DNA from: Haliscomenobacter hydrossis DSM 1100
GTDB taxonomy: Bacteria; Bacteroidota; Bacteroidia; Chitinophagales; Saprospiraceae
Length of the DNA: 64,000 nt
Direction of reading: 5' to 3'
Assembly (NCBI RefSeq): GCF_000212735.1
Contig: NC_015510.1
Coordinates: 5,953,001-6,017,000, forward strand
The notes under the pieces are model-generated. The model ran no database searches. It saw only the letters and a program-made list of their open reading frames with translations, and was not told where the DNA came from. The translations under genes were made by a program, and so were the position numbers. Shown here piece by piece: positions 1 to 64,000 of this stretch. The number at the start of each line of letters is the position of its first letter. The first letter of the stretch is position 1.

Positions 1-1
1 C

Positions 2-1201
2 AACACGCCCAATGTAGCCAGCGTTAGAGAGGCCATCAATCAACTGACTGCCCAAGCCAATTTCAGCCAGGGGGTAGAAGTAGGGGAAACCAGGATAGAG
101 ACCGTTTATTCATCTGAAGATGTAGCCTTGGTTATGGACGTTCATGCGCGCAGTTTGATGGGAAGCATCGGCAGTTCAGTTTCGTATACCACCGATGCCA
201 ATAAGTTAACCCTTGTAAAGATCATTAGACAACGTTACTACAGCGTTGACGTAGTACCTCCTGCCATTTCTCAGGATTTTTTTGCCGATCCAAACACGGC
301 CATCTCACCAAATTGGACCTACATCAGTTCGGTTAAGTATGGTCGAATTGGGATTTTAGTGATGACTTTTGAATCAAAAAGCCAACAAATCGAAGCCAGT
401 TTAGAAACCAAACTGCGGGGATTAATTGGTAGTGTTTCTGGTTCTATTGACTCAGAAATCGCCAACAAATTCAAGAGCATCAATGTTCAAACCTTTCAGT
501 TTGGTGGCCCGCCCATGAATATTGCTGGAGGCTCGATGGCCAGTCTAGCCGCAGTTCAAGAGATTTTCCAGCGATTTGACAACTGGACAAAAAAGCCCGT
601 AAACAACCCTCAACCGATCGCGTATTCCCTGCGCTTTGTACAATATGAAAATGGTGGGCCAGCGATCGCTAGTTTACAATCAACCCTAAACTATAATGCA
701 CGCCGCTGTGTAGAATTCCGCCCAAAATTAGAAGTTACACTCAAAGAAATCAAGTGCATCAGAGCTGATGATGGCGATGGTGGATCGGGCGAAGACATCT
801 ACTGTATGTTGACCAGTAAAGCATTTACAGGCGATGGAGTTCAGCGGGTGAATGCCTTGTTCAACCAGCCGGAAGTAGTACTGAACCTTAAAGATTGTGC
901 CACCCGCTCGATCAACACGGGCGGATCTTATCTGGTGCCCAATGCTACACGCCTCTATGATATACCCAGTGATGATCGATACTTTAGGGTTACGATTGGT
1001 GGAGACATTGACGAAGATGACAACTGCGGCGTGACAAATACGGGCAGTGATGATGAATACAATGATGAGGGCGGGGTACGTACCCAAAGAACCATTGAAT
1101 ACAAAGACATCGGCACCAATTTAACCACGGTTGTTTTTGACCACAAAAGTGGTAATTCACACATTCAACAAGTGTGGACCCTGCGAAAAGTATACCAATA
1201 A
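2..1201 (+). CDS. Cholesterol-dependent-cytolysin-like pore-forming protein (5' truncated by window)
   Basis: The reading frame is open from base 2, so the true start lies outside the window; the in-frame TTG at 128 is internal. The visible part resembles domains 1-3 of thiol-activated cytolysins: a YYSVDV segment, then a YISSVKYGR motif equivalent to the cytolysin YVSSVAYGR strand, then FQFGGPP and a PIAYSLRFVQ segment close to the family's PISYTSVFLK. The last 150 or so residues are unlike classical domain 4: I see no Trp-rich undecapeptide, but a Cys- and Asp-rich tail. This matches the CDC-like (CDCL) proteins known mainly from Bacteroidota, which are thought to need proteolytic activation or a partner. 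A role in attacking other cells is inference. The fold assignment is fairly safe; membrane target and activity are unknown. A hairpin follows the stop and a putative protease gene lies downstream. Confidence 0.75.
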   Translation, partial: NTPNVASVREAINQLTAQANFSQGVEVGETRIETVYSSEDVALVMDVHARSLMGSIGSSVSYTTDANKLTLVKIIRQRYYSVDVVPPAISQDFFADPNTAISPNWTYISSVKYGRIGILVMTFESKSQQIEASLETKLRGLIGSVSGSIDSEIANKFKSINVQTFQFGGPPMNIAGGSMASLAAVQEIFQRFDNWTKKPVNNPQPIAYSLRFVQYENGGPAIASLQSTLNYNARRCVEFRPKLEVTLKEIKCIRADDGDGGSGEDIYCMLTSKAFTGDGVQRVNALFNQPEVVLNLKDCATRSINTGGSYLVPNATRLYDIPSDDRYFRVTIGGDIDEDDNCGVTNTGSDDEYNDEGGVRTQRTIEYKDIGTNLTTVVFDHKSGNSHIQQVWTLRKVYQ

Positions 1202-1219
1202 ACGGCGCAGCAGCAGCGA

Positions 1220-1254
1220 GCTATGCAACTGATCAAAACGATCAGGTGCATAGC
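1220..1254 (+). repeat. Hairpin after cytolysin-like gene, copy 1 of a shared element
   Basis: Arms gctatgca...tgatc and gatca...tgcatagc flank a short A-rich loop with one internal mismatch. The same core recurs at 2795-2826. There is no U-run, so this is either a weak terminator or a 3' stability element. Confidence 0.6.
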
Positions 1255-1292
1255 CAATTTAAAATTATTTGCTAGCAAAAAATAACGACGTC

Positions 1293-2789
1293 ATGAACTC
1301 AATTTTAAATAAATCAATATGTTTATTGTTGTTTTTTCATAGTTATTTGCAACTTTGCGCCCAAAATCCCTCAACCATCAATGGTAGTATTACCATGTCA
1401 GAGGAAACCTTGCAAGCCCTGAGTAACCAACATGGGCCAAATCTGTTTAGAACGGGTATGGGTTTCGAGGTTTGGAATGTGGTCTATCGAGATGTTTTAA
1501 GCAATGAGGGCGTACCAATCACCCGTGTCTACCTCAATCAAAAAGTACCCGGTGTAGTGATAACGCCTACAATTGGACTAGCACAAGGGAGCAAAAACAT
1601 TACTTTCACCGTTGCGGGCATTCCGCCACAAGGTGATTTTATCCTGCTGTATTATTTCAATACCTATCCTCCTCAATTTAAAGTTTTTAAGGCAGGCAGT
1701 AGGCTCAATGACGGCAGCAATCGTAAAGGTTTGCGTTATGCGACCAATGCGCCCTTGAAAATTGGACGAGGAAAGAAATATGGGGCAATCTCTATCTTGC
1801 CAGCTCGACTAAATCCAAGCTATACAATGGCCATACAAGCCAGTACGACAGATTCCGACGCTTGGGGTCTTGGTGACATTTTTGATTTCTTTGAAGATCT
1901 TGCTCAAACAGTTTGGGAAGGGGGTAAAACACTAGCAGGTGTGTTTGTTGATGCCACAGGCACAATCATTGTGCAGGCTTATGGCATTGGGCAGGCACTT
2001 TTTACCGACGACGGAGTGATCATCCCACGTTATCGGGAAATTACAGCGGCAGAATACAATTGGGCCAATACTAAAATTTTTAATGGGAATTTGCCCCCAA
2101 AAGACAAAATCATCATCACCAACTTGCTGGGGTTCCAGAAGCGGGCATTCGTATGGCCTACTGGTCATGGCAAAATATTAATGAACCTGGGGAAACAAGG
2201 CTACGATAATCCACAAAATTTACGACTTGATAAAGGCTACATCCAAGGCCAGGTATTCGCCCATGAATTGACCCATGTATGGCAGATCTACCATACTGCC
2301 GACATCAGTTTTACCCTCAATGGCTTAAAGACTCAAGTATGTGATTTACTGGGGAACAATGCATATCAGGTCGATTGTGGCAAATCATGGGGGCAATACA
2401 ACATTGAACAACAAGCCACGCTGTGCGAAAAATGCTTCCGTGCTCGTGAAGGCGGCACTGCGAACACCTGTCAGGAGACTTACGTTGAAGCCAATATTCG
2501 CAAAGGGGTGAATTTTCCAAACCCTAGATCAGCTGCCTGCCAAAATTTAATCAATCAAATAGCCGCTAAAACTACAGCGCTAAACAACCGGGCAGATGCA
2601 ATATTAGCCGAGCGCAAAAGAAACGGCTTACCTGTAGAGTCACAAATGATCATGAGCCCCACTACTGGTAAACCCATGAGGGTGGAGTATGTACCTCCTG
2701 CTATTCTAAACGCCGACGCACAATATGTTCAAATTAAAAATGAGCTAGCTGCGCTTAACCAACAGAAAGCAGCAACCAATTGCGAATAA
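1293..2789 (+). CDS. Secreted protein with gluzincin-like HExxH motif
   Basis: I chose ATG at 1293 over the upstream TTG at 1269 because it gives a clean signal peptide: a short polar start, a LLLFF hydrophobic core and a CAQ cleavage site. No family is recognised for the N-terminal half. In the C-terminal half the sequence AHELTHVWQ carries HExxH with the H-V-W-Q context seen in secreted zinc-protease-like domains, and a downstream NIEQQA supplies a plausible third zinc-ligand glutamate. Several cysteines follow. It lies 91 bases after a CDC-like cytolysin gene on the same strand and both end in the same hairpin, so co-expression is possible. A role as the protease that matures the cytolysin is speculation. 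It could also be a catalytically inactive zinc-binding domain or a toxin/anchor domain. Confidence 0.6.
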   Translation: MNSILNKSICLLLFFHSYLQLCAQNPSTINGSITMSEETLQALSNQHGPNLFRTGMGFEVWNVVYRDVLSNEGVPITRVYLNQKVPGVVITPTIGLAQGSKNITFTVAGIPPQGDFILLYYFNTYPPQFKVFKAGSRLNDGSNRKGLRYATNAPLKIGRGKKYGAISILPARLNPSYTMAIQASTTDSDAWGLGDIFDFFEDLAQTVWEGGKTLAGVFVDATGTIIVQAYGIGQALFTDDGVIIPRYREITAAEYNWANTKIFNGNLPPKDKIIITNLLGFQKRAFVWPTGHGKILMNLGKQGYDNPQNLRLDKGYIQGQVFAHELTHVWQIYHTADISFTLNGLKTQVCDLLGNNAYQVDCGKSWGQYNIEQQATLCEKCFRAREGGTANTCQETYVEANIRKGVNFPNPRSAACQNLINQIAAKTTALNNRADAILAERKRNGLPVESQMIMSPTTGKPMRVEYVPPAILNADAQYVQIKNELAALNQQKAATNCE

Positions 2790-2794
2790 AAGGA

Positions 2795-2826
2795 TATGCA
2801 CTTGATCAAAAACGATCAGGTGCATA
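2795..2826 (+). repeat. Hairpin after HExxH gene, copy 2 of a shared element
   Basis: Arms tatgcac-ttgatc and gatcag-gtgcata pair with a single G-U wobble around an AAAAAC loop. The core is nearly identical to the hairpin at 1220-1254. It sits between a plus-strand gene and the convergent minus-strand kinase operon, so it may end transcripts from either side. Confidence 0.6.
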
Positions 2827-2838
2827 ACTTCAATCATA

Positions 2839-4863
2839 TCATGCAAGACCAGGCACCACGATGTCGTACCCTTTTCCCTCCGGACAAGCATTCAGTTTTC
2901 CTCCATAACTTTCGATGAAGGTTTTGATCAAAGAAATGTCCCAATAGGGTTTGGAATAAGTTAGGTTTTGTGTCAGTCTTGCGACAGCATCAATTTCCTG
3001 TACATCAGCAAGCCGGATGGTGACCCCTTCCTCGGTTCTCCAGGCGCTTAAACTAATTGGAAATGCTAGTTGATCAGGGCGATGCACCATGATTAAAAAC
3101 AAGTTGCGCAGGGCCATTTTGAGCATGGTCAGATCGCCATACAAGTACAAATCTTCAGGAATGTGATAAATGATGGGTGCCAATGAACCATCGTTCAGGA
3201 GGCGTAAGTTCTTGTCCAGCTCATCGGTCAGGGATTTGAGTTGAAATTCCTGGCGCAAGGGTTGGTAGTATTGCATTTGTACCCGTGCGGTGAACAGTAA
3301 ATCCTCCATCAAGGTAATGGTACGCACGGTTTGTTGGTGCAATTGGACTAAAATAACTGATTCCTGGGATTGCGTAAAGGACTTCGAGCTTTGGTTTAAA
3401 TTGGCCAAAACACTTTGAATGCTTTGCAGGGGTGCCCTCAAATCGCGCGCAATAGCGGCAAAGAGTTGATCTTTGATTTGATTGAGGTCCAGCAGTAGTT
3501 TTCTTTGGGTGTCGATGTCTATCCCTTTCTGGGTGAGTATTTTATTAGCGGCCTGGCGTTGTCGATAAAGCGAATAGATGCCCAGCCCGATGAGGAAGAC
3601 CAACCCCACCGTAATCATCATGATGTACTTCCACCATTTTACTTTGTTCAGTCGACCTGCATAATACTGATCCAGGTTTTGTTGGGCTTCCAGCACAGAG
3701 AATGCTTCCAGTCGATTGGTCGATTCGGCTTTGGTGTCGTCTGAAAAAATGCTGTCGCTGATCATGCGGGCTTGTTTCAGGGCCTCGAGGCTGGGCTGGT
3801 ACTGTTTGAGCTTTTTTAGCACCGCAGAATAGGTGCGCAACACCAATGGTTGCAGGGTCTGAATTCCCTTATTTTGGGCAATGGACAAGGCATATTTGAC
3901 GTAATGGTGGGCCGAGTCGAGCTGTCCCAAATGTAAAAAAATGCGCGCCATATTTCGACAGGCTATGGTTTGTACCTGCGCATCTTCATTCAACATACTG
4001 AGGTGATGTGCCCTGCGTGCAAAAGGAAGACCAAGTTTGGGGCGATTGTCGAGCAGATAAAGATCACTCAGATTGGCACAGGCACTGGCGATGAAATAGT
4101 TCAAACCAAAAGGTTCGGTTTCCTGTAGTGCACCTTGTATATAATTGATCGCTATATCATTCTTTTTTTTGTGGCGATATACGGTACCCAGGTTGCTCAA
4201 GGTCATCGCTTTTACGGTAGGAGAAACAATCGTTTTTAGCTCTTTAACATTCAGTTTTAACAGATATTCTGCTTTTTCAAATTGTTGGAGTGAAACATAA
4301 GATTCCGCTAGATTGGCGCGGGTATGGCATTTGAGGTTCAATCCGGTGGGGCTTTTTTTGCATAAGGCTATGGCGCGGTAAGCATATTCCATGGAGGTTG
4401 GATAATCTCCTTTCAATGCAAAAACATTGGCCATATTTGAAAAATTCAGGGCCATGATCAAGGGTTGTTCTTCGATGTCGATCAAGTCACTGGATTTGAG
4501 GTAGTAATAAAGGGCCTTATCCAGGTCAGCTTCATCAAAATACTCGTTGCCTTTGTTTCCAAAGGCTCGGGACATCAACACCTTATCGTTTAAGTTTTGC
4601 GCTAGATTTAGCGCTTGATTATTGTAAGCATAGGCCTCGGCAAAGTTGGAGTACATGAGCTGGTCGTGTAAATCAAGCAAAACCCGCGCTTTTTCTGACC
4701 TGATCTCGGTTTGTGGCAACCTTTTTTTTAATGCTGCAAGTTTTTGCGGGTTGTAGGGGGTGAGTTGGGCGTACGCAAGCAGGCCTCCGAACAAGAGTAC
4801 CAGAGTACTGATTATTGAAGCTAAAGGGATCCGACTTGTGTGAAAAAATCTCAATGTTTTCAC
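2839..4863 (-). CDS. TPR histidine-kinase-like protein lacking all catalytic motifs (pseudokinase)
   Basis: The order is an N-terminal hydrophobic segment (about 13-32), tetratricopeptide-like helices (about 55-390), one membrane helix (about 412-432) and a dimerisation/ATPase region (about 455-674). It is a paralogue of the upstream gene with the same architecture and length. The dimerisation motif reads IARDLRAPL where the paralogue has ISHDLRSPL, so the phospho-acceptor histidine is Arg473. The ATPase domain has lost the N-box asparagines, the DxGxG loop and the GxG lid. It should therefore neither bind ATP nor autophosphorylate in the standard way. Its start lies 14 bases after the upstream kinase stop, implying one transcript. 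It may act as a regulatory partner of that kinase (inference). Lengths are intact, so this is not an ordinary decaying gene. Confidence 0.8.
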   Translation of the reverse strand: MKTLRFFHTSRIPLASIISTLVLLFGGLLAYAQLTPYNPQKLAALKKRLPQTEIRSEKARVLLDLHDQLMYSNFAEAYAYNNQALNLAQNLNDKVLMSRAFGNKGNEYFDEADLDKALYYYLKSSDLIDIEEQPLIMALNFSNMANVFALKGDYPTSMEYAYRAIALCKKSPTGLNLKCHTRANLAESYVSLQQFEKAEYLLKLNVKELKTIVSPTVKAMTLSNLGTVYRHKKKNDIAINYIQGALQETEPFGLNYFIASACANLSDLYLLDNRPKLGLPFARRAHHLSMLNEDAQVQTIACRNMARIFLHLGQLDSAHHYVKYALSIAQNKGIQTLQPLVLRTYSAVLKKLKQYQPSLEALKQARMISDSIFSDDTKAESTNRLEAFSVLEAQQNLDQYYAGRLNKVKWWKYIMMITVGLVFLIGLGIYSLYRQRQAANKILTQKGIDIDTQRKLLLDLNQIKDQLFAAIARDLRAPLQSIQSVLANLNQSSKSFTQSQESVILVQLHQQTVRTITLMEDLLFTARVQMQYYQPLRQEFQLKSLTDELDKNLRLLNDGSLAPIIYHIPEDLYLYGDLTMLKMALRNLFLIMVHRPDQLAFPISLSAWRTEEGVTIRLADVQEIDAVARLTQNLTYSKPYWDISLIKTFIESYGGKLNACPEGKGYDIVVPGLA

Positions 4864-4877
4864 TGCGATATGCTGTT

Positions 4878-6911
4878 CTAAGTTTGTTTAAGGGGTAAAA
4901 TGATGGTAAAGGTACAGCCTTGATTGGTTGTACACTCTCCCAAGAGTTTTCCGCCTTGATTTTCAATAAATTGCTTTACCAGAGAAAGACCCATTCCCGA
5001 GCCCACTTCCCCTTTGGTGCCAAAGCGTGACAATTGGCCTTTGAGGGCTTTATCGAGTTGTTCAGGGTTCATTCCGATGCCATAATCTTGGATTTGGATG
5101 GCACATTCATGGTGTTCCTGATGGGCGCGGATTTCTACGGCTTGTCCGGCATGTGAAAATTTCACCGCATTGGCCAGTATGTTGCGCAGGGCCATCCTGA
5201 TCATTCCTGGATCACTGTACAAGGTAAAATCGGGATGGATTTTATTGTTAATGAGCACTGTTTTTTCCAAAAAAATAAGTTGAACGGCTTCACTGAGTTC
5301 GGCTACAATCGGTTGGAGTTTGAACTCTTTTTTGCTGGGTTGATAGCTGTTCATTTGTATTTTGGCCCAGTACAAGAGGTTTTCGAGCATTACGCTGGTT
5401 TTGGCCGTTTGTTGGTGCAAGAGTTCTAGCCAGCGCCTTCGGTCAGAGGGGGCAAGATCCGGTTCATTGAGGGTGTCTAGTACGGCCTGGATGGCCCAAA
5501 GCGGAGAACGCAAATCATGAGAAATTACGGCAAAGAGCTGATCTTTGACTTGACTGAGTTGCTCCAGCTGGTTCTTTTGGTCTTCAATTTGGGCATTTTG
5601 CTGTTTGAGCTGACGGTTGGCTTTTTGGCGGATTTGAATTTTAAACAAAAGAAAAAGGCTGATTAAAGCGGCCAGAAATACGGTCAATAACATGGCGTAA
5701 CGAATAAAACGTTCTCTTCGGAATTTATCTTCAAAAACCTCTTCTAATTCCCTTACCGCCCGGCGAATGGTCATTTCCTGCCGCAAACGTTCCGCTTTTA
5801 ATTTTTGTGCACCACTGGCAATGCTGTCTTCCAGCGCTTGCGCTTTTTCCAGGGCTTGCAATGCCTCGAAGGGTTTATTTTGTTGGGTTAAAATATTGGC
5901 CCGCTGAACCCAAATGTCTCGCTCGGTGGTATCCCGACCTTTGAAAAGTGCTCCATCTAAGGCCATCGTATTGTACCACAATGCTGAATCCAGTTTATTT
6001 TCGCTAAAAAAAGCTTGGGCGATGAGGCAATTACCGCAGTTTACCGCATTGGAGTCCCGGAGTTGGAGGGCAGTTTCTTTTTTCTTTACGCCATATATTT
6101 TAGCCTTTTCGATGCTGTCCAGGAGCAAACTCACCCGGCTGAGGTCACCCAAAATATCCATTTTCAGGTTGTCAAAATGGTTTGTGGTGGCAATTGTATA
6201 GGCACTTTTTAAGGCAATCAGGGCAGCGCGGTATTTTTTTTGCGCTTCTTGATTTTGTCCGGTGGCGTATAGAATGTCGCACAAATCGAAGGGGAGGTTG
6301 GCTTTTTTGGCCAAAGCTTCCCCTTTCATCAGCGCTTCCGAGGCCAGAAAATACTTTTTCATTTCCAAGTTGCAGCGGCCAATATGGGTATATAATTCAA
6401 CTCGAAGGGGGATGTTTGGTAAAGTCTGTTTCTGCAATGTATTGATTCCCAAATGGTAATATTCTAGTGCTTTTTGGTGATTCCACTGGCGTTGAAAAAT
6501 GTTGCCCAAGTCGAGGTATACGTTGCTTTGATGGGTATACTTGCGGGCTTTTTGAAAATATTCTGCTGCGGTGATGAGGCTTTTTAAAGCATATTCTATA
6601 TTGAGGCTGCGGTCGGCAATTTTGCCCTTTAGCTGGTAATATCTTCCCCAGCTAATGTCACGATTCAACTGCTTTACCAAGGGATTTACTTCAGCAAGGT
6701 GAATTTTAGCCCGGCTGAGATCGGAGTCAAGTTCTTTTTCAATTAAAGCCCAATAAGCATTGATTTTTTGTTCGATAGACAAGGTCGAGGATGGTGTAAT
6801 CGATCCTGATTGGGCCAATGACTCAACGGGTCTTATGCCCCACATACTCAAGCAGCCCATTAGCATCAATACCATATTTTTGCCGGCATAAATGCGCCGT
6901 CGTTTCTCCAC
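4878..6911 (-). CDS. TPR-containing membrane sensor histidine kinase
   Basis: A signal peptide ending near SLAQ is followed by TPR-like helical repeats (about 45-360), a coiled region, a membrane helix (about 404-425) and a cytoplasmic kinase core. All motifs are present: H-box ISHDLRSPL with His465, N-box RNILANAVKFS (Asn577/Asn581), DYGIGM at 609-614 and GSGMGL at 637-642. This is the Bacteroidota type of periplasmic-TPR histidine kinase, which autophosphorylates and signals to a response regulator; no response regulator is encoded nearby. It is the first gene of a two-gene minus-strand unit with a motif-less paralogue 14 bases downstream. The signal sensed is unknown. The kinase call is firm. 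Confidence 0.9.
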   Translation of the reverse strand: MEKRRRIYAGKNMVLMLMGCLSMWGIRPVESLAQSGSITPSSTLSIEQKINAYWALIEKELDSDLSRAKIHLAEVNPLVKQLNRDISWGRYYQLKGKIADRSLNIEYALKSLITAAEYFQKARKYTHQSNVYLDLGNIFQRQWNHQKALEYYHLGINTLQKQTLPNIPLRVELYTHIGRCNLEMKKYFLASEALMKGEALAKKANLPFDLCDILYATGQNQEAQKKYRAALIALKSAYTIATTNHFDNLKMDILGDLSRVSLLLDSIEKAKIYGVKKKETALQLRDSNAVNCGNCLIAQAFFSENKLDSALWYNTMALDGALFKGRDTTERDIWVQRANILTQQNKPFEALQALEKAQALEDSIASGAQKLKAERLRQEMTIRRAVRELEEVFEDKFRRERFIRYAMLLTVFLAALISLFLLFKIQIRQKANRQLKQQNAQIEDQKNQLEQLSQVKDQLFAVISHDLRSPLWAIQAVLDTLNEPDLAPSDRRRWLELLHQQTAKTSVMLENLLYWAKIQMNSYQPSKKEFKLQPIVAELSEAVQLIFLEKTVLINNKIHPDFTLYSDPGMIRMALRNILANAVKFSHAGQAVEIRAHQEHHECAIQIQDYGIGMNPEQLDKALKGQLSRFGTKGEVGSGMGLSLVKQFIENQGGKLLGECTTNQGCTFTIILPLKQT

Positions 6912-7271
6912 GTCAATAAAATTTTGATGTTCACAGTAATGAGGGGAAAACTTGCAAAAAAGGATGCAGCAAGCAGCAGAAAGTCTTCAGTAAAAAATAA
7001 GGTACATTGGTAAAAGATTTCCCTTAGTTTAGAAAATAAGGGAAGCTTACAATCATTTGTACCGTACTTTAGTGCTGTCAAAAAAGAGTTTCTTTTCATA
7101 GTAAAGCAATCCTCAAAAGATATCGTGCGAATCTAAAGTATTTGCATCAAAAATTCAAGTATTACAGTGTTCTATTGTTGGCGCCCTGCTTTCGGGGCGT
7201 TTTTTTTTATGTTTTATAAACAATATACAAACGATTATTTTCGCGAATTTTGAAAAAAAGTGGCCAATCTT
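6912..7271. other. Divergent intergenic region with an unexplained plus-strand terminator
   Basis: This 360-base gap separates the minus-strand kinase operon from the plus-strand DUF3667 gene and must hold both promoters; I found no exact TAnnTTTG box. It contains an 8-bp hairpin (ttccctta/taagggaa, 7019-7044) and a terminator-like stem with a T-run at 7182-7209. No convincing protein is encoded. Confidence 0.4.
7182..7209 (+). terminator. Orphan rho-independent terminator
   Basis: The stem cgccc/gggcg around a tgctttc loop is followed directly by about ten T residues on the plus strand. No plus-strand gene lies upstream; the neighbouring gene is transcribed away from it. It could end a small RNA or act as a leader attenuator for the gene starting at 7272. 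Confidence 0.6.
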
Positions 7272-8324
7272 ATGGAAGAAATAGATGCAACGATAAAGAA
7301 ATGTTACAACTGTGCAGAAGCTTTACCTCAACATGCAAAATATTGCTTGCGCTGTGGACAAAAACACAGCAAGGGTTTGGTGACCTTGCCTCAACTTTTC
7401 GCCGAATTGGTTGACGCTGTATTCAACATTGATTCCAAATTATACCGCACTTTGTTGCATATTTTTATCCCGGGCAAGTTGACACAAGAATATTTTAAGG
7501 GTCGGCAAGTGCGTTACGTAAGTCCACTGCGTTTTTTCTTTTTTTGGGGGGTGGTCGCGTTTGCATTGATGGCCAGTTTAGGGGGAAATCTGATTAATCT
7601 TCAGGAAAATATGGATTCCAGCTCTAGGCTTGGTAAGGCTTACGCTGAAAAATTCAACGTGACTTTTGATTCTGTGGCCAGTGTATTAAACCAGGAAATT
7701 AGGATCAATAAAAGTGCTAGTATTTTGTTGGATTCTTTGCGGCATCGTTTGCAGGTGGGCAAGAAAGATTCAAGCCAACTGGGCTACTTTTTACTCAAAG
7801 ATGGGGCTTTTTCGCCTCAATCGCTTGTCCTTTCCAATGCCGATGTATTTACCCTTGATGCGGCTAGCATTTGCAACAAATACAAGGTGGAGGGTAGTCT
7901 ATCACGCTTTCAGGTACAGCAGGGGGTCAAATTGATTCGAGACCCTGAAGGCTACTCCAAATTCGTACTGGGCAGTTTTACCTGGATGCTGCTCGTGATG
8001 TTGTTTGCCGTGGCACTAGCCTTGAAATTCATCTACATTCGTCGGAAAAGGTACTATGTCGAGCACCTGATTTTTTCCATGCATTGCCATGCTTTTACCC
8101 TCATGCTGATCGCCATTGGATTGATTTTCAAGGTAAAAGAAGGCGCTTTTTGGGGCGCTATTTCATTGGCAGTTGGACTGTACTTGTGGTTGGCGATGAA
8201 GCGATTTTATGGCCAGCGCTGGGGTAAAACGTCCCTGAAATTTTTCCTGGCAACTTCGGCCTACTTGTTCATTTTTGTCTTTGCGCTGGGCATCACTTCC
8301 CTCATTGGCATCGCATTGTTTTGA
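7272..8324 (+). CDS. DUF3667 family membrane protein with N-terminal zinc ribbon
   Basis: I prefer ATG at 7272 to the GTG at 7260; it yields a 350-residue protein. Near the N-terminus two CxxC pairs (CYNC and CLRC) form a rubredoxin-like zinc ribbon. Then comes the DUF3667 signature: LYRTL, PGKLTQEYFKG and a YVSPLRFFFFWG segment leading into the first membrane helix. A soluble middle region (about 110-230) is followed by four hydrophobic stretches in the last 130 residues. The family is common in Bacteroidota and has no established function. It is followed 36 bases later by gatB, which seems to have its own promoter. Confidence 0.75.
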   Translation: MEEIDATIKKCYNCAEALPQHAKYCLRCGQKHSKGLVTLPQLFAELVDAVFNIDSKLYRTLLHIFIPGKLTQEYFKGRQVRYVSPLRFFFFWGVVAFALMASLGGNLINLQENMDSSSRLGKAYAEKFNVTFDSVASVLNQEIRINKSASILLDSLRHRLQVGKKDSSQLGYFLLKDGAFSPQSLVLSNADVFTLDAASICNKYKVEGSLSRFQVQQGVKLIRDPEGYSKFVLGSFTWMLLVMLFAVALALKFIYIRRKRYYVEHLIFSMHCHAFTLMLIAIGLIFKVKEGAFWGAISLAVGLYLWLAMKRFYGQRWGKTSLKFFLATSAYLFIFVFALGITSLIGIALF

Positions 8325-8332
8325 GGTTTTGC

Positions 8333-8340
8333 TATATTTG
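8333..8340 (+). promoter_or_regulatory. Predicted -7 element for gatB
   Basis: TATATTTG is an exact match to the Bacteroidota TAnnTTTG element and ends 20 bases before the gatB ATG. I see no well-spaced -33 TTG. Confidence 0.4.
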
Positions 8341-8360
8341 CGCCCGAAAACCAACACACT

Positions 8361-9818
8361 ATGGCCAATACCGCCTATGAAACCATCATCGGCTTGGAAG
8401 TACACGTTCAATTGGCAACCGCCAGCAAAGCATTTTGTGCTGACGATGCCAGCTTTGGGGGTGAGCCCAATACGCAGGTTAGTTCCATTTCACTGGGACA
8501 TCCGGGGACTTTGCCCAAAGCCAATGGTCGGCAAATTGAGTTTGCCACACGGCTTGGCCTGGCTTTAGGCTGTCACATCAACGCGACCAATACCTTTGAC
8601 CGCAAAAATTATTTTTACGCGGATCTGCCCAAAGGTTATCAAATTACCCAGGACAAGCAGCCGATTTGTGTTGGTGGAGAATTACCCATCAAGTTGGGCA
8701 ATTCCTGGAAAACCATTCGGATTCACCACATCCACATGGAGGAAGACGCGGGTAAATCCATTCATACCATGTCGCCTCGTCACTCCTTCATCGATTTGAA
8801 CCGTGCCGGGGTACCACTTGTGGAAATTGTGACCGAGCCGGATTTGCGTTCAGGTGAAGAGGTAGATGCGTTCATGACGGCCATGCGGCAGTTGGTGCGG
8901 TATCTGGAAGTTTCAGATGGCAATATGGAACAAGGTTCATTGCGCTGTGATGTAAACATCTCGATCCGGGAGCAAGGGGCCACCATGTTGAACGACCGCT
9001 GTGAGGTGAAAAACGTCAATTCGATGAAATTTGCCCGACAGGCCATCGATTATGAGGTGCAACGGCAAATTGGATTGGTGGAGTCGGGCGGAAAAATCAA
9101 ACAACAAACCCTCAATTTTGATCCCAATACCGGCGTAACTTCCCCCTTGCGGGAAAAAGAAGACGCCCATGATTACCGCTATTTTCCGGAACCTGATCTG
9201 CCGCCCATCGTTTTATCCCATGCGTATATTGAAGCCGTAAAAAATGGACTACCAGCGCTGCCACAGGCCATGTACACGCACTTGACTACCGAGTATCAGC
9301 TATCCGATTACGATGCTTCCATTTTGATGGAGGAAAAAAATACTGGCGTGTTTTACCTCAGTTTGGTACAACACACCAAAAATTATAAATCCGCGGCCAA
9401 TTTGGTCATCAACCGCATTTTGCCCTGGTGTCAGGAACAACGCCAGTCGCTGAGCAACTTCCCATTGGATGCCCAACAATTGGCGGCCTTGATCCAACTG
9501 ATTGAGGAGGGTAAAATCAGCAATACTGCGGCTTACCAAAACCTATTTCCGGCCATGCTGGCCAATCCTCAGCAGGCTCCAATGGCCCTGGCCGAATCGC
9601 TCAATTTGCTGCAAAATTCAGATGGTGATTTTTTGCAAAAAATTGCCGAAGAAATTTTGGCTCAATTTCCCGACAAGGTAAAAGAATACCAAAAAGGGAA
9701 AAAAGGCCTGATTGGCTTTTTTATGGGGGAATTGATGAAGCGCTCTAAAGGCAAAGCGGATCCGAAGGTGGCAACGGGAATTTTGGAGGGGATTCTGACG
9801 GGTACTGAAAAAAAATAA
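8361..9818 (+). CDS. gatB: Aspartyl/glutamyl-tRNA amidotransferase subunit B
   Basis: The protein (485 residues, usual length) begins with the GatB signature YETIIGLEVHVQL and contains SLGHPG, YFYADLPKGYQI, RCDVNIS, CEVKNVNS and DYRYFPEPDLPP, the conserved blocks of the catalytic core, then the helical and YqeY-like C-terminal domains ending in an EGILTG-type tail. With GatA and GatC it converts misacylated Glu-tRNA(Gln) or Asp-tRNA(Asn) to the amidated forms. gatA and gatC are not in the window, as is common when the subunits are dispersed. A very long terminator hairpin follows. Confidence 0.97.
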   Translation: MANTAYETIIGLEVHVQLATASKAFCADDASFGGEPNTQVSSISLGHPGTLPKANGRQIEFATRLGLALGCHINATNTFDRKNYFYADLPKGYQITQDKQPICVGGELPIKLGNSWKTIRIHHIHMEEDAGKSIHTMSPRHSFIDLNRAGVPLVEIVTEPDLRSGEEVDAFMTAMRQLVRYLEVSDGNMEQGSLRCDVNISIREQGATMLNDRCEVKNVNSMKFARQAIDYEVQRQIGLVESGGKIKQQTLNFDPNTGVTSPLREKEDAHDYRYFPEPDLPPIVLSHAYIEAVKNGLPALPQAMYTHLTTEYQLSDYDASILMEEKNTGVFYLSLVQHTKNYKSAANLVINRILPWCQEQRQSLSNFPLDAQQLAALIQLIEEGKISNTAAYQNLFPAMLANPQQAPMALAESLNLLQNSDGDFLQKIAEEILAQFPDKVKEYQKGKKGLIGFFMGELMKRSKGKADPKVATGILEGILTGTEKK

Positions 9819-9849
9819 GCCACACAAATTTTCCAAAGCGACAATTTTC

Positions 9850-9946
9850 TAGCACAAAGGACACAAAGGAAAGCACAAAGTGCACAAAGACGAACCCTTA
9901 TTTGTGGACTTTGTGCTTTCCTTCGTGTCCTTTGTGCTACTTTTTT
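9850..9946 (+). terminator. Long hairpin terminator after gatB built from CACAAAG-type units
   Basis: Arms of 31 bases (9850-9880 and 9909-9939) pair with one mismatch and are followed by a T-run on the plus strand. Both arms consist of degenerate units around cacaaagga; further units (tgcacaaag) fill the loop. It belongs to the same class as the hairpins at 38408-38468 and 49913-50007. Confidence 0.75.
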
Positions 9947-9984
9947 GATTCGCTTTTGGCCTGCAATATTGGAGCTATTTCCTC

Positions 9985-10602
9985 TTATTTGTAAGCCAAA
10001 ATATTCACCGCAGAATCACAAAAAGAATAATCCGTTTCCACATTGGAGGCGACTATGATGCTGCGCGAAGCGCCAAATTCAGCGATTAGTTCAGCGTACC
10101 ATTCCGATCCCTGTGCATCCAGATTGGTGGTGGGTTCGTCCAATAAAAGTAAGGGGGCGGAGGAACAAATGGCCAAGACCAGTTTCAGGCGTTGTTTCAT
10201 CCCCGAAGAAAAATTGCGCACCTCGTTGGTACGCGAGCGCTCAAAACCCAGGAGGGCGATGATGTCGTTGGTACTGAGGTTGTGTTGAAAAGGTTTGAAT
10301 TTGCGGTGAAAATCAATGGCCTCCTGCAAACTGAATTCCTCAATGAGCTCAATATAGGGCGCTGCGTAAGCCAAATGGGCGTACACCTGATCAAGTTCCA
10401 ATTTTTTGTCGGCTATACTATAGGCCACCTGGCCTTTTGAGGGGGTCAGATGCCCACAAATCATTTTTAACAAGGTCGACTTTCCGGAGCCGTTGGGACC
10501 AGTAATGGCCATGCGGCTTCCGGGTTCAATCAGCAAGTCAACGCCACGCAAAATCCAATCGCGGCGGAATCGTTTCCCTACTTGTTGCAGTTCAACCTTC
10601 AT
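9985..10602 (-). CDS. ABC transporter ATP-binding protein
   Basis: This 205-residue single ATPase domain has Walker A GPNGSGKST (about 35-43), the signature SSGMKQRL (about 135) and Walker B LLLLDEPTTNLD (about 155-166). The short form and sequence resemble CcmA/ABC-2 type ATPases. No membrane partner is encoded beside it. Its start overlaps the 3' end of lpxA by 11 bases, so it is probably translated with the lipid A genes; the position suggests a link to envelope or lipid export, but the substrate cannot be told from the sequence. Confidence 0.85.
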   Translation of the reverse strand: MKVELQQVGKRFRRDWILRGVDLLIEPGSRMAITGPNGSGKSTLLKMICGHLTPSKGQVAYSIADKKLELDQVYAHLAYAAPYIELIEEFSLQEAIDFHRKFKPFQHNLSTNDIIALLGFERSRTNEVRNFSSGMKQRLKLVLAICSSAPLLLLDEPTTNLDAQGSEWYAELIAEFGASRSIIVASNVETDYSFCDSAVNILAYK

Positions 10603-11401
10603 TGGTCAGTGCACTTCCATTGATGTGGCGCAGGCCTTTCATGATCTCAGGCTTGTTGCGTACAAAATCCAGGATATTTGAACGTTCGGTAGTTGGCTCA
10701 ATCTGGTCTTCGATGATCTCAATCGCCTTCGATAAGCGCACTCCTTTTACAAAGAGGATGCGGTAAATTTCATGGATGTGGTTGATTTGTTCCGCCGAAA
10801 AATTCCTGCGTTGTAGCCCAACGACGTTGACCCCGGCATAGGAGAGCGGTTCGCGTGCAGCCTTCACAAAAGGTGGGACGTGCTTGCGCACCAATGAACC
10901 GCCAGCAATGAAGCTGTGGGCACCAATGCGGGTGAATTGCTGGACGGCAACCAGGCCTTCTAAAATGGCCCAATCTTCAATCACGACATGGCCAGCCAGA
11001 TTCACATTATTGGCCAGGATCACATGGTTTCCCAGGATACAATCATGAGCAACATGCGCATAGGCCATGATGAGGCAATTTTTACCCACCACAGTGCTGC
11101 CAGCGGCGGCAGTGCCCCGGTTGACCGTGACAAATTCCCGGATCGTGGAATTGTCTCCAATCGTAGCGGTAGTGATTTCGCCCTGAAATTTCAGATCTTG
11201 AGGGATACCCGCGATGACTGCCCCAGGGAAGATACGTACATTGTTGCCGATACGGGCACCATCAAAAATGGTGACATTTGGCCCAATCCAGGTATTGTCT
11301 CCGATGACGACATCTTTGTCTATAAAACAAAATGGGCTGATCGTCACATTGGACCCGATTTTTGCATCGGGGTGTACAGAAGAAAGGTGCTGCTGGTTCA
11401 T
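10592..11401 (-). CDS. lpxA: UDP-N-acetylglucosamine acyltransferase
   Basis: This left-handed beta-helix acyltransferase catalyses the first step of lipid A synthesis, O-acylation of UDP-GlcNAc from hydroxyacyl-ACP. Hexapeptide repeats run through the first 190 or so residues, with the LpxA signature NCLIMAYAHVAHDC containing the catalytic histidine, and a helical C-terminal domain. I use ATG at 11401 (269 residues), 2 bases after the lpxC-fabZ stop; a TTG at 11407 would give a 4-base overlap. Either way the genes are tightly coupled. It is the third gene of a four-gene lipid A operon. Confidence 0.93.
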   Translation of the reverse strand: MNQQHLSSVHPDAKIGSNVTISPFCFIDKDVVIGDNTWIGPNVTIFDGARIGNNVRIFPGAVIAGIPQDLKFQGEITTATIGDNSTIREFVTVNRGTAAAGSTVVGKNCLIMAYAHVAHDCILGNHVILANNVNLAGHVVIEDWAILEGLVAVQQFTRIGAHSFIAGGSLVRKHVPPFVKAAREPLSYAGVNVVGLQRRNFSAEQINHIHEIYRILFVKGVRLSKAIEIIEDQIEPTTERSNILDFVRNKPEIMKGLRHINGSALTNEG

Positions 11402-11403
11402 CT

Positions 11404-12795
11404 TCAAGATCGCTTGACGATTTGGGCGGTTAGACCCGCTTCCGAAACAATTTTGTTGCCTACATAGATGGTTCCTTGCATTTGGCAGATCCCGCGACGG
11501 ATAGGTGCCAGAAGCTCCATTTTTATCACTAGAGTATCGCCCGGAGCTACTTTACTTTTAAATTTAGCTTCTTCAATCTTTAAAAAGTAAGTATCCCAGT
11601 TTCCTGGATCTGCCACGGTGGACAAGGCCAGTATCCCGCCAGTTTGTGCCATTGCCTCGATTTGAAGTACACCAGGAAAAACAGGGTTGCCAGGAAAATG
11701 CCCTTGGAAGAATCCTTCGTTAAAAGTAACATTTTTTATGCCAACTACATGACTATTTGATAGCTCGATAATTTTGTCAACCAGCAGGAAAGGGTAGCGG
11801 TGAGGCAACCAACTGGCTACTTTTACAGTGTCAAACAAGGGTTCTTTATCGGGGTCGTATTTGGGTTTTCCTTTGAGTTTGCGGTCTTCCAGGTACTGCC
11901 GCTTCAGGAGTTTGGTAAACTCATAATTGGCGGTATGACCGGGTTTGGTGGCGACAATTTTCCCTTTGATGGGTTTGCCCAACAAAGAAATGTCCCCAAT
12001 TACATCGAGTAACTTGTGCCGGGCGGGTTCATTTTTGAACTGCAACTGAACCGTATTTAAGATCCCCTCCTTGTCAATTTTGATGCTGGGTTTGCCCAGT
12101 TTGGTCGCCAGGTTATCCAATTCTTCCTGTTCAACGGGGCGATCGGCAATCACAATGGCATTGTCGAGGTCTCCTCCTTTAATCAGGTTTTGACTAAAGA
12201 GGGCCTCCACTTCATGGAGAAACACAAAAGTCCGACAAGGTGCAATCTCTTTCTCATAGTCGTCGAGGCTATAAAGTTGGGCGTATTGTTGACCCAGCAC
12301 CTTGGAGTTGAAGTCAATCATGGTGATGACTTCGAAACCGTCGTGGGGAAGCGCCATCAGTTCTGCACCTGTGGCCTCATCCCGATAGGTGATGGGTTCG
12401 GTGATTTCAAAATACTCCCGATCTGCTTCCTGGTCTTCGGTACCGGCTTCACTCAGGGCCTTCACGAAGTGGAAGGCGCTGCCATCCAAAATGGGCACTT
12501 CCGGGCCATCGATGGTCATCAAAATGTTGTCAATGCCCAATCCAACCAATGCGGATAAAACATGTTCGATGGTGCTGACCTGCGCTTCGTCGGATTTAAT
12601 GGTGGTGCCACGGGTAGTAGAAATGACCCGACTTACATCGGCATTTACGATGGGCTGGCCTGATAAATCTACCCGTTGGAATTTATGGCCATGATTTTCC
12701 GGGGCCGGGTTGAAGGTCAAAGTCACAACTTTACCCGTGTGTAAGCCCACTCCACTCAGCGAGGTGGCTTTTTTAATGGTACGTTGTTTGGTCAT
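11404..12795 (-). CDS. lpxC/fabZ: Bifunctional LpxC deacetylase / FabZ dehydratase
   Basis: This is a natural fusion typical of Bacteroidota. Residues 1-300 are LpxC, the zinc UDP-3-O-acyl-GlcNAc deacetylase that commits the cell to lipid A: zinc ligands are visible as IEHVLSAL (His78), His260 with Asp264 in RHKLLDVIGD, and His287 in KPGHTANYE. Residues 320-463 are FabZ, a hot-dog beta-hydroxyacyl-ACP dehydratase: LPHRYPFLLVDKI, then GHFPGNPVFPG with catalytic His366, and Glu380 in LQIEAMAQ. The join couples lipid A and fatty acid synthesis, which share the hydroxyacyl-ACP pool. It lies between lpxD and lpxA, and a -7 box upstream suggests an extra internal promoter. Confidence 0.96.
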   Translation of the reverse strand: MTKQRTIKKATSLSGVGLHTGKVVTLTFNPAPENHGHKFQRVDLSGQPIVNADVSRVISTTRGTTIKSDEAQVSTIEHVLSALVGLGIDNILMTIDGPEVPILDGSAFHFVKALSEAGTEDQEADREYFEITEPITYRDEATGAELMALPHDGFEVITMIDFNSKVLGQQYAQLYSLDDYEKEIAPCRTFVFLHEVEALFSQNLIKGGDLDNAIVIADRPVEQEELDNLATKLGKPSIKIDKEGILNTVQLQFKNEPARHKLLDVIGDISLLGKPIKGKIVATKPGHTANYEFTKLLKRQYLEDRKLKGKPKYDPDKEPLFDTVKVASWLPHRYPFLLVDKIIELSNSHVVGIKNVTFNEGFFQGHFPGNPVFPGVLQIEAMAQTGGILALSTVADPGNWDTYFLKIEEAKFKSKVAPGDTLVIKMELLAPIRRGICQMQGTIYVGNKIVSEAGLTAQIVKRS

Positions 12796-12821
12796 AATGA
12801 GTGTCTGCTGAGATGATTACG

Positions 12822-12829
12822 CAAAAGTA
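12822..12829 (-). promoter_or_regulatory. Predicted -7 element upstream of lpxC-fabZ
   Basis: TACTTTTG on the minus strand matches TAnnTTTG and lies 26 bases before the start codon, in the 74-base gap after lpxD. No good -33 element is seen. Confidence 0.35.
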
Positions 12830-12869
12830 ATCGAATAATTATCAATTGAAAAATGCGGGTTGACTAGGG

Positions 12870-13904
12870 TCAATCCTCATTTTTGGACAGTCGTTTTTCC
12901 AGTTCGTGTAAACGTTTGGCCAACTCTGGAAGTTGTTTGAATATGGTATGGGCACGAATAAATTGATGGTAATCGATGGCCGGATAACCAAACAGCGCCT
13001 GGTTGGGTTCTTTGACATTGGAGGCAACGCCACTTTTGCCTTGCACTCGGGTTCCATCGGCTACTTTGAGGTGACCCGCAACGGCAACCTGGCCGCCAAT
13101 CTGGCAATTTTTCCCAATCTTTGAACTCCCTGCTATCCCAACCTGAGCCGCAATGACGGTATTTTCACCAATTTCCACATTGTGGGCAATTTGCACCAAA
13201 TTATCCAATTTCACCCCCCTGCGAAGGATAGTTGAGCCAATTGATGCGCGATCAACCGTTGAATTGGCCCCAATTTCTACATCATCCTCAACGACCACAG
13301 TGCCAATCTGGTTGATCTTTTTATAAGATCCGTCTTCTTGTGGTGCAAATCCAAATCCATCGGCACCAATGACTACCCCCGGATGAAACAAACAACGATC
13401 ACCGATGCTGCATTCATGGAGTATTTTGACGCCAACCAGAAAACGGCAATCGGCACCAATTTTACTGCCACGGCCAATGAAGACCTGCGCTTCGATGTAA
13501 ACATTGTCGCCAATTTCTACGTCTTCTTCAATGATGGTAAGCGGGCCAATCGAAATGTTTTGGCCCAGTTTAGCACTCGGATGGATGATGCTTTGTGGAT
13601 GTATTCCGCTGGATTTGGGTGCGGGTGCACCAAATTTCTCCAACAATAAAGCAATACAGGCATATACATCGTCCACGCGGATCAATGTAGCTTGAATCGG
13701 TGATTTAGGCTGAAAATTTCGGTTGACCAGTACTGCACTTGCTGAGGTAGTATATAGGTAAGGCTCATATTTGGCATTTCCCAAAAAGGTGATTACACCT
13801 GCTCCACCTTCTTCTATTTTTCCAGGACGCGTTAGCCTAAGGTCTGGGTCGCCTTCAATCGTTCCGTTTAGTAAGCTTGCGAGATCTTTTACTGTTATTT
13901 CCAT
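12870..13904 (-). CDS. lpxD: UDP-3-O-(3-hydroxyacyl)glucosamine N-acyltransferase
   Basis: The 344-residue protein has the LpxD layout: an N-terminal uridine-binding domain (about 1-100, containing [15 protein letters not shown]), a long run of hexapeptide repeats (about 105-300) and a short C-terminal helix with several charged residues. The catalytic histidine is expected in [19 protein letters not shown], the conserved H-N-V block. It adds the second acyl chain in lipid A assembly after LpxC. It is the first gene of the lpxD, lpxC-fabZ, lpxA, ABC operon. A -7 box ends only 5 bases before the ATG, so the mRNA may be nearly leaderless. Confidence 0.95.
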
Positions 13905-13909
13905 GGGCG

Positions 13910-13917
13910 CAAAGATA
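13910..13917 (-). promoter_or_regulatory. Predicted -7 element of the lipid A operon
   Basis: TATCTTTG on the minus strand ends 5 bases before the lpxD ATG. With start sites usually a few bases after this element, transcription would begin at or next to the start codon. Confidence 0.45.
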
Positions 13918-13954
13918 GAAATTTATCGTTTATCCGTTAATCAGTAAACAATCA

Positions 13955-13986
13955 TAACTTTGCTAAGTGTTGGAACCTTATCTTTG
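13955..13986 (+). promoter_or_regulatory. Predicted hemC promoter with two -7-like boxes
   Basis: TAACTTTG (13955-13962) and TATCTTTG (13979-13986) both match TAnnTTTG. The second ends 20 bases before the hemC TTG start; the TTTG of the first lies 16 bases upstream of it and could serve as its -33 element. Confidence 0.5.
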
Positions 13987-14006
13987 TTCGCAAAAAGTTT
14001 ATTCCA

Positions 14007-14909
14007 TTGGACCAAACCATACGCATTGGTACCCGCGGCAGCAAATTGGCGCTGTGGCAAGCCGAATTCACCCGTGAAAAATTACGCGAAGCTGGTTATG
14101 CTTCGGAATTGGTGATCATCAAAACAACTGGAGACAATACCCAGCACCTCAACCTCAGTTTTGATAAAATTGAAGGCAAAGGTTTTTTTACCAAAGAAAT
14201 TGAAGATGCACTCCTGCGTGGAGATGTAGATATGGCGGTGCATTCGATGAAAGACATGCCCACCAGTTCGCCGGATGGCCTGGTGCTCACGGCGGTTTCT
14301 TACCGTGAAGATCCCGCCGATTGGCTCCTGGTGCGCAAAGAAAGTCTGGAAGAAGGACAGCGTTTTCAGTTGAAACAAAACCCTATTGTGGGCACTTCTT
14401 CGGCGCGACGCAAAGCCCAAATCCTGGATTTGCGCCCTGATGCAACCCTCAAAGACATACGTGGCAATGTACCTACCCGGGTGGATAAGTTATTGCAAGG
14501 GGAGTTTGATGCCATCATGTTGGCGGCAGCGGGTTTGAGCCGATTGGAACTCGACCTCAGCGCCGTACACGTTGTCAAGTTTGATCCTCGGGAGTTCATT
14601 CCCGCTCCAGCTCAGGGCGTGCTGGCTTATCAAGCGTGTACCGAAGACAAAGTTATACGTAAGGCACTACAACACCTGCACCACTCCGACGTGAGTTTGG
14701 TCACCAATATTGAGCGCCGCATTTTGCAACTGATGGAAGGGGGCTGCCAAATGCCCCTGGGTGTGTATTGTGAACATGATGCTGCGGGCAATTACCATGT
14801 TTGGGCTGCCAAAGCCGATGCCTGGAACGCACCCGTCAAAAAGGTACGCCAATCCTCCAGTACCAGTTATTTGCTGGCGGAAAAGGTGGCGGAGGAGTTG
14901 AAAAAATAG
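14007..14909 (+). CDS. hemC: Porphobilinogen deaminase (hydroxymethylbilane synthase)
   Basis: The protein of 300 residues matches the family length. Motifs include IRIGTRGSKLALWQA at the N-terminus, DMAVHSMKDMP with the catalytic Asp, GTSSARRKAQ, RGNVPTRVDKL and EGGCQMPLG, where Cys247 carries the dipyrromethane cofactor. It condenses four porphobilinogens to hydroxymethylbilane in tetrapyrrole synthesis. The start is TTG: no in-frame ATG exists upstream, and the conserved N-terminus begins only a few residues later. A repeat hairpin separates it from hemD, the next enzyme of the pathway. Confidence 0.97.
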   Translation: MDQTIRIGTRGSKLALWQAEFTREKLREAGYASELVIIKTTGDNTQHLNLSFDKIEGKGFFTKEIEDALLRGDVDMAVHSMKDMPTSSPDGLVLTAVSYREDPADWLLVRKESLEEGQRFQLKQNPIVGTSSARRKAQILDLRPDATLKDIRGNVPTRVDKLLQGEFDAIMLAAAGLSRLELDLSAVHVVKFDPREFIPAPAQGVLAYQACTEDKVIRKALQHLHHSDVSLVTNIERRILQLMEGGCQMPLGVYCEHDAAGNYHVWAAKADAWNAPVKKVRQSSSTSYLLAEKVAEELKK

Positions 14910-14996
14910 GGTTCGGGGGTTCGGGGGTTCGAGGGTTATCGCACCTCGACTTCGCTCGGTGACCGATAACCCCCGAACCCCCGAACCTTCGAACCC
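14909..14996 (+). repeat. Hairpin of GGTTCGGG-type units between hemC and hemD
   Basis: The 33-base arms (14909-14941 and 14964-14996) pair with about three mismatches. Each arm is a run of 8-base units (ggttcggg and variants). The loop contains cctcgacttcgctcgg, a motif that looks like a widespread Bacteroidota intergenic repeat. No U-run follows, so read-through into hemD is likely. Confidence 0.7.
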
Positions 14997-15011
14997 CCAA
15001 ACCCTACTACC

Positions 15012-15689
15012 ATGACCATCTTCATCTCCCGTCAACTAAGCCCGGACAGCCCCTTCTACCATCTACTTCCCGCCGATAAGGTAAAGATCATTGGGGAGTC
15101 TTTGGTTGCTTTCGAAGTACTGGAGTTCGGTACTTTGCCGGAAGTAGATTGGTGTTTCTTTTCAAGCCGCAATGCCGTACATTTTTTTTTTCAAGGCCTA
15201 AAAGCGGCGGGACTCAATTTACCTTCGGCTGTAAAACTGGCTGTGTTGGGTGACGGAACGGCCAAGGCTTTGAAACAACAAGGCCATGTTGCCGATTTTG
15301 CTGGGAATGGAGACCCCCAAACGGTAGGAGAGGCCTTTGGCATCGTGGCGGCAGGTCAAAGCGTTTTGTTTCCCCGGGCCGCCCAATCTCGTGAGAGCAT
15401 TCAAAAAATATTGGCTGATGCTGTAACCATCTTCGATTTGGTGGTTTATAATAATGTACCCCGTAAGGATTTTGTATTGCCGGCAGCGGATGTGCTGGTG
15501 TTTACCAGTCCGCTCAATGCGCAGGCGTATTTTTCGTGTTATCCCCAACAGGATGGACAAACTACGGTAGCCATTGGGCAAACTACCTTGCAGGCCCTGA
15601 CCGAACTGGGTATAAAAAATGTACACACGGCAGCTACTCCCACGGAGGAAGTACTGGCAGAAATTTGTAAATCACAGCTTGCGATATGA
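15012..15689 (+). CDS. hemD: Uroporphyrinogen-III synthase
   Basis: This is a divergent HemD of 225 residues. It has the two-lobed pattern of the family: WCFFSSRNAVHFFF in the first lobe (the S-x-N-A-V motif), AVLGDGTAKAL at the hinge, LFPRAAQSRE, a YNNVP segment, then VLVFTSPLNAQAYF and AIGQTTLQAL in the second lobe. It closes and inverts hydroxymethylbilane made by HemC, encoded just upstream. The stop overlaps the start of the next gene by 4 bases (ATGA). Confidence 0.88.
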   Translation: MTIFISRQLSPDSPFYHLLPADKVKIIGESLVAFEVLEFGTLPEVDWCFFSSRNAVHFFFQGLKAAGLNLPSAVKLAVLGDGTAKALKQQGHVADFAGNGDPQTVGEAFGIVAAGQSVLFPRAAQSRESIQKILADAVTIFDLVVYNNVPRKDFVLPAADVLVFTSPLNAQAYFSCYPQQDGQTTVAIGQTTLQALTELGIKNVHTAATPTEEVLAEICKSQLAI

Positions 15690-16102
15690 TGTTCAAAGCA
15701 AAAATATTTTACCTTCTTCCCCTCTTGACGCTTTTGGTCTTTGCGTGCCGGCCCCGCAAAGCCGATTACTCCGAGTTCAATCAGTTTTACGCGCAATTCA
15801 TGCAGGACTCCCTGTTTCAGGTGCAGCACATCAATTTTCCGCTGGAGGGTATCCCCGATAACGCATCCAGTTATGGCGACGACCTGAGCTCCTTTCGCTG
15901 GACGGCGGACAACTGGCGCATGCACCGCCCCATCGATTTTGCCCAAACCCAATTTGAACAAAATTTTGAAACCATTGGGGACGAACTGATCATTGAAAAC
16001 CTCAGTGACCCCCAGTCGGGTTATGGCATGATCCGCCGTTGGGCAAAACTTGGCGGAGAATGGTCATTGATCTACTATGCTGGAATCAATCCGATTAGAT
16101 AG
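15686..16102 (+). CDS. Small lipoprotein of unknown function
   Basis: The 138-residue product has a lipoprotein signal: charged start, a LLPLLTLLVF core and a lipobox FACR with Cys21 as the lipidation site. The mature part has a conserved-looking FNQFYAQFMQDSLFQ segment followed by INFPLEG and two Trp-rich stretches, similar in style to DUF4348 lipoproteins, but I cannot confirm that family. It overlaps hemD by 4 bases and so is probably translated with it; a link to heme metabolism is not implied by the sequence. A very long hairpin starts at its stop codon. Confidence 0.7.
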   Translation: MMFKAKIFYLLPLLTLLVFACRPRKADYSEFNQFYAQFMQDSLFQVQHINFPLEGIPDNASSYGDDLSSFRWTADNWRMHRPIDFAQTQFEQNFETIGDELIIENLSDPQSGYGMIRRWAKLGGEWSLIYYAGINPIR

Positions 16103-16261
16103 ACTTGTTGTAACGGGAGACTGCTTGGCTCAAAAATGGTCTTTTTTCCCTGCTTTTCGTTTATTTTAGCGTCCGTAGCGCTGCTACGCACGCTAAAATA
16201 AGCCTCAATCAGGAAAAAAATCCCTTATTTTTGATCTCAAGCGCTCCCGCTACAACAAGTC
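16102..16261 (+). terminator. 160-base multi-segment hairpin
   Basis: Three nested paired blocks form one giant stem: gacttgttgtaacgggag with its partner ending at 16261, an A/T-rich block around ctcaaaaatgg and its partner, and an inner ttattttagcg/cgctaaaataa with a short loop near 16180. It fills the gap between the lipoprotein gene and the epimerase gene and probably ends or stabilises the hem transcript. Confidence 0.65.
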
Positions 16262-16286
16262 CGATAGACAATAAAACACCACACCC

Positions 16287-17222
16287 ATGTACAAACATAC
16301 CACCGAAGCCTTTGGCGCTTTCACCAAACACATCCTGTTCAACGAAAAAACGGGCAATAAGCTGGCGATTCTACCGGAATATGGAGGGATTGTGCTGGAG
16401 CTTCAGCTCAAAGGAGTGAACGTAGTGGATGCTTATCAAACGCCGCAGGAGGTGATCAACAATTCCTGGTCGAAAAACACCGTGTTGTATCCCTTCCCCA
16501 ATCGGTTGAAGGATGGCAGCTACCACTGGGCTGGAAAAACCCATCGTTTTTTTACCAATGAATCGCTCACCAATACCGCCTTGCATGGCTTTGGTCAGGA
16601 CAAACCCATGAAGGTGACCATGGTAGAAGCGGAAGCAACCAGCGCAGCTTTCACCTGTTTGTACACCGACTACGGGACCCACGAAGCTTATCCTTTCCGC
16701 TTCAGTGTGGAGATGGCGTTTACTCTTGCCGACGATACCGGGTTTACCCTGCAACTGGCTTTCCGCAACCACGATGAGCAGCCGATTCCGGCGGGTTTGG
16801 GTTGGCATCCTTATTTTACCCTAGGCCCTAAAGCCGATGCGTTTACATTGCAAATGCCCGAATGCAGCCTGGTGGGCATCGACGAACGGATGCTTCCAAC
16901 TGGAAAGACTTACGAATACGATGAGTTCAGCACCTTGCGCCCAGTAGGCATTACCGTGCTCGACAATTGTTTTGCGCTGCCCGTACAAGAGGGTAAAGCG
17001 GAGGTGGTTCTACAAGGCGAACTCGGCACCCTGCATTATTGGCAAGAAACGGGCACGGGCAAGTACAATTTTCTTCAGGTGTTTATCCCACCGCTCCGCC
17101 ACTGCATCGCCCTGGAGCCGATGACTTGTGCGCCAGATGCCTTTAACAATGGCATGGGACTGGCTAGGTTGGAGCCGGGAGAAATGTTGAAGGGGAGTTT
17201 TGGGGTTTGGGTGGAGGGCTGA
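16287..17222 (+). CDS. Aldose 1-epimerase family protein
   Basis: This GalM-like beta-sandwich protein of 311 residues has the family's substrate residues: Asn72-Arg73 in PFPNRLKDG, His100 in NTALHGFG, His174 in GLGWHPYF and a Glu in ALEPMTCAPDAFNNG. It would interconvert alpha and beta anomers of a hexose. It is shorter than E. coli GalM and fits the broader cytosolic epimerase family, so the exact sugar is unknown. It lacks a signal peptide. It converges with the minus-strand surface-protein gene with one base between the stops. Confidence 0.88.
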   Translation: MYKHTTEAFGAFTKHILFNEKTGNKLAILPEYGGIVLELQLKGVNVVDAYQTPQEVINNSWSKNTVLYPFPNRLKDGSYHWAGKTHRFFTNESLTNTALHGFGQDKPMKVTMVEAEATSAAFTCLYTDYGTHEAYPFRFSVEMAFTLADDTGFTLQLAFRNHDEQPIPAGLGWHPYFTLGPKADAFTLQMPECSLVGIDERMLPTGKTYEYDEFSTLRPVGITVLDNCFALPVQEGKAEVVLQGELGTLHYWQETGTGKYNFLQVFIPPLRHCIALEPMTCAPDAFNNGMGLARLEPGEMLKGSFGVWVEG

Positions 17223-17223
17223 T

Positions 17224-19878
17224 TTACCGCATCAACAATACATCTCCCTTCGCCATTTGCAACTGCCCATCAGCCAATTCTACCGTCACCACATACGTAT
17301 ATACATCCGGGCGCAGGTCCAATCCTTTGTAGCGTCCGTCCCAGCCGCGGCGGCCTTCGTTGGGCAGGTAGTCCTGATCCTGGTGGATCATTAAGCCCCA
17401 GCGGTTGTAAATCTGAACGCTGACAATCCGGCGAATTTGATCGCGGTTGCCGTGTATCACCAAAAGGTCGTTCAGGCCATCGCCATTGGGTGAAAAGGCA
17501 TTGGGGACGTACAAGTCAATTTGGAGATTGACCTTGACGTTGACAAACGCCGCACCAATGCATCCAAAAATATCCTCCATTTGAATGGTATACGTATCGT
17601 TTTTCAGGGCATTCAGTTGGGGTTTGAGGCAATCCGTACAACTCAAGCCCGTTTCGGGTAGCCATTTGATGGTTTTGACCAAACTCTCGGGGATGTTGAG
17701 TTTCGGGCTAAGGGTATATTCTTGTCCCAGCTCCAATAAAACGGTAGGATCAAGTTCAACCATTTCATCAAAACGGGAAGGCATAATGAAATTTTGGGAA
17801 ATCTGGCAGCCTCCGGCATCCTGAATGCGCAAGTCGTAGCGCTCTCCGGAATTGAGCTGGCTAAACACCTGCTCATTTTGAAAAGGAGCACCATTGACGC
17901 TGTACAAATAAGGAGGAGTACCCCCCGATGCGGCAAACGAAATAAATGGCCCGCTGAACTCCTGGCAATCGAAGCTAATTGAGTCTAGCAATGGAGGTTC
18001 CCTAAGCTCAACTTCCAAATTGGTAAAACAGCCATTGGCATCGGTGATGGTAACGCCATATTTTCCTGCGGCCAGGTTTTGGGCTTCAGCATCGGTATCG
18101 GCGCTGCCACTCCAATTGAACCGATAGGGCGCAGTGCCCCCGGCAGCATCAATGATAATGGAACCGTCATTGGCGGCAAAACAACTCACTTGTTTAGTGC
18201 TGGCCAGGGTTTTGATTTGGTAATTGCGTATTTCGGCCTTTCCACTCACATTCCCTGCACAAATGGCATCGCGAAAATTCAGCAATTCAATCCGCCCTTC
18301 CTGATTGGTACTGATGATGTAGGGATTGTCGAAGGTTTCGATGCTTTGCTGGGCTACGCCATTTACTGCATAGGTAAACTTATAGGGTGCGAAGCCCGTA
18401 AAGTAAATAGGAATCGAAACGGTATCGTTGAAACAAACCTCGCGCAAACTGTTGAGTCGTGCTTGAGGAGGCCTACGGCGGCGCACAATGACGACATCGT
18501 CGATACTCCGTCCACACAAATCGCGCATGTTGAGCCGGTAAGTGGTGTCCACATTGGCAACGGCTTTGAAGGTCGTTAGGCTATCGCCATTTGACCAGCG
18601 AATGCGATAGGGAGGCACCCCTCCGCTGGGGCTGAGCTGCAACAGTACCGTATCACCAATACAAGATTCCACCGTTTGTAAACCCGTTTCTAAAGGGGGA
18701 GGGTCTTCGATGAACAAGCGCGCGGTATCGCTGATACAAGAACAGGGGAAATCCAGTTCCAGGATGATGTCTTCCAAACCTTCGTTGATTTGATCCAGGA
18801 TGGATTCAATTTTGATGGTGGTGGAAACCTGACCACTGGGAATGGTTACAGAAGAGGGCAAAGCATTAAAATCTATACCAGCTTTTGCCGCGCTGGCATT
18901 GGCTACCCGGATCCCGATGGTCAGGGGGAGGGTAGTTTGGGTAGGATCTTTGCGGCTGACCATAAACTGGCCTTCGCTACATCCCTCCGTGATGGTATCT
19001 TCCTGGACGCCGTTCCCCACAGCCAAATTGATGCTGCCCCCAATATTGAAACTCTCTGCTTCAAGAAAAACGGCGGAGTCGAACTGGCCATCATTCACGT
19101 CAGAAATCATCAGGCGCAGGTGGTAGGTCTGGCATGGAACGAGTTTTAAGGTAGCGGTCATGACCCTGGTGAACCCATCATATTGGATATTGCCCAAATT
19201 GGGAGGTGCAGTCCAGGGAATGCCACAACGGTCGGCGTCATCTTTGAGTTCGTTGCGGACAAAATAATTGGTATTGACGTTGTGGTTGATGGTATTGATG
19301 GACACGTAATCCTGGCTACCGGGTACCAGCGCAACGTTGATGGCATTGTTGCTAAAAGGGCCATTGATGCCAGGGCCACTGACAAAAAAACCAAACACAT
19401 CGTTGAAGTTGGAGCCAACAAACTCACAATATTCTTCGGAAGCAAAAACGTAGCGAAAGGTGACCAGCGAGTCGAGGGGCGTAAAATCAAATTCAATGCC
19501 CACGGCATCCTGAATGTTGAGTTGCGACAATTGTTTCAGATCGGGATCGCCGGTTACATCTTTAAAGTCGCCACTGGCGCGTCGGGAATCATTGGGCCCT
19601 TCACAGTTTTCGATGGGCCCGGTAGACAAAATCACTCCCCGGTTGATGCCAATAATTGATTGGCCATTTTCAAAATAACCAATGCCGGCATTGTTGCCAA
19701 TTCCTTTGATGTTGAACGTGTTTTTACACGCCCCACCTACGAAGATATCCTGTACCAAACGCTCCACCGTATAGCGCTGAATGGCATCAATGCCAGCCAA
19801 AGGTTCGGGAGCTTTGGCAGCAGGAGTTTGACTGAACATCTCGATTAACAAAAACGCAACGGAGGCAATATTCCACAT
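17224..19878 (-). CDS. Secreted choice-of-anchor L protein with T9SS type B sorting domain
   Basis: Of 884 residues, about 35-285 form a choice-of-anchor L domain (GVILSTGP, FRYVFASEEYCEFVG, DVFGFFVSG, YHLRLMISD). A Calx-beta-like segment follows, then several Ig/SprB-like repeats with the GG-PYRxxWS and GxYxVTITDxxGC pattern (around 550-640). The last 85 residues are a gliding-motility-associated C-terminal domain: YVPNAFSPNGDGLND, VQIYNRWG and GWDG. Such type B domains direct export through the type IX system and surface release or attachment. The N-terminus has a hydrophobic signal-like stretch. A role in adhesion or gliding is inferred from SprB relatives. Confidence 0.85.
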   Translation of the reverse strand: MWNIASVAFLLIEMFSQTPAAKAPEPLAGIDAIQRYTVERLVQDIFVGGACKNTFNIKGIGNNAGIGYFENGQSIIGINRGVILSTGPIENCEGPNDSRRASGDFKDVTGDPDLKQLSQLNIQDAVGIEFDFTPLDSLVTFRYVFASEEYCEFVGSNFNDVFGFFVSGPGINGPFSNNAINVALVPGSQDYVSINTINHNVNTNYFVRNELKDDADRCGIPWTAPPNLGNIQYDGFTRVMTATLKLVPCQTYHLRLMISDVNDGQFDSAVFLEAESFNIGGSINLAVGNGVQEDTITEGCSEGQFMVSRKDPTQTTLPLTIGIRVANASAAKAGIDFNALPSSVTIPSGQVSTTIKIESILDQINEGLEDIILELDFPCSCISDTARLFIEDPPPLETGLQTVESCIGDTVLLQLSPSGGVPPYRIRWSNGDSLTTFKAVANVDTTYRLNMRDLCGRSIDDVVIVRRRRPPQARLNSLREVCFNDTVSIPIYFTGFAPYKFTYAVNGVAQQSIETFDNPYIISTNQEGRIELLNFRDAICAGNVSGKAEIRNYQIKTLASTKQVSCFAANDGSIIIDAAGGTAPYRFNWSGSADTDAEAQNLAAGKYGVTITDANGCFTNLEVELREPPLLDSISFDCQEFSGPFISFAASGGTPPYLYSVNGAPFQNEQVFSQLNSGERYDLRIQDAGGCQISQNFIMPSRFDEMVELDPTVLLELGQEYTLSPKLNIPESLVKTIKWLPETGLSCTDCLKPQLNALKNDTYTIQMEDIFGCIGAAFVNVKVNLQIDLYVPNAFSPNGDGLNDLLVIHGNRDQIRRIVSVQIYNRWGLMIHQDQDYLPNEGRRGWDGRYKGLDLRPDVYTYVVTVELADGQLQMAKGDVLLMR

Positions 19879-20228
19879 GGTTGTTTCAATCGGTCTTTGG
19901 AATTATAACTTTTGTTCCCAATAAAGGTACGCTTTTAACGTTATTAAAATTGCAGTGTTAACAGAAAAGGTTTTGTTCCCTTACACCTTCTATTCCCATT
20001 CTAACCTTTACAAGGTATCTTTCAAACTTTACTCCAGTGTAAGTACACATCTATAACTAATTGGCTATATTTACGCTGCGTTTCTCCAGCGCTTATATAA
20101 TTTTTTTGTATCTTTAAGTGGCTATCTACACCCATCTTTGCCCCCTTCGGCTATTGCTTGCAGAGTACTATGTTTAGTGCTCTGGTTATCATTGATTTAT
20201 AATGAGGAAAATACACAATTGCTATCCA
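19879..20228. other. Divergent intergenic region
   Basis: This A/T-rich 350-base gap between two divergent surface-protein genes must hold their promoters. I see only near-matches to the -7 element (for example tatcttta near 20108-20115 and catctttg near 20132-20139), no coding fragment and no clear hairpin. Confidence 0.35.
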
Positions 20229-23200
20229 ATGAAGCATTATCTTTACCTATGGGTATTATTATGTCTGTCTTTTACGTCCACCGGGCTGACAGCACAATCT
20301 CTTAACTGTGGAGAGGGGACCCAAATCGCTTTGACGAGCGGGGGTACTGAGGCTTTTACTTGTGCGGGCGATCTCAACCCAGATCGCTTGAATTTTAGAA
20401 CAGGCCCGTTTTACATGCCTTATGTCATCCTCGTCACTGACGAACAAGACATTATTTTGGAGGTATCCAATGTGCCTAATATCGACTTCACGCAGTACGA
20501 CCCAGGAAAATACCGGGTTTGGGCCTTGTATTACAAAGGGAGGTTATTGGCCAAACCAGGTATGAATGCCCAAACCGACGTTTTGGCCAATTATTGTTAT
20601 GGCCTGACGGATGACTTCGTGACGGTTACGCACTTCATTCCCGATGGAGGCGTTTTGTCGTTCAGCAATAGTGGTTCTACCCATTACATTTGCGCCAATG
20701 ATACCACAACCGAAAAATTAGCCATACAAACCACTAGCAACAGTCCCGTATACCGTTATGTACTCACGGATGACAAAGGCATTGTGCTCGATGTATTTTC
20801 TGAGCCCAGTGTCTCCTTGCGCAATTTGCCGTTAGGAGTCTTTCGCATTTATGGGCTGTCCTTTGCGGGCACCTTGAATGATGCTGAAGGTCAGAACGTG
20901 GGAAGTTTTATTTTTTCCAATAGTTGTTTCGAACTTTCGGACAATTACCTTTCGGTCATTAAAACGGATCCCGATGGGGCCAAAGTTGCCCTCCCGGATG
21001 GCAATACCCATACCTTTGTGTGTGGCAATTTACCGGATGTATCTTCCCGGGAATTGATAACGAATACCAGATCTCCGGCACTGTACACTTTTTTGCTTAC
21101 CGATGATCAAAATAAAATCTTACAAATTCTTCCCGCAGCAAAGGTTGATTTTACAGGATTGCCTACGGGTGAATACCGCATCTGGGGTTTGAGTTACATT
21201 GGTACATTGACTGCCGAAGTTGGAAAAATTGCTGCCGGTAAACTGAGTACTTCTTGTTCGGACCTTTCCGACAATTTTATCCGCGCAACGGTGTACCTGC
21301 TGGATGCCGGGCAGATCAGCTCGAGTGGCAATGATACCACCACGACCATTTGCCTCAACGATCCGGTGGCCACTTTCCGTACTTTTGTACTATCGAGCAA
21401 TGGTCAGGAAAAACGACACTTCATTGTAACCGATTTGGACAATCGCATCCTGGCGCTGTCTGGCGATGCGATGATCAATTTTCGTAACCTGCCCGGAGAA
21501 TATAACCGGGTTTGGGGCGCGACCTACATTGGTAACATTCAAGCAAAGGTGGGAGATCAATTGTTTGCCACAACTTTTGCGGACAGTTGTTATTCCATCA
21601 CCGCACAGTCGATCACCATTCGCAAACGCAATCCCGAAGGAGGGAGACTGACGCTGAGCGATGGCAGTACCGATCAATTGTTGTGTTTTACGGCAGGAGT
21701 ACCACCAATCAAGATTGTTTCTACGACAGGAACCGGGGGAGACAATTACGTATACCTCATTACCGATCGCCTGAATAACGTGGTCAGCCTTTTCCCCAAC
21801 AACGGGCAGTACAATTTGGGGGATCTGCCTGCTGGCGAATACCACGTATTTGGTTTATCCTATACGGGTAAAATATCTTTTTCGGTGGGGACCAATGTTC
21901 GTACCGGACGTTTTTCAGACCAATGTTTCGAATTCTCTCAAAACTTTATCACGTTTACCAAATCGATAAACGACGGAGGACGTATTCAATTTGCCGACAG
22001 AGGAACGCGTAAAGTACTTTGTGGTGTGAGCAAAGACAGTACGCTGATGGTCAGCACTTCTACCCTGTTGGTACAAAATTACGTCTATCTGGTAACTGAT
22101 ACTTTCAATCGTATCGTTTCCATCAGTACGAGTAATCAGGTGAGAATATTGGGCGATCTTGAAGGTTACTTCCGCATTTGGGGTTTGGGCTACTCGGGTG
22201 AATTGTTGGCTAAAGCAGGTGAAAATGCAACTACGACGGCCTTATCCAGCCAATGCTGGGACCTGTCTGACAATCCTGTACAAGTGATCAAACGCAGCGT
22301 TGAAGCCGGGCAATTGAGTTTGACCGACCCCGCTACCGCCTTGATTTGTTTTGGACAAAATGAGCCTGCAAGCATCAATGTTCAGCTTACTCCGGGTTTT
22401 AAAGGTGATCGTTTTGCTATCATCATAACCGATACGCTGCAACGCATCGTTGCCGTGGTGGATGGCCAAAATTTTAGACCATCCAAGAGTTTCCCCATGA
22501 ATTTCAGGGTGTATGGTGTAGCTTATACTGGTCGACTTGTTGCATCAATCGGTAGTCAAATTGGCAGCATCAGTAGTGATGAGTGTTTTGATTTAACGGA
22601 TAACTTTTTGCGCTTCCGCTGGAATGAAGTGGATGGAGGGCAAGTATCCCTCAGTACTGGGGCAACCCAACGCCTGATTTGTATTGATGCTACGGCAGAC
22701 CAACTGTCTTTCCGCAATACGGGTACGGCCAGTACTTCTACCTACCGTTACTTGTTGACCGATGATCAGAACCGCTTATTGCTGGTTTTATTGGGCAATA
22801 GCATTGACCTTAATGCCGGACAACCTGGAAAGTGTCGGATTTGGGGCCTTTCTTATTCAGGAAACCTGCTACTCAAGGCCGGTGATGTGGTCACCAGTGG
22901 CAACGCTTCCAGCGCGTGTTACGACTTGTCAGATAACTTTATCGACATCACCAAAGAACAAGTCAAAGGGGGAACGCTTGCTTTCAGTACAGGTAGCTCG
23001 CCCAGATTTGTTTGCCGTGAAGGCAAACCGGATACCTTGAACTGGACGCGAAAAGACGCACAGGGAAGCCAGCTTACCTACCTAATTACCGATGCGTTTG
23101 GCAATATTTTGCGCATCTCTAATCAAGCACAACTCATTTTTGATGAAATCCCACGCGATACAGTGCGGATTTACAGCATGGCCTATACTGGTACCTTGAC

Positions 23201-25958
23201 CGCAAGAGCAGGCCTCAATGTAGGCAGGGATGCTTTGTCGGATGCCTGTTTTAACCTGTCTAGTCCCATTACGGCCATCAAAACCAATTTGCAAGGGGGA
23301 TTGGTGCGCCTGAGCAATGGCCGCAATGAAAATCTACAGTGTCCTACGGCGGGCGCCAGTTCAACTTTACGCTTTCAACGCATTGGCAGCCTCGGCGAAA
23401 AATTCGTTTACCTCATTACGAATAACGAAAATAAAATCATTGCGGCAACCTCGCAGGATAGTTTCAATTTTGGGAACTTACCTGGAGGAACTTACCGTGT
23501 ATGGGGCCTCGCTTATGGTGGGCAATTGTTGGCCAAAGCTGGCCAGGATGCTTTTAATGATCTTTTGGCAGATGATTGTTTCGGTTTGTCTTTCAACTCA
23601 ATTACCGTTAACCGCCAACTTCCTAAAGGGGGAAGCCTCACCCTTTTGAATGGGGGTACCAAAACCTACGTTTGCCCCAGTAATCAGCAGAAAGATTCCG
23701 TTGAATGGCGTTTACAAGGGCATCAGGAAGGTGCGATTGTTTACCTGATTACCAGCGCAGACAACACCATTCGGGCCATTACTACGGAAACTGCTACCTC
23801 GTTCGATTCACTACCGGTGGGTTCGTATCGGATCTGGGGACTGGTGTACAATGGTAATTTACTGGCCACCATTGGCCAAAGTGCCGACCAAGTTGAGTTG
23901 GCCTCCTCTTGTTTTTCATTGTCGGAAAATTACCTGGAAGTAGAAAAAGTTTTACCTGAAGCCGGAACCATTGAAGCCGAAGGCCTCAAGAGCAACATCT
24001 GTTCCGGAGATGGTACGACCGATGTGGCCACCATCATCCGCAAAGGAAAAAACAATACACCACAGTTGGTCTTGATTACGGACGACAAAGACCAGTTGTT
24101 GTCTATTTTGCCAGATACCAACCGGATCGATTTTGAACAATTGAGTGGTGCAAATATTCGCGTATATGGCTTGGCGTATACGGGTAATATCATCATCAAA
24201 GCGGGCGCCTCGGTCAAAGATTCGGCCATTACCGACGATTGTTATGACCTGAGCGACAATTTCATTGCGGTGCAAAAATCATTTGTGGATGGTGCCCGTG
24301 TTTCAACGCAGGCCGTAGGCGATTCTATTTTTGTGTGTAGCAATGATGGCAAAGCCGACACTTATACCTTTTCCAATAATTCAAGTGCAACGGTGGGCTA
24401 TCGCTACGTGCTTACCAATGCCAGCAATTTGGTACTCAGTATCATCAATGGGAACAGTCAAAATCTGGATATACGTGGTTTCCGCGATTTACGGGTGTAT
24501 GGCGTTTCTTTCTCGGGCAATTTCACCCTGACTGCTGGTCAAATTTTGCAGAACGCGACTATTTCTGACGGATGCTACAACCTCTCCGATAATTTCCTTT
24601 CGGTCTTTATTGACGTACCCGACGGGGGACGCATCAGTGCCAGCAACGATTCTACCAATGTACGTTTTTGCCCAGGTAAAGACGGTACAAGTCTGCGGAT
24701 GAAAACCACCAGCCGTTCCAGGGCTGGATTTGCCTATATTTTGACTACTCCAGACAGCATCGTTCGGCAAATTGTACGCAGCAATCTGATTGACCTAAGC
24801 AAAGAACCCGAAGGCAATTATTTGGTATTTGGACTTTCATTTACCGGAATTGATCGCATCAAACTTGGAGAGAAATTAAACTTGAACGATAGCTTGGCCA
24901 ACAATTGTTTTGACCTCGCGGATAATGTAGTTCGGGTCATCAGAGGAGGTGAAGTAGACGGTAGCCGCATCAGCACCCTGGATGGGGCAAGTACTTATTA
25001 CACCTGCCCAGGAGATGATTTAGCCGATGCCATTGCGGTTTTCCCGCCGGAAGTGGTGACTGGAGATGAATACCGCATTGTCATTACCGATGACCGCAAC
25101 CGGGTATTGTTTCCCGATATAGAATCGATTCTGATTGACTTCGAACGTTCCCCAGCGGGGACTTACCGCATTTGGGGCATTGCTCATACGGGAGAATTCC
25201 GGGTACAATTTGGTCAGGACTTGCTCAATTCGCCATTGAGTACCGACTGTTACGATCTTTCTGAAAATTTCGTTACTGTTGTGGTGCAAAAGCCCCAAGG
25301 TGGCACAGTTAGTTCTACCAATGGCGCAACTGAATTGAGTGTTATCCGAGGAGACAACAAACCAGACGTACTGAAATTTTCCCGCGTGGGTGCAGCTCCA
25401 CTGCCTCCTTATCGTTTCCTGGTGACGGATGAACAGAACATTATCCGCAGCATTTTACCAGCAGATAGCCTCAATTTTGATACCCTTCCAGTGGGCGTGT
25501 TTCGGGTTTGGGGACTTTCTTACACGGGAACCCTACTGGCTCAAGTGGGGCAAGACGCAGATACAGCCGTGCTTGCCAACAATTGTTTTGAATTGTCGAG
25601 CAACTTTGTACGCATCACCATTGGAACAGGTCTGGACGCGCCAGGAACACCGGATTTACAGGTGAATACGCCATCCACCAAAACCAATGCTGCACAAAGT
25701 TTGCAATTGGGTTTGTATCCAAATCCAGCTAAAGTAGAATTGTACCTGAGCTTTGAAAACCTGGCTTTGGGTAATGCTCGTGCCACCATCCGCATTTTGC
25801 ATCCCACGGGAGCAGTGCTGCGGCAGCTGACTTTAGATGCTACGCCGGGTAAAAACTCCACGCCGCTGAACGTTCAGGAATTGCCAGCTGGCTGGTACCT
25901 GCTGGAAATGCAGTTGAATGGTGAACGCCAGGTTGTGAAGTGGGTGAAGCAGGATTGA
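20229..25958 (+). CDS. Giant secreted repeat protein with T9SS type A sorting domain
   Basis: I use ATG at 20229 because MKHYLYLWVLLCLSF starts a good signal peptide; an ATG at 20202 is also possible. The roughly 1,900-residue product contains 16 tandem units of about 110 residues. Each unit has a G-G start, a Cys-x-x-D block, YLITDxxNxIL, a LPxGxYRIWGLSYTG core and a final CFDLSDNF motif. The last unit lacks the first Cys. The C-terminus is a T9SS type A domain (LGLYPNPA, LPAGWYLLEMQ). The repeats are probably extracellular beta domains, each perhaps with a disulphide; the Asp-rich turns might bind calcium (inference). No known domain name is recognised. A surface adhesin or filament role is plausible. 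Confidence 0.8.
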   Translation: MKHYLYLWVLLCLSFTSTGLTAQSLNCGEGTQIALTSGGTEAFTCAGDLNPDRLNFRTGPFYMPYVILVTDEQDIILEVSNVPNIDFTQYDPGKYRVWALYYKGRLLAKPGMNAQTDVLANYCYGLTDDFVTVTHFIPDGGVLSFSNSGSTHYICANDTTTEKLAIQTTSNSPVYRYVLTDDKGIVLDVFSEPSVSLRNLPLGVFRIYGLSFAGTLNDAEGQNVGSFIFSNSCFELSDNYLSVIKTDPDGAKVALPDGNTHTFVCGNLPDVSSRELITNTRSPALYTFLLTDDQNKILQILPAAKVDFTGLPTGEYRIWGLSYIGTLTAEVGKIAAGKLSTSCSDLSDNFIRATVYLLDAGQISSSGNDTTTTICLNDPVATFRTFVLSSNGQEKRHFIVTDLDNRILALSGDAMINFRNLPGEYNRVWGATYIGNIQAKVGDQLFATTFADSCYSITAQSITIRKRNPEGGRLTLSDGSTDQLLCFTAGVPPIKIVSTTGTGGDNYVYLITDRLNNVVSLFPNNGQYNLGDLPAGEYHVFGLSYTGKISFSVGTNVRTGRFSDQCFEFSQNFITFTKSINDGGRIQFADRGTRKVLCGVSKDSTLMVSTSTLLVQNYVYLVTDTFNRIVSISTSNQVRILGDLEGYFRIWGLGYSGELLAKAGENATTTALSSQCWDLSDNPVQVIKRSVEAGQLSLTDPATALICFGQNEPASINVQLTPGFKGDRFAIIITDTLQRIVAVVDGQNFRPSKSFPMNFRVYGVAYTGRLVASIGSQIGSISSDECFDLTDNFLRFRWNEVDGGQVSLSTGATQRLICIDATADQLSFRNTGTASTSTYRYLLTDDQNRLLLVLLGNSIDLNAGQPGKCRIWGLSYSGNLLLKAGDVVTSGNASSACYDLSDNFIDITKEQVKGGTLAFSTGSSPRFVCREGKPDTLNWTRKDAQGSQLTYLITDAFGNILRISNQAQLIFDEIPRDTVRIYSMAYTGTLTARAGLNVGRDALSDACFNLSSPITAIKTNLQGGLVRLSNGRNENLQCPTAGASSTLRFQRIGSLGEKFVYLITNNENKIIAATSQDSFNFGNLPGGTYRVWGLAYGGQLLAKAGQDAFNDLLADDCFGLSFNSITVNRQLPKGGSLTLLNGGTKTYVCPSNQQKDSVEWRLQGHQEGAIVYLITSADNTIRAITTETATSFDSLPVGSYRIWGLVYNGNLLATIGQSADQVELASSCFSLSENYLEVEKVLPEAGTIEAEGLKSNICSGDGTTDVATIIRKGKNNTPQLVLITDDKDQLLSILPDTNRIDFEQLSGANIRVYGLAYTGNIIIKAGASVKDSAITDDCYDLSDNFIAVQKSFVDGARVSTQAVGDSIFVCSNDGKADTYTFSNNSSATVGYRYVLTNASNLVLSIINGNSQNLDIRGFRDLRVYGVSFSGNFTLTAGQILQNATISDGCYNLSDNFLSVFIDVPDGGRISASNDSTNVRFCPGKDGTSLRMKTTSRSRAGFAYILTTPDSIVRQIVRSNLIDLSKEPEGNYLVFGLSFTGIDRIKLGEKLNLNDSLANNCFDLADNVVRVIRGGEVDGSRISTLDGASTYYTCPGDDLADAIAVFPPEVVTGDEYRIVITDDRNRVLFPDIESILIDFERSPAGTYRIWGIAHTGEFRVQFGQDLLNSPLSTDCYDLSENFVTVVVQKPQGGTVSSTNGATELSVIRGDNKPDVLKFSRVGAAPLPPYRFLVTDEQNIIRSILPADSLNFDTLPVGVFRVWGLSYTGTLLAQVGQDADTAVLANNCFELSSNFVRITIGTGLDAPGTPDLQVNTPSTKTNAAQSLQLGLYPNPAKVELYLSFENLALGNARATIRILHPTGAVLRQLTLDATPGKNSTPLNVQELPAGWYLLEMQLNGERQVVKWVKQD

Positions 25959-25989
25959 GTCTAGGATAGCCATCTTTTTTTAAACTTTA

Positions 25990-26030
25990 AGCCAGATTTT
26001 ACGCAACATTTGTGTAAAATCTGGCTTATT
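25990..26030 (+). terminator. Strong rho-independent terminator
   Basis: A 17-bp stem with one wobble (agccagattttacgcaa and its complement) has a CAT loop and is followed by tattttatt. It ends the giant repeat gene and lies just before the serine hydrolase start. Confidence 0.85.
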
Positions 26031-26051
26031 TTATTAAAAAAAATTACAAAC

Positions 26052-27482
26052 ATGCGTCCCTTCATGAAACCTACGATAACCATCTTTTTGTTGATTGGTT
26101 TTTATACCTCCCTCTGCGCGCAGCACCACCGCTGGATACATCCTTATGTCCCCTTGATCGACTCCTTGTTTGCCAACAACCAACGGGGGAGTTATCCTGG
26201 ACTTGCCGTAGGTGTAGTCAAAGGTGGCCAACTCATGCTGGCCAAGGGTTACGGATTGGCCAACCTGGAACATGGGTTGCCGTTTACCCCCAATACGATA
26301 TCTGACATTGGCTCTCTGGCCAAACAAATGACCAGTTTTGCCATGGTACTTTTGGCCCAGAATAAACAACTTTCCCTGGACGACAACATCCAAAAATACC
26401 TCCCCGAAGTACCCGATTTTGGAAAACCCATCACCATTCGCAACCTGATTCACCACACCAGCGGCCTAAGGGAAATATACGGCATGCTGGAAATTGCCGG
26501 CTGGAAACAAGGGGACGCCGTACGTCAGGAAGAGGCCCTGAGTCTGGTACAAAGCAGCCGTGAACTCAATTTTTCTCCCGGTAGCCGTTATGCATATTGC
26601 AATACTGCTTACATGCTACTGGCCGAAATCATCCAGAGAGTCAGCAGACAGGGTTTTGAACAGTGGATGCGGGAAAATATTTTCCATCCTTTGGACATGA
26701 ATGATACCTACGTGATGGACATTCAGGGAGAAATCTTTCCGCGCTGCGCCGATTCCTACACCATGAGTGATAAAAATGTGTGGATCAAACTTTATGACAA
26801 CAGCACCGTGATCGGAGCAGGGGGCATTTATACCACCTTGCCCGATTTGGCTCGTTGGTTCAATAATTTTCGGGACGGAAAAGTAGGCGGAATGGGTGCC
26901 ATTCAACAAATGTTTCAAAGAGGAATCCTGAGCAATGGTGATACCCTCAATTATGCATTTGGGCTGGAAAAGTCTACCTATCGTGGATTACAACGGATTC
27001 AACATACCGGATCAAGCGCGGGTTATCGGGCGGCCTTGGTGTATTTTCCCCAACAGGATTTGGCCATTATGGTCAAAAGCAATTATGCCAATTTCAACAG
27101 TCAAGCAACCTGCGAGCGCATTGCCGATCTCATCCTGGAAGATGAATTTACGGAAGGTCCCTCAAGTTTTGCTTCCATCAATAAACCTCGGCCAGAGGGA
27201 GAATTGCCCAATGGTCCACAATTCCAGGACTACCCTGGAAATTATTATTGCCCCGATGTGGAAACCACCTATACTTTTCGAGTCGAAGGGGATCAACTGA
27301 TTGGTCATCATCGCCTCAATGGCTCGTTTAAATTGCAACACATCAATGGCGACCGCTTCAATGGCCCTTCTTTTTTGGGCTCAGTGAAGTTTGAGCGGGA
27401 TGATACGGGGAAAGTGTCTGGGATGAGAATTTCGAATGGCCGTGTACTCAACTTGTGGATGAGCAAAACCACCCAAAAATAA
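26052..27482 (+). CDS. Serine hydrolase, beta-lactamase / PBP4* family
   Basis: The TTG at 26010 lies inside the upstream terminator, so I start at ATG 26052 (ATG 26064 also fits). A signal peptide ends near SLCAQ. The class C beta-lactamase-like domain (about 30-360) has the SxxK motif SLAK (Ser88, Lys91), the YxN motif YCN (182-184) and a late HTGSSAGYRA stretch replacing KTG. A C-terminal lipocalin-like segment (about 380-475) follows. Such exported enzymes are usually D-aminopeptidases, esterases or peptidoglycan hydrolases, rarely true beta-lactamases. Substrate unknown. It converges with fdhD. Confidence 0.85.
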   Translation: MRPFMKPTITIFLLIGFYTSLCAQHHRWIHPYVPLIDSLFANNQRGSYPGLAVGVVKGGQLMLAKGYGLANLEHGLPFTPNTISDIGSLAKQMTSFAMVLLAQNKQLSLDDNIQKYLPEVPDFGKPITIRNLIHHTSGLREIYGMLEIAGWKQGDAVRQEEALSLVQSSRELNFSPGSRYAYCNTAYMLLAEIIQRVSRQGFEQWMRENIFHPLDMNDTYVMDIQGEIFPRCADSYTMSDKNVWIKLYDNSTVIGAGGIYTTLPDLARWFNNFRDGKVGGMGAIQQMFQRGILSNGDTLNYAFGLEKSTYRGLQRIQHTGSSAGYRAALVYFPQQDLAIMVKSNYANFNSQATCERIADLILEDEFTEGPSSFASINKPRPEGELPNGPQFQDYPGNYYCPDVETTYTFRVEGDQLIGHHRLNGSFKLQHINGDRFNGPSFLGSVKFERDDTGKVSGMRISNGRVLNLWMSKTTQK

Positions 27483-27504
27483 CCCTGCCTACTTGGAGCA
27501 TGAA

Positions 27505-28356
27505 TCAAGTTCCCAGGATTCGTTCTTTCCCGGTGTAAACATTGAACCCGCCATTTCTTAAAAAACCAATCAAGGTCAGGTTATGGGCCTCGGCCAATTC
27601 TGTGGCCAGGCTGGAGGGTGCCCCCACCGCCGCCATCACGGATACGCCTGCCATGATGGCTTTTTGTACCAGTTCAAACCCGGCACGGCCACTCACCAGG
27701 AGGATTTCTGTACGCAAGGGAAAACCGTGTTTTTGCATCGCCGCACCCAGCACTTTATCTACCGCATTGTGCCGGCCAACGTCTTCCCGCAGCAAAAGCA
27801 ACTCTCCTGTTGCGGAGAACAAACCCGCAGCGTGTATGCCGCCTGTTTGGCCGAATAAAGACTGTTGGGGCAACAAAAGTTGTGGCAAGCGCAGGAGGGT
27901 AGGAGGGGCTACTTGTGGGTTTTGGGGATCCAGCAGAAAATGAACGTGGGTTTGGACCATCTCCAAACTTGCTTTTCCACAAATCCCACAACTTGAACTG
28001 GTGTAAAAATGCCGATTCAAGCGTTCGAAATCGAAATTTGTATGCGGATGTAATTCGACTAAAATAATGTTTTCCTGGGCTTCCGGATCGAGTTGATTTC
28101 CGGGGTAGCGCATCTGGATCACGTCACTGCGCTGGTGGATGATGCCTTCCGTGAACAAAAATCCGTACACCAAATCGAAATCCTGTCCCGGAGTACGCAT
28201 GGTGATGGCTAAACTGCGCTGCATCCGTTGCTCCGTTGCTCCGAAGCTCAATTGAATTTCCAGGGGTTCTTCGCTAGCCAGATAGTCGGTACGCTGACTA
28301 AATTGGCCCTCCTGGTATTTTAAAATTTGCACCTTGCGGATCGGAGACTGATACAT
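27505..28356 (-). CDS. fdhD: Formate dehydrogenase accessory sulfurtransferase
   Basis: FdhD delivers sulphur to the molybdenum cofactor so that formate dehydrogenase becomes active. The 283-residue protein has the expected EEPLEIQLS block, FLFTEGII, the reactive CGICG loop (Cys123 and Cys126), REDVGRHNAVDKV and SGRAGFELVQKA, which bind the cofactor and GDP. No formate dehydrogenase gene is in view. It lies 41 bases after a metallophosphoesterase gene on the same strand. Confidence 0.95.
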   Translation of the reverse strand: MYQSPIRKVQILKYQEGQFSQRTDYLASEEPLEIQLSFGATEQRMQRSLAITMRTPGQDFDLVYGFLFTEGIIHQRSDVIQMRYPGNQLDPEAQENIILVELHPHTNFDFERLNRHFYTSSSCGICGKASLEMVQTHVHFLLDPQNPQVAPPTLLRLPQLLLPQQSLFGQTGGIHAAGLFSATGELLLLREDVGRHNAVDKVLGAAMQKHGFPLRTEILLVSGRAGFELVQKAIMAGVSVMAAVGAPSSLATELAEAHNLTLIGFLRNGGFNVYTGKERILGT

Positions 28357-28397
28357 GTATCCTTGTTGACTAAGCGCTTTTTCTTAGATGCTGAAAC

Positions 28398-29126
28398 CTA
28401 AAGATAATGCACTGCACTAATGGTTAATTCCGGTAGAAATGAAATTTCGCGAAAAGCAATGCGGTAGTGGTCAACCTTGAAATCTTCGGCATAGGAATCG
28501 ATTTGAAAAAAACAGGACGGCGTGATGTGTACCAGCAGGTTTTTCCAGCGAACAGTACGGTCAACGTGATAATGACCACAGAAGATGTCAATATTTCCTG
28601 GATACGCACACAAAATATCCAACAGTGGATCGCGGTCGATCAGCGGGTGGTTGTTGTCCATAAAAGGGGTGCCAACCAGGATAGGCGGATGGTGAATGAA
28701 CAGGGCAACGTCTCCCCGCAGGGTTTGGAGTTGTGCTTGCAGCCACTTGAGTTGAGGTTCTTCAACCTTGTATTTAGCGGTATCCATGAACAATACGGGT
28801 TTGTTCATCCAATTACGGGCAAAATACAAACCATCCGTTTTTTGATCAGCCTTGCGGCAAAATGCCTGGATGAGCAATTGTGAATCGTCGTGGTTTCCAG
28901 CAATGACTTCGTACGGAATATGCAATTGATCGATCCAACCTTTGATCCAGGCATAAATCTCCAGGTCACCTTGATGATAGCAGAGGTCTCCAGAAAGCAC
29001 CAGATAGTCGGGCCTGCGCTCCTGTACCGCTGCAATGATGCGGCGAAAATTTTCTCTTACGTCTACGAAGTAAGTGTCTTCTCCCTCCCTGCCAATGTGC
29101 AAATCTGTAATTTGGATAACTCTCAT
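28398..29126 (-). CDS. Metallophosphoesterase, CpdA-like
   Basis: This calcineurin-like phosphoesterase of 242 residues has all metal-binding blocks: ITDLHIG (Asp8, His10), SGDLCYH, AGNHDDS, FIHHPP and FCGHYHVD. The set and size resemble the class III cyclic nucleotide phosphodiesterases (CpdA/Icc), which cleave 2',3'- or 3',5'-cyclic nucleotides, but related proteins hydrolyse other phosphodiesters. It has no signal peptide, so it is cytosolic. It sits between a C69 peptidase and fdhD on the same strand with short gaps. Confidence 0.85.
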   Translation of the reverse strand: MRVIQITDLHIGREGEDTYFVDVRENFRRIIAAVQERRPDYLVLSGDLCYHQGDLEIYAWIKGWIDQLHIPYEVIAGNHDDSQLLIQAFCRKADQKTDGLYFARNWMNKPVLFMDTAKYKVEEPQLKWLQAQLQTLRGDVALFIHHPPILVGTPFMDNNHPLIDRDPLLDILCAYPGNIDIFCGHYHVDRTVRWKNLLVHITPSCFFQIDSYAEDFKVDHYRIAFREISFLPELTISAVHYL

Positions 29127-29159
29127 AACCTGAGTTGAGTGGATCAGGAACGCAAAATA

Positions 29160-30494
29160 TTAATTTTTGCGTAAATCTACTGCACGATCATTGATGTATT
29201 GAAACAAGGCGTACAACGAAGCAGCCGAACGAGGGGGCAAGGTTTGAATTTCAGGGCGATTCCAGGTCGTGCTGAGCCAGTTCTGGTATTGTTCCAGGGC
29301 AAATTCAGTATATTCATCCAGGCTTTGAGCAGTTGCATCTTGGCGCTGCAATTGATTCACCTCCTGCACCCATTCCCGCTGCATATTTTGTAAATCTGTA
29401 ACGATCAACTGGCGGCCTATCGCATAATTGAGGGCAATTTTTCGGTGCAGACGTTCTGCTTGCCACCACAGGGAATGGTCAGGTTTGGCCCCTGGTAGTT
29501 CCCATTGGGGGGGCATCAGGGTTTTTCCACCAAAAAAGAAAGGGAGGTAAACCGATAAACAGGGCATCGAAGTGCCGCTGAGCCATACGATTGGCGTGCC
29601 GGTTTCGCGGGGGAGTTCGAACACCATCGAACCCGTGGTTTGGCTCGGATTGGTGGGGCCAGTGGAGTGCATACACACATTGGCCGTACCACCGTGCGAG
29701 GGATCATAACGGTTTTCGGGGGTATCGCCATGTTGGCGCAGAATTTGGGCGGCGCGCAATACACCGTTCAGGTCTTCAGCTTGAATGGCCTGACTGGAAT
29801 AAGCCCGACGCACTTTACATTTGCTCATGCGGGTATAAAACCAATCGGAATACGCCTGAGCAAAAGAGAAATCTTCTCCTTTTTTGCTCCAGCCCCGGTG
29901 GCGGGCAAAATCCTCGGCATGGGAACTAATCAGGTCGTAGTCATTGGTCAAGGTAAGGCCGTTGGAAATGGCGTAGTTGCCCTCAATTTTTTTGGCCACC
30001 CAATGCGGTCCGGCTGTTTCCAACACCCAGGCTTCTTTTTTGTCGCCGATCAAAAAACTGTTGTGGTAATAAAACCGACGATTGCGGTAACCGCCACAAG
30101 CATTTTGGCCATAATCGCTGAGCAATTGGACGATCAAATCTAGGGCAGTACTGGCGGAATGGCAACGCTCCAGCGCCAAACGCAACATGTCCATCCCCGT
30201 AAGGCCCGTATTTTTGCGTTGAAAAGGAATTTTGGTAAAAACAGCCTCATTGCCTATGACCAGGCCATGTTCGTTGGCACCCATCTCCGCACCCCACATT
30301 TGAAAAGGTTTGGACAAAATGACCTCGTGAGTAGTGGCTGCCTGCGGAATTTCAATGTACGTACAACGCAGGGTCTTTTCCTGGGGTGTTGCACGCGGAA
30401 AGCGCACAATGGCCTGGGCTTCGTTGGGTTCACGGTCAGAATTTTTGCCGAACAGGAGTTGAGAAGGGGTAATCTTGATGAAGGTATCGCACAT
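29160..30494 (-). CDS. C69 family (secernin-like) peptidase
   Basis: The 444-residue protein starts MCDTF; in C69/secernin-type Ntn hydrolases the Cys after the initiator Met becomes the nucleophile. Other family blocks are GKNSDREPNEAQ, MWGAEMGANEHGLVIGNEAV, GLTGMDMLRLALER and WVLETAGPHWVAKK, followed by YAISNGL. Members include dipeptidases and amidases; the substrate here is not predictable. No signal peptide is present. A copy of its first 15 or so bases occurs at 30734-30748, flanking a gene remnant. The -7-like box TAAATTTG lies 10 bases upstream of the ATG. Confidence 0.85.
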   Translation of the reverse strand: MCDTFIKITPSQLLFGKNSDREPNEAQAIVRFPRATPQEKTLRCTYIEIPQAATTHEVILSKPFQMWGAEMGANEHGLVIGNEAVFTKIPFQRKNTGLTGMDMLRLALERCHSASTALDLIVQLLSDYGQNACGGYRNRRFYYHNSFLIGDKKEAWVLETAGPHWVAKKIEGNYAISNGLTLTNDYDLISSHAEDFARHRGWSKKGEDFSFAQAYSDWFYTRMSKCKVRRAYSSQAIQAEDLNGVLRAAQILRQHGDTPENRYDPSHGGTANVCMHSTGPTNPSQTTGSMVFELPRETGTPIVWLSGTSMPCLSVYLPFFFGGKTLMPPQWELPGAKPDHSLWWQAERLHRKIALNYAIGRQLIVTDLQNMQREWVQEVNQLQRQDATAQSLDEYTEFALEQYQNWLSTTWNRPEIQTLPPRSAASLYALFQYINDRAVDLRKN

Positions 30495-30497
30495 AAT
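30483..30497. repeat. Direct repeat, copy 1 (C69 gene start)
   Basis: ggtatcgcacataat spans the C69 start codon and is repeated exactly at 30734-30748 in the same orientation, with weaker similarity continuing on the right of both copies. Confidence 0.7.
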
Positions 30498-30504
30498 GAA
30501 CAGC

Positions 30505-30512
30505 CAAATTTA
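30505..30512 (-). promoter_or_regulatory. Possible -7 element of the C69 peptidase gene
   Basis: TAAATTTG on the minus strand matches TAnnTTTG and ends 10 bases before the ATG. It lies just after the stop codon of the amine oxidase remnant. Confidence 0.35.
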
Positions 30513-30515
30513 GGT

Positions 30516-30635
30516 TTAAAGGATATTGTGTATTTTAGCTGCCGCTCGCTCTTCCGAGTGGATAGCCCCTTCAATATAACCGTTCCTAATCGAAGATGTT
30601 TCCGTAACTGCCCAATGAATGTGACCAGCTGGCAT
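30516..30635 (-). pseudogene. C-terminal remnant of an FAD-dependent amine oxidase
   Basis: Forty minus-strand codons read MPAGHIHWAVTETS, then NGYIEGAIHSEERAAAKI before a TAA stop. This is the conserved end of flavin amine oxidases (monoamine oxidase type), where the pattern G-R-I-H-x-A-G-T-E-T leads to a GYMEGA segment and S-G-E-R-A-A. The second glycine of GTET is Val here. Upstream in this frame only a few residues (LGLAGRL) fit before a stop codon, and no FAD-binding N-terminus exists in the window, so the gene is a fragment. I recognise the family from the motif alone. Confidence 0.65.
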
Positions 30636-30642
30636 AAGTCTC

Positions 30643-30735
30643 CCCGCTAGTCCAAGCCTTACTCATTAACTTCCAAAACGCAACGCTGGTGCATGGTCTC
30701 CTGACCTGCACTCATTATCCACTTGTGCTAGCGGG
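30643..30735. repeat. Structured segment with outer stem and inner hairpin
   Basis: An outer stem cccgctag (30643-30650) / ctagcggg (30728-30735) encloses an inner hairpin: gtgca-t-ggtc, loop tcct, gacc-tgcac (30689-30711). Function unknown; it may be debris of the rearrangement or a small structured RNA. Confidence 0.5.
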
Positions 30736-30748
30736 TATCGCACATAAT
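30734..30748. repeat. Direct repeat, copy 2
   Basis: This is an exact copy of the 15 bases at 30483-30497. On the minus strand it gives an abortive start: Met-Cys-Asp-Thr-Arg and then a stop. Confidence 0.7.
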
Positions 30749-30800
30749 AAACCAGCTATGGTAATGATTTTAGACCTAAACGTAAATGATGATTTGTTAA

Positions 30801-33872
<3,072 letters not shown>

Positions 33873-33991
33873 TAGTTTTTAAGATTATGATGGGGAGCGA
33901 ATGATGGGGTGTTTAGGTGTCTTGAAACTTATAAACATTGAATGGAACAAAATAACGTGGAATAAGCTCAATATTTTTGTCTGAGGAACTA

Positions 33992-34022
33992 CAAAAGTAA
34001 CTACTTGATCAAACTGATCAAA
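33992..34022 (-). promoter_or_regulatory. Predicted promoter of the subtilase gene
   Basis: Reading the minus strand, TTTG (34022-34019), 19 bases, then TACTTTTG (33999-33992) matches the Bacteroidota -33/-7 arrangement. It overlaps the 3' end of the AddB-like gene and implies a leader of about 115 bases. Confidence 0.5.
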
Positions 34023-36691
34023 GTCCGATAGTCATCAAAAGGCGCATCTTCCATTTTCATCTCTAAAAGAGAGAGTAGATCTTCTTGCGCATAATGGCTT
34101 TCCAAGCCGGCCAGGGTAGGGGTACAACGGATTTCTACTTCACCCTGGCGAATTTGTTCCAGGCGCCAGTGCAAAGTTGTTTCCATCTTTTTAAGTATAC
34201 GTTCCCGGACTTCAATTGGATTGACATCCGGGCTGATTGGGGTGATATCTGTAAACGCAGAACGATCCCGTGCGATGAGTCGACCATTTTCCATAATGAA
34301 ATAAGCCGTATGCACCTTTTCTGTACTCAATGGCAACAGATGCGCGTACAAGGCCAACTGCAAATCTTCTTCGTTTTTAATCATCAGTTCTCGCCGCAGA
34401 CCACCTCTCCACTTGAGGTCCAATACCGTTTGTTCTGCTTCACGTGACAACACCAAATCGGCACGGGCATTCAATTGAATGCCGCCAAAATTTCCTTCCA
34501 GACCGAGTTCAGTCGCTGCAACACTCCACTGGTTGTTTTGCAAAAGATTGACTAAACTCCAGGCGGCAAATTTCAGGCGTTTGAGAAAACGTTTTCGTTC
34601 GGCTTCTTTGCCATACATCAACAACACTGCGCCTTCACGGTGCAGCAGTCGTTCGGATTCCCGCTCGATCCATTGATCTACTTCCGCTTTGCTCCAGCTA
34701 CTTAAGTCAGGAATAAGCAATAAGTTTTGAAAAAAACGATGGGCGAGGTTTCCCTGTAAAGTGCTGTCTTTGACAATGCTGAGAATGGATGATTTGCGCA
34801 GTCGAATGTGATAGCGAAACAACCATTGATAGGGGTAGTACAACAAGCTTTCCAGGCTGGTAAACGTTTCTTCGGCCCGGTCGGTCAGTTTTTCGGGATG
34901 GTTCAGGCGCAGAAATGGGGCCGGCTTTCCCAGGCGTCGAAACGGAATCAACACTTTTTCGGGCAAATCGAAATATCGTCCCAAAAGCTGGTTCTCATCG
35001 GTAGCGGTGATGTGTTCCAAGGAGCCAAAACAAGCTTCCAGATCGCCCAACAGTGGATGGGGCAACATGGTACTCCCCTCAGCCACCTCGGGGATGACCA
35101 GGATCAAACGATGTTGTGTCATCCAAACTGGATGTCGGCGCTGAAAACCCAATAGTGCATTTTGGTCGGCAGGGCTGTTGAGCGGGATGTTTAGTTGTTG
35201 TAACCAACCCCGTTCGTGATCGTACCAGCGGGAAAAGAAATAATCTGGTTCATTTTGGGTGAAATTCCACCAAATCAACTCGCGAATCGGAGCACACAAG
35301 GCATTGGGTTGCTGTACATAGGGGAAACTACCGATTTCCCGGAGATTGAGTTGCATCGGCGCTGGTTCGTAAACGGTGCGCACAATGCGTTCAAGTTCGA
35401 GTCGACTCAATTCTTTTTCGGGCAAGGTTTGCAACAAATCCACGATCTGCTTGGCTTGTTCTGCCAGCATGAGCAAAGAAGGATTGTTGCTTTTTTGTTC
35501 CAGGGTTTTTTTTGCCCAAATGAAGAGGTATTGAAAAATGTCCTCTACCTCATTTTTGGGCACACTGCCCGCAACGTCAAAACGTCGGCGTTCAAACCAA
35601 AAACGGTATTGCTGACGGATCTCGCGTACATCGAGATTCGAGTCCTTCCCGGCCCTTTCTTCCAATTCGGAGAAATATTGACCCAGCATGGCTTGCCATG
35701 ACTCACCCAGGATCCCCGGCGTTTGAGCCATTTGTTGGGCAATACGGTTGGCCAATTCGGTTTCCAGGGGCTTGAGGGGCAACGATACAAACTCCATTAT
35801 TTTGTAAGGATCCACCGGTGTCCACAAAAAATTGGGAATCAATTTGAGTGCTTGAAGGGTAGGCCGGGCCAGTGAAGCAGGCTGAATACCCAGGCTGGGC
35901 AAACCTTCCTGGATAAAAGCCTCATCCAGGGTACGCGATTTATCCGGAATCAAAAAACATGGGTGAAAGGTGGGATTCCGGCGCAGCAACGCAGCCAGGT
36001 AACTGCCTAAATCAGTATCTCTTTTACCGCGCAGCAAGAGTAAAGTCCCATCATGGTCAAGTGCTTGAGGACCAACCTTACCGGCTAAAAAAGCTTGAAA
36101 CCGGCCCAAATCGGTATCGGGCACCCGATCGTGCGGCGGGGGAGGAATGATTTCAACGCCCTGTTCTTGCATGTTTGTGAAAAGACGCTGCCAATGGTAA
36201 GGCAACAACTCCAGGGGTTCAACCAAATTGATTTTATGGATGGCGGAAGCTCGAAGGGCTATTTTTTTTTCTACAATGGTAAACCGATCGGCGAAGCCTG
36301 CGGGTAGTTCAGTAGGGCTGGCTTGCAGCACCTGTTCAATACTGGCAATACAACGAAGGCGCTCCGGAATTCCGCTCGTTATTGAAAAATCCCAAGCAGC
36401 CAGTAACAATTCATCCCTTCGTGCCAATAAATTGGCGGCAGTTGCAAATTGATCTGCTTGAAAAGAACGGGCAAAAAAAGGCGGTGGATTTTTTGCTAAA
36501 AAAGCACGAATGGCTTGGCGGTATTGCTCAATGCGCAGATGCTCATTGTTGTTTTTGTGCCCCGCCAGGCCATAATGAAACTCCAACCACTGGAGGAGCA
36601 GATTTGGCCCATGCCACAGACAGCCCCCCTTTGAAAAATCTGGTAGTGGCCAGGAAGGATTGTCAAGTGCTGTGCCAAAAGTGAAATTCAT
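34001..36691 (-). CDS. PD-(D/E)XK nuclease family protein, AddB-like
   Basis: The 896-residue protein ends in a RecB-type nuclease domain: a RADLVL strand, then VLDLKWRGG with Asp758 and Lys760 of the D-x-K motif, then LQLALYAHLL containing the conserved Gln-x-x-x-Tyr. The long N-terminal part resembles the inactivated helicase-like region of AddB proteins (FQRRHPVWMTQ and similar blocks), without Walker motifs that I can see. In relatives this subunit works with a UvrD-type AddA helicase in double-strand-break repair; no helicase is encoded beside it here. It follows a START-like gene by 28 bases. Confidence 0.8.
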   Translation of the reverse strand: MNFTFGTALDNPSWPLPDFSKGGCLWHGPNLLLQWLEFHYGLAGHKNNNEHLRIEQYRQAIRAFLAKNPPPFFARSFQADQFATAANLLARRDELLLAAWDFSITSGIPERLRCIASIEQVLQASPTELPAGFADRFTIVEKKIALRASAIHKINLVEPLELLPYHWQRLFTNMQEQGVEIIPPPPHDRVPDTDLGRFQAFLAGKVGPQALDHDGTLLLLRGKRDTDLGSYLAALLRRNPTFHPCFLIPDKSRTLDEAFIQEGLPSLGIQPASLARPTLQALKLIPNFLWTPVDPYKIMEFVSLPLKPLETELANRIAQQMAQTPGILGESWQAMLGQYFSELEERAGKDSNLDVREIRQQYRFWFERRRFDVAGSVPKNEVEDIFQYLFIWAKKTLEQKSNNPSLLMLAEQAKQIVDLLQTLPEKELSRLELERIVRTVYEPAPMQLNLREIGSFPYVQQPNALCAPIRELIWWNFTQNEPDYFFSRWYDHERGWLQQLNIPLNSPADQNALLGFQRRHPVWMTQHRLILVIPEVAEGSTMLPHPLLGDLEACFGSLEHITATDENQLLGRYFDLPEKVLIPFRRLGKPAPFLRLNHPEKLTDRAEETFTSLESLLYYPYQWLFRYHIRLRKSSILSIVKDSTLQGNLAHRFFQNLLLIPDLSSWSKAEVDQWIERESERLLHREGAVLLMYGKEAERKRFLKRLKFAAWSLVNLLQNNQWSVAATELGLEGNFGGIQLNARADLVLSREAEQTVLDLKWRGGLRRELMIKNEEDLQLALYAHLLPLSTEKVHTAYFIMENGRLIARDRSAFTDITPISPDVNPIEVRERILKKMETTLHWRLEQIRQGEVEIRCTPTLAGLESHYAQEDLLSLLEMKMEDAPFDDYRTLISLIK

Positions 36692-36719
36692 CCGCTAATC
36701 GTGATTAGGTGTGCACAGA

Positions 36720-37103
36720 TCAGCCGCCTCCAGAAGCGACTTGCAGCTCTGACATCTGTTTGTCCCAGTACCGTTTTTGGTCCTTTACCTCATTTTCATC
36801 ACAATAATCCGTGAGGGTAAGGATGGTCTCGCCAGTAATTGGTGCTTCAGTAATTCTGAATTCTAAACGTTCCTGATCATTGTGAAGACCCTCCCACCGC
36901 AAGCTAAATACTTCGTCTTCGACGTCTTCCACTACGGTAGCCTCGTCAGTGGAATCTCCCCAGAAGAAGGTATAGACTTCACCATCGATCTCTACATTGT
37001 CACAAAACCAGCGGATGAGACAAGAAGGGGTAGTCAGAAATTGATACAAAATCTGCGGTGAAGCTCGGAAAATGTATTCTTGTTTAAGTTGGGCTCTTTT
37101 CAT
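36720..37103 (-). CDS. START-like domain protein
   Basis: This 127-residue protein has the compact Bacteroidota START-like fold pattern: a first strand KQEYIFRASPQILYQFLTT, a helix, a WFCDNVEI segment, then alternating beta strands ending in a long C-terminal helix (RYWDKQMSELQ). Such domains bind hydrophobic ligands; the ligand and role are unknown. No signal peptide is present. It is the first gene of a probable two-gene unit with the AddB-like nuclease, but I see no functional link. Confidence 0.75.
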   Translation of the reverse strand: MKRAQLKQEYIFRASPQILYQFLTTPSCLIRWFCDNVEIDGEVYTFFWGDSTDEATVVEDVEDEVFSLRWEGLHNDQERLEFRITEAPITGETILTLTDYCDENEVKDQKRYWDKQMSELQVASGGG

Positions 37104-37513
37104 ACAAGTAATCGAAAATCAATGATTCCAGCTGTGTAAGGCAGTCTAAATAAAACTGATTTCACCAGATCGCACAATAAAAAGTAAAAAAACGGAAATT
37201 CCAAATCCTGAAAGTTTTTTCAAATGAAATAGATTTATGCACAAACTTATGCTCAGTTACTTGACAGTAAAGCGGAATTGCAATATTTTTGTGGGCGATT
37301 GTCAAAATGGGTTCTTCCCTTCGAGTAAATTGCTGAACGAAACAAGCGCTTAATCCCATATTGTATCCTACCAAAACCTGTTATAATACCTTGAACTTGT
37401 TGTTACTTGGCGGTGTTTCTCCGTCAAATAACCTTGTAATTTCCATTAAAGTATGGAAATGCAACCACAAAGTGAAAAGAATTGTTCCTTAAATACATAA
37501 ACAAAGATTGTGC
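37104..37513. other. Divergent intergenic region upstream of rpoD
   Basis: This 410-base A/T-rich gap holds a predicted rpoD promoter at 37261-37291 and otherwise nothing I recognise. The long leader (about 215 bases) before rpoD has no clear hairpin. Confidence 0.4.
37261..37291 (+). promoter_or_regulatory. Predicted rpoD promoter
   Basis: TTG (37261-37263), 20 bases, TATTTTTG (37284-37291) fits the Bacteroidota consensus on the plus strand. Confidence 0.4.
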
Positions 37514-38383
37514 ATGAGACAACTTAAGATCACGAAGTCGATCACGAACCGGGAAAGCCAGTCGCTGGAGAAGTACCTGCAGGAAATTGGGAAAGTGGAT
37601 TTGTTGACTCCAGAGGAAGAAGTGGAGTTAGCCAAGAGGATCAAACAAGGCGATCAAGCAGCGCTGGAAAAGTTGACCAAAGCCAATCTTCGATTCGTAG
37701 TATCTGTTGCCAAACAATATCAAAATCAAGGCTTGTCACTCAGTGACCTCATCAATGAGGGAAACCTGGGGCTAATTAAAGCCGCACAACGGTTTGATGA
37801 AACCCGAGGGTTTAAATTCATCTCCTACGCGGTGTGGTGGATCCGCCAATCCATCTTGCAAGCATTGGCCGAACAATCTCGTATTGTGCGTTTACCGCTC
37901 AATAAGGTAGGTTCGCTCAACAAAATCAATAAGGCCTTCTCAGAGCTGGAACAAGAGTTTGAACGTGAACCTTCCCCTGAAGAATTGGCCGAGATGTTGG
38001 AGATCCCCACTGAAGAAGTAGAAACTACGCTGGGGGTTGCTGCACGTCACGTGTCGATGGATGCACCCTTTGTGGAAGGTGAGGACAATTCACTGTTGGA
38101 TGTGCTCGAAAACAACACGACACCCAGTACCGATGCTGGTCTGGACTACAACGAATCCCTGCGCCGGGAAATCGAACGCTCTTTGAGCACGCTCACCGAC
38201 CGCCAGTGCGATGTAATCAAGCTGTATTTTGGTATTGGTGTAGAGCATCCAATGTCTTTGGAGGACATTGGTGAGAAATTTGGCTTGACACGGGAACGGG
38301 TACGTCAAATCAAGGACAAAGCCATCAATAAACTGCGCTCGGCCAACCGTAGCAAGTTATTGAAGAACTATTTGGGCGGCTAA
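37514..38383 (+). CDS. rpoD: Primary RNA polymerase sigma factor (sigma-70/SigA)
   Basis: I use ATG at 37514 (289 residues), giving the typical [15 protein letters not shown] start. Region 1.1 is absent, as in Bacteroidota. Region 1.2 is [20 protein letters not shown]; region 2 contains [32 protein letters not shown] and the -10 recognition helix [15 protein letters not shown]; region 3 follows; region 4 ends with the helix-turn-helix [19 protein letters not shown]. It recognises the TTG/TAnnTTTG promoters seen through this window. Confidence 0.95.
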
Positions 38384-38407
38384 TCATTCTTTTTATTTCA
38401 GCCGGTG

Positions 38408-38468
38408 CCACAAAGAAACGAAGGCACAAAGAGCAATTTGTTCTCTTTGTGCCTTAGCGTCTTTGCGG
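38408..38468. terminator. Bidirectional hairpin of CACAAAG-type units
   Basis: Arms 38408-38433 and 38443-38468 pair imperfectly, with a perfect core aaggcacaaagag. It lies between convergent rpoD and the AsnC regulator and shares its unit sequence with hairpins at 9850 and 49913. Confidence 0.7.
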
Positions 38469-38486
38469 TAAGCTCATCCGGGTATT

Positions 38487-38999
38487 TCAGCGCTCTTCTG
38501 CTTCGTGGTAACCGATTTCTTCATCGTCATCTTCACTGACAATCTCCAAGGGCCGATTGATGCTTTCTTGCAGAGAAATGAAGGTTTCTGTGCGCTGAAT
38601 GCCCGGGATATTCTGAATTTTATCGTGCAAAACCTCCTTGAGATGGGCCGTATCTTTACAAAAGACCCGGGCAAAAATATTGTATAGTCCGGTGGTATAA
38701 TGGGCTTCTACAACTTCGGGAATTTTTTCCAGCTCCTTGGCAACTTCTTCATACAATGAACTCTTGTCGAGGTATATCCCCAGATAGGCGCAAATGTCAT
38801 AGCCCAGTTTACCATGGTCAACGCTGAGGTTATAGCCCTTGACAATCCCCACATCTTCCAATTTTTTCATCCGAACGTGAATCGTGCCACCCGATACAAA
38901 AAGCTTTTTGGCGATTTCGGTGTAGGCCATTTTGGCGTTCCGCATGAGGATGGACAAGATTTGTTTATCCAATCGATCTATTTCAATTCCTTTATTCAT
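38487..38999 (-). CDS. Lrp/AsnC family transcriptional regulator
   Basis: ATG at 38999 (MNKGIEIDRLDKQ) is preferred to an upstream TTG. The N-terminal winged helix has the AsnC pattern LDKQILSILMRNAKMAYTEI followed by VSGGTIHVRMKKLEDVGIV, and an AsnC ligand-binding (RAM) domain with VVEAHYTTGLYNIFARVFC. About 20 acidic residues (EDDDEE) extend the C-terminus. Members sense amino acids and form octamers; the target genes are unknown. Confidence 0.9.
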   Translation of the reverse strand: MNKGIEIDRLDKQILSILMRNAKMAYTEIAKKLFVSGGTIHVRMKKLEDVGIVKGYNLSVDHGKLGYDICAYLGIYLDKSSLYEEVAKELEKIPEVVEAHYTTGLYNIFARVFCKDTAHLKEVLHDKIQNIPGIQRTETFISLQESINRPLEIVSEDDDEEIGYHEAEER

Positions 39000-39128
39000 G
39001 TAGTTGCAAATGATTTCAAGCAATTCAACAAATGTCCTTAATTTTTGAATATTTTCAAAAAAAAGCGGTTTTTTTATTAAAAATTTATCGTATTTTTAAA
39101 ATGGAATCAATTTTTCGCGAAAAGCAAC

Positions 39129-39770
39129 TCAGAAATACAGCTCCCGATAGATCTTTTGTAGGGGGATCGATTGGCCCTGGATGACAATGGCTTCTTCGGC
39201 TTGGGTCAAGGTTGTTTCTACCCAGCGGTTGGGGGCTTCCCGTTCCATGACGAAGATTTTGGGCTTGGATTGCTCGATGAAGAATATTTGCTGTAGCGAG
39301 GGGATTTCTTTGTAGCAGGGCAATTTGGTACCCCAATCGTAGCTTTGGGTAGTTTCTGACAGAATTTCGATGAGCAAAATAGGCGTGGTTTCCGCGGTCA
39401 TGCCCTTCTGGTATTCATAGGGCGTAGTAGGGAGGCTGATCACCATCCCATCCGAATTAAATACCCCGGTTTTGAGGTGTTTACAAGCTGGGATATACAC
39501 TGGACGATTGCTGTTGTATACCCGAAAGGATTTTAGATCTGTAAAAATAGATTTTAGCAAAAAGCCAAACTCTGAGGCGAGATGGCTATGGATATCTCCT
39601 TCATAACTCATACTGGCAATGATTTCATTGTTGTAAAAGTCGGCTCGGTATTCTGCGGCAGCTAGTACCTCCCAGTATTCATCCCAGTTAGCAGGTAGCC
39701 GCACCAAACCGTCTTTTCCTATTGCTGCCAGTTCCTGATTGGTAAGTGGAAATTTCACATCGCTGGTCAT
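39129..39770 (-). CDS. Uma2 family (DUF820) nuclease-like protein
   Basis: The 213-residue protein has the Uma2 restriction-endonuclease-like fold: an N-terminal DEYWEVL segment, YNNEIIASMS (the E-x-x-x-G/S strand), a DGMVISLP metal-binding strand, then ILLIEILSETTQSYDWGTKLPCY, where E and K complete a PD-(D/E)XK-like centre. The family is greatly expanded in cyanobacteria and Bacteroidota, and its biological role is unclear. A second, divergent member is at 53620-54222. Confidence 0.85.
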   Translation of the reverse strand: MTSDVKFPLTNQELAAIGKDGLVRLPANWDEYWEVLAAAEYRADFYNNEIIASMSYEGDIHSHLASEFGFLLKSIFTDLKSFRVYNSNRPVYIPACKHLKTGVFNSDGMVISLPTTPYEYQKGMTAETTPILLIEILSETTQSYDWGTKLPCYKEIPSLQQIFFIEQSKPKIFVMEREAPNRWVETTLTQAEEAIVIQGQSIPLQKIYRELYF

Positions 39771-39938
39771 GTCTTAAAGTTTGTGGCTCAATTTAGCAAA
39801 ACCGCCTTTAACATACAAGTTGTTTTTATCATTAATTTCAAAACAAAAAATAATCGCACGAATTTCAACTTAAAAGTGCGAATTTTGTCCTTACTTTATC
39901 TAGTTTGATTTTTTAACCTGAACTGGTTTAAACCCACT

Positions 39939-41591
39939 ATGTTGACACGCCCAAATGATTTTCGGAACAAAGTGCAGATTTGGCTACCCTTGCTTTTGGC
40001 AGTGGTGCTGGTGCTGGGTATCCTCATCGGCATGCGCCTGCCCCAGTCTGCTGCTTCACTTAAAGTCAGCAAAGCTGAGTCCTATCACAATTATCGCCAG
40101 CGGGAGGGGAAAATAGAAGAACTGTTGCGTTACATCGAGGCGAAATACGTTGACAAAGTAGACCGCGACAAACTGGTAGACGAAGCCATCCAAAAACTGA
40201 TGGCCCAGCTCGACCCACATTCTTCCTACATTCCTGCTGATGAATTGGAGGAAGTTAATGAGCAATTGGATGGAAAATTTGATGGCATCGGCGTAGAATT
40301 TTTGATCGTCAAAGATACGGCTGTAGTGGTTGCCCCCATGTCAGGAGGCCCATCAGAAACCGCGGGCATTTTGCCCGGTGACAAAATCATTAAGGTGGGT
40401 GACTCCCTGGTGGTTGGGGAAAAACTCTCCAATCAAAAGATCGTTGGATTGTTGCGAGGTGATAAAGGCAGCAAAGTGCAATTGTCCGTTTGGCGGGGAG
40501 GAGAGAACAAAATGCACCGCTACACCATCACCAGAGCACAAATTCCCGTTAAAAGTGTCGAAGCAGCTTACATGATCCGCGACCGGGTTGGGTACATTCG
40601 CATCAACCGCTTTACGGCACAAACAGACAAGGAGTTTCTGGAATCCATGCGCATCCTCTCAGAACAAGGACACATGAAAGACCTGGTGCTCGATTTGCGT
40701 GGAAACCCTGGTGGGTACATGCAAATGGCGACCAATATGCTCAGTCAATTGTTTCCTAATAAAGGCAATCTCTTGGTCTATACTCAGGGAAGAGCTTCTC
40801 AGAAGGCAGAATTTAACTCCAATGGTCGGGTATTTTACCCCATCGATAAAATTGCGGTACTGATTGATGAAGGGAGTGCTTCCGCCAGTGAAATTGTAGC
40901 AGGGGCGATTCAAGACAACGATCGGGGTATTATCGTTGGGCGGCGTTCCTTCGGCAAAGGACTGGTTCAGGAACAATACCAACTCACCGACGGCTCGGCT
41001 TTGCGCCTGACCATCGCACGCTACTTTACCCCTTCCGGACGCTCCATCCAAAAAGCTTATGATAACGGCTCTGAAGTCTATGACCAGGATGTTGAAGAAC
41101 GTTTCAAAAATGGCGAGTTGCTTTCGGCCAATAAAATTGCGATTAAAGACTCTACCAAATATTATACCACCAATGGGCGGGTTGTGTATGGCGGCGGCGG
41201 CATCATTCCAGACGTATTCGTGCCGCTTGATACCATCCAGATCAATGATTTTTTTCTCGATGCCCGGCAGATGATCCCGGCATTTGTATTGAAATATTTG
41301 GACAAATCCAGGCGGGAACAATTGGCAAAAATGGGTTTGATCACTTTCCAGAAAAAATTCAACCCGGATGAACAATTGTTAAAGGATTTTCAGGCGTATA
41401 CGGTTCAAAATGGATTGTCGGGTAAATCGGTACAGTGGTCTTTGACCCAAAAAGAAATCGCTCGTTACCTCAAAGCCCGTATTGCCAAGCACCTTTTTGA
41501 TGACAAAGGTTTTTATGCGGTGCTCAATCAAGAAGATCCAACGGTGCAGGCAGCACTAAAATCCATCAAAGGAGGTAAGAATGATGAATGA
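39939..41591 (+). CDS. ctpA: C-terminal processing peptidase (S41 family)
   Basis: A single membrane anchor (about 13-31) precedes the helical region with LDPHSSYIP, a PDZ domain (about 105-195, GIGVEFL and GILPGDKIIKVGD), and the S41 catalytic domain: LVLDLRGNPGGY, EGSASASEIVAGAI with the nucleophile near Ser315 and RRSFGKGLVQEQY with Lys340. The active site faces the periplasm. CtpA-type enzymes trim proteins from the C-terminus. The last codons (Asn-Asp-Glu-stop) fall in a heptamer tandem array. Confidence 0.93.
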   Translation: MLTRPNDFRNKVQIWLPLLLAVVLVLGILIGMRLPQSAASLKVSKAESYHNYRQREGKIEELLRYIEAKYVDKVDRDKLVDEAIQKLMAQLDPHSSYIPADELEEVNEQLDGKFDGIGVEFLIVKDTAVVVAPMSGGPSETAGILPGDKIIKVGDSLVVGEKLSNQKIVGLLRGDKGSKVQLSVWRGGENKMHRYTITRAQIPVKSVEAAYMIRDRVGYIRINRFTAQTDKEFLESMRILSEQGHMKDLVLDLRGNPGGYMQMATNMLSQLFPNKGNLLVYTQGRASQKAEFNSNGRVFYPIDKIAVLIDEGSASASEIVAGAIQDNDRGIIVGRRSFGKGLVQEQYQLTDGSALRLTIARYFTPSGRSIQKAYDNGSEVYDQDVEERFKNGELLSANKIAIKDSTKYYTTNGRVVYGGGGIIPDVFVPLDTIQINDFFLDARQMIPAFVLKYLDKSRREQLAKMGLITFQKKFNPDEQLLKDFQAYTVQNGLSGKSVQWSLTQKEIARYLKARIAKHLFDDKGFYAVLNQEDPTVQAALKSIKGGKNDE

Positions 41592-41606
41592 TGAATGATG
41601 AATGAT
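41579..41606. repeat. GAATGAT heptamer array overlapping the ctpA stop
   Basis: Four copies of gaatgat run from inside the last ctpA codons past the TGA at 41589-41591. This is the reverse complement of the atcattc array at 30801-30840. Confidence 0.85.
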
Positions 41607-41627
41607 TTGTATAACTCATAACTTCTT

Positions 41628-42233
41628 TCACTCTCGAATAAACTCCAACTCTTCCTGATCTTCCAAAAGTTTTACCATCACGGGTAACTCGTCTATGTTT
41701 TTGTCGTTTTGACGGTATTTTACCACGTAATCTACCCCCTGGATGATTTCTGAACTGATTGCGCCAAAGTTCATCGGAGGAACGCTATCTCTCACATGGG
41801 CAAAAGTACTGATCAATGGCTGGTTGAGGTGCTCGAGTAGTGCAGCGCAAAAAGGATCTTGTACCAGGCGGATGTGAATATTGCCCGCAGCGTCCAGGGC
41901 ATTGGATGAAAGGTTCGTGGGATTGTCAAAAATCATGGTCAGTGGGCGCAGATGATAAGCCAGGAGGGTCTCCAGCCGAGGATGTAAATGCTCCACATAT
42001 TGTTTCAGCATGCCCACTGAACTCACCAGTAGTTCAAAATTATCTGCATACTTTTGGCGTTTGAGTTGAATGAGTCGATTCAGGGTATTGGAATGGCTTG
42101 GTAGGCACGCAATGCTCCACAGCGTATCGGTTGGCAAAAGCACCAGTCCTCCAGACGACAAAATTTTCTCTGTCCCCTCAAAATCGTAATGCTGTGCCAT
42201 GTGTTTTACGTTAGTAAAGGTCATCTTCATCAA
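41628..42233 (-). CDS. Sua5/YciO/YrdC family protein
   Basis: This is a 201-residue YrdC-fold protein: GGLVLLPTDTLWSIACL (the P-T-D-T nucleotide-binding strand), LIQLKRQK, a LRPLTMIF strand and IHIRLVQDPFCAALL. The family includes L-threonylcarbamoyladenylate synthase, which makes the intermediate for t6A in tRNA, and YciO relatives of unclear role; the KRxKxxD-type motif is KRQKYAD. Several in-frame ATGs exist near the start (42233, 42224, 42200). It diverges from the PKD gene at 42274. Confidence 0.82.
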   Translation of the reverse strand: MMKMTFTNVKHMAQHYDFEGTEKILSSGGLVLLPTDTLWSIACLPSHSNTLNRLIQLKRQKYADNFELLVSSVGMLKQYVEHLHPRLETLLAYHLRPLTMIFDNPTNLSSNALDAAGNIHIRLVQDPFCAALLEHLNQPLISTFAHVRDSVPPMNFGAISSEIIQGVDYVVKYRQNDKNIDELPVMVKLLEDQEELEFIRE

Positions 42234-42273
42234 TTCTTATGGAATTTATTCCCCATTTATTAAAATCAGACGC

Positions 42274-44628
42274 ATGCGTGAGATGAGTACTAATTTCTGG
42301 GTAAGGGTAAAAAGGCTGCTTTTCAAAACCTCATTAACGGCACTTCCCGTTCGCTTATTGCTTACTATAAGTCTGATTTTGGGCTTATTGGTAAGTAGCC
42401 ATTCTTTGCGGGCAAGTCACATCATTGGGGGCGAAATAAATTACGAGTTTGTAGGCTTTAAAGGTGGCCGTATCGGTAGCGACACACTTTTGTACCGAGT
42501 GGTACTGTTGTTGGTACGGGATTGTAATGGTGGCGCTGCGTTTGATCGGTCGGTTCCCATTGCTGTTTATTTGGGCAACAACGCCCGGCCATTGCTCAAT
42601 TTGCGGATCAGCAATCCCAAAATCGCCAGGGTTCCTCCCGATCAATCCAATCCCTGTCTGATCATCCCTCCGGGTTTTTGTGAGGAAGAAGCAGTGTACA
42701 GCGATACCTTTGAGCTGGTCAGGTCCAATCAAGCTTATACCCTCACGTATCAGGTGTGTTGTCGCAACGCCAATATTTCCAATATTCCGAATAGCACCGG
42801 TACCCTGGGCAATACCTTTACGGTAGAAATCTCTCCGCAAGCACAAAATTTTGCCAGCAGTAGTCCCCATTTTACGGCGGCCCCTAAAAGTGAACTGTGT
42901 GTGGGCGTCTCATCGGCAGTGAAATTGGCGGTAGCCGATAAAGACGGAGACCGCTTGACCTACCATCTTTGCGCGCCATTGTTGGGTGGCGGGCCTTTGG
43001 GGGGTGGGTTGAATGACATGCATTTGGCCAACAGTGCCCAGGGCATCAAGCCCGATCCTGCTACGCCCGGACCTTACGAAGAACTGCCTTTTTCGGCTAC
43101 TTTTTCCGCAAATCGGCCCCTTGGGAATACCGGTTTTTTGGCATTGGATTCAACCACGGGTACTTTGCGCATTTTACCTCGAACCCTGGGGAATTTCACA
43201 CTCGGAGTTTGTGTCAAAGAATACCGCAATGGAGAATTGATCGGCAACATTCGACGAGACATCCAGATCAAAGTCAGCAATTGCAATTTTGCCATTGACG
43301 CCATGGTCAAGTCCGACAGCACGGATGGACAGGGGAAGTTTTGGCTAAAATCCTGCAACCGACCCAACTTTGCTTTTCAAAACACCAGTACAGGGCAAGA
43401 CAAAGTTTTTGCCTACCGTTGGGAATTTGACATCAATGGCCGGATGGAATCCCGGGATACCAAAGACGCCAGTTTTGATTTTGGCACACCCGGAACGTAC
43501 AATGGTTTGATGATCCTCAATCCTGGCACGGTTTGTACCGATACCGCCCGCGTTGTTGTGCAAGTTTTCCCGTCAGTCAAAGCCCAATTTGACGTCAGTT
43601 TGCCGGGGTGTGCCATCGGCGCAGTTGAGTTTAACAATACTTCGGTGTTGAATCAAGGTGCGAGTTTCCGCACCATTGAATGGAACTTTGGTGACAACAA
43701 CCGCAGCTCAAGCGTTTCCCCACAACATACCTACTCCCGGGCGGGTACTTATTCGGTAAATTTAGCCATCCTGACCAATACAGGTTGTCGGGATACCGCG
43801 CGAAGGGAAGTCAATTATTTCCCTGCGCCCAGTGACGCTATTCGCTTGCAAGCCCAGCCAGGAGAAGTATGTGCTCAAGCCGGACAACTGAACCTTTCAT
43901 TGACCGTCCCTCCGGAAATGAACCATCCCCGTTACCTGGTGGAATGGGATTTTGGGGATGGTAGTAGTGGCACTGGATTTACGGTGGGTAAAACCTATGC
44001 CAATCCGGGAACCTATACCATTGCGTATCAACTTACGGCACCAGGAGGCTGTGGTGTACAAGGCAATAATGCCAGCCGTCCGATTGTTGTCAAAGAAAAA
44101 CCCAGCGTTGACTTTACCTTTACGCCCGAAGAGCCCAGTGCGCGTGACCCCCTGGTTACTTTTGCGGAAAGCTCTACGTTGGCCGACAATTGGCGTTGGG
44201 ATTTTGGCGGAAAAGGCACGTCAAACGAACGCAATCCGAGTTTTCTTTTTCCCTCTGAAGGCAATTACGCCGTTAAACTGGTGGTAGGGAACGGTCTTTT
44301 TTGTCGGGACTCAGTCATTCGGGAGGTAAAAATAAAATCCGAAGGGGCCATGTACATTCCCAACGTGTTTTCACCCAACGAAAATGGCGCAAATGAAGTC
44401 TTTAAACCATTGGGCTTACTTCCCGGAATCAGCAATTATCAGTTCAAAGTTTTTTCGCGCTGGGGGCAGCTGGTCTTTCAAAGTAATGACCCGGAAGAGG
44501 CCTGGAATGGAAAAATTAACAACCAGGGTGAGTCTTGTGGACAAGGAACTTACTTTTTTCAAGTGGTTTTTCAGTCTGCTGCTGGCAAAACGGTGAGTAA
44601 ACAAGGCACGGTTATGCTTTTGAGGTAG
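42274..44628 (+). CDS. Secreted PKD-domain protein with T9SS type B sorting domain
   Basis: I start at ATG 42274 (MREMSTNF); a hydrophobic segment around LLLTISLILGLLVSS gives export. The mature N-terminus begins SHIIGGEINYEF, followed by a Cys-rich region of about 330 residues with RDCNGG and CCRN motifs. Then come PKD-like domains (WNFGDNNRSSS, WDFGDGSSGTG, WRWDFGGKGTS). The end is a gliding-motility-associated domain: MYIPNVFSPNENGANEVF, FKVFSRWG and AWNGKINN. The next gene is a paralogue of the same layout. Surface adhesion or gliding roles are inferred only. Confidence 0.85.
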   Translation: MREMSTNFWVRVKRLLFKTSLTALPVRLLLTISLILGLLVSSHSLRASHIIGGEINYEFVGFKGGRIGSDTLLYRVVLLLVRDCNGGAAFDRSVPIAVYLGNNARPLLNLRISNPKIARVPPDQSNPCLIIPPGFCEEEAVYSDTFELVRSNQAYTLTYQVCCRNANISNIPNSTGTLGNTFTVEISPQAQNFASSSPHFTAAPKSELCVGVSSAVKLAVADKDGDRLTYHLCAPLLGGGPLGGGLNDMHLANSAQGIKPDPATPGPYEELPFSATFSANRPLGNTGFLALDSTTGTLRILPRTLGNFTLGVCVKEYRNGELIGNIRRDIQIKVSNCNFAIDAMVKSDSTDGQGKFWLKSCNRPNFAFQNTSTGQDKVFAYRWEFDINGRMESRDTKDASFDFGTPGTYNGLMILNPGTVCTDTARVVVQVFPSVKAQFDVSLPGCAIGAVEFNNTSVLNQGASFRTIEWNFGDNNRSSSVSPQHTYSRAGTYSVNLAILTNTGCRDTARREVNYFPAPSDAIRLQAQPGEVCAQAGQLNLSLTVPPEMNHPRYLVEWDFGDGSSGTGFTVGKTYANPGTYTIAYQLTAPGGCGVQGNNASRPIVVKEKPSVDFTFTPEEPSARDPLVTFAESSTLADNWRWDFGGKGTSNERNPSFLFPSEGNYAVKLVVGNGLFCRDSVIREVKIKSEGAMYIPNVFSPNENGANEVFKPLGLLPGISNYQFKVFSRWGQLVFQSNDPEEAWNGKINNQGESCGQGTYFFQVVFQSAAGKTVSKQGTVMLLR

Positions 44629-44691
44629 AAATTAGGAAAAAAAATGAGACTTTCGTAGTCTTAGAGTACAAGTCCAACCTACGAACAGGAT

Positions 44692-46959
44692 ATGAAGAAT
44701 ACTATGAGATTGAACTTGATCGCAATTTGTTTGCTCTTTTTATTTCCTGCCACCTCGTTTGGGCGTCACATCATTGGTGGATCGATGACCTATAGATGTT
44801 TGGGTAATGGTGATTATGAATTTACCCTCAAGGTATACCGCGATTGTTTTTGTACGCGTTGTGCCGAAATTGATCCCGTAGCATTTATTGGGATTTACCG
44901 GTGTGGGCCTACTGCTCCTTGCAATGGCCAGGGAAGTGCCCTGGCAAGGCTGAATGTCCCCCTCACCGAGCGCCGCAATATCGAACGTCCGGACTATCCT
45001 TGTCTGGAGCCACCGGCAGTTTGTACGGAAGAAGGGATTTATGTTTTTCGTTTGAGTCGATACAGCGTTCGTTTGCCCATCAGTCCCGATAACAGCTATT
45101 TTATCAGTTACCAACGCTGCTGCCGCAATGAAACCATCACCAATATTGTCAATCCGGATACCTGGGGTGCAACCTATATGGTGGAAATTACCCCGGAGGC
45201 ACAACGCTTGTGCAACAATAGCCCGGAGTTCAATACTTTTCCTCCAACGGTAGTTTGTGCGGATTTTAACCTCAAATACGATCACTCTGCCCGTGATGCC
45301 GATGGGGATCAACTGGTGTACGAGTTTTGCCCTCCCTTCGATGGGGGTGCCAATAACCTGGAACCATTTATTTACAATACCTGTGATGGTGCATACCCTA
45401 ACCCGGGTTGCCCTCCGCCTTATAAGTTCATTCCTTTTCGTCCGCCTTTGTATTCGGCTACTTCTCCCATTGGTGGTTCTCCAGCCTTGAGCATCAATCC
45501 CCAAACGGGGCTGATCACCGGAAAACCCAATCCGATTGGGCAGTACGTGGTCGGGGTATGCGTGTCGGAATACCGCAATGGGGTATTGTTGAGTCGAATT
45601 TTCAGGGATTTTCAATTCAATGTGGCCAAATGTGACCCCAAATTGCTGGCTGACATCAAGGAAGACATCAAGATCAAGGACAAGGAATACCTGGTCAATT
45701 CTTGTGGACCCACCGAAGTAAAGTTCATCAATGAAAGTACGCCCCGTTCGTTCATCCGTACTTTTGACTGGGAATTTGATCTGAGCAACCGCAAATTGAC
45801 TTCTTCCGAATGGGAGCCTTCCATCCTTTTTCCCGGAGTGGGTCAGTACAGCGGACGGCTGATCCTCAACAAAGGAACCGAATGCGGCGATACGGCCAAA
45901 ATTTTTGTCAACATCTATCCGGCCTTAGACGCAGATTTTGAATACGAATACGATACCTGTGTGGCTGGTCCGGTGAAATTCACCGATAAATCGGTTTCCG
46001 GGGGCAAATTCCTCACCAGTTGGAATTGGGATCTGGGGGATAAAAACAGCAGTCGGGTGCAGAACCCGGAACACCAATACCGAAGTCCGGGCAAGATACC
46101 CGTCACCCTTACGGTACGCGACACCAATAAGTGCATTGAAAAAATCACCAAAACCATCAACTACTTTCCGGTTCCCGCTTTGATTGTCGTTTCACCCAGC
46201 GCAGCAGAAGGGTGTACGCCACTGAAGGTGAAGTTTACCAACCTTTCCTTCCCGATTGATTCCACGTATAAAACCCTCTGGGACTTTGGTGATGGAGGAA
46301 GTTCAAAAGCCATCAGTCCAACGTATACCTTTGAAGACCCTGGTATTTTTACGGTTTCACTGGACATTACTTCGCCTATCGGCTGCAAAACGGATACCAT
46401 ATTTAATGATTTGATCAAGGTCCGACCCTCACCTACTGCGGGTTTTACCATCGATCCTCCGGTCGCTTCTAACCTCACGCCCCTGATCAATTTGTACGAT
46501 GAATCACAAGGCGCCATCCGCTGGAATTGGCAATTGAGCAATGGTCGAAACTTTACGGAGCGCAGCCCCAGCTTTTCGCCACCGGATACGGGCCGGATCA
46601 TCGTTCGGCAAATTGTGCTCAATGCCGTCAATTGCCTGGATACGCTGGATAAATTACTGGACATCCGACCGGAAGTGCGCTATTTTTTGCCCAATGCGTT
46701 TACCCCCAACGGTGATTCGGTCAACGACGAATTTAAGGGAGTTGGGGTCATGGCCGGGGCTAGAGAATTTAATTTTACCATTTGGAACCGCTTCGGGGAA
46801 ATGATCTATCAAACCGATGAGCCGAACAAAGGCTGGAATGGCCGAAAGTTCAATGTTGGGGTGGAATCGCCGCCAGGGGTATACGTGGTATTGGTCACTT
46901 ATCGAGACCCCCGAGGCAATCCGTATGAACTAAAAGGTTTTGTGACGCTGGTGCGTTGA
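44692..46959 (+). CDS. Secreted PKD-domain protein with T9SS type B sorting domain (paralogue)
   Basis: A signal peptide (LIAICLLFLFPATSFG) is followed by RHIIGGSMTYRC, the same IIGG start as the upstream gene, and a Cys-rich head with VYRDCFC, CCRNE and DADGDQLVYEFCPP. PKD-like domains have WNWDLGDKNSS and LWDFGDGGSS. The C-terminus is a type B T9SS domain: YFLPNAFTPNGDSVNDEF, FTIWNRFGEMIY and GWNG. It lies 63 bases downstream of its paralogue and is probably co-transcribed. The pair looks like a tandem duplication that has diverged strongly. Confidence 0.87.
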   Translation: MKNTMRLNLIAICLLFLFPATSFGRHIIGGSMTYRCLGNGDYEFTLKVYRDCFCTRCAEIDPVAFIGIYRCGPTAPCNGQGSALARLNVPLTERRNIERPDYPCLEPPAVCTEEGIYVFRLSRYSVRLPISPDNSYFISYQRCCRNETITNIVNPDTWGATYMVEITPEAQRLCNNSPEFNTFPPTVVCADFNLKYDHSARDADGDQLVYEFCPPFDGGANNLEPFIYNTCDGAYPNPGCPPPYKFIPFRPPLYSATSPIGGSPALSINPQTGLITGKPNPIGQYVVGVCVSEYRNGVLLSRIFRDFQFNVAKCDPKLLADIKEDIKIKDKEYLVNSCGPTEVKFINESTPRSFIRTFDWEFDLSNRKLTSSEWEPSILFPGVGQYSGRLILNKGTECGDTAKIFVNIYPALDADFEYEYDTCVAGPVKFTDKSVSGGKFLTSWNWDLGDKNSSRVQNPEHQYRSPGKIPVTLTVRDTNKCIEKITKTINYFPVPALIVVSPSAAEGCTPLKVKFTNLSFPIDSTYKTLWDFGDGGSSKAISPTYTFEDPGIFTVSLDITSPIGCKTDTIFNDLIKVRPSPTAGFTIDPPVASNLTPLINLYDESQGAIRWNWQLSNGRNFTERSPSFSPPDTGRIIVRQIVLNAVNCLDTLDKLLDIRPEVRYFLPNAFTPNGDSVNDEFKGVGVMAGAREFNFTIWNRFGEMIYQTDEPNKGWNGRKFNVGVESPPGVYVVLVTYRDPRGNPYELKGFVTLVR

Positions 46960-47015
46960 ATCCTCTTTGAAGAAAGATAAATGAGACTTTTGCAAAACTT
47001 TTCGCAAAAAAAACA

Positions 47016-47044
47016 TTTGCATTTATAAAAATCAGTTACCTTTG
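47016..47044 (+). promoter_or_regulatory. Predicted rplS promoter
   Basis: TTTG (47016-47019), 17 bases, TACCTTTG (47037-47044) is a close match to the Bacteroidota consensus, 33 bases before the rplS ATG. Confidence 0.6.
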
Positions 47045-47077
47045 CACGGCTAAAGAAAAAAGTAAAATTTTTGCACG

Positions 47078-47470
47078 ATGGATGCGATAAAGTTTGTTCA
47101 TGAACAGTTAACTCCGGCGAGACAAGTGCCGTTACCGGCTTTCCGCGCTGGTGATAATGTAGTGGTGAACTATAAGATTATCGAGGGAGACAAGGAGCGT
47201 ATTCAGTCTTTCCGTGGGGATGTAATCCAGGTTAAAGGTACTGGATCTACAAAGACCTTTACAGTAAGAAAAATTTCCAATGGTGTGGGTGTCGAACGTA
47301 TTTTCCCGTTCGCTTCTCCTAATATCGTAGATGTTCAGGTAACCAAGCGTGGCAAAGTACGCCGTGCGAGACTGTTCTATCTTCGCGACCTCATTGGTAA
47401 AAAAGCCCGGATCAAGGAGCGCAAATTCCAAAAGAACATTTCTCAGGTTGCACAAGGTGCACAGGGGTAA
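47078..47470 (+). CDS. rplS: 50S ribosomal protein L19
   Basis: The 130-residue protein has L19 signatures: [27 protein letters not shown], a [19 protein letters not shown] stretch and the basic tail [16 protein letters not shown]19 sits at the 30S-50S interface. It has its own promoter and terminator, so it is expressed as a single gene, without the trmD/rimM neighbours seen in many other phyla. Confidence 0.98.
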
Positions 47471-47490
47471 ACCTTCTTCTGGTCAACATA

Positions 47491-47532
47491 AAAGAGGATT
47501 TCAGCACGCGTTGGAATCCTCTTTTTGTTTTT
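47491..47532 (+). terminator. rplS terminator
   Basis: The stem aaagaggatt (47491-47500) / aatcctcttt (47515-47524) is followed by a T-rich run. Confidence 0.85.
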
Positions 47533-47719
47533 GTACAATAGGTTACATTTCAGTCACTTGCTTTTAGTTTTCGCAATCCAAATTGCCAACCGGCACTATC
47601 CGCTTTTCCCGTTTATAGATTACCATTAATTTTAGACCATACTTACTGATCGCCCGATCGGAGTGATGCACACTCGTCACGTCTACTGATTACCGTACAC
47701 TAACAAATACATTCAAGCC

Positions 47720-49891
47720 ATGAAATTATTGAGACTTTATTTGGTCATCTTATTGGGAGGACTAAGCCTGGTACGCAGCCAAGGGCAGCAGTTTAATTCC
47801 CTTACAGTACTCGATCCTCAATTCAATTGGCCCAGCTACCGTGGGACGATTGAAGAAGCTACAATTACGCTACGCCCGGTTGGATTGTATACTGAAGTAG
47901 GCTTGTATCTGACGATTTCTGCTAAAGACGCAAGCTTTCAAGTTGGGCGACAATTAGAGGCTGTATTGGGTTTTACTTTACCCGCCAATTCAATCGTCAA
48001 TGATTCCTGGCTATGGATCGATACAACGATCATTCGCGCCAAAATCCTTGACCGCTGGACGGCTTCCACGATTTATGAAAACATTGTACAAAGACGCCAG
48101 GACCCTTCTATTTTGACTAAAGTAACCGCCAATCAGTATTCTTTACGCATTTATCCCTTAATTATGGGGGACAAACGCAAAGTGAAAATCAATTACCTGG
48201 TGCCTGGAAATTGGACTACTGAAGAGGTACAAACCGTATTACCCGTGGGCATCTTGAGAAGTGGACAAGCAACGCCACCACCGCTGGAGGTACGTTTGTT
48301 TATGGATGCCCCCTGGCAAAACCCCAAATTATCTACTCACCCGGAGATCAACTTTGTTCCAAAACAAGACCCAGAATTAGGCACTTATCTTTCGGCAGTG
48401 ATACCCCCTGCTGGACTGAGCACCCGGGAGGTGATTCTCAGTCTGAAAGCGCCGCTCAAAAATGGGATCTTTCTTTCCCGATATGGGGACAACCAGGAAG
48501 GTTATTATCAAATGGCGCTCTTCCCCGAACAAATGATTGATTTTTCTGGCAACCTCAAACCACGCCGCATCCTGGTGCTCCTGCATTACAACCCGGCTAC
48601 TGCCTTGGGAATATCTCCCTCACAACTGATGAGTGAGATCAGTGCCCAGCTTAAACGGGTGCTTCAACCGCGTGATTTTTTTAATGTTGTCCTCAGTGGG
48701 GTCAGCCCTAAAGTGTTGGCCAATGACTGGATTTCCGCCAGCCCTACGGAGATTGATCGCGTGTTTAACACTTTGCAAAACGAAAACCTGAGCAGCCTCA
48801 ACCTCCCTGGTTTGATGGCGAAAGGCATGGAATGGATTAAATCCAATGGAAAAGAGTCAAAGATTTTACTGTTTTCCAGTTCCGTATCCGAGGGGGATTT
48901 AGGGGTTTCGAATGAATTGATCCGCGAGTTATCCCTCATCAAAGGCAATACAGAAATCCCTTTTTACATCGTTGACTATGCCCGACACAACGCGCCGAAC
49001 TACCGCATCAACAACCGCAACTATTGGGGCAACGAATATTTTTACCTCAATTGGTCGCGACTGACCAAAGGAGATTACGCGCAGCAATATTATTGTTGTT
49101 CGGATTTTAATTTGCTCAGTGCAAGTGTAATGGATGCCATGACAATCGAAAAGGCGGATTTGGACTTGCACACTTCCCTACAAAGTGGATTTTGTTACAA
49201 CCGCTACAATTTGAATCAACTAGGTGAAGCCACCACTTTGCGGCAGCCTATTTTGCAAGTAGGCCGTTATCAAGGCAATTGGCCTTTTGTGGTGGAATTA
49301 TCGGGTAAATACGCCAATAACCTGTTTTTTGATGCGCTTACAGTACCTTTGACCGAAACACATGTTACCGATAGTACTGGTGCAGACACCTGGGCGGGCA
49401 ATTACATCAGCGCCCTGGAAAGGCCCGGCAGTAGCAACAACGCAATTGCTGCAGAGATCATCAACGCTAGCATCCAAAGACGAATTTTATCCTATTACAC
49501 CGCCTTCTTGTGTCTGGAACCTGCCCAAGGCGGCGAGCCTTGCCTGAACTGCATTGATCGTAGTCAGGGTCCTCTCGTGGGTACCCAGGACCTGCAAGAC
49601 AGCCTCATCGTCAGCAAAATCAGCCCGAACCCCTTCCGTGAGCGGGTGATGATCCAGCTGCAATTCAAAGACCTGATCGACCTATCTAATGCCAAAATAT
49701 TGGTGTACAACCACGTCGGACAAGTAGTACGCACCTTCAGCGATGTCCCCAAAGGGAAAATCCAGAACCTGGAACTACAGTGGGATGGCCGCAGTGATGG
49801 CGGCGCGGAAGTGCCTGCGGGGATGTACATTTTCCGTTTGCAGACGCCTACGGGGCAGTACAGCCGGAAGTTGATGAAGTTGGAGAATTAA
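47720..49891 (+). CDS. Secreted VIT-domain protein with T9SS type A sorting domain
   Basis: A signal peptide ends near VRSQG. Residues about 30-165 form a VIT (vault/inter-alpha-trypsin) domain: the LTISAKDASFQ and FTLPANSIVNDSWLWID strands, then ASTIYENIVQRRQDPS and IYPLIMGDKRKVKINY. A middle region (about 280-440) looks like a von Willebrand A fold (RRILVLLHYN, KILLFSSSVSEGDLG) but lacks an obvious DxSxS metal site. The C-terminal 85 residues are a T9SS type A domain (SKISPNPFRERVMIQL, ending VPAGMYIFRLQTPTG). VIT proteins in Bacteroidota are exported and of unknown function. Confidence 0.85.
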   Translation: MKLLRLYLVILLGGLSLVRSQGQQFNSLTVLDPQFNWPSYRGTIEEATITLRPVGLYTEVGLYLTISAKDASFQVGRQLEAVLGFTLPANSIVNDSWLWIDTTIIRAKILDRWTASTIYENIVQRRQDPSILTKVTANQYSLRIYPLIMGDKRKVKINYLVPGNWTTEEVQTVLPVGILRSGQATPPPLEVRLFMDAPWQNPKLSTHPEINFVPKQDPELGTYLSAVIPPAGLSTREVILSLKAPLKNGIFLSRYGDNQEGYYQMALFPEQMIDFSGNLKPRRILVLLHYNPATALGISPSQLMSEISAQLKRVLQPRDFFNVVLSGVSPKVLANDWISASPTEIDRVFNTLQNENLSSLNLPGLMAKGMEWIKSNGKESKILLFSSSVSEGDLGVSNELIRELSLIKGNTEIPFYIVDYARHNAPNYRINNRNYWGNEYFYLNWSRLTKGDYAQQYYCCSDFNLLSASVMDAMTIEKADLDLHTSLQSGFCYNRYNLNQLGEATTLRQPILQVGRYQGNWPFVVELSGKYANNLFFDALTVPLTETHVTDSTGADTWAGNYISALERPGSSNNAIAAEIINASIQRRILSYYTAFLCLEPAQGGEPCLNCIDRSQGPLVGTQDLQDSLIVSKISPNPFRERVMIQLQFKDLIDLSNAKILVYNHVGQVVRTFSDVPKGKIQNLELQWDGRSDGGAEVPAGMYIFRLQTPTGQYSRKLMKLEN

Positions 49892-49912
49892 ACGGCACAA
49901 AAGCGACACACT

Positions 49913-50007
49913 TTAACACAAAGGCCACAAAGAGAAGCACAAAGTTCACAAGAACAGCCGATTCTACCTTGTGGCCTTTGTGCTTCCCTTTGTGGCCTTT
50001 GTGTTAA
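49913..50007. repeat. Hairpin of CACAAAG-type units between convergent genes
   Basis: Arms of 32 bases (49913-49944 and 49976-50007) pair with one mismatch. It lies between the VIT gene and the thioesterase gene and probably stops both transcripts; there is no U-run on either side. Confidence 0.75.
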
Positions 50008-50030
50008 AAAAATAAATTTCAGGCATTACC

Positions 50031-50777
50031 TCAAACCCAAATCGTCCGTCCCGTCGCCAATACTTTTTTGTCTTCCTGCCTTACCAACTGGTGCAAGTAA
50101 GTCGCCTCATCGATTTGCTGAAACTGAGCATCGATCCGATCATGCAAATTCCCCTCCGCCAAAAAAAGCAGATCCATCCGCCGAATCTGCTGCTTGGCCA
50201 AGGTCTCTTCCGGTAAAGCCTCCAACATCCATTTTACAAAATGCACATTGTTGAGGTGCTTGAGAAAATCCAGATCGTACCAACCCACTACATAATTGCG
50301 GCTGGTAAATGCTTGTTCCATGGGGGGTAAACTGTCCAGGGCATACGGCAGCGCCATTTCCACGGGAGGGAAATACCCCGAAAAACGCGCCAGTAACTCC
50401 GCCGGAATCCGACTCATCTGCCGGGTTTGCAAATTCATCAGCAGCCAGGTGGTGGCTGCCGTGGCGATTTGTTGCCCGGCTTCGTCGTACACCCGGAAAT
50501 CGCGGTACGTAAATACCCGATCTGCGCCAGTAGGGTAGGAGTGGATGGAGATTTTTTCTCCCAGCATCGGCAATCGTTCAATCTCGATGCGCTTGCGGAT
50601 CAGCACCCAGGCCAGGCTGTATTGCTCCAAATCCCATACGGATATGTTGAGCTCCAGCACTTGCTGCATGGCCGTTTCTTGCATCAGGCGCACCAATGCG
50701 GGGATGGTCAGCTGCTGGTTGCAGTCGATCTCAAAGGTGCGGATGGCGTAGGATTCGAGTTGGGGGAGTGGATGCAT
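50031..50777 (-). CDS. Acyl-ACP thioesterase
   Basis: The 248-residue double hot-dog protein belongs to the acyl-ACP thioesterase family (PF01643 type): a YAIRTFEIDCNQQLTIPALVRLMQE helix-strand, AWVLIRKRIEIERLP, IHSYPTGADRVFTYRDFRVYD, AATTWLLMNLQTRQMSRIP, and in the second hot-dog VGWYDLDFLKHLNNVHFVKWML. It releases fatty acids from acyl carrier protein. The gene stands alone, and a -7 box ends 4 bases before the ATG. Confidence 0.88.
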   Translation of the reverse strand: MHPLPQLESYAIRTFEIDCNQQLTIPALVRLMQETAMQQVLELNISVWDLEQYSLAWVLIRKRIEIERLPMLGEKISIHSYPTGADRVFTYRDFRVYDEAGQQIATAATTWLLMNLQTRQMSRIPAELLARFSGYFPPVEMALPYALDSLPPMEQAFTSRNYVVGWYDLDFLKHLNNVHFVKWMLEALPEETLAKQQIRRMDLLFLAEGNLHDRIDAQFQQIDEATYLHQLVRQEDKKVLATGRTIWV

Positions 50778-50781
50778 GGGG

Positions 50782-50789
50782 CAAAGGTA
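50782..50789 (-). promoter_or_regulatory. Predicted -7 element of the thioesterase gene
   Basis: TACCTTTG on the minus strand ends 4 bases before the ATG, implying a leaderless or nearly leaderless mRNA. Confidence 0.45.
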
Positions 50790-50840
50790 AGGAATTGAAA
50801 TTTTGAAAAAAAATACCTAATATTGTAAAAAAATGCTTCG

Positions 50841-51086
50841 ATGCTTAGTCAAATTAGCGCTTTTGATGAAATGGCCAACCTTATTGCTTCTGGAATAGAT
50901 CCAGAACGGCTCATTGCTTACGAAATTCCTGAACAGTTGATAGCTCGTTATCAATTTTTAGTGAATAAAGAAAAAAATGATGAGGTTAGTGCATCTGAAA
51001 AAAGTGAGTTGGACAGCCTATTGATGATCAATCACGTAATTAGTATGGCCAAGCTAATGGCCATGAAAAAGTTGGCTGCGGCATGA
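50841..51086 (+). CDS. Small protein paired with HNH nuclease gene
   Basis: This 81-residue, probably all-helical protein has no recognised domain: MLSQISAFDEMANLIASG, a basic/acidic middle and an Ala/Met-rich end. Its stop overlaps the start of the HNH gene by 4 bases (ATGA), so the two are translated together. Similar small genes often precede this type of HNH gene in my experience of Bacteroidota and cyanobacterial genomes, so an immunity or cofactor role is possible but unproven. Confidence 0.6.
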   Translation: MLSQISAFDEMANLIASGIDPERLIAYEIPEQLIARYQFLVNKEKNDEVSASEKSELDSLLMINHVISMAKLMAMKKLAAA

Positions 51087-51487
51087 GTTATATTGCGGCC
51101 TCCTTGCGCCTAATGGTAGCACATCGTGCTCTTTTTCGATGTGAATACTGCAAAATTCCAGATTTAGGTTTTGGAATCCCTTTTCAAGTCGATCACATTA
51201 GGGCCATTAAACATGGTGGATTGACCATTTTGTCAAATTTGGCTTACTGCTGTCCTGATTGTAATCGATATAAAGGGTCTGATTTGGGTTCTTGCCTTGA
51301 AGATGAAACAGTCTTGATTCGTTTTTTTAATCCGCGAACCGATCATTGGGACGGGCATTTTGGAGTAGTTGATGGCGTTATTCAGGGTAAAACTACCCAT
51401 GGCGAGGTCACAGTTGGTATTTTTCAGTTTAATTCCCCAGAAAGGGTTATGTATAGAAAAGAATTAATCATTAATGAATTGTATTGA
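51083..51487 (+). CDS. HNH endonuclease
   Basis: The 134-residue protein carries a compact HNH motif: CEYC (zinc pair 1), FQVDHIRAIKHGG with the catalytic D-H, NLAYCCPDCNRYKG with the structural Asn and the second Cys pair. It has no phage packaging or restriction genes nearby. It is cytosolic and probably acts on DNA; the target is unknown. It is coupled to the small gene upstream and followed 69 bases later by the caspase-like fusion gene. Confidence 0.85.
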   Translation: MSYIAASLRLMVAHRALFRCEYCKIPDLGFGIPFQVDHIRAIKHGGLTILSNLAYCCPDCNRYKGSDLGSCLEDETVLIRFFNPRTDHWDGHFGVVDGVIQGKTTHGEVTVGIFQFNSPERVMYRKELIINELY

Positions 51488-51556
51488 AGTGCCCTTCACA
51501 AGAGTTAGCACAAAAAAATTATCTTTGAAAGACCAAAACAACTTTTTTGATGAATT

Positions 51557-53440
51557 ATGGATCGTGACCTGGTACGCCGAGATCAAGTTGGTAAATCTTC
51601 TACTGCTCCCCGAGGCAAAAACTACCTCCTGGCCATCGCCATCAATGACTATCAGCATTGCAGCAAACTGAGCAATGCCGTTTTGGACGTAGAAGCTTTC
51701 ATCGAGGTGATGACCACTCGGTATCATTTTGAAACAGCCCACATCACTTTAATCAAAGATACCCAGGCCACCAAGCGGCGCATTGAAGGTGCCTTTGACC
51801 GCCTGATTGATTTGGTCACTCCACAAGATAACCTCATTGTCTACTTCAGTGGCCACGGGCGGTATCACCAGCGCCGAGGGGGCTTTTGGATTCCAGTCGA
51901 AGCCGGTAAAGGGGATGAGCATTGGCCCGATTACCTGTCCAATGGTTTGATCAAAGATTACCTCAGCAAAATCAAAAGCTTCCACACCTTCCTCATCGCC
52001 GATTCCTGTTTTTCGGGCACGCTGTTCATCGACAAAAGTAAGGAAAAATTCTCGGGCGACCGCCGCGATACCGAACCCAGCCGCTGGGGCTTGACCTCGG
52101 GCAAAAAGGAAATCGTCAGCGACGGCCAGCCTGGCCAGCATAGCCCTTTTGCCATTGCCCTGCTGGATGTGCTGCACAAAGCGGATCAGCCCATCGGGGT
52201 CATGCGCATTTGCGACATGGTATTAGAGAAAGTAGCCGCCAACGCCCAACAAACCCCGATGGGGTCACCTTTGCTGGTGCCTGGGCATCAGGGTGGGCAA
52301 ATGGTGTTGTATTTTCGGGAAGATGAGGAAGCAATCTGGGCGGCGGCTCAGGCTGCACATACACTTCATGCTTATACGGCGTATTATGAGCAGTATCCCC
52401 GGGGTAAATACCGCAAAATTGCGCTGGAGAAAATTGACGAACTGGAAGAAAAAGGCGATTGGGATAAAGTACGGAAAAACCGCCTGGCCGATTTGCTCCG
52501 CTACCTCGATGAAAACCCACGCAGCCCCTTTGCCCCGGAAGCACAACGCCTGGCCGATGCCCTGAAAGCGGGCATTCCTACTTCGCGGAATGAACCTGAG
52601 CCAGCAACAGCCAAACCAGCATTGATCGTACCAACACCTAAAATCGAAATTCCTGTCCCCATCATCCCCGAGCACATGGTGCTGCTCAAAGGCGGGACCT
52701 TTGAAATGGGCGACGTGATGGGGGATAAGGAATTCGGCAATGAAAAAGTGCATACGGTTACGGTGAGTGATTTTTTGATCGCCAAAACCGAACTCACGTT
52801 TGAAGAATACGACCGCTTTTGTGAAGCTACCAGGCGTGACAAACCCAAAGACGAAGGATGGGGCAGAGGCAAACGCCCGGTGATCAACGTCAATTGGTTC
52901 GATGCAGTCGAGTATTGCAATTGGTGCAGCCAGCAAGAGGGACTTCAGCAAGTCTATCGGATCAACAAGACAGAAGTTGATGCCGATTGGAACGCCAATG
53001 GCTACCGTTTACCCACCGAAGCAGAGTGGGAATACGCGGCGAGAGCAGGCGGTAAAAAAGTACGCTTTGGGAATGGGAAGGACATTGCCGATCCCAAAGA
53101 GATCAATTTTAATGGATCAGCATCATCTAAAAAGTCCTATTCGGTAGTAGGGGCATACCGCGAAAAAACGGTACCCGTGGGTAGTCTCAATAGCCCCAAT
53201 GCCTTGGGTTTACATGACATGAGTGGCAATGTATGGGAATGGTGCTGGGATTGGTACACTGAAAAGTATTACAGCAATAGTCCAGCAAAAGACCCGTATG
53301 GACCTATTGGTGGTATATTTCGTGTGTTGCGCGGCGGTTCTTGGAACTACGATCCGATTCTCTGTCGGACTTCCTACCGCTTCAGGATCTTTCCTGGTTA
53401 CCGTGTCGACAGTATTGGGTTTCGCTTAGCCAAGCACTAA
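51557..53440 (+). CDS. Caspase-like peptidase fused to formylglycine-generating-enzyme-like domain
   Basis: Residues about 20-220 are a caspase/metacaspase (C14) domain: LLAIAINDYQ, the His in YFSGHGRYH (His100) and the nucleophile in IADSCFSGT (Cys151). A helical linker (about 230-370) with a KYRKIALEKIDELEE stretch follows. Residues about 375-627 are an FGE-sulfatase (SUMF1-like) domain: GGTFEMGD, RLPTEAEWEYAARAG, LHDMSGNVWEWCWDWY and the end RVLRGGSW to IGFRLA. Such C-type-lectin-like modules often serve as ligand-binding rather than enzymatic domains. The end of the gene matches the pattern of a diversity-generating retroelement variable region. A plausible role is a recognition-triggered protease, for example in defence or cell death (inference). 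Confidence 0.88.
   Translation: MDRDLVRRDQVGKSSTAPRGKNYLLAIAINDYQHCSKLSNAVLDVEAFIEVMTTRYHFETAHITLIKDTQATKRRIEGAFDRLIDLVTPQDNLIVYFSGHGRYHQRRGGFWIPVEAGKGDEHWPDYLSNGLIKDYLSKIKSFHTFLIADSCFSGTLFIDKSKEKFSGDRRDTEPSRWGLTSGKKEIVSDGQPGQHSPFAIALLDVLHKADQPIGVMRICDMVLEKVAANAQQTPMGSPLLVPGHQGGQMVLYFREDEEAIWAAAQAAHTLHAYTAYYEQYPRGKYRKIALEKIDELEEKGDWDKVRKNRLADLLRYLDENPRSPFAPEAQRLADALKAGIPTSRNEPEPATAKPALIVPTPKIEIPVPIIPEHMVLLKGGTFEMGDVMGDKEFGNEKVHTVTVSDFLIAKTELTFEEYDRFCEATRRDKPKDEGWGRGKRPVINVNWFDAVEYCNWCSQQEGLQQVYRINKTEVDADWNANGYRLPTEAEWEYAARAGGKKVRFGNGKDIADPKEINFNGSASSKKSYSVVGAYREKTVPVGSLNSPNALGLHDMSGNVWEWCWDWYTEKYYSNSPAKDPYGPIGGIFRVLRGGSWNYDPILCRTSYRFRIFPGYRVDSIGFRLAKH
53321..53425 (+). repeat. Candidate diversity-generating retroelement variable region
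   Basis: The 3' end of the caspase-FGE gene reads RVLRGGSW, then 13 candidate variable codons mixed with fixed Pro, Cys-Arg, Arg and Gly codons, then IGFRLA. The candidate codons (aac, tac, gat, att, ctc, tac, ttc, atc, ttt, tac, gtc, gac, agt) all end in C or T, as expected if they derive from AAC/AAT codons of a template by adenine mutagenesis. No template copy or reverse transcriptase is in the window. Confidence 0.5.
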
Positions 53441-53619
53441 CCCTTTATCACTTTTACCCTTTTACCCTTTAACTGTCGTGAAGGCTGTGGTGTTCGTCGG
53501 CGCGAAGCGCCAAATTTTTTTTGAACACGCTCTGTTGTAAGCCAAATGCCATTGTTATAATGAGCCAATACTTGCACCAACTTCTCAAAAACCTTAAATT
53601 GCACCAAAATCCATACCTC

Positions 53620-54222
53620 ATGGCCACCACTACCACCACACCCATCACCAGTCTGGCGCAGTTAGACCCCGAAGGCGTCTACACCTACGCCGACTACCTT
53701 ACCTGGCAGTTCCAGGAACGGGTGGAACTGATCCGTGGTCGTTTGTTTCCCATGAGCCCTGCGCCCAATAACCTGCACCAACGCATTTTGGGAAACCTAC
53801 ATGTCCCGTTTTGGAGTTTTTTTCAGGGACAGCAATGCCAGGTTTTTTTGGCTCCTTTTGATGTGCGCTTGCCAGTCAGCGTAAAGAAAGGACAAAGCAC
53901 TACAGTAGTCCAACCCGATATCTCCATCATCTGTGACCCCAGCAAACTGGACGTACAGGGTTGTGATGGTGCACCTGATTTAGTGGTAGAAATCCTTTCT
54001 CCCGGCAACAGCAAACGCGAAATGCGGGAAAAATACCAGGTCTACGAAGAGTCTGGCGTACGGGAATACTGGCTGGTTTATCCTCTGGATCGCGAAGTGC
54101 GCGTATATGTTCTCAACACCGCAGGTAAATTCATCGGTTTGGCTCCGGTGATCGAAGACGACGTGCTGCAATCCAGCATTTTTCCCAATTTAAAGATTGA
54201 TTTAAAACAGGTTTTTGCCTAA
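53620..54222 (+). CDS. Uma2 family (DUF820) nuclease-like protein
   Basis: ATG at 53620 gives the usual Uma2 start MATTTTTPITSLAQ and a 200-residue protein. Motifs include YLTWQFQERVELIRGRLFPMS with the E-L-I-x-G strand, VVQPDISIICDPSKLD (catalytic Asp), and LVVEILSPGNSKREMREKYQVYEESGVREYWLV, with Glu and Lys of the nuclease-like centre. It is the canonical form of the family, less divergent than the copy at 39129-39770. Its function in the cell is unknown. Confidence 0.9.
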   Translation: MATTTTTPITSLAQLDPEGVYTYADYLTWQFQERVELIRGRLFPMSPAPNNLHQRILGNLHVPFWSFFQGQQCQVFLAPFDVRLPVSVKKGQSTTVVQPDISIICDPSKLDVQGCDGAPDLVVEILSPGNSKREMREKYQVYEESGVREYWLVYPLDREVRVYVLNTAGKFIGLAPVIEDDVLQSSIFPNLKIDLKQVFA

Positions 54223-54287
54223 AAATAAGTGTTGGCCATCCTGCCCGCTTCCAATTAAACTTTCCTCCGATTATTTTTCAAAAACCA

Positions 54288-54319
54288 TTTGGCATTTCAA
54301 TTTAATCATCGTACATTTG
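54288..54319 (+). promoter_or_regulatory. Predicted promoter of the str-S10 cluster
   Basis: TTTG (54288-54291), 20 bases, TACATTTG (54312-54319) fits the Bacteroidota consensus. The transcript would have a leader of about 110 bases before rpsL. Confidence 0.6.
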
Positions 54320-54431
54320 CCCTCGCTTTCGGGGGAAGGGTGTATCTATTCCTTTCAAAAGCTTGTAATTGATTCTCCGTGAAGGAATTCACGGACAAGT
54401 TCACCAAGTATTTTTTAAACGAAAACAGGAT

Positions 54432-54806
54432 ATGCCTACTATTAACCAACTGGTACGCAACGGCAGAGAAAAAGTGGTTGTCAAGAGTAAGTCCCGCGCT
54501 TTGAACGCATGCCCTCAAAAGCGTGGTGTTTGTACGCGTGTGTACACAACGACTCCGAAGAAACCAAACTCCGCTTTGCGTAAGGTGGCTAAAGTACGTA
54601 TGGTGAATGGCATCGAAGTGATTGCTTACATCCCGGGTGAAGGCCACAACCTGCAAGAACACTCTATCGTGCTGGTGCGCGGTGGTCGTGTAAAAGACTT
54701 GCCGGGTGTGCGCTATACCATAGTGCGTGGTGCACTAGACACCGCAGGTGTAAACAACCGCAAGAAAAGTCGTTCTAAATACGGTACGAAAGCACCGAAA
54801 AAGTAA
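54432..54806 (+). CDS. rpsL: 30S ribosomal protein S12
   Basis: ATG at 54432 gives the standard start [14 protein letters not shown] and 124 residues. The decoding-site motifs [14 protein letters not shown] and [11 protein letters not shown] are intact; the Lys in PKKPNSAL is the wild-type residue associated with streptomycin sensitivity. It is the first gene of the str-S10 cluster. Confidence 0.98.
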
Positions 54807-54839
54807 TTATGTTTCACAAGAAACCTCTAATTCAAGGTA

Positions 54840-55307
54840 ATGAGAAAAAGAAAACCAAAAGTAAGAGTAATTGCGCCGGATCCACGTTACAATGATCCGA
54901 TGGTCACGCAATTCGTGAATAACATGATGTGGGAAGGTAAAAAAAGTACCACACTCACCATCTTCTACGAAGCGCTGGACATTGTACGCGAACGCCTCAA
55001 GGCCGACGAGCACAATACCTGGAAAAAAGCGCTCAATAACGTGATGCCCATGGTCGAAGTACGCAGCCGCCGGATCGGTGGTGCTACCTTCCAGATTCCA
55101 ACCGAAATTCGCCCTAAGCGCAAAGTTTCGATCGGAATGAAGTGGTTGATTCGTTTTGCACGTACGCGCAGCGGAAAGGGTATGGCTGAAAAATTAGCCG
55201 CCGAAATCATTGCAGCCAGCAAGAATGAAGGCAACGCAGTGAAGAAAAAGGAAGATACCCACCGTATGGCTGAAGCCAACCGTGCCTTTGCACACTTCCG
55301 AACGTAG
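54840..55307 (+). CDS. rpsG: 30S ribosomal protein S7
   Basis: This 155-residue protein nucleates assembly of the 30S head. It has the conserved [37 protein letters not shown] and [11 protein letters not shown] blocks, and the C-terminal [19 protein letters not shown] helix. It lies 33 bases after rpsL. Confidence 0.98.
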
Positions 55308-55350
55308 TCTTTTATAATCCTTAAACCATAAACTCCATTGGAGTAAAATC

Positions 55351-57480
55351 ATGGCAACAGATCTTAAATTCACCAGAAACATCGGTATCGCTGCCCACAT
55401 TGACGCGGGCAAGACGACGACTACCGAGCGCATCCTTTACTACACCGGTGTTAGTCACAAGATCGGTGAAGTACACGATGGTGCAGCCACTATGGACTGG
55501 ATGGAGCAGGAACAGGAGCGTGGTATTACCATCACTTCTGCTGCTACAAAAACCAAGTGGTTCTGGAAAGGTGAGGAGTATCCCTTCAACATCATCGATA
55601 CTCCAGGTCACGTTGACTTTACTGTTGAGGTAAACCGCTCATTGCGTGTTTTGGACGGACTGGTGTTCCTTTTCTGTGCAGTTTCTGGTGTTGAGCCACA
55701 ATCTGAAACAAACTGGCGCTTGGCTGACAACTATAAGGTTCCACGTATCGGCTTCGTCAACAAGATGGACCGTTCAGGTGCAGACTTCTTCAACGTCGTT
55801 AAAGATGTCGAAACCAAACTGGGATCTAAAGCAGTTCCACTTCAAATACCAATTGGTGCTGAGGAAAGATTCAAAGGAGTTGTAGACTTGATCACGGGTG
55901 AAGCCATTACCTGGAATGAATCCGATCAAGGTATGACTTATGATGTCATTCCAATGCCTGCTGATTTGGTAGATACAGTAGCGGAGTACCGCGAAAAACT
56001 GCTTGAAGCCGTTGCTGAATACGACGACAAGTTGCTGGAGAAGTACTTCGAAGATCCAAATAGCATCTCACCTGATGAAGTTCGCGCAGCCATTCGCAAA
56101 GCGGTATGTAACCTTGAGTTTGTACCAATGATGTGTGGTTCTGCCTTCAAAAATAAAGGTGTACAAGCAGTATTGGATGCTGTGTGTGCTTTCATGCCTT
56201 CTCCATTGGACGTTGCTGCTGTAGTAGGCATCAACCCAAGAACGGAGAAAGAAGAGACCCGTTTACCCAGCGTGAATGAGCCTTTTGCAGCACTGGCCTT
56301 CAAAATTGCTACAGACCCATTCGTAGGACGTTTGGCTTTCATGCGCGTTTATTCTGGTGCACTGGATGCTGGTTCTTATGTCTTGAACACTCGTTCCGAC
56401 AACAAAGAGCGCATCTCTCGTTTGTACCAAATGCACGCCAACAAGCAAAACCCAATCGATCGGGTAGAAGCAGGTGATATTGCCGCAGCAGTAGGTTTCA
56501 AAGACATCAAAACGGGTGATACCCTTTGTGATCTCGATAGACCAATTGTTCTCGAATCTATGGTTTTCCCTGAGCCGGTTATCGCCATTGCGGTAGAGCC
56601 CAAAACTCAGAAAGACCTCGATAAACTGGGTATGGCTTTGGCTAAATTGGCCGAAGAAGACCCTACCTTCCGCGTTAAATACGATGAAGACACCAACCAA
56701 ACCGTCATCAGCGGGATGGGCGAATTACACCTCGAGATCATCGTTGACCGTCTGCGTCGCGAGTTCAAAGTAGAGTGTAACCAGGGTGCTCCTCAAGTAA
56801 ACTACAAAGAAGCACTGACAACCAAAACCTCTCACCGCGAGCGTTTGAAAAAACAAACGGGTGGTTCTGGTTTGTTTGCCGATATGGAATTCGAACTCGG
56901 CCCAGCTGATGAAGACTTCCTGGAAAGCGACGACTTCAAAAATGGCAAAACACGCCTCCAATTCGTTTGGGGTATCGTGGGTGGTGCCATCGATAAGAAC
57001 TACTCCAAACCAATTCAGGATGGTTTCAAAGCCATGATGGACAACGGTATTTTGGCTGGTTTCTCTATCGATAGCATGAAGGTTAGGGTATACGACGGCT
57101 CGATGCACGCCGTGGACTCGAAGCCAGTAGCCTTCGAACTTTGCGCCAAAGAAGGTTTCCGCGAAGCCGCTCCAAAATGCAAACCTGTATTGCTGGAGCC
57201 AATCATGAAACTGGAAGTCATTACGCCTGAAGAATACACTGGATCAGTAATTGGTGACCTCAACCGTCGCCGTGGTTTGCCGAAAGGACAAGAACCACGT
57301 ACGGGTGGCGCCATCTCTATCCAGGCTGAAGTGCCGCTCGCTGAAATGTTCGGCTACGTTACACAACTGCGTACCATTACCTCTGGTCGTGCGAACTCAA
57401 CCATGGAATTCTCTCACTTCGCAGCAGCGCCTGCGAACGTAGCGAAAGACGTGATTGAAAAGGCCAAAGGTGGCAAATAA
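55351..57480 (+). CDS. fusA: Elongation factor G
   Basis: The 709-residue translocase has all GTPase motifs: [15 protein letters not shown] (G1), [14 protein letters not shown] (G2), DTPGHVDF (G3), NKMDRSGAD (G4) and a [12 protein letters not shown]5 region. Domains II-V follow with [10 protein letters not shown] and the tip-loop region. It moves tRNAs and mRNA on the ribosome. The next gene is rpsJ; no tuf gene intervenes. A hairpin of 8-base units fills the gap to rpsJ. Confidence 0.98.
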
Positions 57481-57486
57481 TTTTTA

Positions 57487-57576
57487 GGGTTTGTAGGTTT
57501 TAGGGTCTTAGGGTTTTAGGGTTCGCCAAGCGTTCACCGAACCCTAAAACCCTAAGACCTTAAAACCCTAAAACCT
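57487..57576 (+). repeat. Hairpin of AGGGTTTT-type units between fusA and rpsJ
   Basis: Arms 57487-57525 and 57538-57576 pair imperfectly with a perfect 22-bp core next to the loop. The units are degenerate 8-mers (agggtttt, agggtctt, agggttcg). No T-run follows. Confidence 0.75.
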
Positions 57577-57648
57577 TGAAAAAAAACGCTTCCGGTAAAA
57601 GTTGCCGAAAGTTTATTCATTGACATATATCAAATCAGATTTTCAGGC

Positions 57649-57957
57649 ATGAATCAGAAAATCAGGATCAAACTCCGCTCGTATGACCATAATTTGGTTG
57701 ATAAATCGACGGAGAAAATAGTAAAAACAGTACGTAATAGTGGTGCCGTTGTAACTGGCCCGATTCCGCTGCCCACTGAGAAGAAAATCTTTACCGTGCT
57801 CCGTTCTCCGCACGTCAACAAGAAGTCTCGTGAGCAGTTCCAATTGCGAACCCACAAACGTCTGATTGAAATTTACACGCCTACTCAAAAGACAGTAGAT
57901 GCGCTGTCCAAGTTGGAATTGCCCAGTGGCGTAGACATTCAAGTTAAGTTGACGTAA
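57649..57957 (+). CDS. rpsJ: 30S ribosomal protein S10
   Basis: This 102-residue protein has the S10 hallmarks [26 protein letters not shown] and [20 protein letters not shown]. Besides its place in the 30S head it acts in transcription antitermination as NusE. It opens the S10 part of the cluster. Confidence 0.98.
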
Positions 57958-58004
57958 TTGATTGATTGCAATCCTATTGCAATGAATTTTTAAATCAAGA
58001 AGTG

Positions 58005-58631
58005 ATGAACGGACTGATTGGTAAAAAGATTGGCATGACCAGTGTGTACGATAGCACTGGCAAAAGTGTGGCGTGTACCGTCATTGAAGCAGGTCCTTGC
58101 GTAGTGACGCAGGTGAAGACCGAGCAAACCGATGGGTATACTGCCCTCCAATTGGCTTATGGGGATACCAAAGCCAAAAATACTTCGAAGCCCCTCCAGG
58201 GCCATTTCGAAAAAGCAAATACAGAACCAAAGCATAAGTTGGTTGAGTTTCGCGATTTCTCTATTGTGGAGAAAGCGATTGGCGAAATCATCAAAGTGGA
58301 CGATGTCTTCAATGAAGGAGATATGGTACATGCAGTGGGCGTTACCAAAGGTAAAGGCTTCCAGGGCGTTGTTAAACGTTATGGATTTGCCGGGGTTGGT
58401 GGTGCTACGCACGGTCAGCACAACCGCCAGCGTGCCCCAGGTTCTATGGGCGCTTCTTCCTATCCTTCACGTGTATTCAAAGGCAAACGTCTACCAGGAC
58501 GTACCGGCGGTGACAACGTAAAGGTGAAGAACCTCAAAGTACTCAAAGTATTTGCTGACCAGAACCTCATCTTGATCAAAGGTGCAATTCCTGGACACAA
58601 AGGTGCTTACGTTATTCTGGAGAAAAAGTAA
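58005..58631 (+). CDS. rplC: 50S ribosomal protein L3
   Basis: ATG at 58005 gives [16 protein letters not shown], the normal L3 start, and 208 residues. The extended loop sequence with [16 protein letters not shown] and the [14 protein letters not shown] block are intact. It binds near the 3' end of 23S rRNA and initiates 50S assembly. Confidence 0.98.
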
Positions 58632-58668
58632 TCGTTAACGGCCTCGTGGCGAGTTAAATTCAAGAAAC

Positions 58669-59295
58669 ATGAAATTGGATGTTTTCAATATTCAGGGCGA
58701 AAAGACCGGTAGAGCCGTTGACCTTCCAGATGACGTTTTCGGCGGTGAGCCGAATGAGCACGTGCTTTACTTATCGGTGAAGCAATATCTGGCAAATCAG
58801 CGCCAAGGTACCCACAAATCAAAAGAACGCTGGGAAATCAGCGGTTCTACACGCAAGTTGCACCGTCAAAAGGGAACCGGTGGTTCTCGTAAAGGTGACA
58901 TCAATAGCCCATTGTTCCCAGGTGGTGCCCGGGTTTTCGGACCACGCCCACGGGATTATGAGCAAAAACTGAACAAAAAAGTTAAACGTCTGGCACGCAG
59001 ATCGGCTCTGAGCACCAAAGCGCAAAGTGGCTCGATTGTGATCGTTGAAGACTTTAACTTCGAAACCGCTAAAACCAAAAATTTTGCCGACATCCTGAGC
59101 AAGCTCAATGTGAGTGGCAAAAAATCTTTGGTTGTAGTTGCAGAACAAAACGACAATGTATTCCGCTCTAGCCGCAACATCCCTACTACTAAGGTGGTGC
59201 GTGCCCAGGATTTGAATACGTACGAAATTCTGCGCGCCAACGCACTGGTACTTTCCGAAGGGTCGATCCAAAAGATTGTTGAAACGCTGGCTTGA
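58669..59295 (+). CDS. rplD: 50S ribosomal protein L4
   Basis: The 208-residue protein contains the exit-tunnel loop [20 protein letters not shown] and the [20 protein letters not shown] block typical of L4. In other bacteria L4 also represses its own operon; whether it does so here is not visible. Confidence 0.98.
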
Positions 59296-59329
59296 TCCGT
59301 ATCCGGATAGCCTTAAGAATAGTTGAAAG

Positions 59330-59629
59330 ATGGCAAAGAAAGATATTCTCATCCAGCCCCTGATCACGGAAAAAACCGAGAAACTGTCCAGTAGCCTGAA
59401 CAAGTACTCCTTTATCGTGCATCGGAAAGCCAATAAGGTAGAGATCAAGAAAGCGGTAGAAGCTTTCTACGGAGTAACCGTTGAAGCAGTGAACACCTTG
59501 GTTGTTCCTGGTAAAACCAAATCTCGCTCTACCCGTACTGGTGTGGTGCGTGGCCGTGTATCGGCTTACAAGAAAGCAATTGTTACCCTTGCAGAAGGTG
59601 AAAACATTGACTTCTTCGCAGAATTGTAA
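59330..59629 (+). CDS. rplW: 50S ribosomal protein L23
   Basis: The 99-residue protein has the L23 pattern LIQPLITEKTEKL, YSFIVHRKANKVEIKKAVE and FYGVTVEAVNTLVVPGK. It lies at the tunnel exit where trigger factor and SRP dock. Confidence 0.97.
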   Translation: MAKKDILIQPLITEKTEKLSSSLNKYSFIVHRKANKVEIKKAVEAFYGVTVEAVNTLVVPGKTKSRSTRTGVVRGRVSAYKKAIVTLAEGENIDFFAEL

Positions 59630-59739
59630 TTTGTGCGGCCGTAGCCCAGGCTACAGCTGTAAGTTAACCAATGTTCGTTCGGGTCGGCGAAACAATTATG
59701 GTGGTTTCGATCCGGCGATGAACGCAAAAGACCATAACA

Positions 59740-60573
59740 ATGGCAGTTAAAAAGTTAAATCCGGTTACTCCGGGATCGCGTTATCGGGTTGGTCAGACTT
59801 TTACAGAACTGACTACAGATACGCCAGAAAAGAGCCTGCTGGCACCCCTCAAAAAGAGTGGTGGCCGCAACAGCTCCGGTCACTTGACGATGCGTCAACG
59901 TGGTGGTGGCCACAAACGCCGCTACCGGGTCATCGACTTCAAGCGCGACAAAGATGGTGTCAATGCAATCGTTAAAACCATTGAGTACGACCCCAACCGC
60001 ACGGCGTTCATCGCCCTGGTGGAGTATACCGATGGAGAAAAACGCTACATCATTGCACCCGACGGCTTGAAAGTAGGTACCGAAATCGTATCCGGCGATG
60101 GAGCCGCTCCAAACACAGGAAATGCCCTCTTCTTGAAGGATATTCCCCTTGGTGCAACCATTCACGCCATCGAGTTGAGTCCAGGTAAAGGTGCAGCACT
60201 TGCCCGCAGCGCGGGTACATATGGCATCCTGAACGGTCGTGAAGGCAAATATGCAGTTGTAAAACTGCCTTCCGGCGAAGCGCGTCGTATCCTGCAAACT
60301 TGCAAAGCTACCATTGGTACTACCTCTAACGGAGACCACGGCCTGCAAGTATTGGGTAAGGCTGGCCGCAGTCGCTGGTTGGGCCGCCGTCCACACGTTC
60401 GTGGGGTTGCGATGAACCCTGTCGATCACCCCATGGGTGGTGGTGAAGGTCGCGCTTCCGGTGGACATCCACGTAACCGCAAAGGTATGCCTGCTAAAGG
60501 CTTTAAGACCCGGGATAAGAATAAGTCTTCAAACAGGCTGATCATTACCCGGAGAAAAACCAAAAATCCTTAA
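59740..60573 (+). CDS. rplB: 50S ribosomal protein L2
   Basis: This 277-residue protein has the L2 blocks [35 protein letters not shown] and [18 protein letters not shown], which contains the histidine linked to peptidyl-transferase activity, and a basic C-terminus. The gap to rpsS holds a repeat hairpin that reaches the next start codon. Confidence 0.98.
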
Positions 60574-60579
60574 ACAGTA

Positions 60580-60678
60580 GTCAGCTATCAGCCATCAGCC
60601 ACTAGCCATCAGCAAAGTATATTGCTGATAGCTATACGTTGAAAGCTGCTAGCTGAAAGCTGAAAGCTGAAAGCTGAT
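60580..60678 (+). repeat. AGCTGAA / AGCCATC heptamer repeats between rplB and rpsS
   Basis: The left side is built of tcagcca-type units, the right side of about five gctgaaa units, and the two sides can pair imperfectly around 60615. The last unit ends directly at the rpsS ATG (60679), so the structure would cover the ribosome landing site. Confidence 0.75.
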
Positions 60679-60948
60679 ATGGCAAGATCAATCAAAAAGG
60701 GACCATACGTGTTCCATAGACTGTTGGAAAAGATTCTTGCATCAAAGGATGCAAAGAAAAAGGGCGTCATCAAAACCTGGTCACGTGCTTCGATGATCAT
60801 CCCCGATATGGTGGGTGAAACCATCGCCGTTCACAACGGTAAAACTTTCGTACCTGTATTCGTTACCGAAAACATGGTAGGACACAAGTTGGGTGAATTT
60901 TCCCCAACCCGTAATTACAAAGGTCACTCTGGCAACCGTAAGAAATAA
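60679..60948 (+). CDS. rpsS: 30S ribosomal protein S19
   Basis: The 89-residue protein begins [11 protein letters not shown] and has the [20 protein letters not shown] and [17 protein letters not shown] blocks of S19, which forms a complex with S13 in the 30S head. Confidence 0.98.
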
Positions 60949-60949
60949 T

Positions 60950-61036
60950 TGAAGGGTTCGAAGGTTTGAAGGTTCGACAGTTCGAGGGTTATCCCCCGAA
61001 CCCTCGAACCCCCGAACCCTCACACCCCAAACCTGA
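60950..61036 (+). repeat. GGTTCGA-type repeat hairpin between rpsS and rplV
   Basis: Left units gaagggtt, cgaaggtt, tgaaggtt and cgagggtt face right units ccgaaccc and tcgaaccc. The arms pair imperfectly around 60990. The units resemble those of the hairpin between hemC and hemD. Confidence 0.7.
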
Positions 61037-61042
61037 AGAGAC

Positions 61043-61447
61043 ATGCAAGCTGTAGCAAAACTCAAAAATGTCACGATGTCTGCGCGCAAGATGCGTCTTG
61101 TAGTGGACAACATCCGCGGGAAAAAGGTGGAAGATGCCATCAATATCCTGCGCTTTACCAAGAAAGAAGCTGCGGTGTGGTTGGAAAAATTGGTTCGTAG
61201 TGCGGTTGCCAACTGGGAGTACAAGCTGGAAGGTAACGAAAGTGCCGACGATTACAACCTCTACATCAAAACGGCTTTTTGTGATGGTGGAACCATCGTT
61301 AAGCGTTTTCGCCCGGCCCCACACGGCCGTGCACACCGCATTCGCAAACGTTCTAACCACGTTACGATCATTGTGGAAAACCGCATCGCGGTTCCCGGTG
61401 TCGATGATCAAGGGGTGGTAGTAGAAGAAGTTGAACAAACTAATTAA
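61043..61447 (+). CDS. rplV: 50S ribosomal protein L22
   Basis: This protein of 134 residues shows the L22 fold: [21 protein letters not shown], a long beta-hairpin region, and [20 protein letters not shown] at the tunnel-lining loop. A short acidic C-terminal tail follows. Confidence 0.97.
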
Positions 61448-61467
61448 ACATCCAACTACACCATCAT

Positions 61468-62379
61468 ATGGGTCAGAAGACAAATCCAATCGGCAATCGC
61501 CTGGGGATCATTAGAGGTTGGGAATCCAACTGGTTTGGAGGTAAGGATTTCGCGGCTAAAGTGGTTGAGGATGAAAAAATCCGCAACTACCTCAATGCAC
61601 GCGTAAACAAAGGTGGTATCGCCCGCATCGTAATCGAGCGTACCCTCAAGCGCATCACGGTAACGATTCACACTTCCCGTCCCGGTATCATCATCGGTAA
61701 AGGTGGCCAGGAAGTAGACCGCATCCGCGAAGAGCTGAAAAAACTGACGAGCAAAGACGTTCAAATCAACATTACGGAAATCCGTAAGCCAGAATTGGAC
61801 GCCAATATCGTAGCCGAATCCATTGCCAAGCAATTGGAAGCACGGATCAACTACCGTCGTGCGATCAAAATGTCTATCCAATCTACCATCCGCGCAGGTG
61901 GAGAAGGCATTAAAGTACGCATCTCGGGTCGTTTGAACGGCGCTGAAATGGCACGTACCGAAGAATACAAAGAAGGTCGTACACCATTGCACACTTTCCG
62001 TGCAGACATCGACTATTCCTGGAAAGAAGCATTGACCGTTTACGGCAAGATTGGCATCAAAGTTTGGATTTGTAAAGGAGAAGTATTGGGTAAGCGCGAA
62101 TTGACGCCTTCTTCAGCTCCTTCCAATACAACTCAAGCGGGTGGTGGTCAGGGACAAGGCCAAAATCGCCGTGATGGTGGTGGCGGTGGTCGTGGTCGTG
62201 GTGGCGAACGTGGCGAAAGCCGTGGTGGCAACGACAACCGCAATCGCGGTGGCGGCGGTGGTGATCGTCGTGGCGGCGGTGGCGGCGGTGGCGGCGGTGG
62301 TAACCGTGGCGGTGGTGGCAATACTGGCGGCGGCGGTGGTAACCGTGGCGGCGGTGCCGGTGGCCCACGCAAACGTTAA
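61468..62379 (+). CDS. rpsC: 30S ribosomal protein S3 with Gly/Arg-rich C-terminal extension
   Basis: Residues 1-210 are normal S3: [20 protein letters not shown], the KH domain with [14 protein letters not shown], and [14 protein letters not shown]3 lines the mRNA entry channel. Residues about 225-303 are an added low-complexity tail of Gly, Arg and Asn (runs such as [14 protein letters not shown] and up to ten glycines) with an RGG-box look. Ordinary S3 proteins end near 210-250 residues. RGG tails often bind RNA; here that is inference. The codons vary among ggc, ggt and ggg-type forms without obvious frame damage. Confidence 0.95.
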
Positions 62380-62398
62380 GTAACAGGTTGAAATTTTC

Positions 62399-62428
62399 TT
62401 TGGCTAGAAAGTTTACTTTTTAGCCAAA
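62399..62428 (+). repeat. Hairpin after rpsC
   Basis: tttggcta (62399-62406) pairs with tagccaaa (62421-62428) and the inner bases extend the stem with one wobble. A-residues, not T, follow, so it is not a standard terminator on the plus strand. Confidence 0.65.
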
Positions 62429-62469
62429 AAAAATTAAACCTGTACTTAGAATATTTCAATCCAAAGCTG

Positions 62470-62477
62470 TACCTTTG
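62470..62477 (+). promoter_or_regulatory. Predicted internal promoter before rplP
   Basis: TACCTTTG matches TAnnTTTG in the 164-base gap between rpsC and rplP; the -33 region has no clear TTG. Confidence 0.4.
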
Positions 62478-62543
62478 CCAGACTTTTTCAAAAAGCTGGC
62501 GGGTTTTGGCTATTTTACTGAAATTCTGCTAAATACATAAGAA

Positions 62544-62969
62544 ATGTTACAGCCTAAGAGGACGAAATACCGCAAGCAGCAGAAGGGCAGAATGAAAGGT
62601 CTGGCCATCAAAGGCGGTACAATTGCATTTGGGACTTTTGGTCTTAAGGCGATTACAGGTGCACGCCTTACCAACCGTCAGATCGAATCTGCTCGTATTG
62701 CGATGACTCGTTCTATGAAACGTGAAGGTAAAGTGTGGATTCGCATTTTCCCGGACAAACCCATCACCAAGAAGCCTCAAGAAGTGCGGATGGGTAAAGG
62801 TAAGGGTGCCGTGGATCACTGGGTAGCACAGGTAAAACCAGGTCGGATCATGTTTGAAATCGACGGGGTTACGCCAGAAGTGGCTAGTGAAGCGCTGCGT
62901 CTTGCGGCACAAAAATTGCCAGTTTTGACCAAAATCGTAACTCGTCCTGATTCCGGGTTTGGGTTATAA
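62544..62969 (+). CDS. rplP: 50S ribosomal protein L16
   Basis: The 141-residue protein starts [19 protein letters not shown] and has the [34 protein letters not shown] and [14 protein letters not shown] blocks. L16 contacts tRNAs near the peptidyl-transferase centre. A separate promoter may drive it and the downstream genes. Confidence 0.98.
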
Positions 62970-63097
62970 TCATGCACAGTGCATTTGAATAGTCGACAGA
63001 CATTAGTTTCAGGGCAGCCCTCCATTTTTTGGCGGTGCGCTGCAAAGAAACCCAATCTGGCGGCGATGATTTATATCAAACTTAATTTTTTAAGCCA

Positions 63098-63361
63098 ATG
63101 GCAAACAGTAATTTAGAAGAGCTAAAGGGATTAGCTGACGAGGCGTTACAAGCCGAGTTGGACAATTCCGAATCGCTCTACCGTAAAATGAAGTTCGAGC
63201 ACGCCATCAAAGGGTTAGCCAACCCGATGGAGCTGCGCGATCTTCGCCGCGCTATTGCGCGTCTCAATACAGAGGTGCGCCGTCGTATCGTAGCGACCAT
63301 GGGTCCGGAAGAATTGGCATTGCGTACTAAAATTCGTGCAAGAAGACGTCGTAAACAGTAA
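63098..63361 (+). CDS. rpmC: 50S ribosomal protein L29
   Basis: This is a two-helix protein of 87 residues, a little longer than the usual 60-75. The motif [20 protein letters not shown] followed by [14 protein letters not shown] identifies L29; extra length lies at the basic C-terminus ([11 protein letters not shown]). Confidence 0.95.
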
Positions 63362-63365
63362 GGTG

Positions 63366-63620
63366 ATGGAAAGAAATCTTAGAAAAACGCGTACCGGCGT
63401 CGTTACAAGCAACAAAATGAATAAAACTGTTGCAGTAACAGTGGAGCGTAAGCTGCGCCACCCAATTTACGGTAAGTTCGTGAAGAAAACCAAGAGTTTC
63501 ATGGCTCACGATGAGAATAATGATTGCAGCATCGGTGATGTTGTAAAAATTATGGAAACACGGCCCATGAGTAAACTCAAGCGCTGGCGCTTGGTCGAAA
63601 TCATCGAAAGAGCGAAATAA
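63366..63620 (+). CDS. rpsQ: 30S ribosomal protein S17
   Basis: ATG at 63366 lies 4 bases after the rpmC stop and gives 84 residues starting [11 protein letters not shown]. The blocks [37 protein letters not shown] and [20 protein letters not shown] are those of S17, a primary 16S rRNA binder. Confidence 0.98.
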
Positions 63621-63621
63621 C

Positions 63622-63673
63622 CCATGGCTTTAGCCGTGGGATTCCGAACAATCCCACGAATAAATTCGTGGGG
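63622..63673. repeat. Two adjacent REP-like palindromes between rpsQ and rplN
   Basis: cccatggct-ttagccgtggg (63622-63641) and cccacgaat-aaattcgtggg (63654-63673) are palindromes of the same design, with CCCA/TGGG ends, 12 bases apart. They look like repetitive extragenic palindromes. Confidence 0.7.
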
Positions 63674-63745
63674 TAGTATCACGTGTGTTTACGATTTATC
63701 CTTCCTTTTTAGGCGAGATAAATCCTCTAAAACCAGACGTCAACC

Positions 63746-64000
63746 ATGATCCAACAGGAATCCAGACTCAAAGTAGCCGACAATAGTGGAGCCAAAGAAG
63801 TGCTCTGCATCCGTGTACTCGGTGGTTCAGGCCGCCGCTATGCATCAGTAGGCGATAAAATTGTCGTTGCCGTTAAAGATGCCTCTCCTGGAGGTATCAA
63901 AAAAGGTAGCGTTTCAAAAGCGGTAATCGTTCGTACCAAAAAGGAAATCCGCCGTAAAGACGGTTCCTATATTCGTTTTGACGACAACGCTTGCGTATTG
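63746..64000 (+). CDS. rplN: 50S ribosomal protein L14 (3' truncated by window)
   Basis: The first 85 codons read [19 protein letters not shown], with CIRVLGGS and [15 protein letters not shown], the L14 signatures. About 37 residues are missing beyond the window end. Confidence 0.97.

Follow-up and report, generated by a model that had tools for sequence, protein, structure and literature searches.

Remote targets of the caspase type and broken diversity-generating retroelements (DGRs) are both already known. Among the DGRs of cyanobacteria, remote variable proteins have been described that include orthocaspase-CLec proteins; according to the available text of that work, they combine a caspase-like N-terminus with a C-terminal C-type-lectin variable region (VR), have dispersed paralogues encoded far from the reverse transcriptase (RT), and were recognised by their resemblance to a template or DGR target of their own genome (PMC7517822). 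In Thiohalocapsa PB-PSB1, the loci designated DGR 3 and DGR 7 are reported to be degraded, with RT or template lost; their targets, putative conflict-system proteins, have outlasted this loss, and intact variants coexist in the population (PMC10907252). That sensor/effector proteins of conflict systems serve as DGR targets has been put forward in published proposals (PMC10907252, PMC7159879). A Haliscomenobacter DGR is mentioned in PMC3521204, and 11 paralogous conflict-system proteins of another type have been reported from Haliscomenobacter hydrossis (PMC8195603). In published surveys, as far as their available text describes, targets are assigned on the basis of resemblance to a template or a DGR target of the same genome, so that targets whose template has been lost can escape them.

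Here we describe a gene end of H. hydrossis DSM 1100 that appears to be of this kind. The DNA analysed, referred to below as the window, is a stretch of 64,000 nucleotides (G000:C1:5953001-6017000, G000 being the H. hydrossis genome), and the genome that was searched comprises 8,771,651 bases in four contigs, the smaller ones of 164,019, 143,757 and 92,189 bases. A gene in the window that encodes a caspase-like domain and an FGE (C-type-lectin) domain ends in 38 codons that very probably represent a genuine DGR VR, orphaned as a fossil by the loss of its RT and template, and not a current remote target. In contrast to the cyanobacterial proteins, it belongs to a Bacteroidota host and has its template in a congener only; compared with the Thiohalocapsa loci, it is represented by one strain, with the template surviving in the congener. 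Among the matches listed in a literature search that reached little of the subscription literature, no publication on template-less variable regions of H. hydrossis was found.

The caspase-FGE gene and its variable region

The product fuses a caspase domain to a sensor domain of the variable type (PF00656 and PF03781; Table 1). The caspase domain contains the motifs GHG and SCFSG, starting at residues 99 and 150, which we take to carry the catalytic His and Cys. The VR is C-terminal and lies within the C-type-lectin/FGE fold, for which the nearest PDB chain by sequence is 2y3c; with a profile of the paralogues, the best PDB match of the FGE domain is this same chain, Treponema denticola variable protein 1 (TvpA; E 3.6e-63), which has 294 residues; the comparison covers the FGE-like part. 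TvpA is described as having the C-type-lectin fold and a DGR origin (PMC7159879). Directly upstream of the caspase-FGE gene lies an HNH endonuclease gene (51083-51487) and directly downstream a Uma2 gene (PF05685; 53521-54222), beyond which are rpsL-like, rpsG-like and fusA-like ORFs, named by eye.

Table 1. Coordinates of the features of the caspase-FGE gene and its 3' flank, in window positions; G199 is a genome of the same genus
Feature	Position	Strand	Basis
Caspase-like/FGE (C-type lectin) gene, putative DGR target gene	51557..53440	+	ORF of 627 aa; Pfam PF00656 and PF03781; PADLOC caspase model
Peptidase_C14 (caspase) domain	51629..52258	+	Pfam, residues 25-234, E 5e-13
FGE-sulfatase/C-type-lectin domain	52670..53434	+	Pfam PF03781, residues 372-626, E 1.1e-57
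Putative variable region (VR), 38 codons, 13 at template AAY positions	53321..53434	+	Ungapped match to the G199 template over 37 codons
3' end of VR/template (TR) homology (IMH-like position)	53414..53434	+	ATT GGG TTT CGC TTA GCC AAG vs G199 TR ATT GGG TTT CGG TTA GCC AGG
Pyrimidine-rich tract CCCTTT..TTTTACCCTTTTACCCTTT past the stop codon	53441..53470	+	Common to the live G199 target
Small inverted repeat GGCGC-GAA-GCGCC, candidate DGR target hairpin	53499..53511	+	Same in the live G199 target
T run, end of homology to the G199 DGR cassette	53515..53522	+	Sequence comparison, alignment

The layout that the original prediction had described, RVLRGGSW followed by a patchy stretch and IGFR, is in frame with the ORF at 53321-53440, where it continues as IGFRLAKH up to the stop codon, and the 13 codons that it had singled out as former AAC or AAT codons read as written, all 13 ending in C or T. 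The accompanying chance figure of about 1 in 8,000 is loose: 330 of the 588 codons of the gene body end in a pyrimidine, which gives 0.56^13 or about 1 in 1,800, and the sites had been picked by eye. When the test is conditioned on the encoded amino acids, the codon endings of the window VR alone are not significant (z 0.5); the codon pattern becomes decisive once relatives are added.

The resident DGR of the genome

A search of the genome for RTs (RVT_1) gave 17 matches and a search for FGE domains 56, and the two coincide at the locus C1:5453000-5465000 (L017), where a DGR occupies C1:5457000-5460000. This resident DGR comprises an nSTAND1-FGE target of 958 aa, an HRDC ORF and an Avd that scores 112 bits with NF033474 (cut-off 80). 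Its RT, at C1:5459061, has the motifs IGNLTSQ and YMDD, and the template follows it at a distance of about 30 bases. Template and adjacent VR, the latter at C1:5457703-5457814, differ at 20 of 34 adenines and at one of 79 other sites. The element is complete, with RT, Avd, template and cognate target, and lies about 0.55 Mb from the window VR. A second DGR RT was sought among the RVT_1 places, of which nine of the 17 were translated and read, the classes of the other RTs being judged by eye; within the nine, only C1:5459061 fits, combining the IGNLTSQ motif with an Avd and a template. Nine of the 17 matches have near-equal scores and frames of 389-486 aa and seem, from the one that was read, to be copies of one group-II-like RT.

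The resident DGR resembles the window locus in belonging to the same genome and in having an FGE/C-type-lectin target, an adenine-directed template and a C-terminal VR of equal length, but no RT or template lies near the window VR, and this VR and the resident template, which align over 38 codons without a gap, are mismatched at 24 of 79 non-adenine sites, the third codon position being affected in 17 cases. Three of the 24 mismatches fall in the last six codons of the window VR, near the place at which cDNA synthesis would begin. At the 13 AAY codons of the resident template, the window VR ends in C or T in 11, the exceptions being TTG (codon 3) and AGG (codon 22). The resident template was therefore rejected as the writer of the window VR, given these 24 mismatches against the one in its own VR. 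A second template was not found in the genome with the window VR, a degenerate pattern (at most two mismatches) or the congener template as query, by pattern or by BLAST. A search of a plasmid collection, in which the records of the H. hydrossis genome are possibly absent, gave no match. The suggested genome-wide search thus did recover a DGR RT, an Avd and a template, and no template that matches the window VR; the proposal of a remote target written by a DGR of the same genome is not borne out, and differences beyond template adenines, which had been named as evidence against it, are what the resident template displays.

A fitting template in a congener

A generic template pattern, not derived from the variable codons of the window, was run over 298 genomes of the family and occurred at 28 places in 21 of them, H. 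hydrossis included; a DGR-RT match was also present at 24 of the 28 loci. The best fit to the window VR among these loci is the template of G199, a Saprospiraceae MAG of the same genus, located on its contig C2 (L162, JAIYAV010000360.1); the next best differs at 18 of 77 non-adenine sites. Over 37 codons aligned without gaps, the G199 template and the window VR differ at 19 of 32 adenines and 7 of 79 non-adenines (Fisher p 7e-8), or at 8 of 81 non-adenines when codon 38 is included (114 nt). The differences are thus not strictly confined to template adenines, although six of the seven exceptions are third codon positions. AAC or AAT codons of this template are codons 9, 10, 11, 13, 14, 19, 21, 23, 24, 27, 29, 30 and 31, which are exactly the 13 positions that had been named from the codon imprint alone; such a reading could therefore find orphaned VRs elsewhere. 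At these codons the window VR is NNY in 13 of 13, and 11 of them have the third base of the template. The codons that fail when compared with the resident template, TTG (codon 3) and AGG (codon 22), read the same in the G199 template, and two silent adenines of the latter, in the CCA codons 12 and 25, likewise differ in the window VR. In a scan of 228 loci with 2,197,776 ungapped positions, the G199 template was the best fit after the window itself, and the next template-like match, from an Aquimarina MAG, differs at 15 of 73 non-adenine sites.

The G199 cassette consists of the template, an Avd (91 bits), an RT (a frame of 396 aa) and an FGE target of 1395 aa, and its template and VR differ at 17 of 32 adenines and at none of the 79 other sites; by these sequence features the template is a real one, part of what reads as a complete DGR with a live target. 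Of the residues encoded at the 13 template codons, two are common to the window VR and the G199 VR. Agreement of framework codons with G199 is modestly higher in the VR (15 of 19) than in the gene body (68 of 130; p 0.046), and another count gives 20 of 24 against 69 of 128 (p 0.007). A second member of the family, G014, encodes a homologue with Peptidase_C14 and FGE domains, 40% identical to the window protein, beside an RT and a template that differs from its VR at 12 of 31 adenines and none of 80 non-adenines. This homologue being a live target, caspase-FGE proteins are diversified in the family; the DGR in question occupies positions 3-3282 of the locus L106 (G014:C45).

The 3' flank

Homology to the G199 target continues past the stop codon, with 92.7% identity over the 110 nt of 53413-53522 (the VR end and 82 noncoding bases), as compared with 68 of 130 agreeing codons at conserved residues upstream in the domain. 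The order of elements is common to both loci, namely a CTTTTACCC-type tract, the GGCGC-GAA-GCGCC repeat and a T run. After the T run, the RT start codon follows in G199 and unrelated sequence in the window; by eye, seven of the eight bases there resemble the G199 RT start, and tblastn, which found no RT remnant beside the window gene, is empty at this place.

The window hairpin has 5 bp and a loop of 3 nt and folds no better than shuffled sequences (z -1.0, with 29 of 200 shuffles at least as stable), and the phage DGR hairpins reported in PMC3240598 are larger, with stems of 7-10 bp and 4-nt GRNA loops; in BPP-1, according to the same source, the inverted repeat after the VR is required for efficient homing. 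A similar pyrimidine tract follows five of six other VRs inspected (L142, L145, L149, L150 and L153, not L151), of which L142, L150 and L153 are A-only VRs, and GAA-loop hairpins can be read after the VRs of L142 and L150.

Several loci carry what resemble remains of an RT. L174 (G199:C156) has an FGE target with the same flank, followed by a truncated RT that matches only about 40 codons past the start; shorter relics resembling an RT start are seemingly present in L077/L171 and L169, and L165/L173 has the flank with such a relic about 140 bases after the VR, these being read by eye. We infer that these loci display the kind of decay that the window locus may have undergone. At about 2980-3300 of L165 (G000:C1:6796500-6801500), the closest full-length caspase-FGE paralogue (69%) has about 140 bases between VR and hairpin flank, and the relic resembling an RT start lies beyond the flank.

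Codon imprint in FGE paralogues

From the 56 FGE matches, 33 gene ends and the template fitted a C-terminal expression. Six ends (L064, L065, L089, L092, L094 and L096) were set aside as controls, a choice that was not blind, as it was made after the mismatch counts and the pyrimidine counts of L089 and L092 had been seen, and 27 genes, the window gene included, were pooled. L068 was dropped as a duplicate of a gene in L025; the ends of L090 and L091 and the duplicated end of L025 exceed 38 codons and were pooled by alignment columns.

At the 13 AAY columns of the resident template, 317 of 351 codons of the pooled genes end in C or T and 11 of 351 encode E, K, Q, M or W, compared with 611 and 255 of 1082 in 42 high-entropy columns outside the VR of the same domains. 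For residues that allow a choice of ending, C or T was used in 127 of 150 cases at the template-AAY columns against 88 expected (z 7.1), and the corresponding z was 1.1 for the remaining columns of the VR, 0.6 for the 42 control columns and -0.5 for the six control FGE genes. Six further VR-like ends that the expression had missed gave 67 pyrimidine endings of 78 and two E/K/Q/M/W codons; over all 39 counted ends, with none set aside, the figures are 431 of 506 and 27 of 506. An end at C3:122098, in no pooled count, has 13 of 13. Outside the counts are also L079 and L085, which look VR-like, C1:929421, and about ten ends that are not VR-like or were unmatched by the expressions.

Among the 24 VRs of standard length, 20 have at least 11 of 13 pyrimidine endings, and L024_3673, L066, L067 and L073 have 8-10. 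L073, the closest full-length paralogue of the window gene, is a weak case, with nine such endings and three E/K/Q/M/W codons at the columns of the resident template and 11 of 13 endings at those of the G199 template. The window gene and L073 are 69% identical over the domain and agree in 19 of 25 framework residues, but have only one of the 13 template-AAY residues in common; L078 and L083, 88% identical with 22 of 25 framework residues, likewise have one of 13, and the control pair L064/L065 (67%) has kept eight. In other genomes, 13 of 18 homologous ends score 11-13 of 13 and five score 7-9; of these five, three are of the type KV.RGGSWKD and four have 3-4 E/K/Q/M/W codons.

Origin of the variable region and alternative explanations

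The adenine-enriched differences from the congener template, the common target-site flank and the imprint in the paralogues strongly support the prediction that the VR was written by a DGR. A DGR reverse transcriptase that is mutagenic at adenines would have copied a template RNA with AAC or AAT at the 13 codons, and its cDNA product would have replaced the 3' end of the gene, altering the C-type-lectin face and keeping the framework; the first two bases of the 13 codons would thus have been scrambled, with the pyrimidine third base and the framework codons left. The writer would have belonged to the lineage of the complete DGR on G199 contig C2, and its RT and template would since have been lost from H. 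hydrossis; both the past homing and the loss are what we infer. As the genome has no matching template, homing into the window gene is visible only as a trace, and since no template of the G199 lineage was found and no such RT recognised, the gene would now be frozen even though its target site is kept. The caspase-FGE protein thus appears to be a sensor that formerly evolved and has since become frozen, whose variable C-type-lectin face is probably paired with the caspase effector and may serve in sensing or defence; by analogy, the lectin face could sense an invader and trigger the protease.

Continued rewriting of the gene in trans, by the resident DGR at C1:5459061 or from a template that was not recognised, is very unlikely. 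A complete DGR is present on the same chromosome, with a template that aligns to the window VR without a gap, and the literature describes distal targets in another species at distances exceeding 370 kb from the RT (PMC3521204), as well as trans targets (PMC10907252); the non-adenine mismatches to the resident template, however, far exceed those of its own VR, three of them stand close to the presumed start of cDNA synthesis, and neither pattern nor BLAST revealed a second template. Still less credible is an ordinary FGE paralogue under diversifying selection, in which no retroelement took part and the pyrimidine endings merely reflect the residues favoured on the face. FGE domains do vary here in general, the residue-conditioned test on the window VR alone gives z 0.5, and in four paralogues, L073 among them, pyrimidine endings number only 8-10 of 13. 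Such selection does not account for a bias among the 27 genes that is concentrated at the template-AAY columns and nearly absent from the other VR and control columns, nor for the adenine enrichment relative to the G199 template, nor for the high scores of 13 of the 18 ends in other genomes, the other five scoring 7-9.

A further explanation, improbable though it deserves weight, is that ordinary recombination brought the VR and its flank into the gene from a DGR target that had been diversified beforehand; homing into this gene itself would then never have taken place. Resemblance to G199 is indeed greater in the framework codons of the VR and in the 3' flank than in the gene body, and bodies and VRs of different lineages are combined among the paralogues. 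However, the flank would also be retained if selection acted on a functional target site, and the window and G199 VRs agree in only two of the 13 template-codon residues, so that the donor would have to be another, unseen VR. An orphaned VR, written in place by a DGR since lost, thus remains the preferred reading.

Template dialects and a possible archive of lost templates

The 27 FGE genes as a group carry the imprint in several template dialects, and one template was found; when grouped by framework codons at 25% distance, the 24 VRs and the template fall into 12 sets. Seven non-adenine departures from the resident template, including one that the resident VR has as well, are common to the chromosomal L076 and to a single FGE repeat of a plasmid gene; they point to a putative second template, not found in the genome. 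It is about an even bet that the genome as a whole is an archive of lost DGR templates, in which over two dozen sensor ends of the FGE type, distributed over the chromosome and two plasmids, were written in several dialects and a single template survives. A DGR would then be a transient sculptor, duplicating, diversifying the gene of a sensor-effector protein and falling into decay; the frozen repertoire left behind, linked to caspase, STAND and other effectors, would be recognisable from the codon imprint alone. Frozen sets of formerly hypermutated sensors, here with caspase-like effectors, may exist in bacteria that form filaments or aggregates, and DGR turnover and sensor specificity become testable questions.

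Four distant chromosomal paralogues, L072, L078, L082 and L083, have a VR dialect and a 3' flank in common, and the search recovered no template corresponding to them. In L025 (G000:C1:5911000-5921000), an FGE VR-like end at 5196-5357 on the minus strand has an apparent tandem duplication of 16 codons with two ARVANR cores; the copies have mostly different residues at the template positions, and their framework third bases differ too. A plasmid ORF of 2083 aa in L026 (G000:C2:22001-42000; about 3371-9619, minus strand) encodes four tandem FGE domains, each with a VR-like end, one of them of another template dialect than the other three. Another plasmid VR-like end, in L024 (G000:C3; about 8099-8210, minus strand), has 13 of 13 pyrimidine endings together with 13 non-adenine differences from the resident template and a change of GGSW to GSSR.
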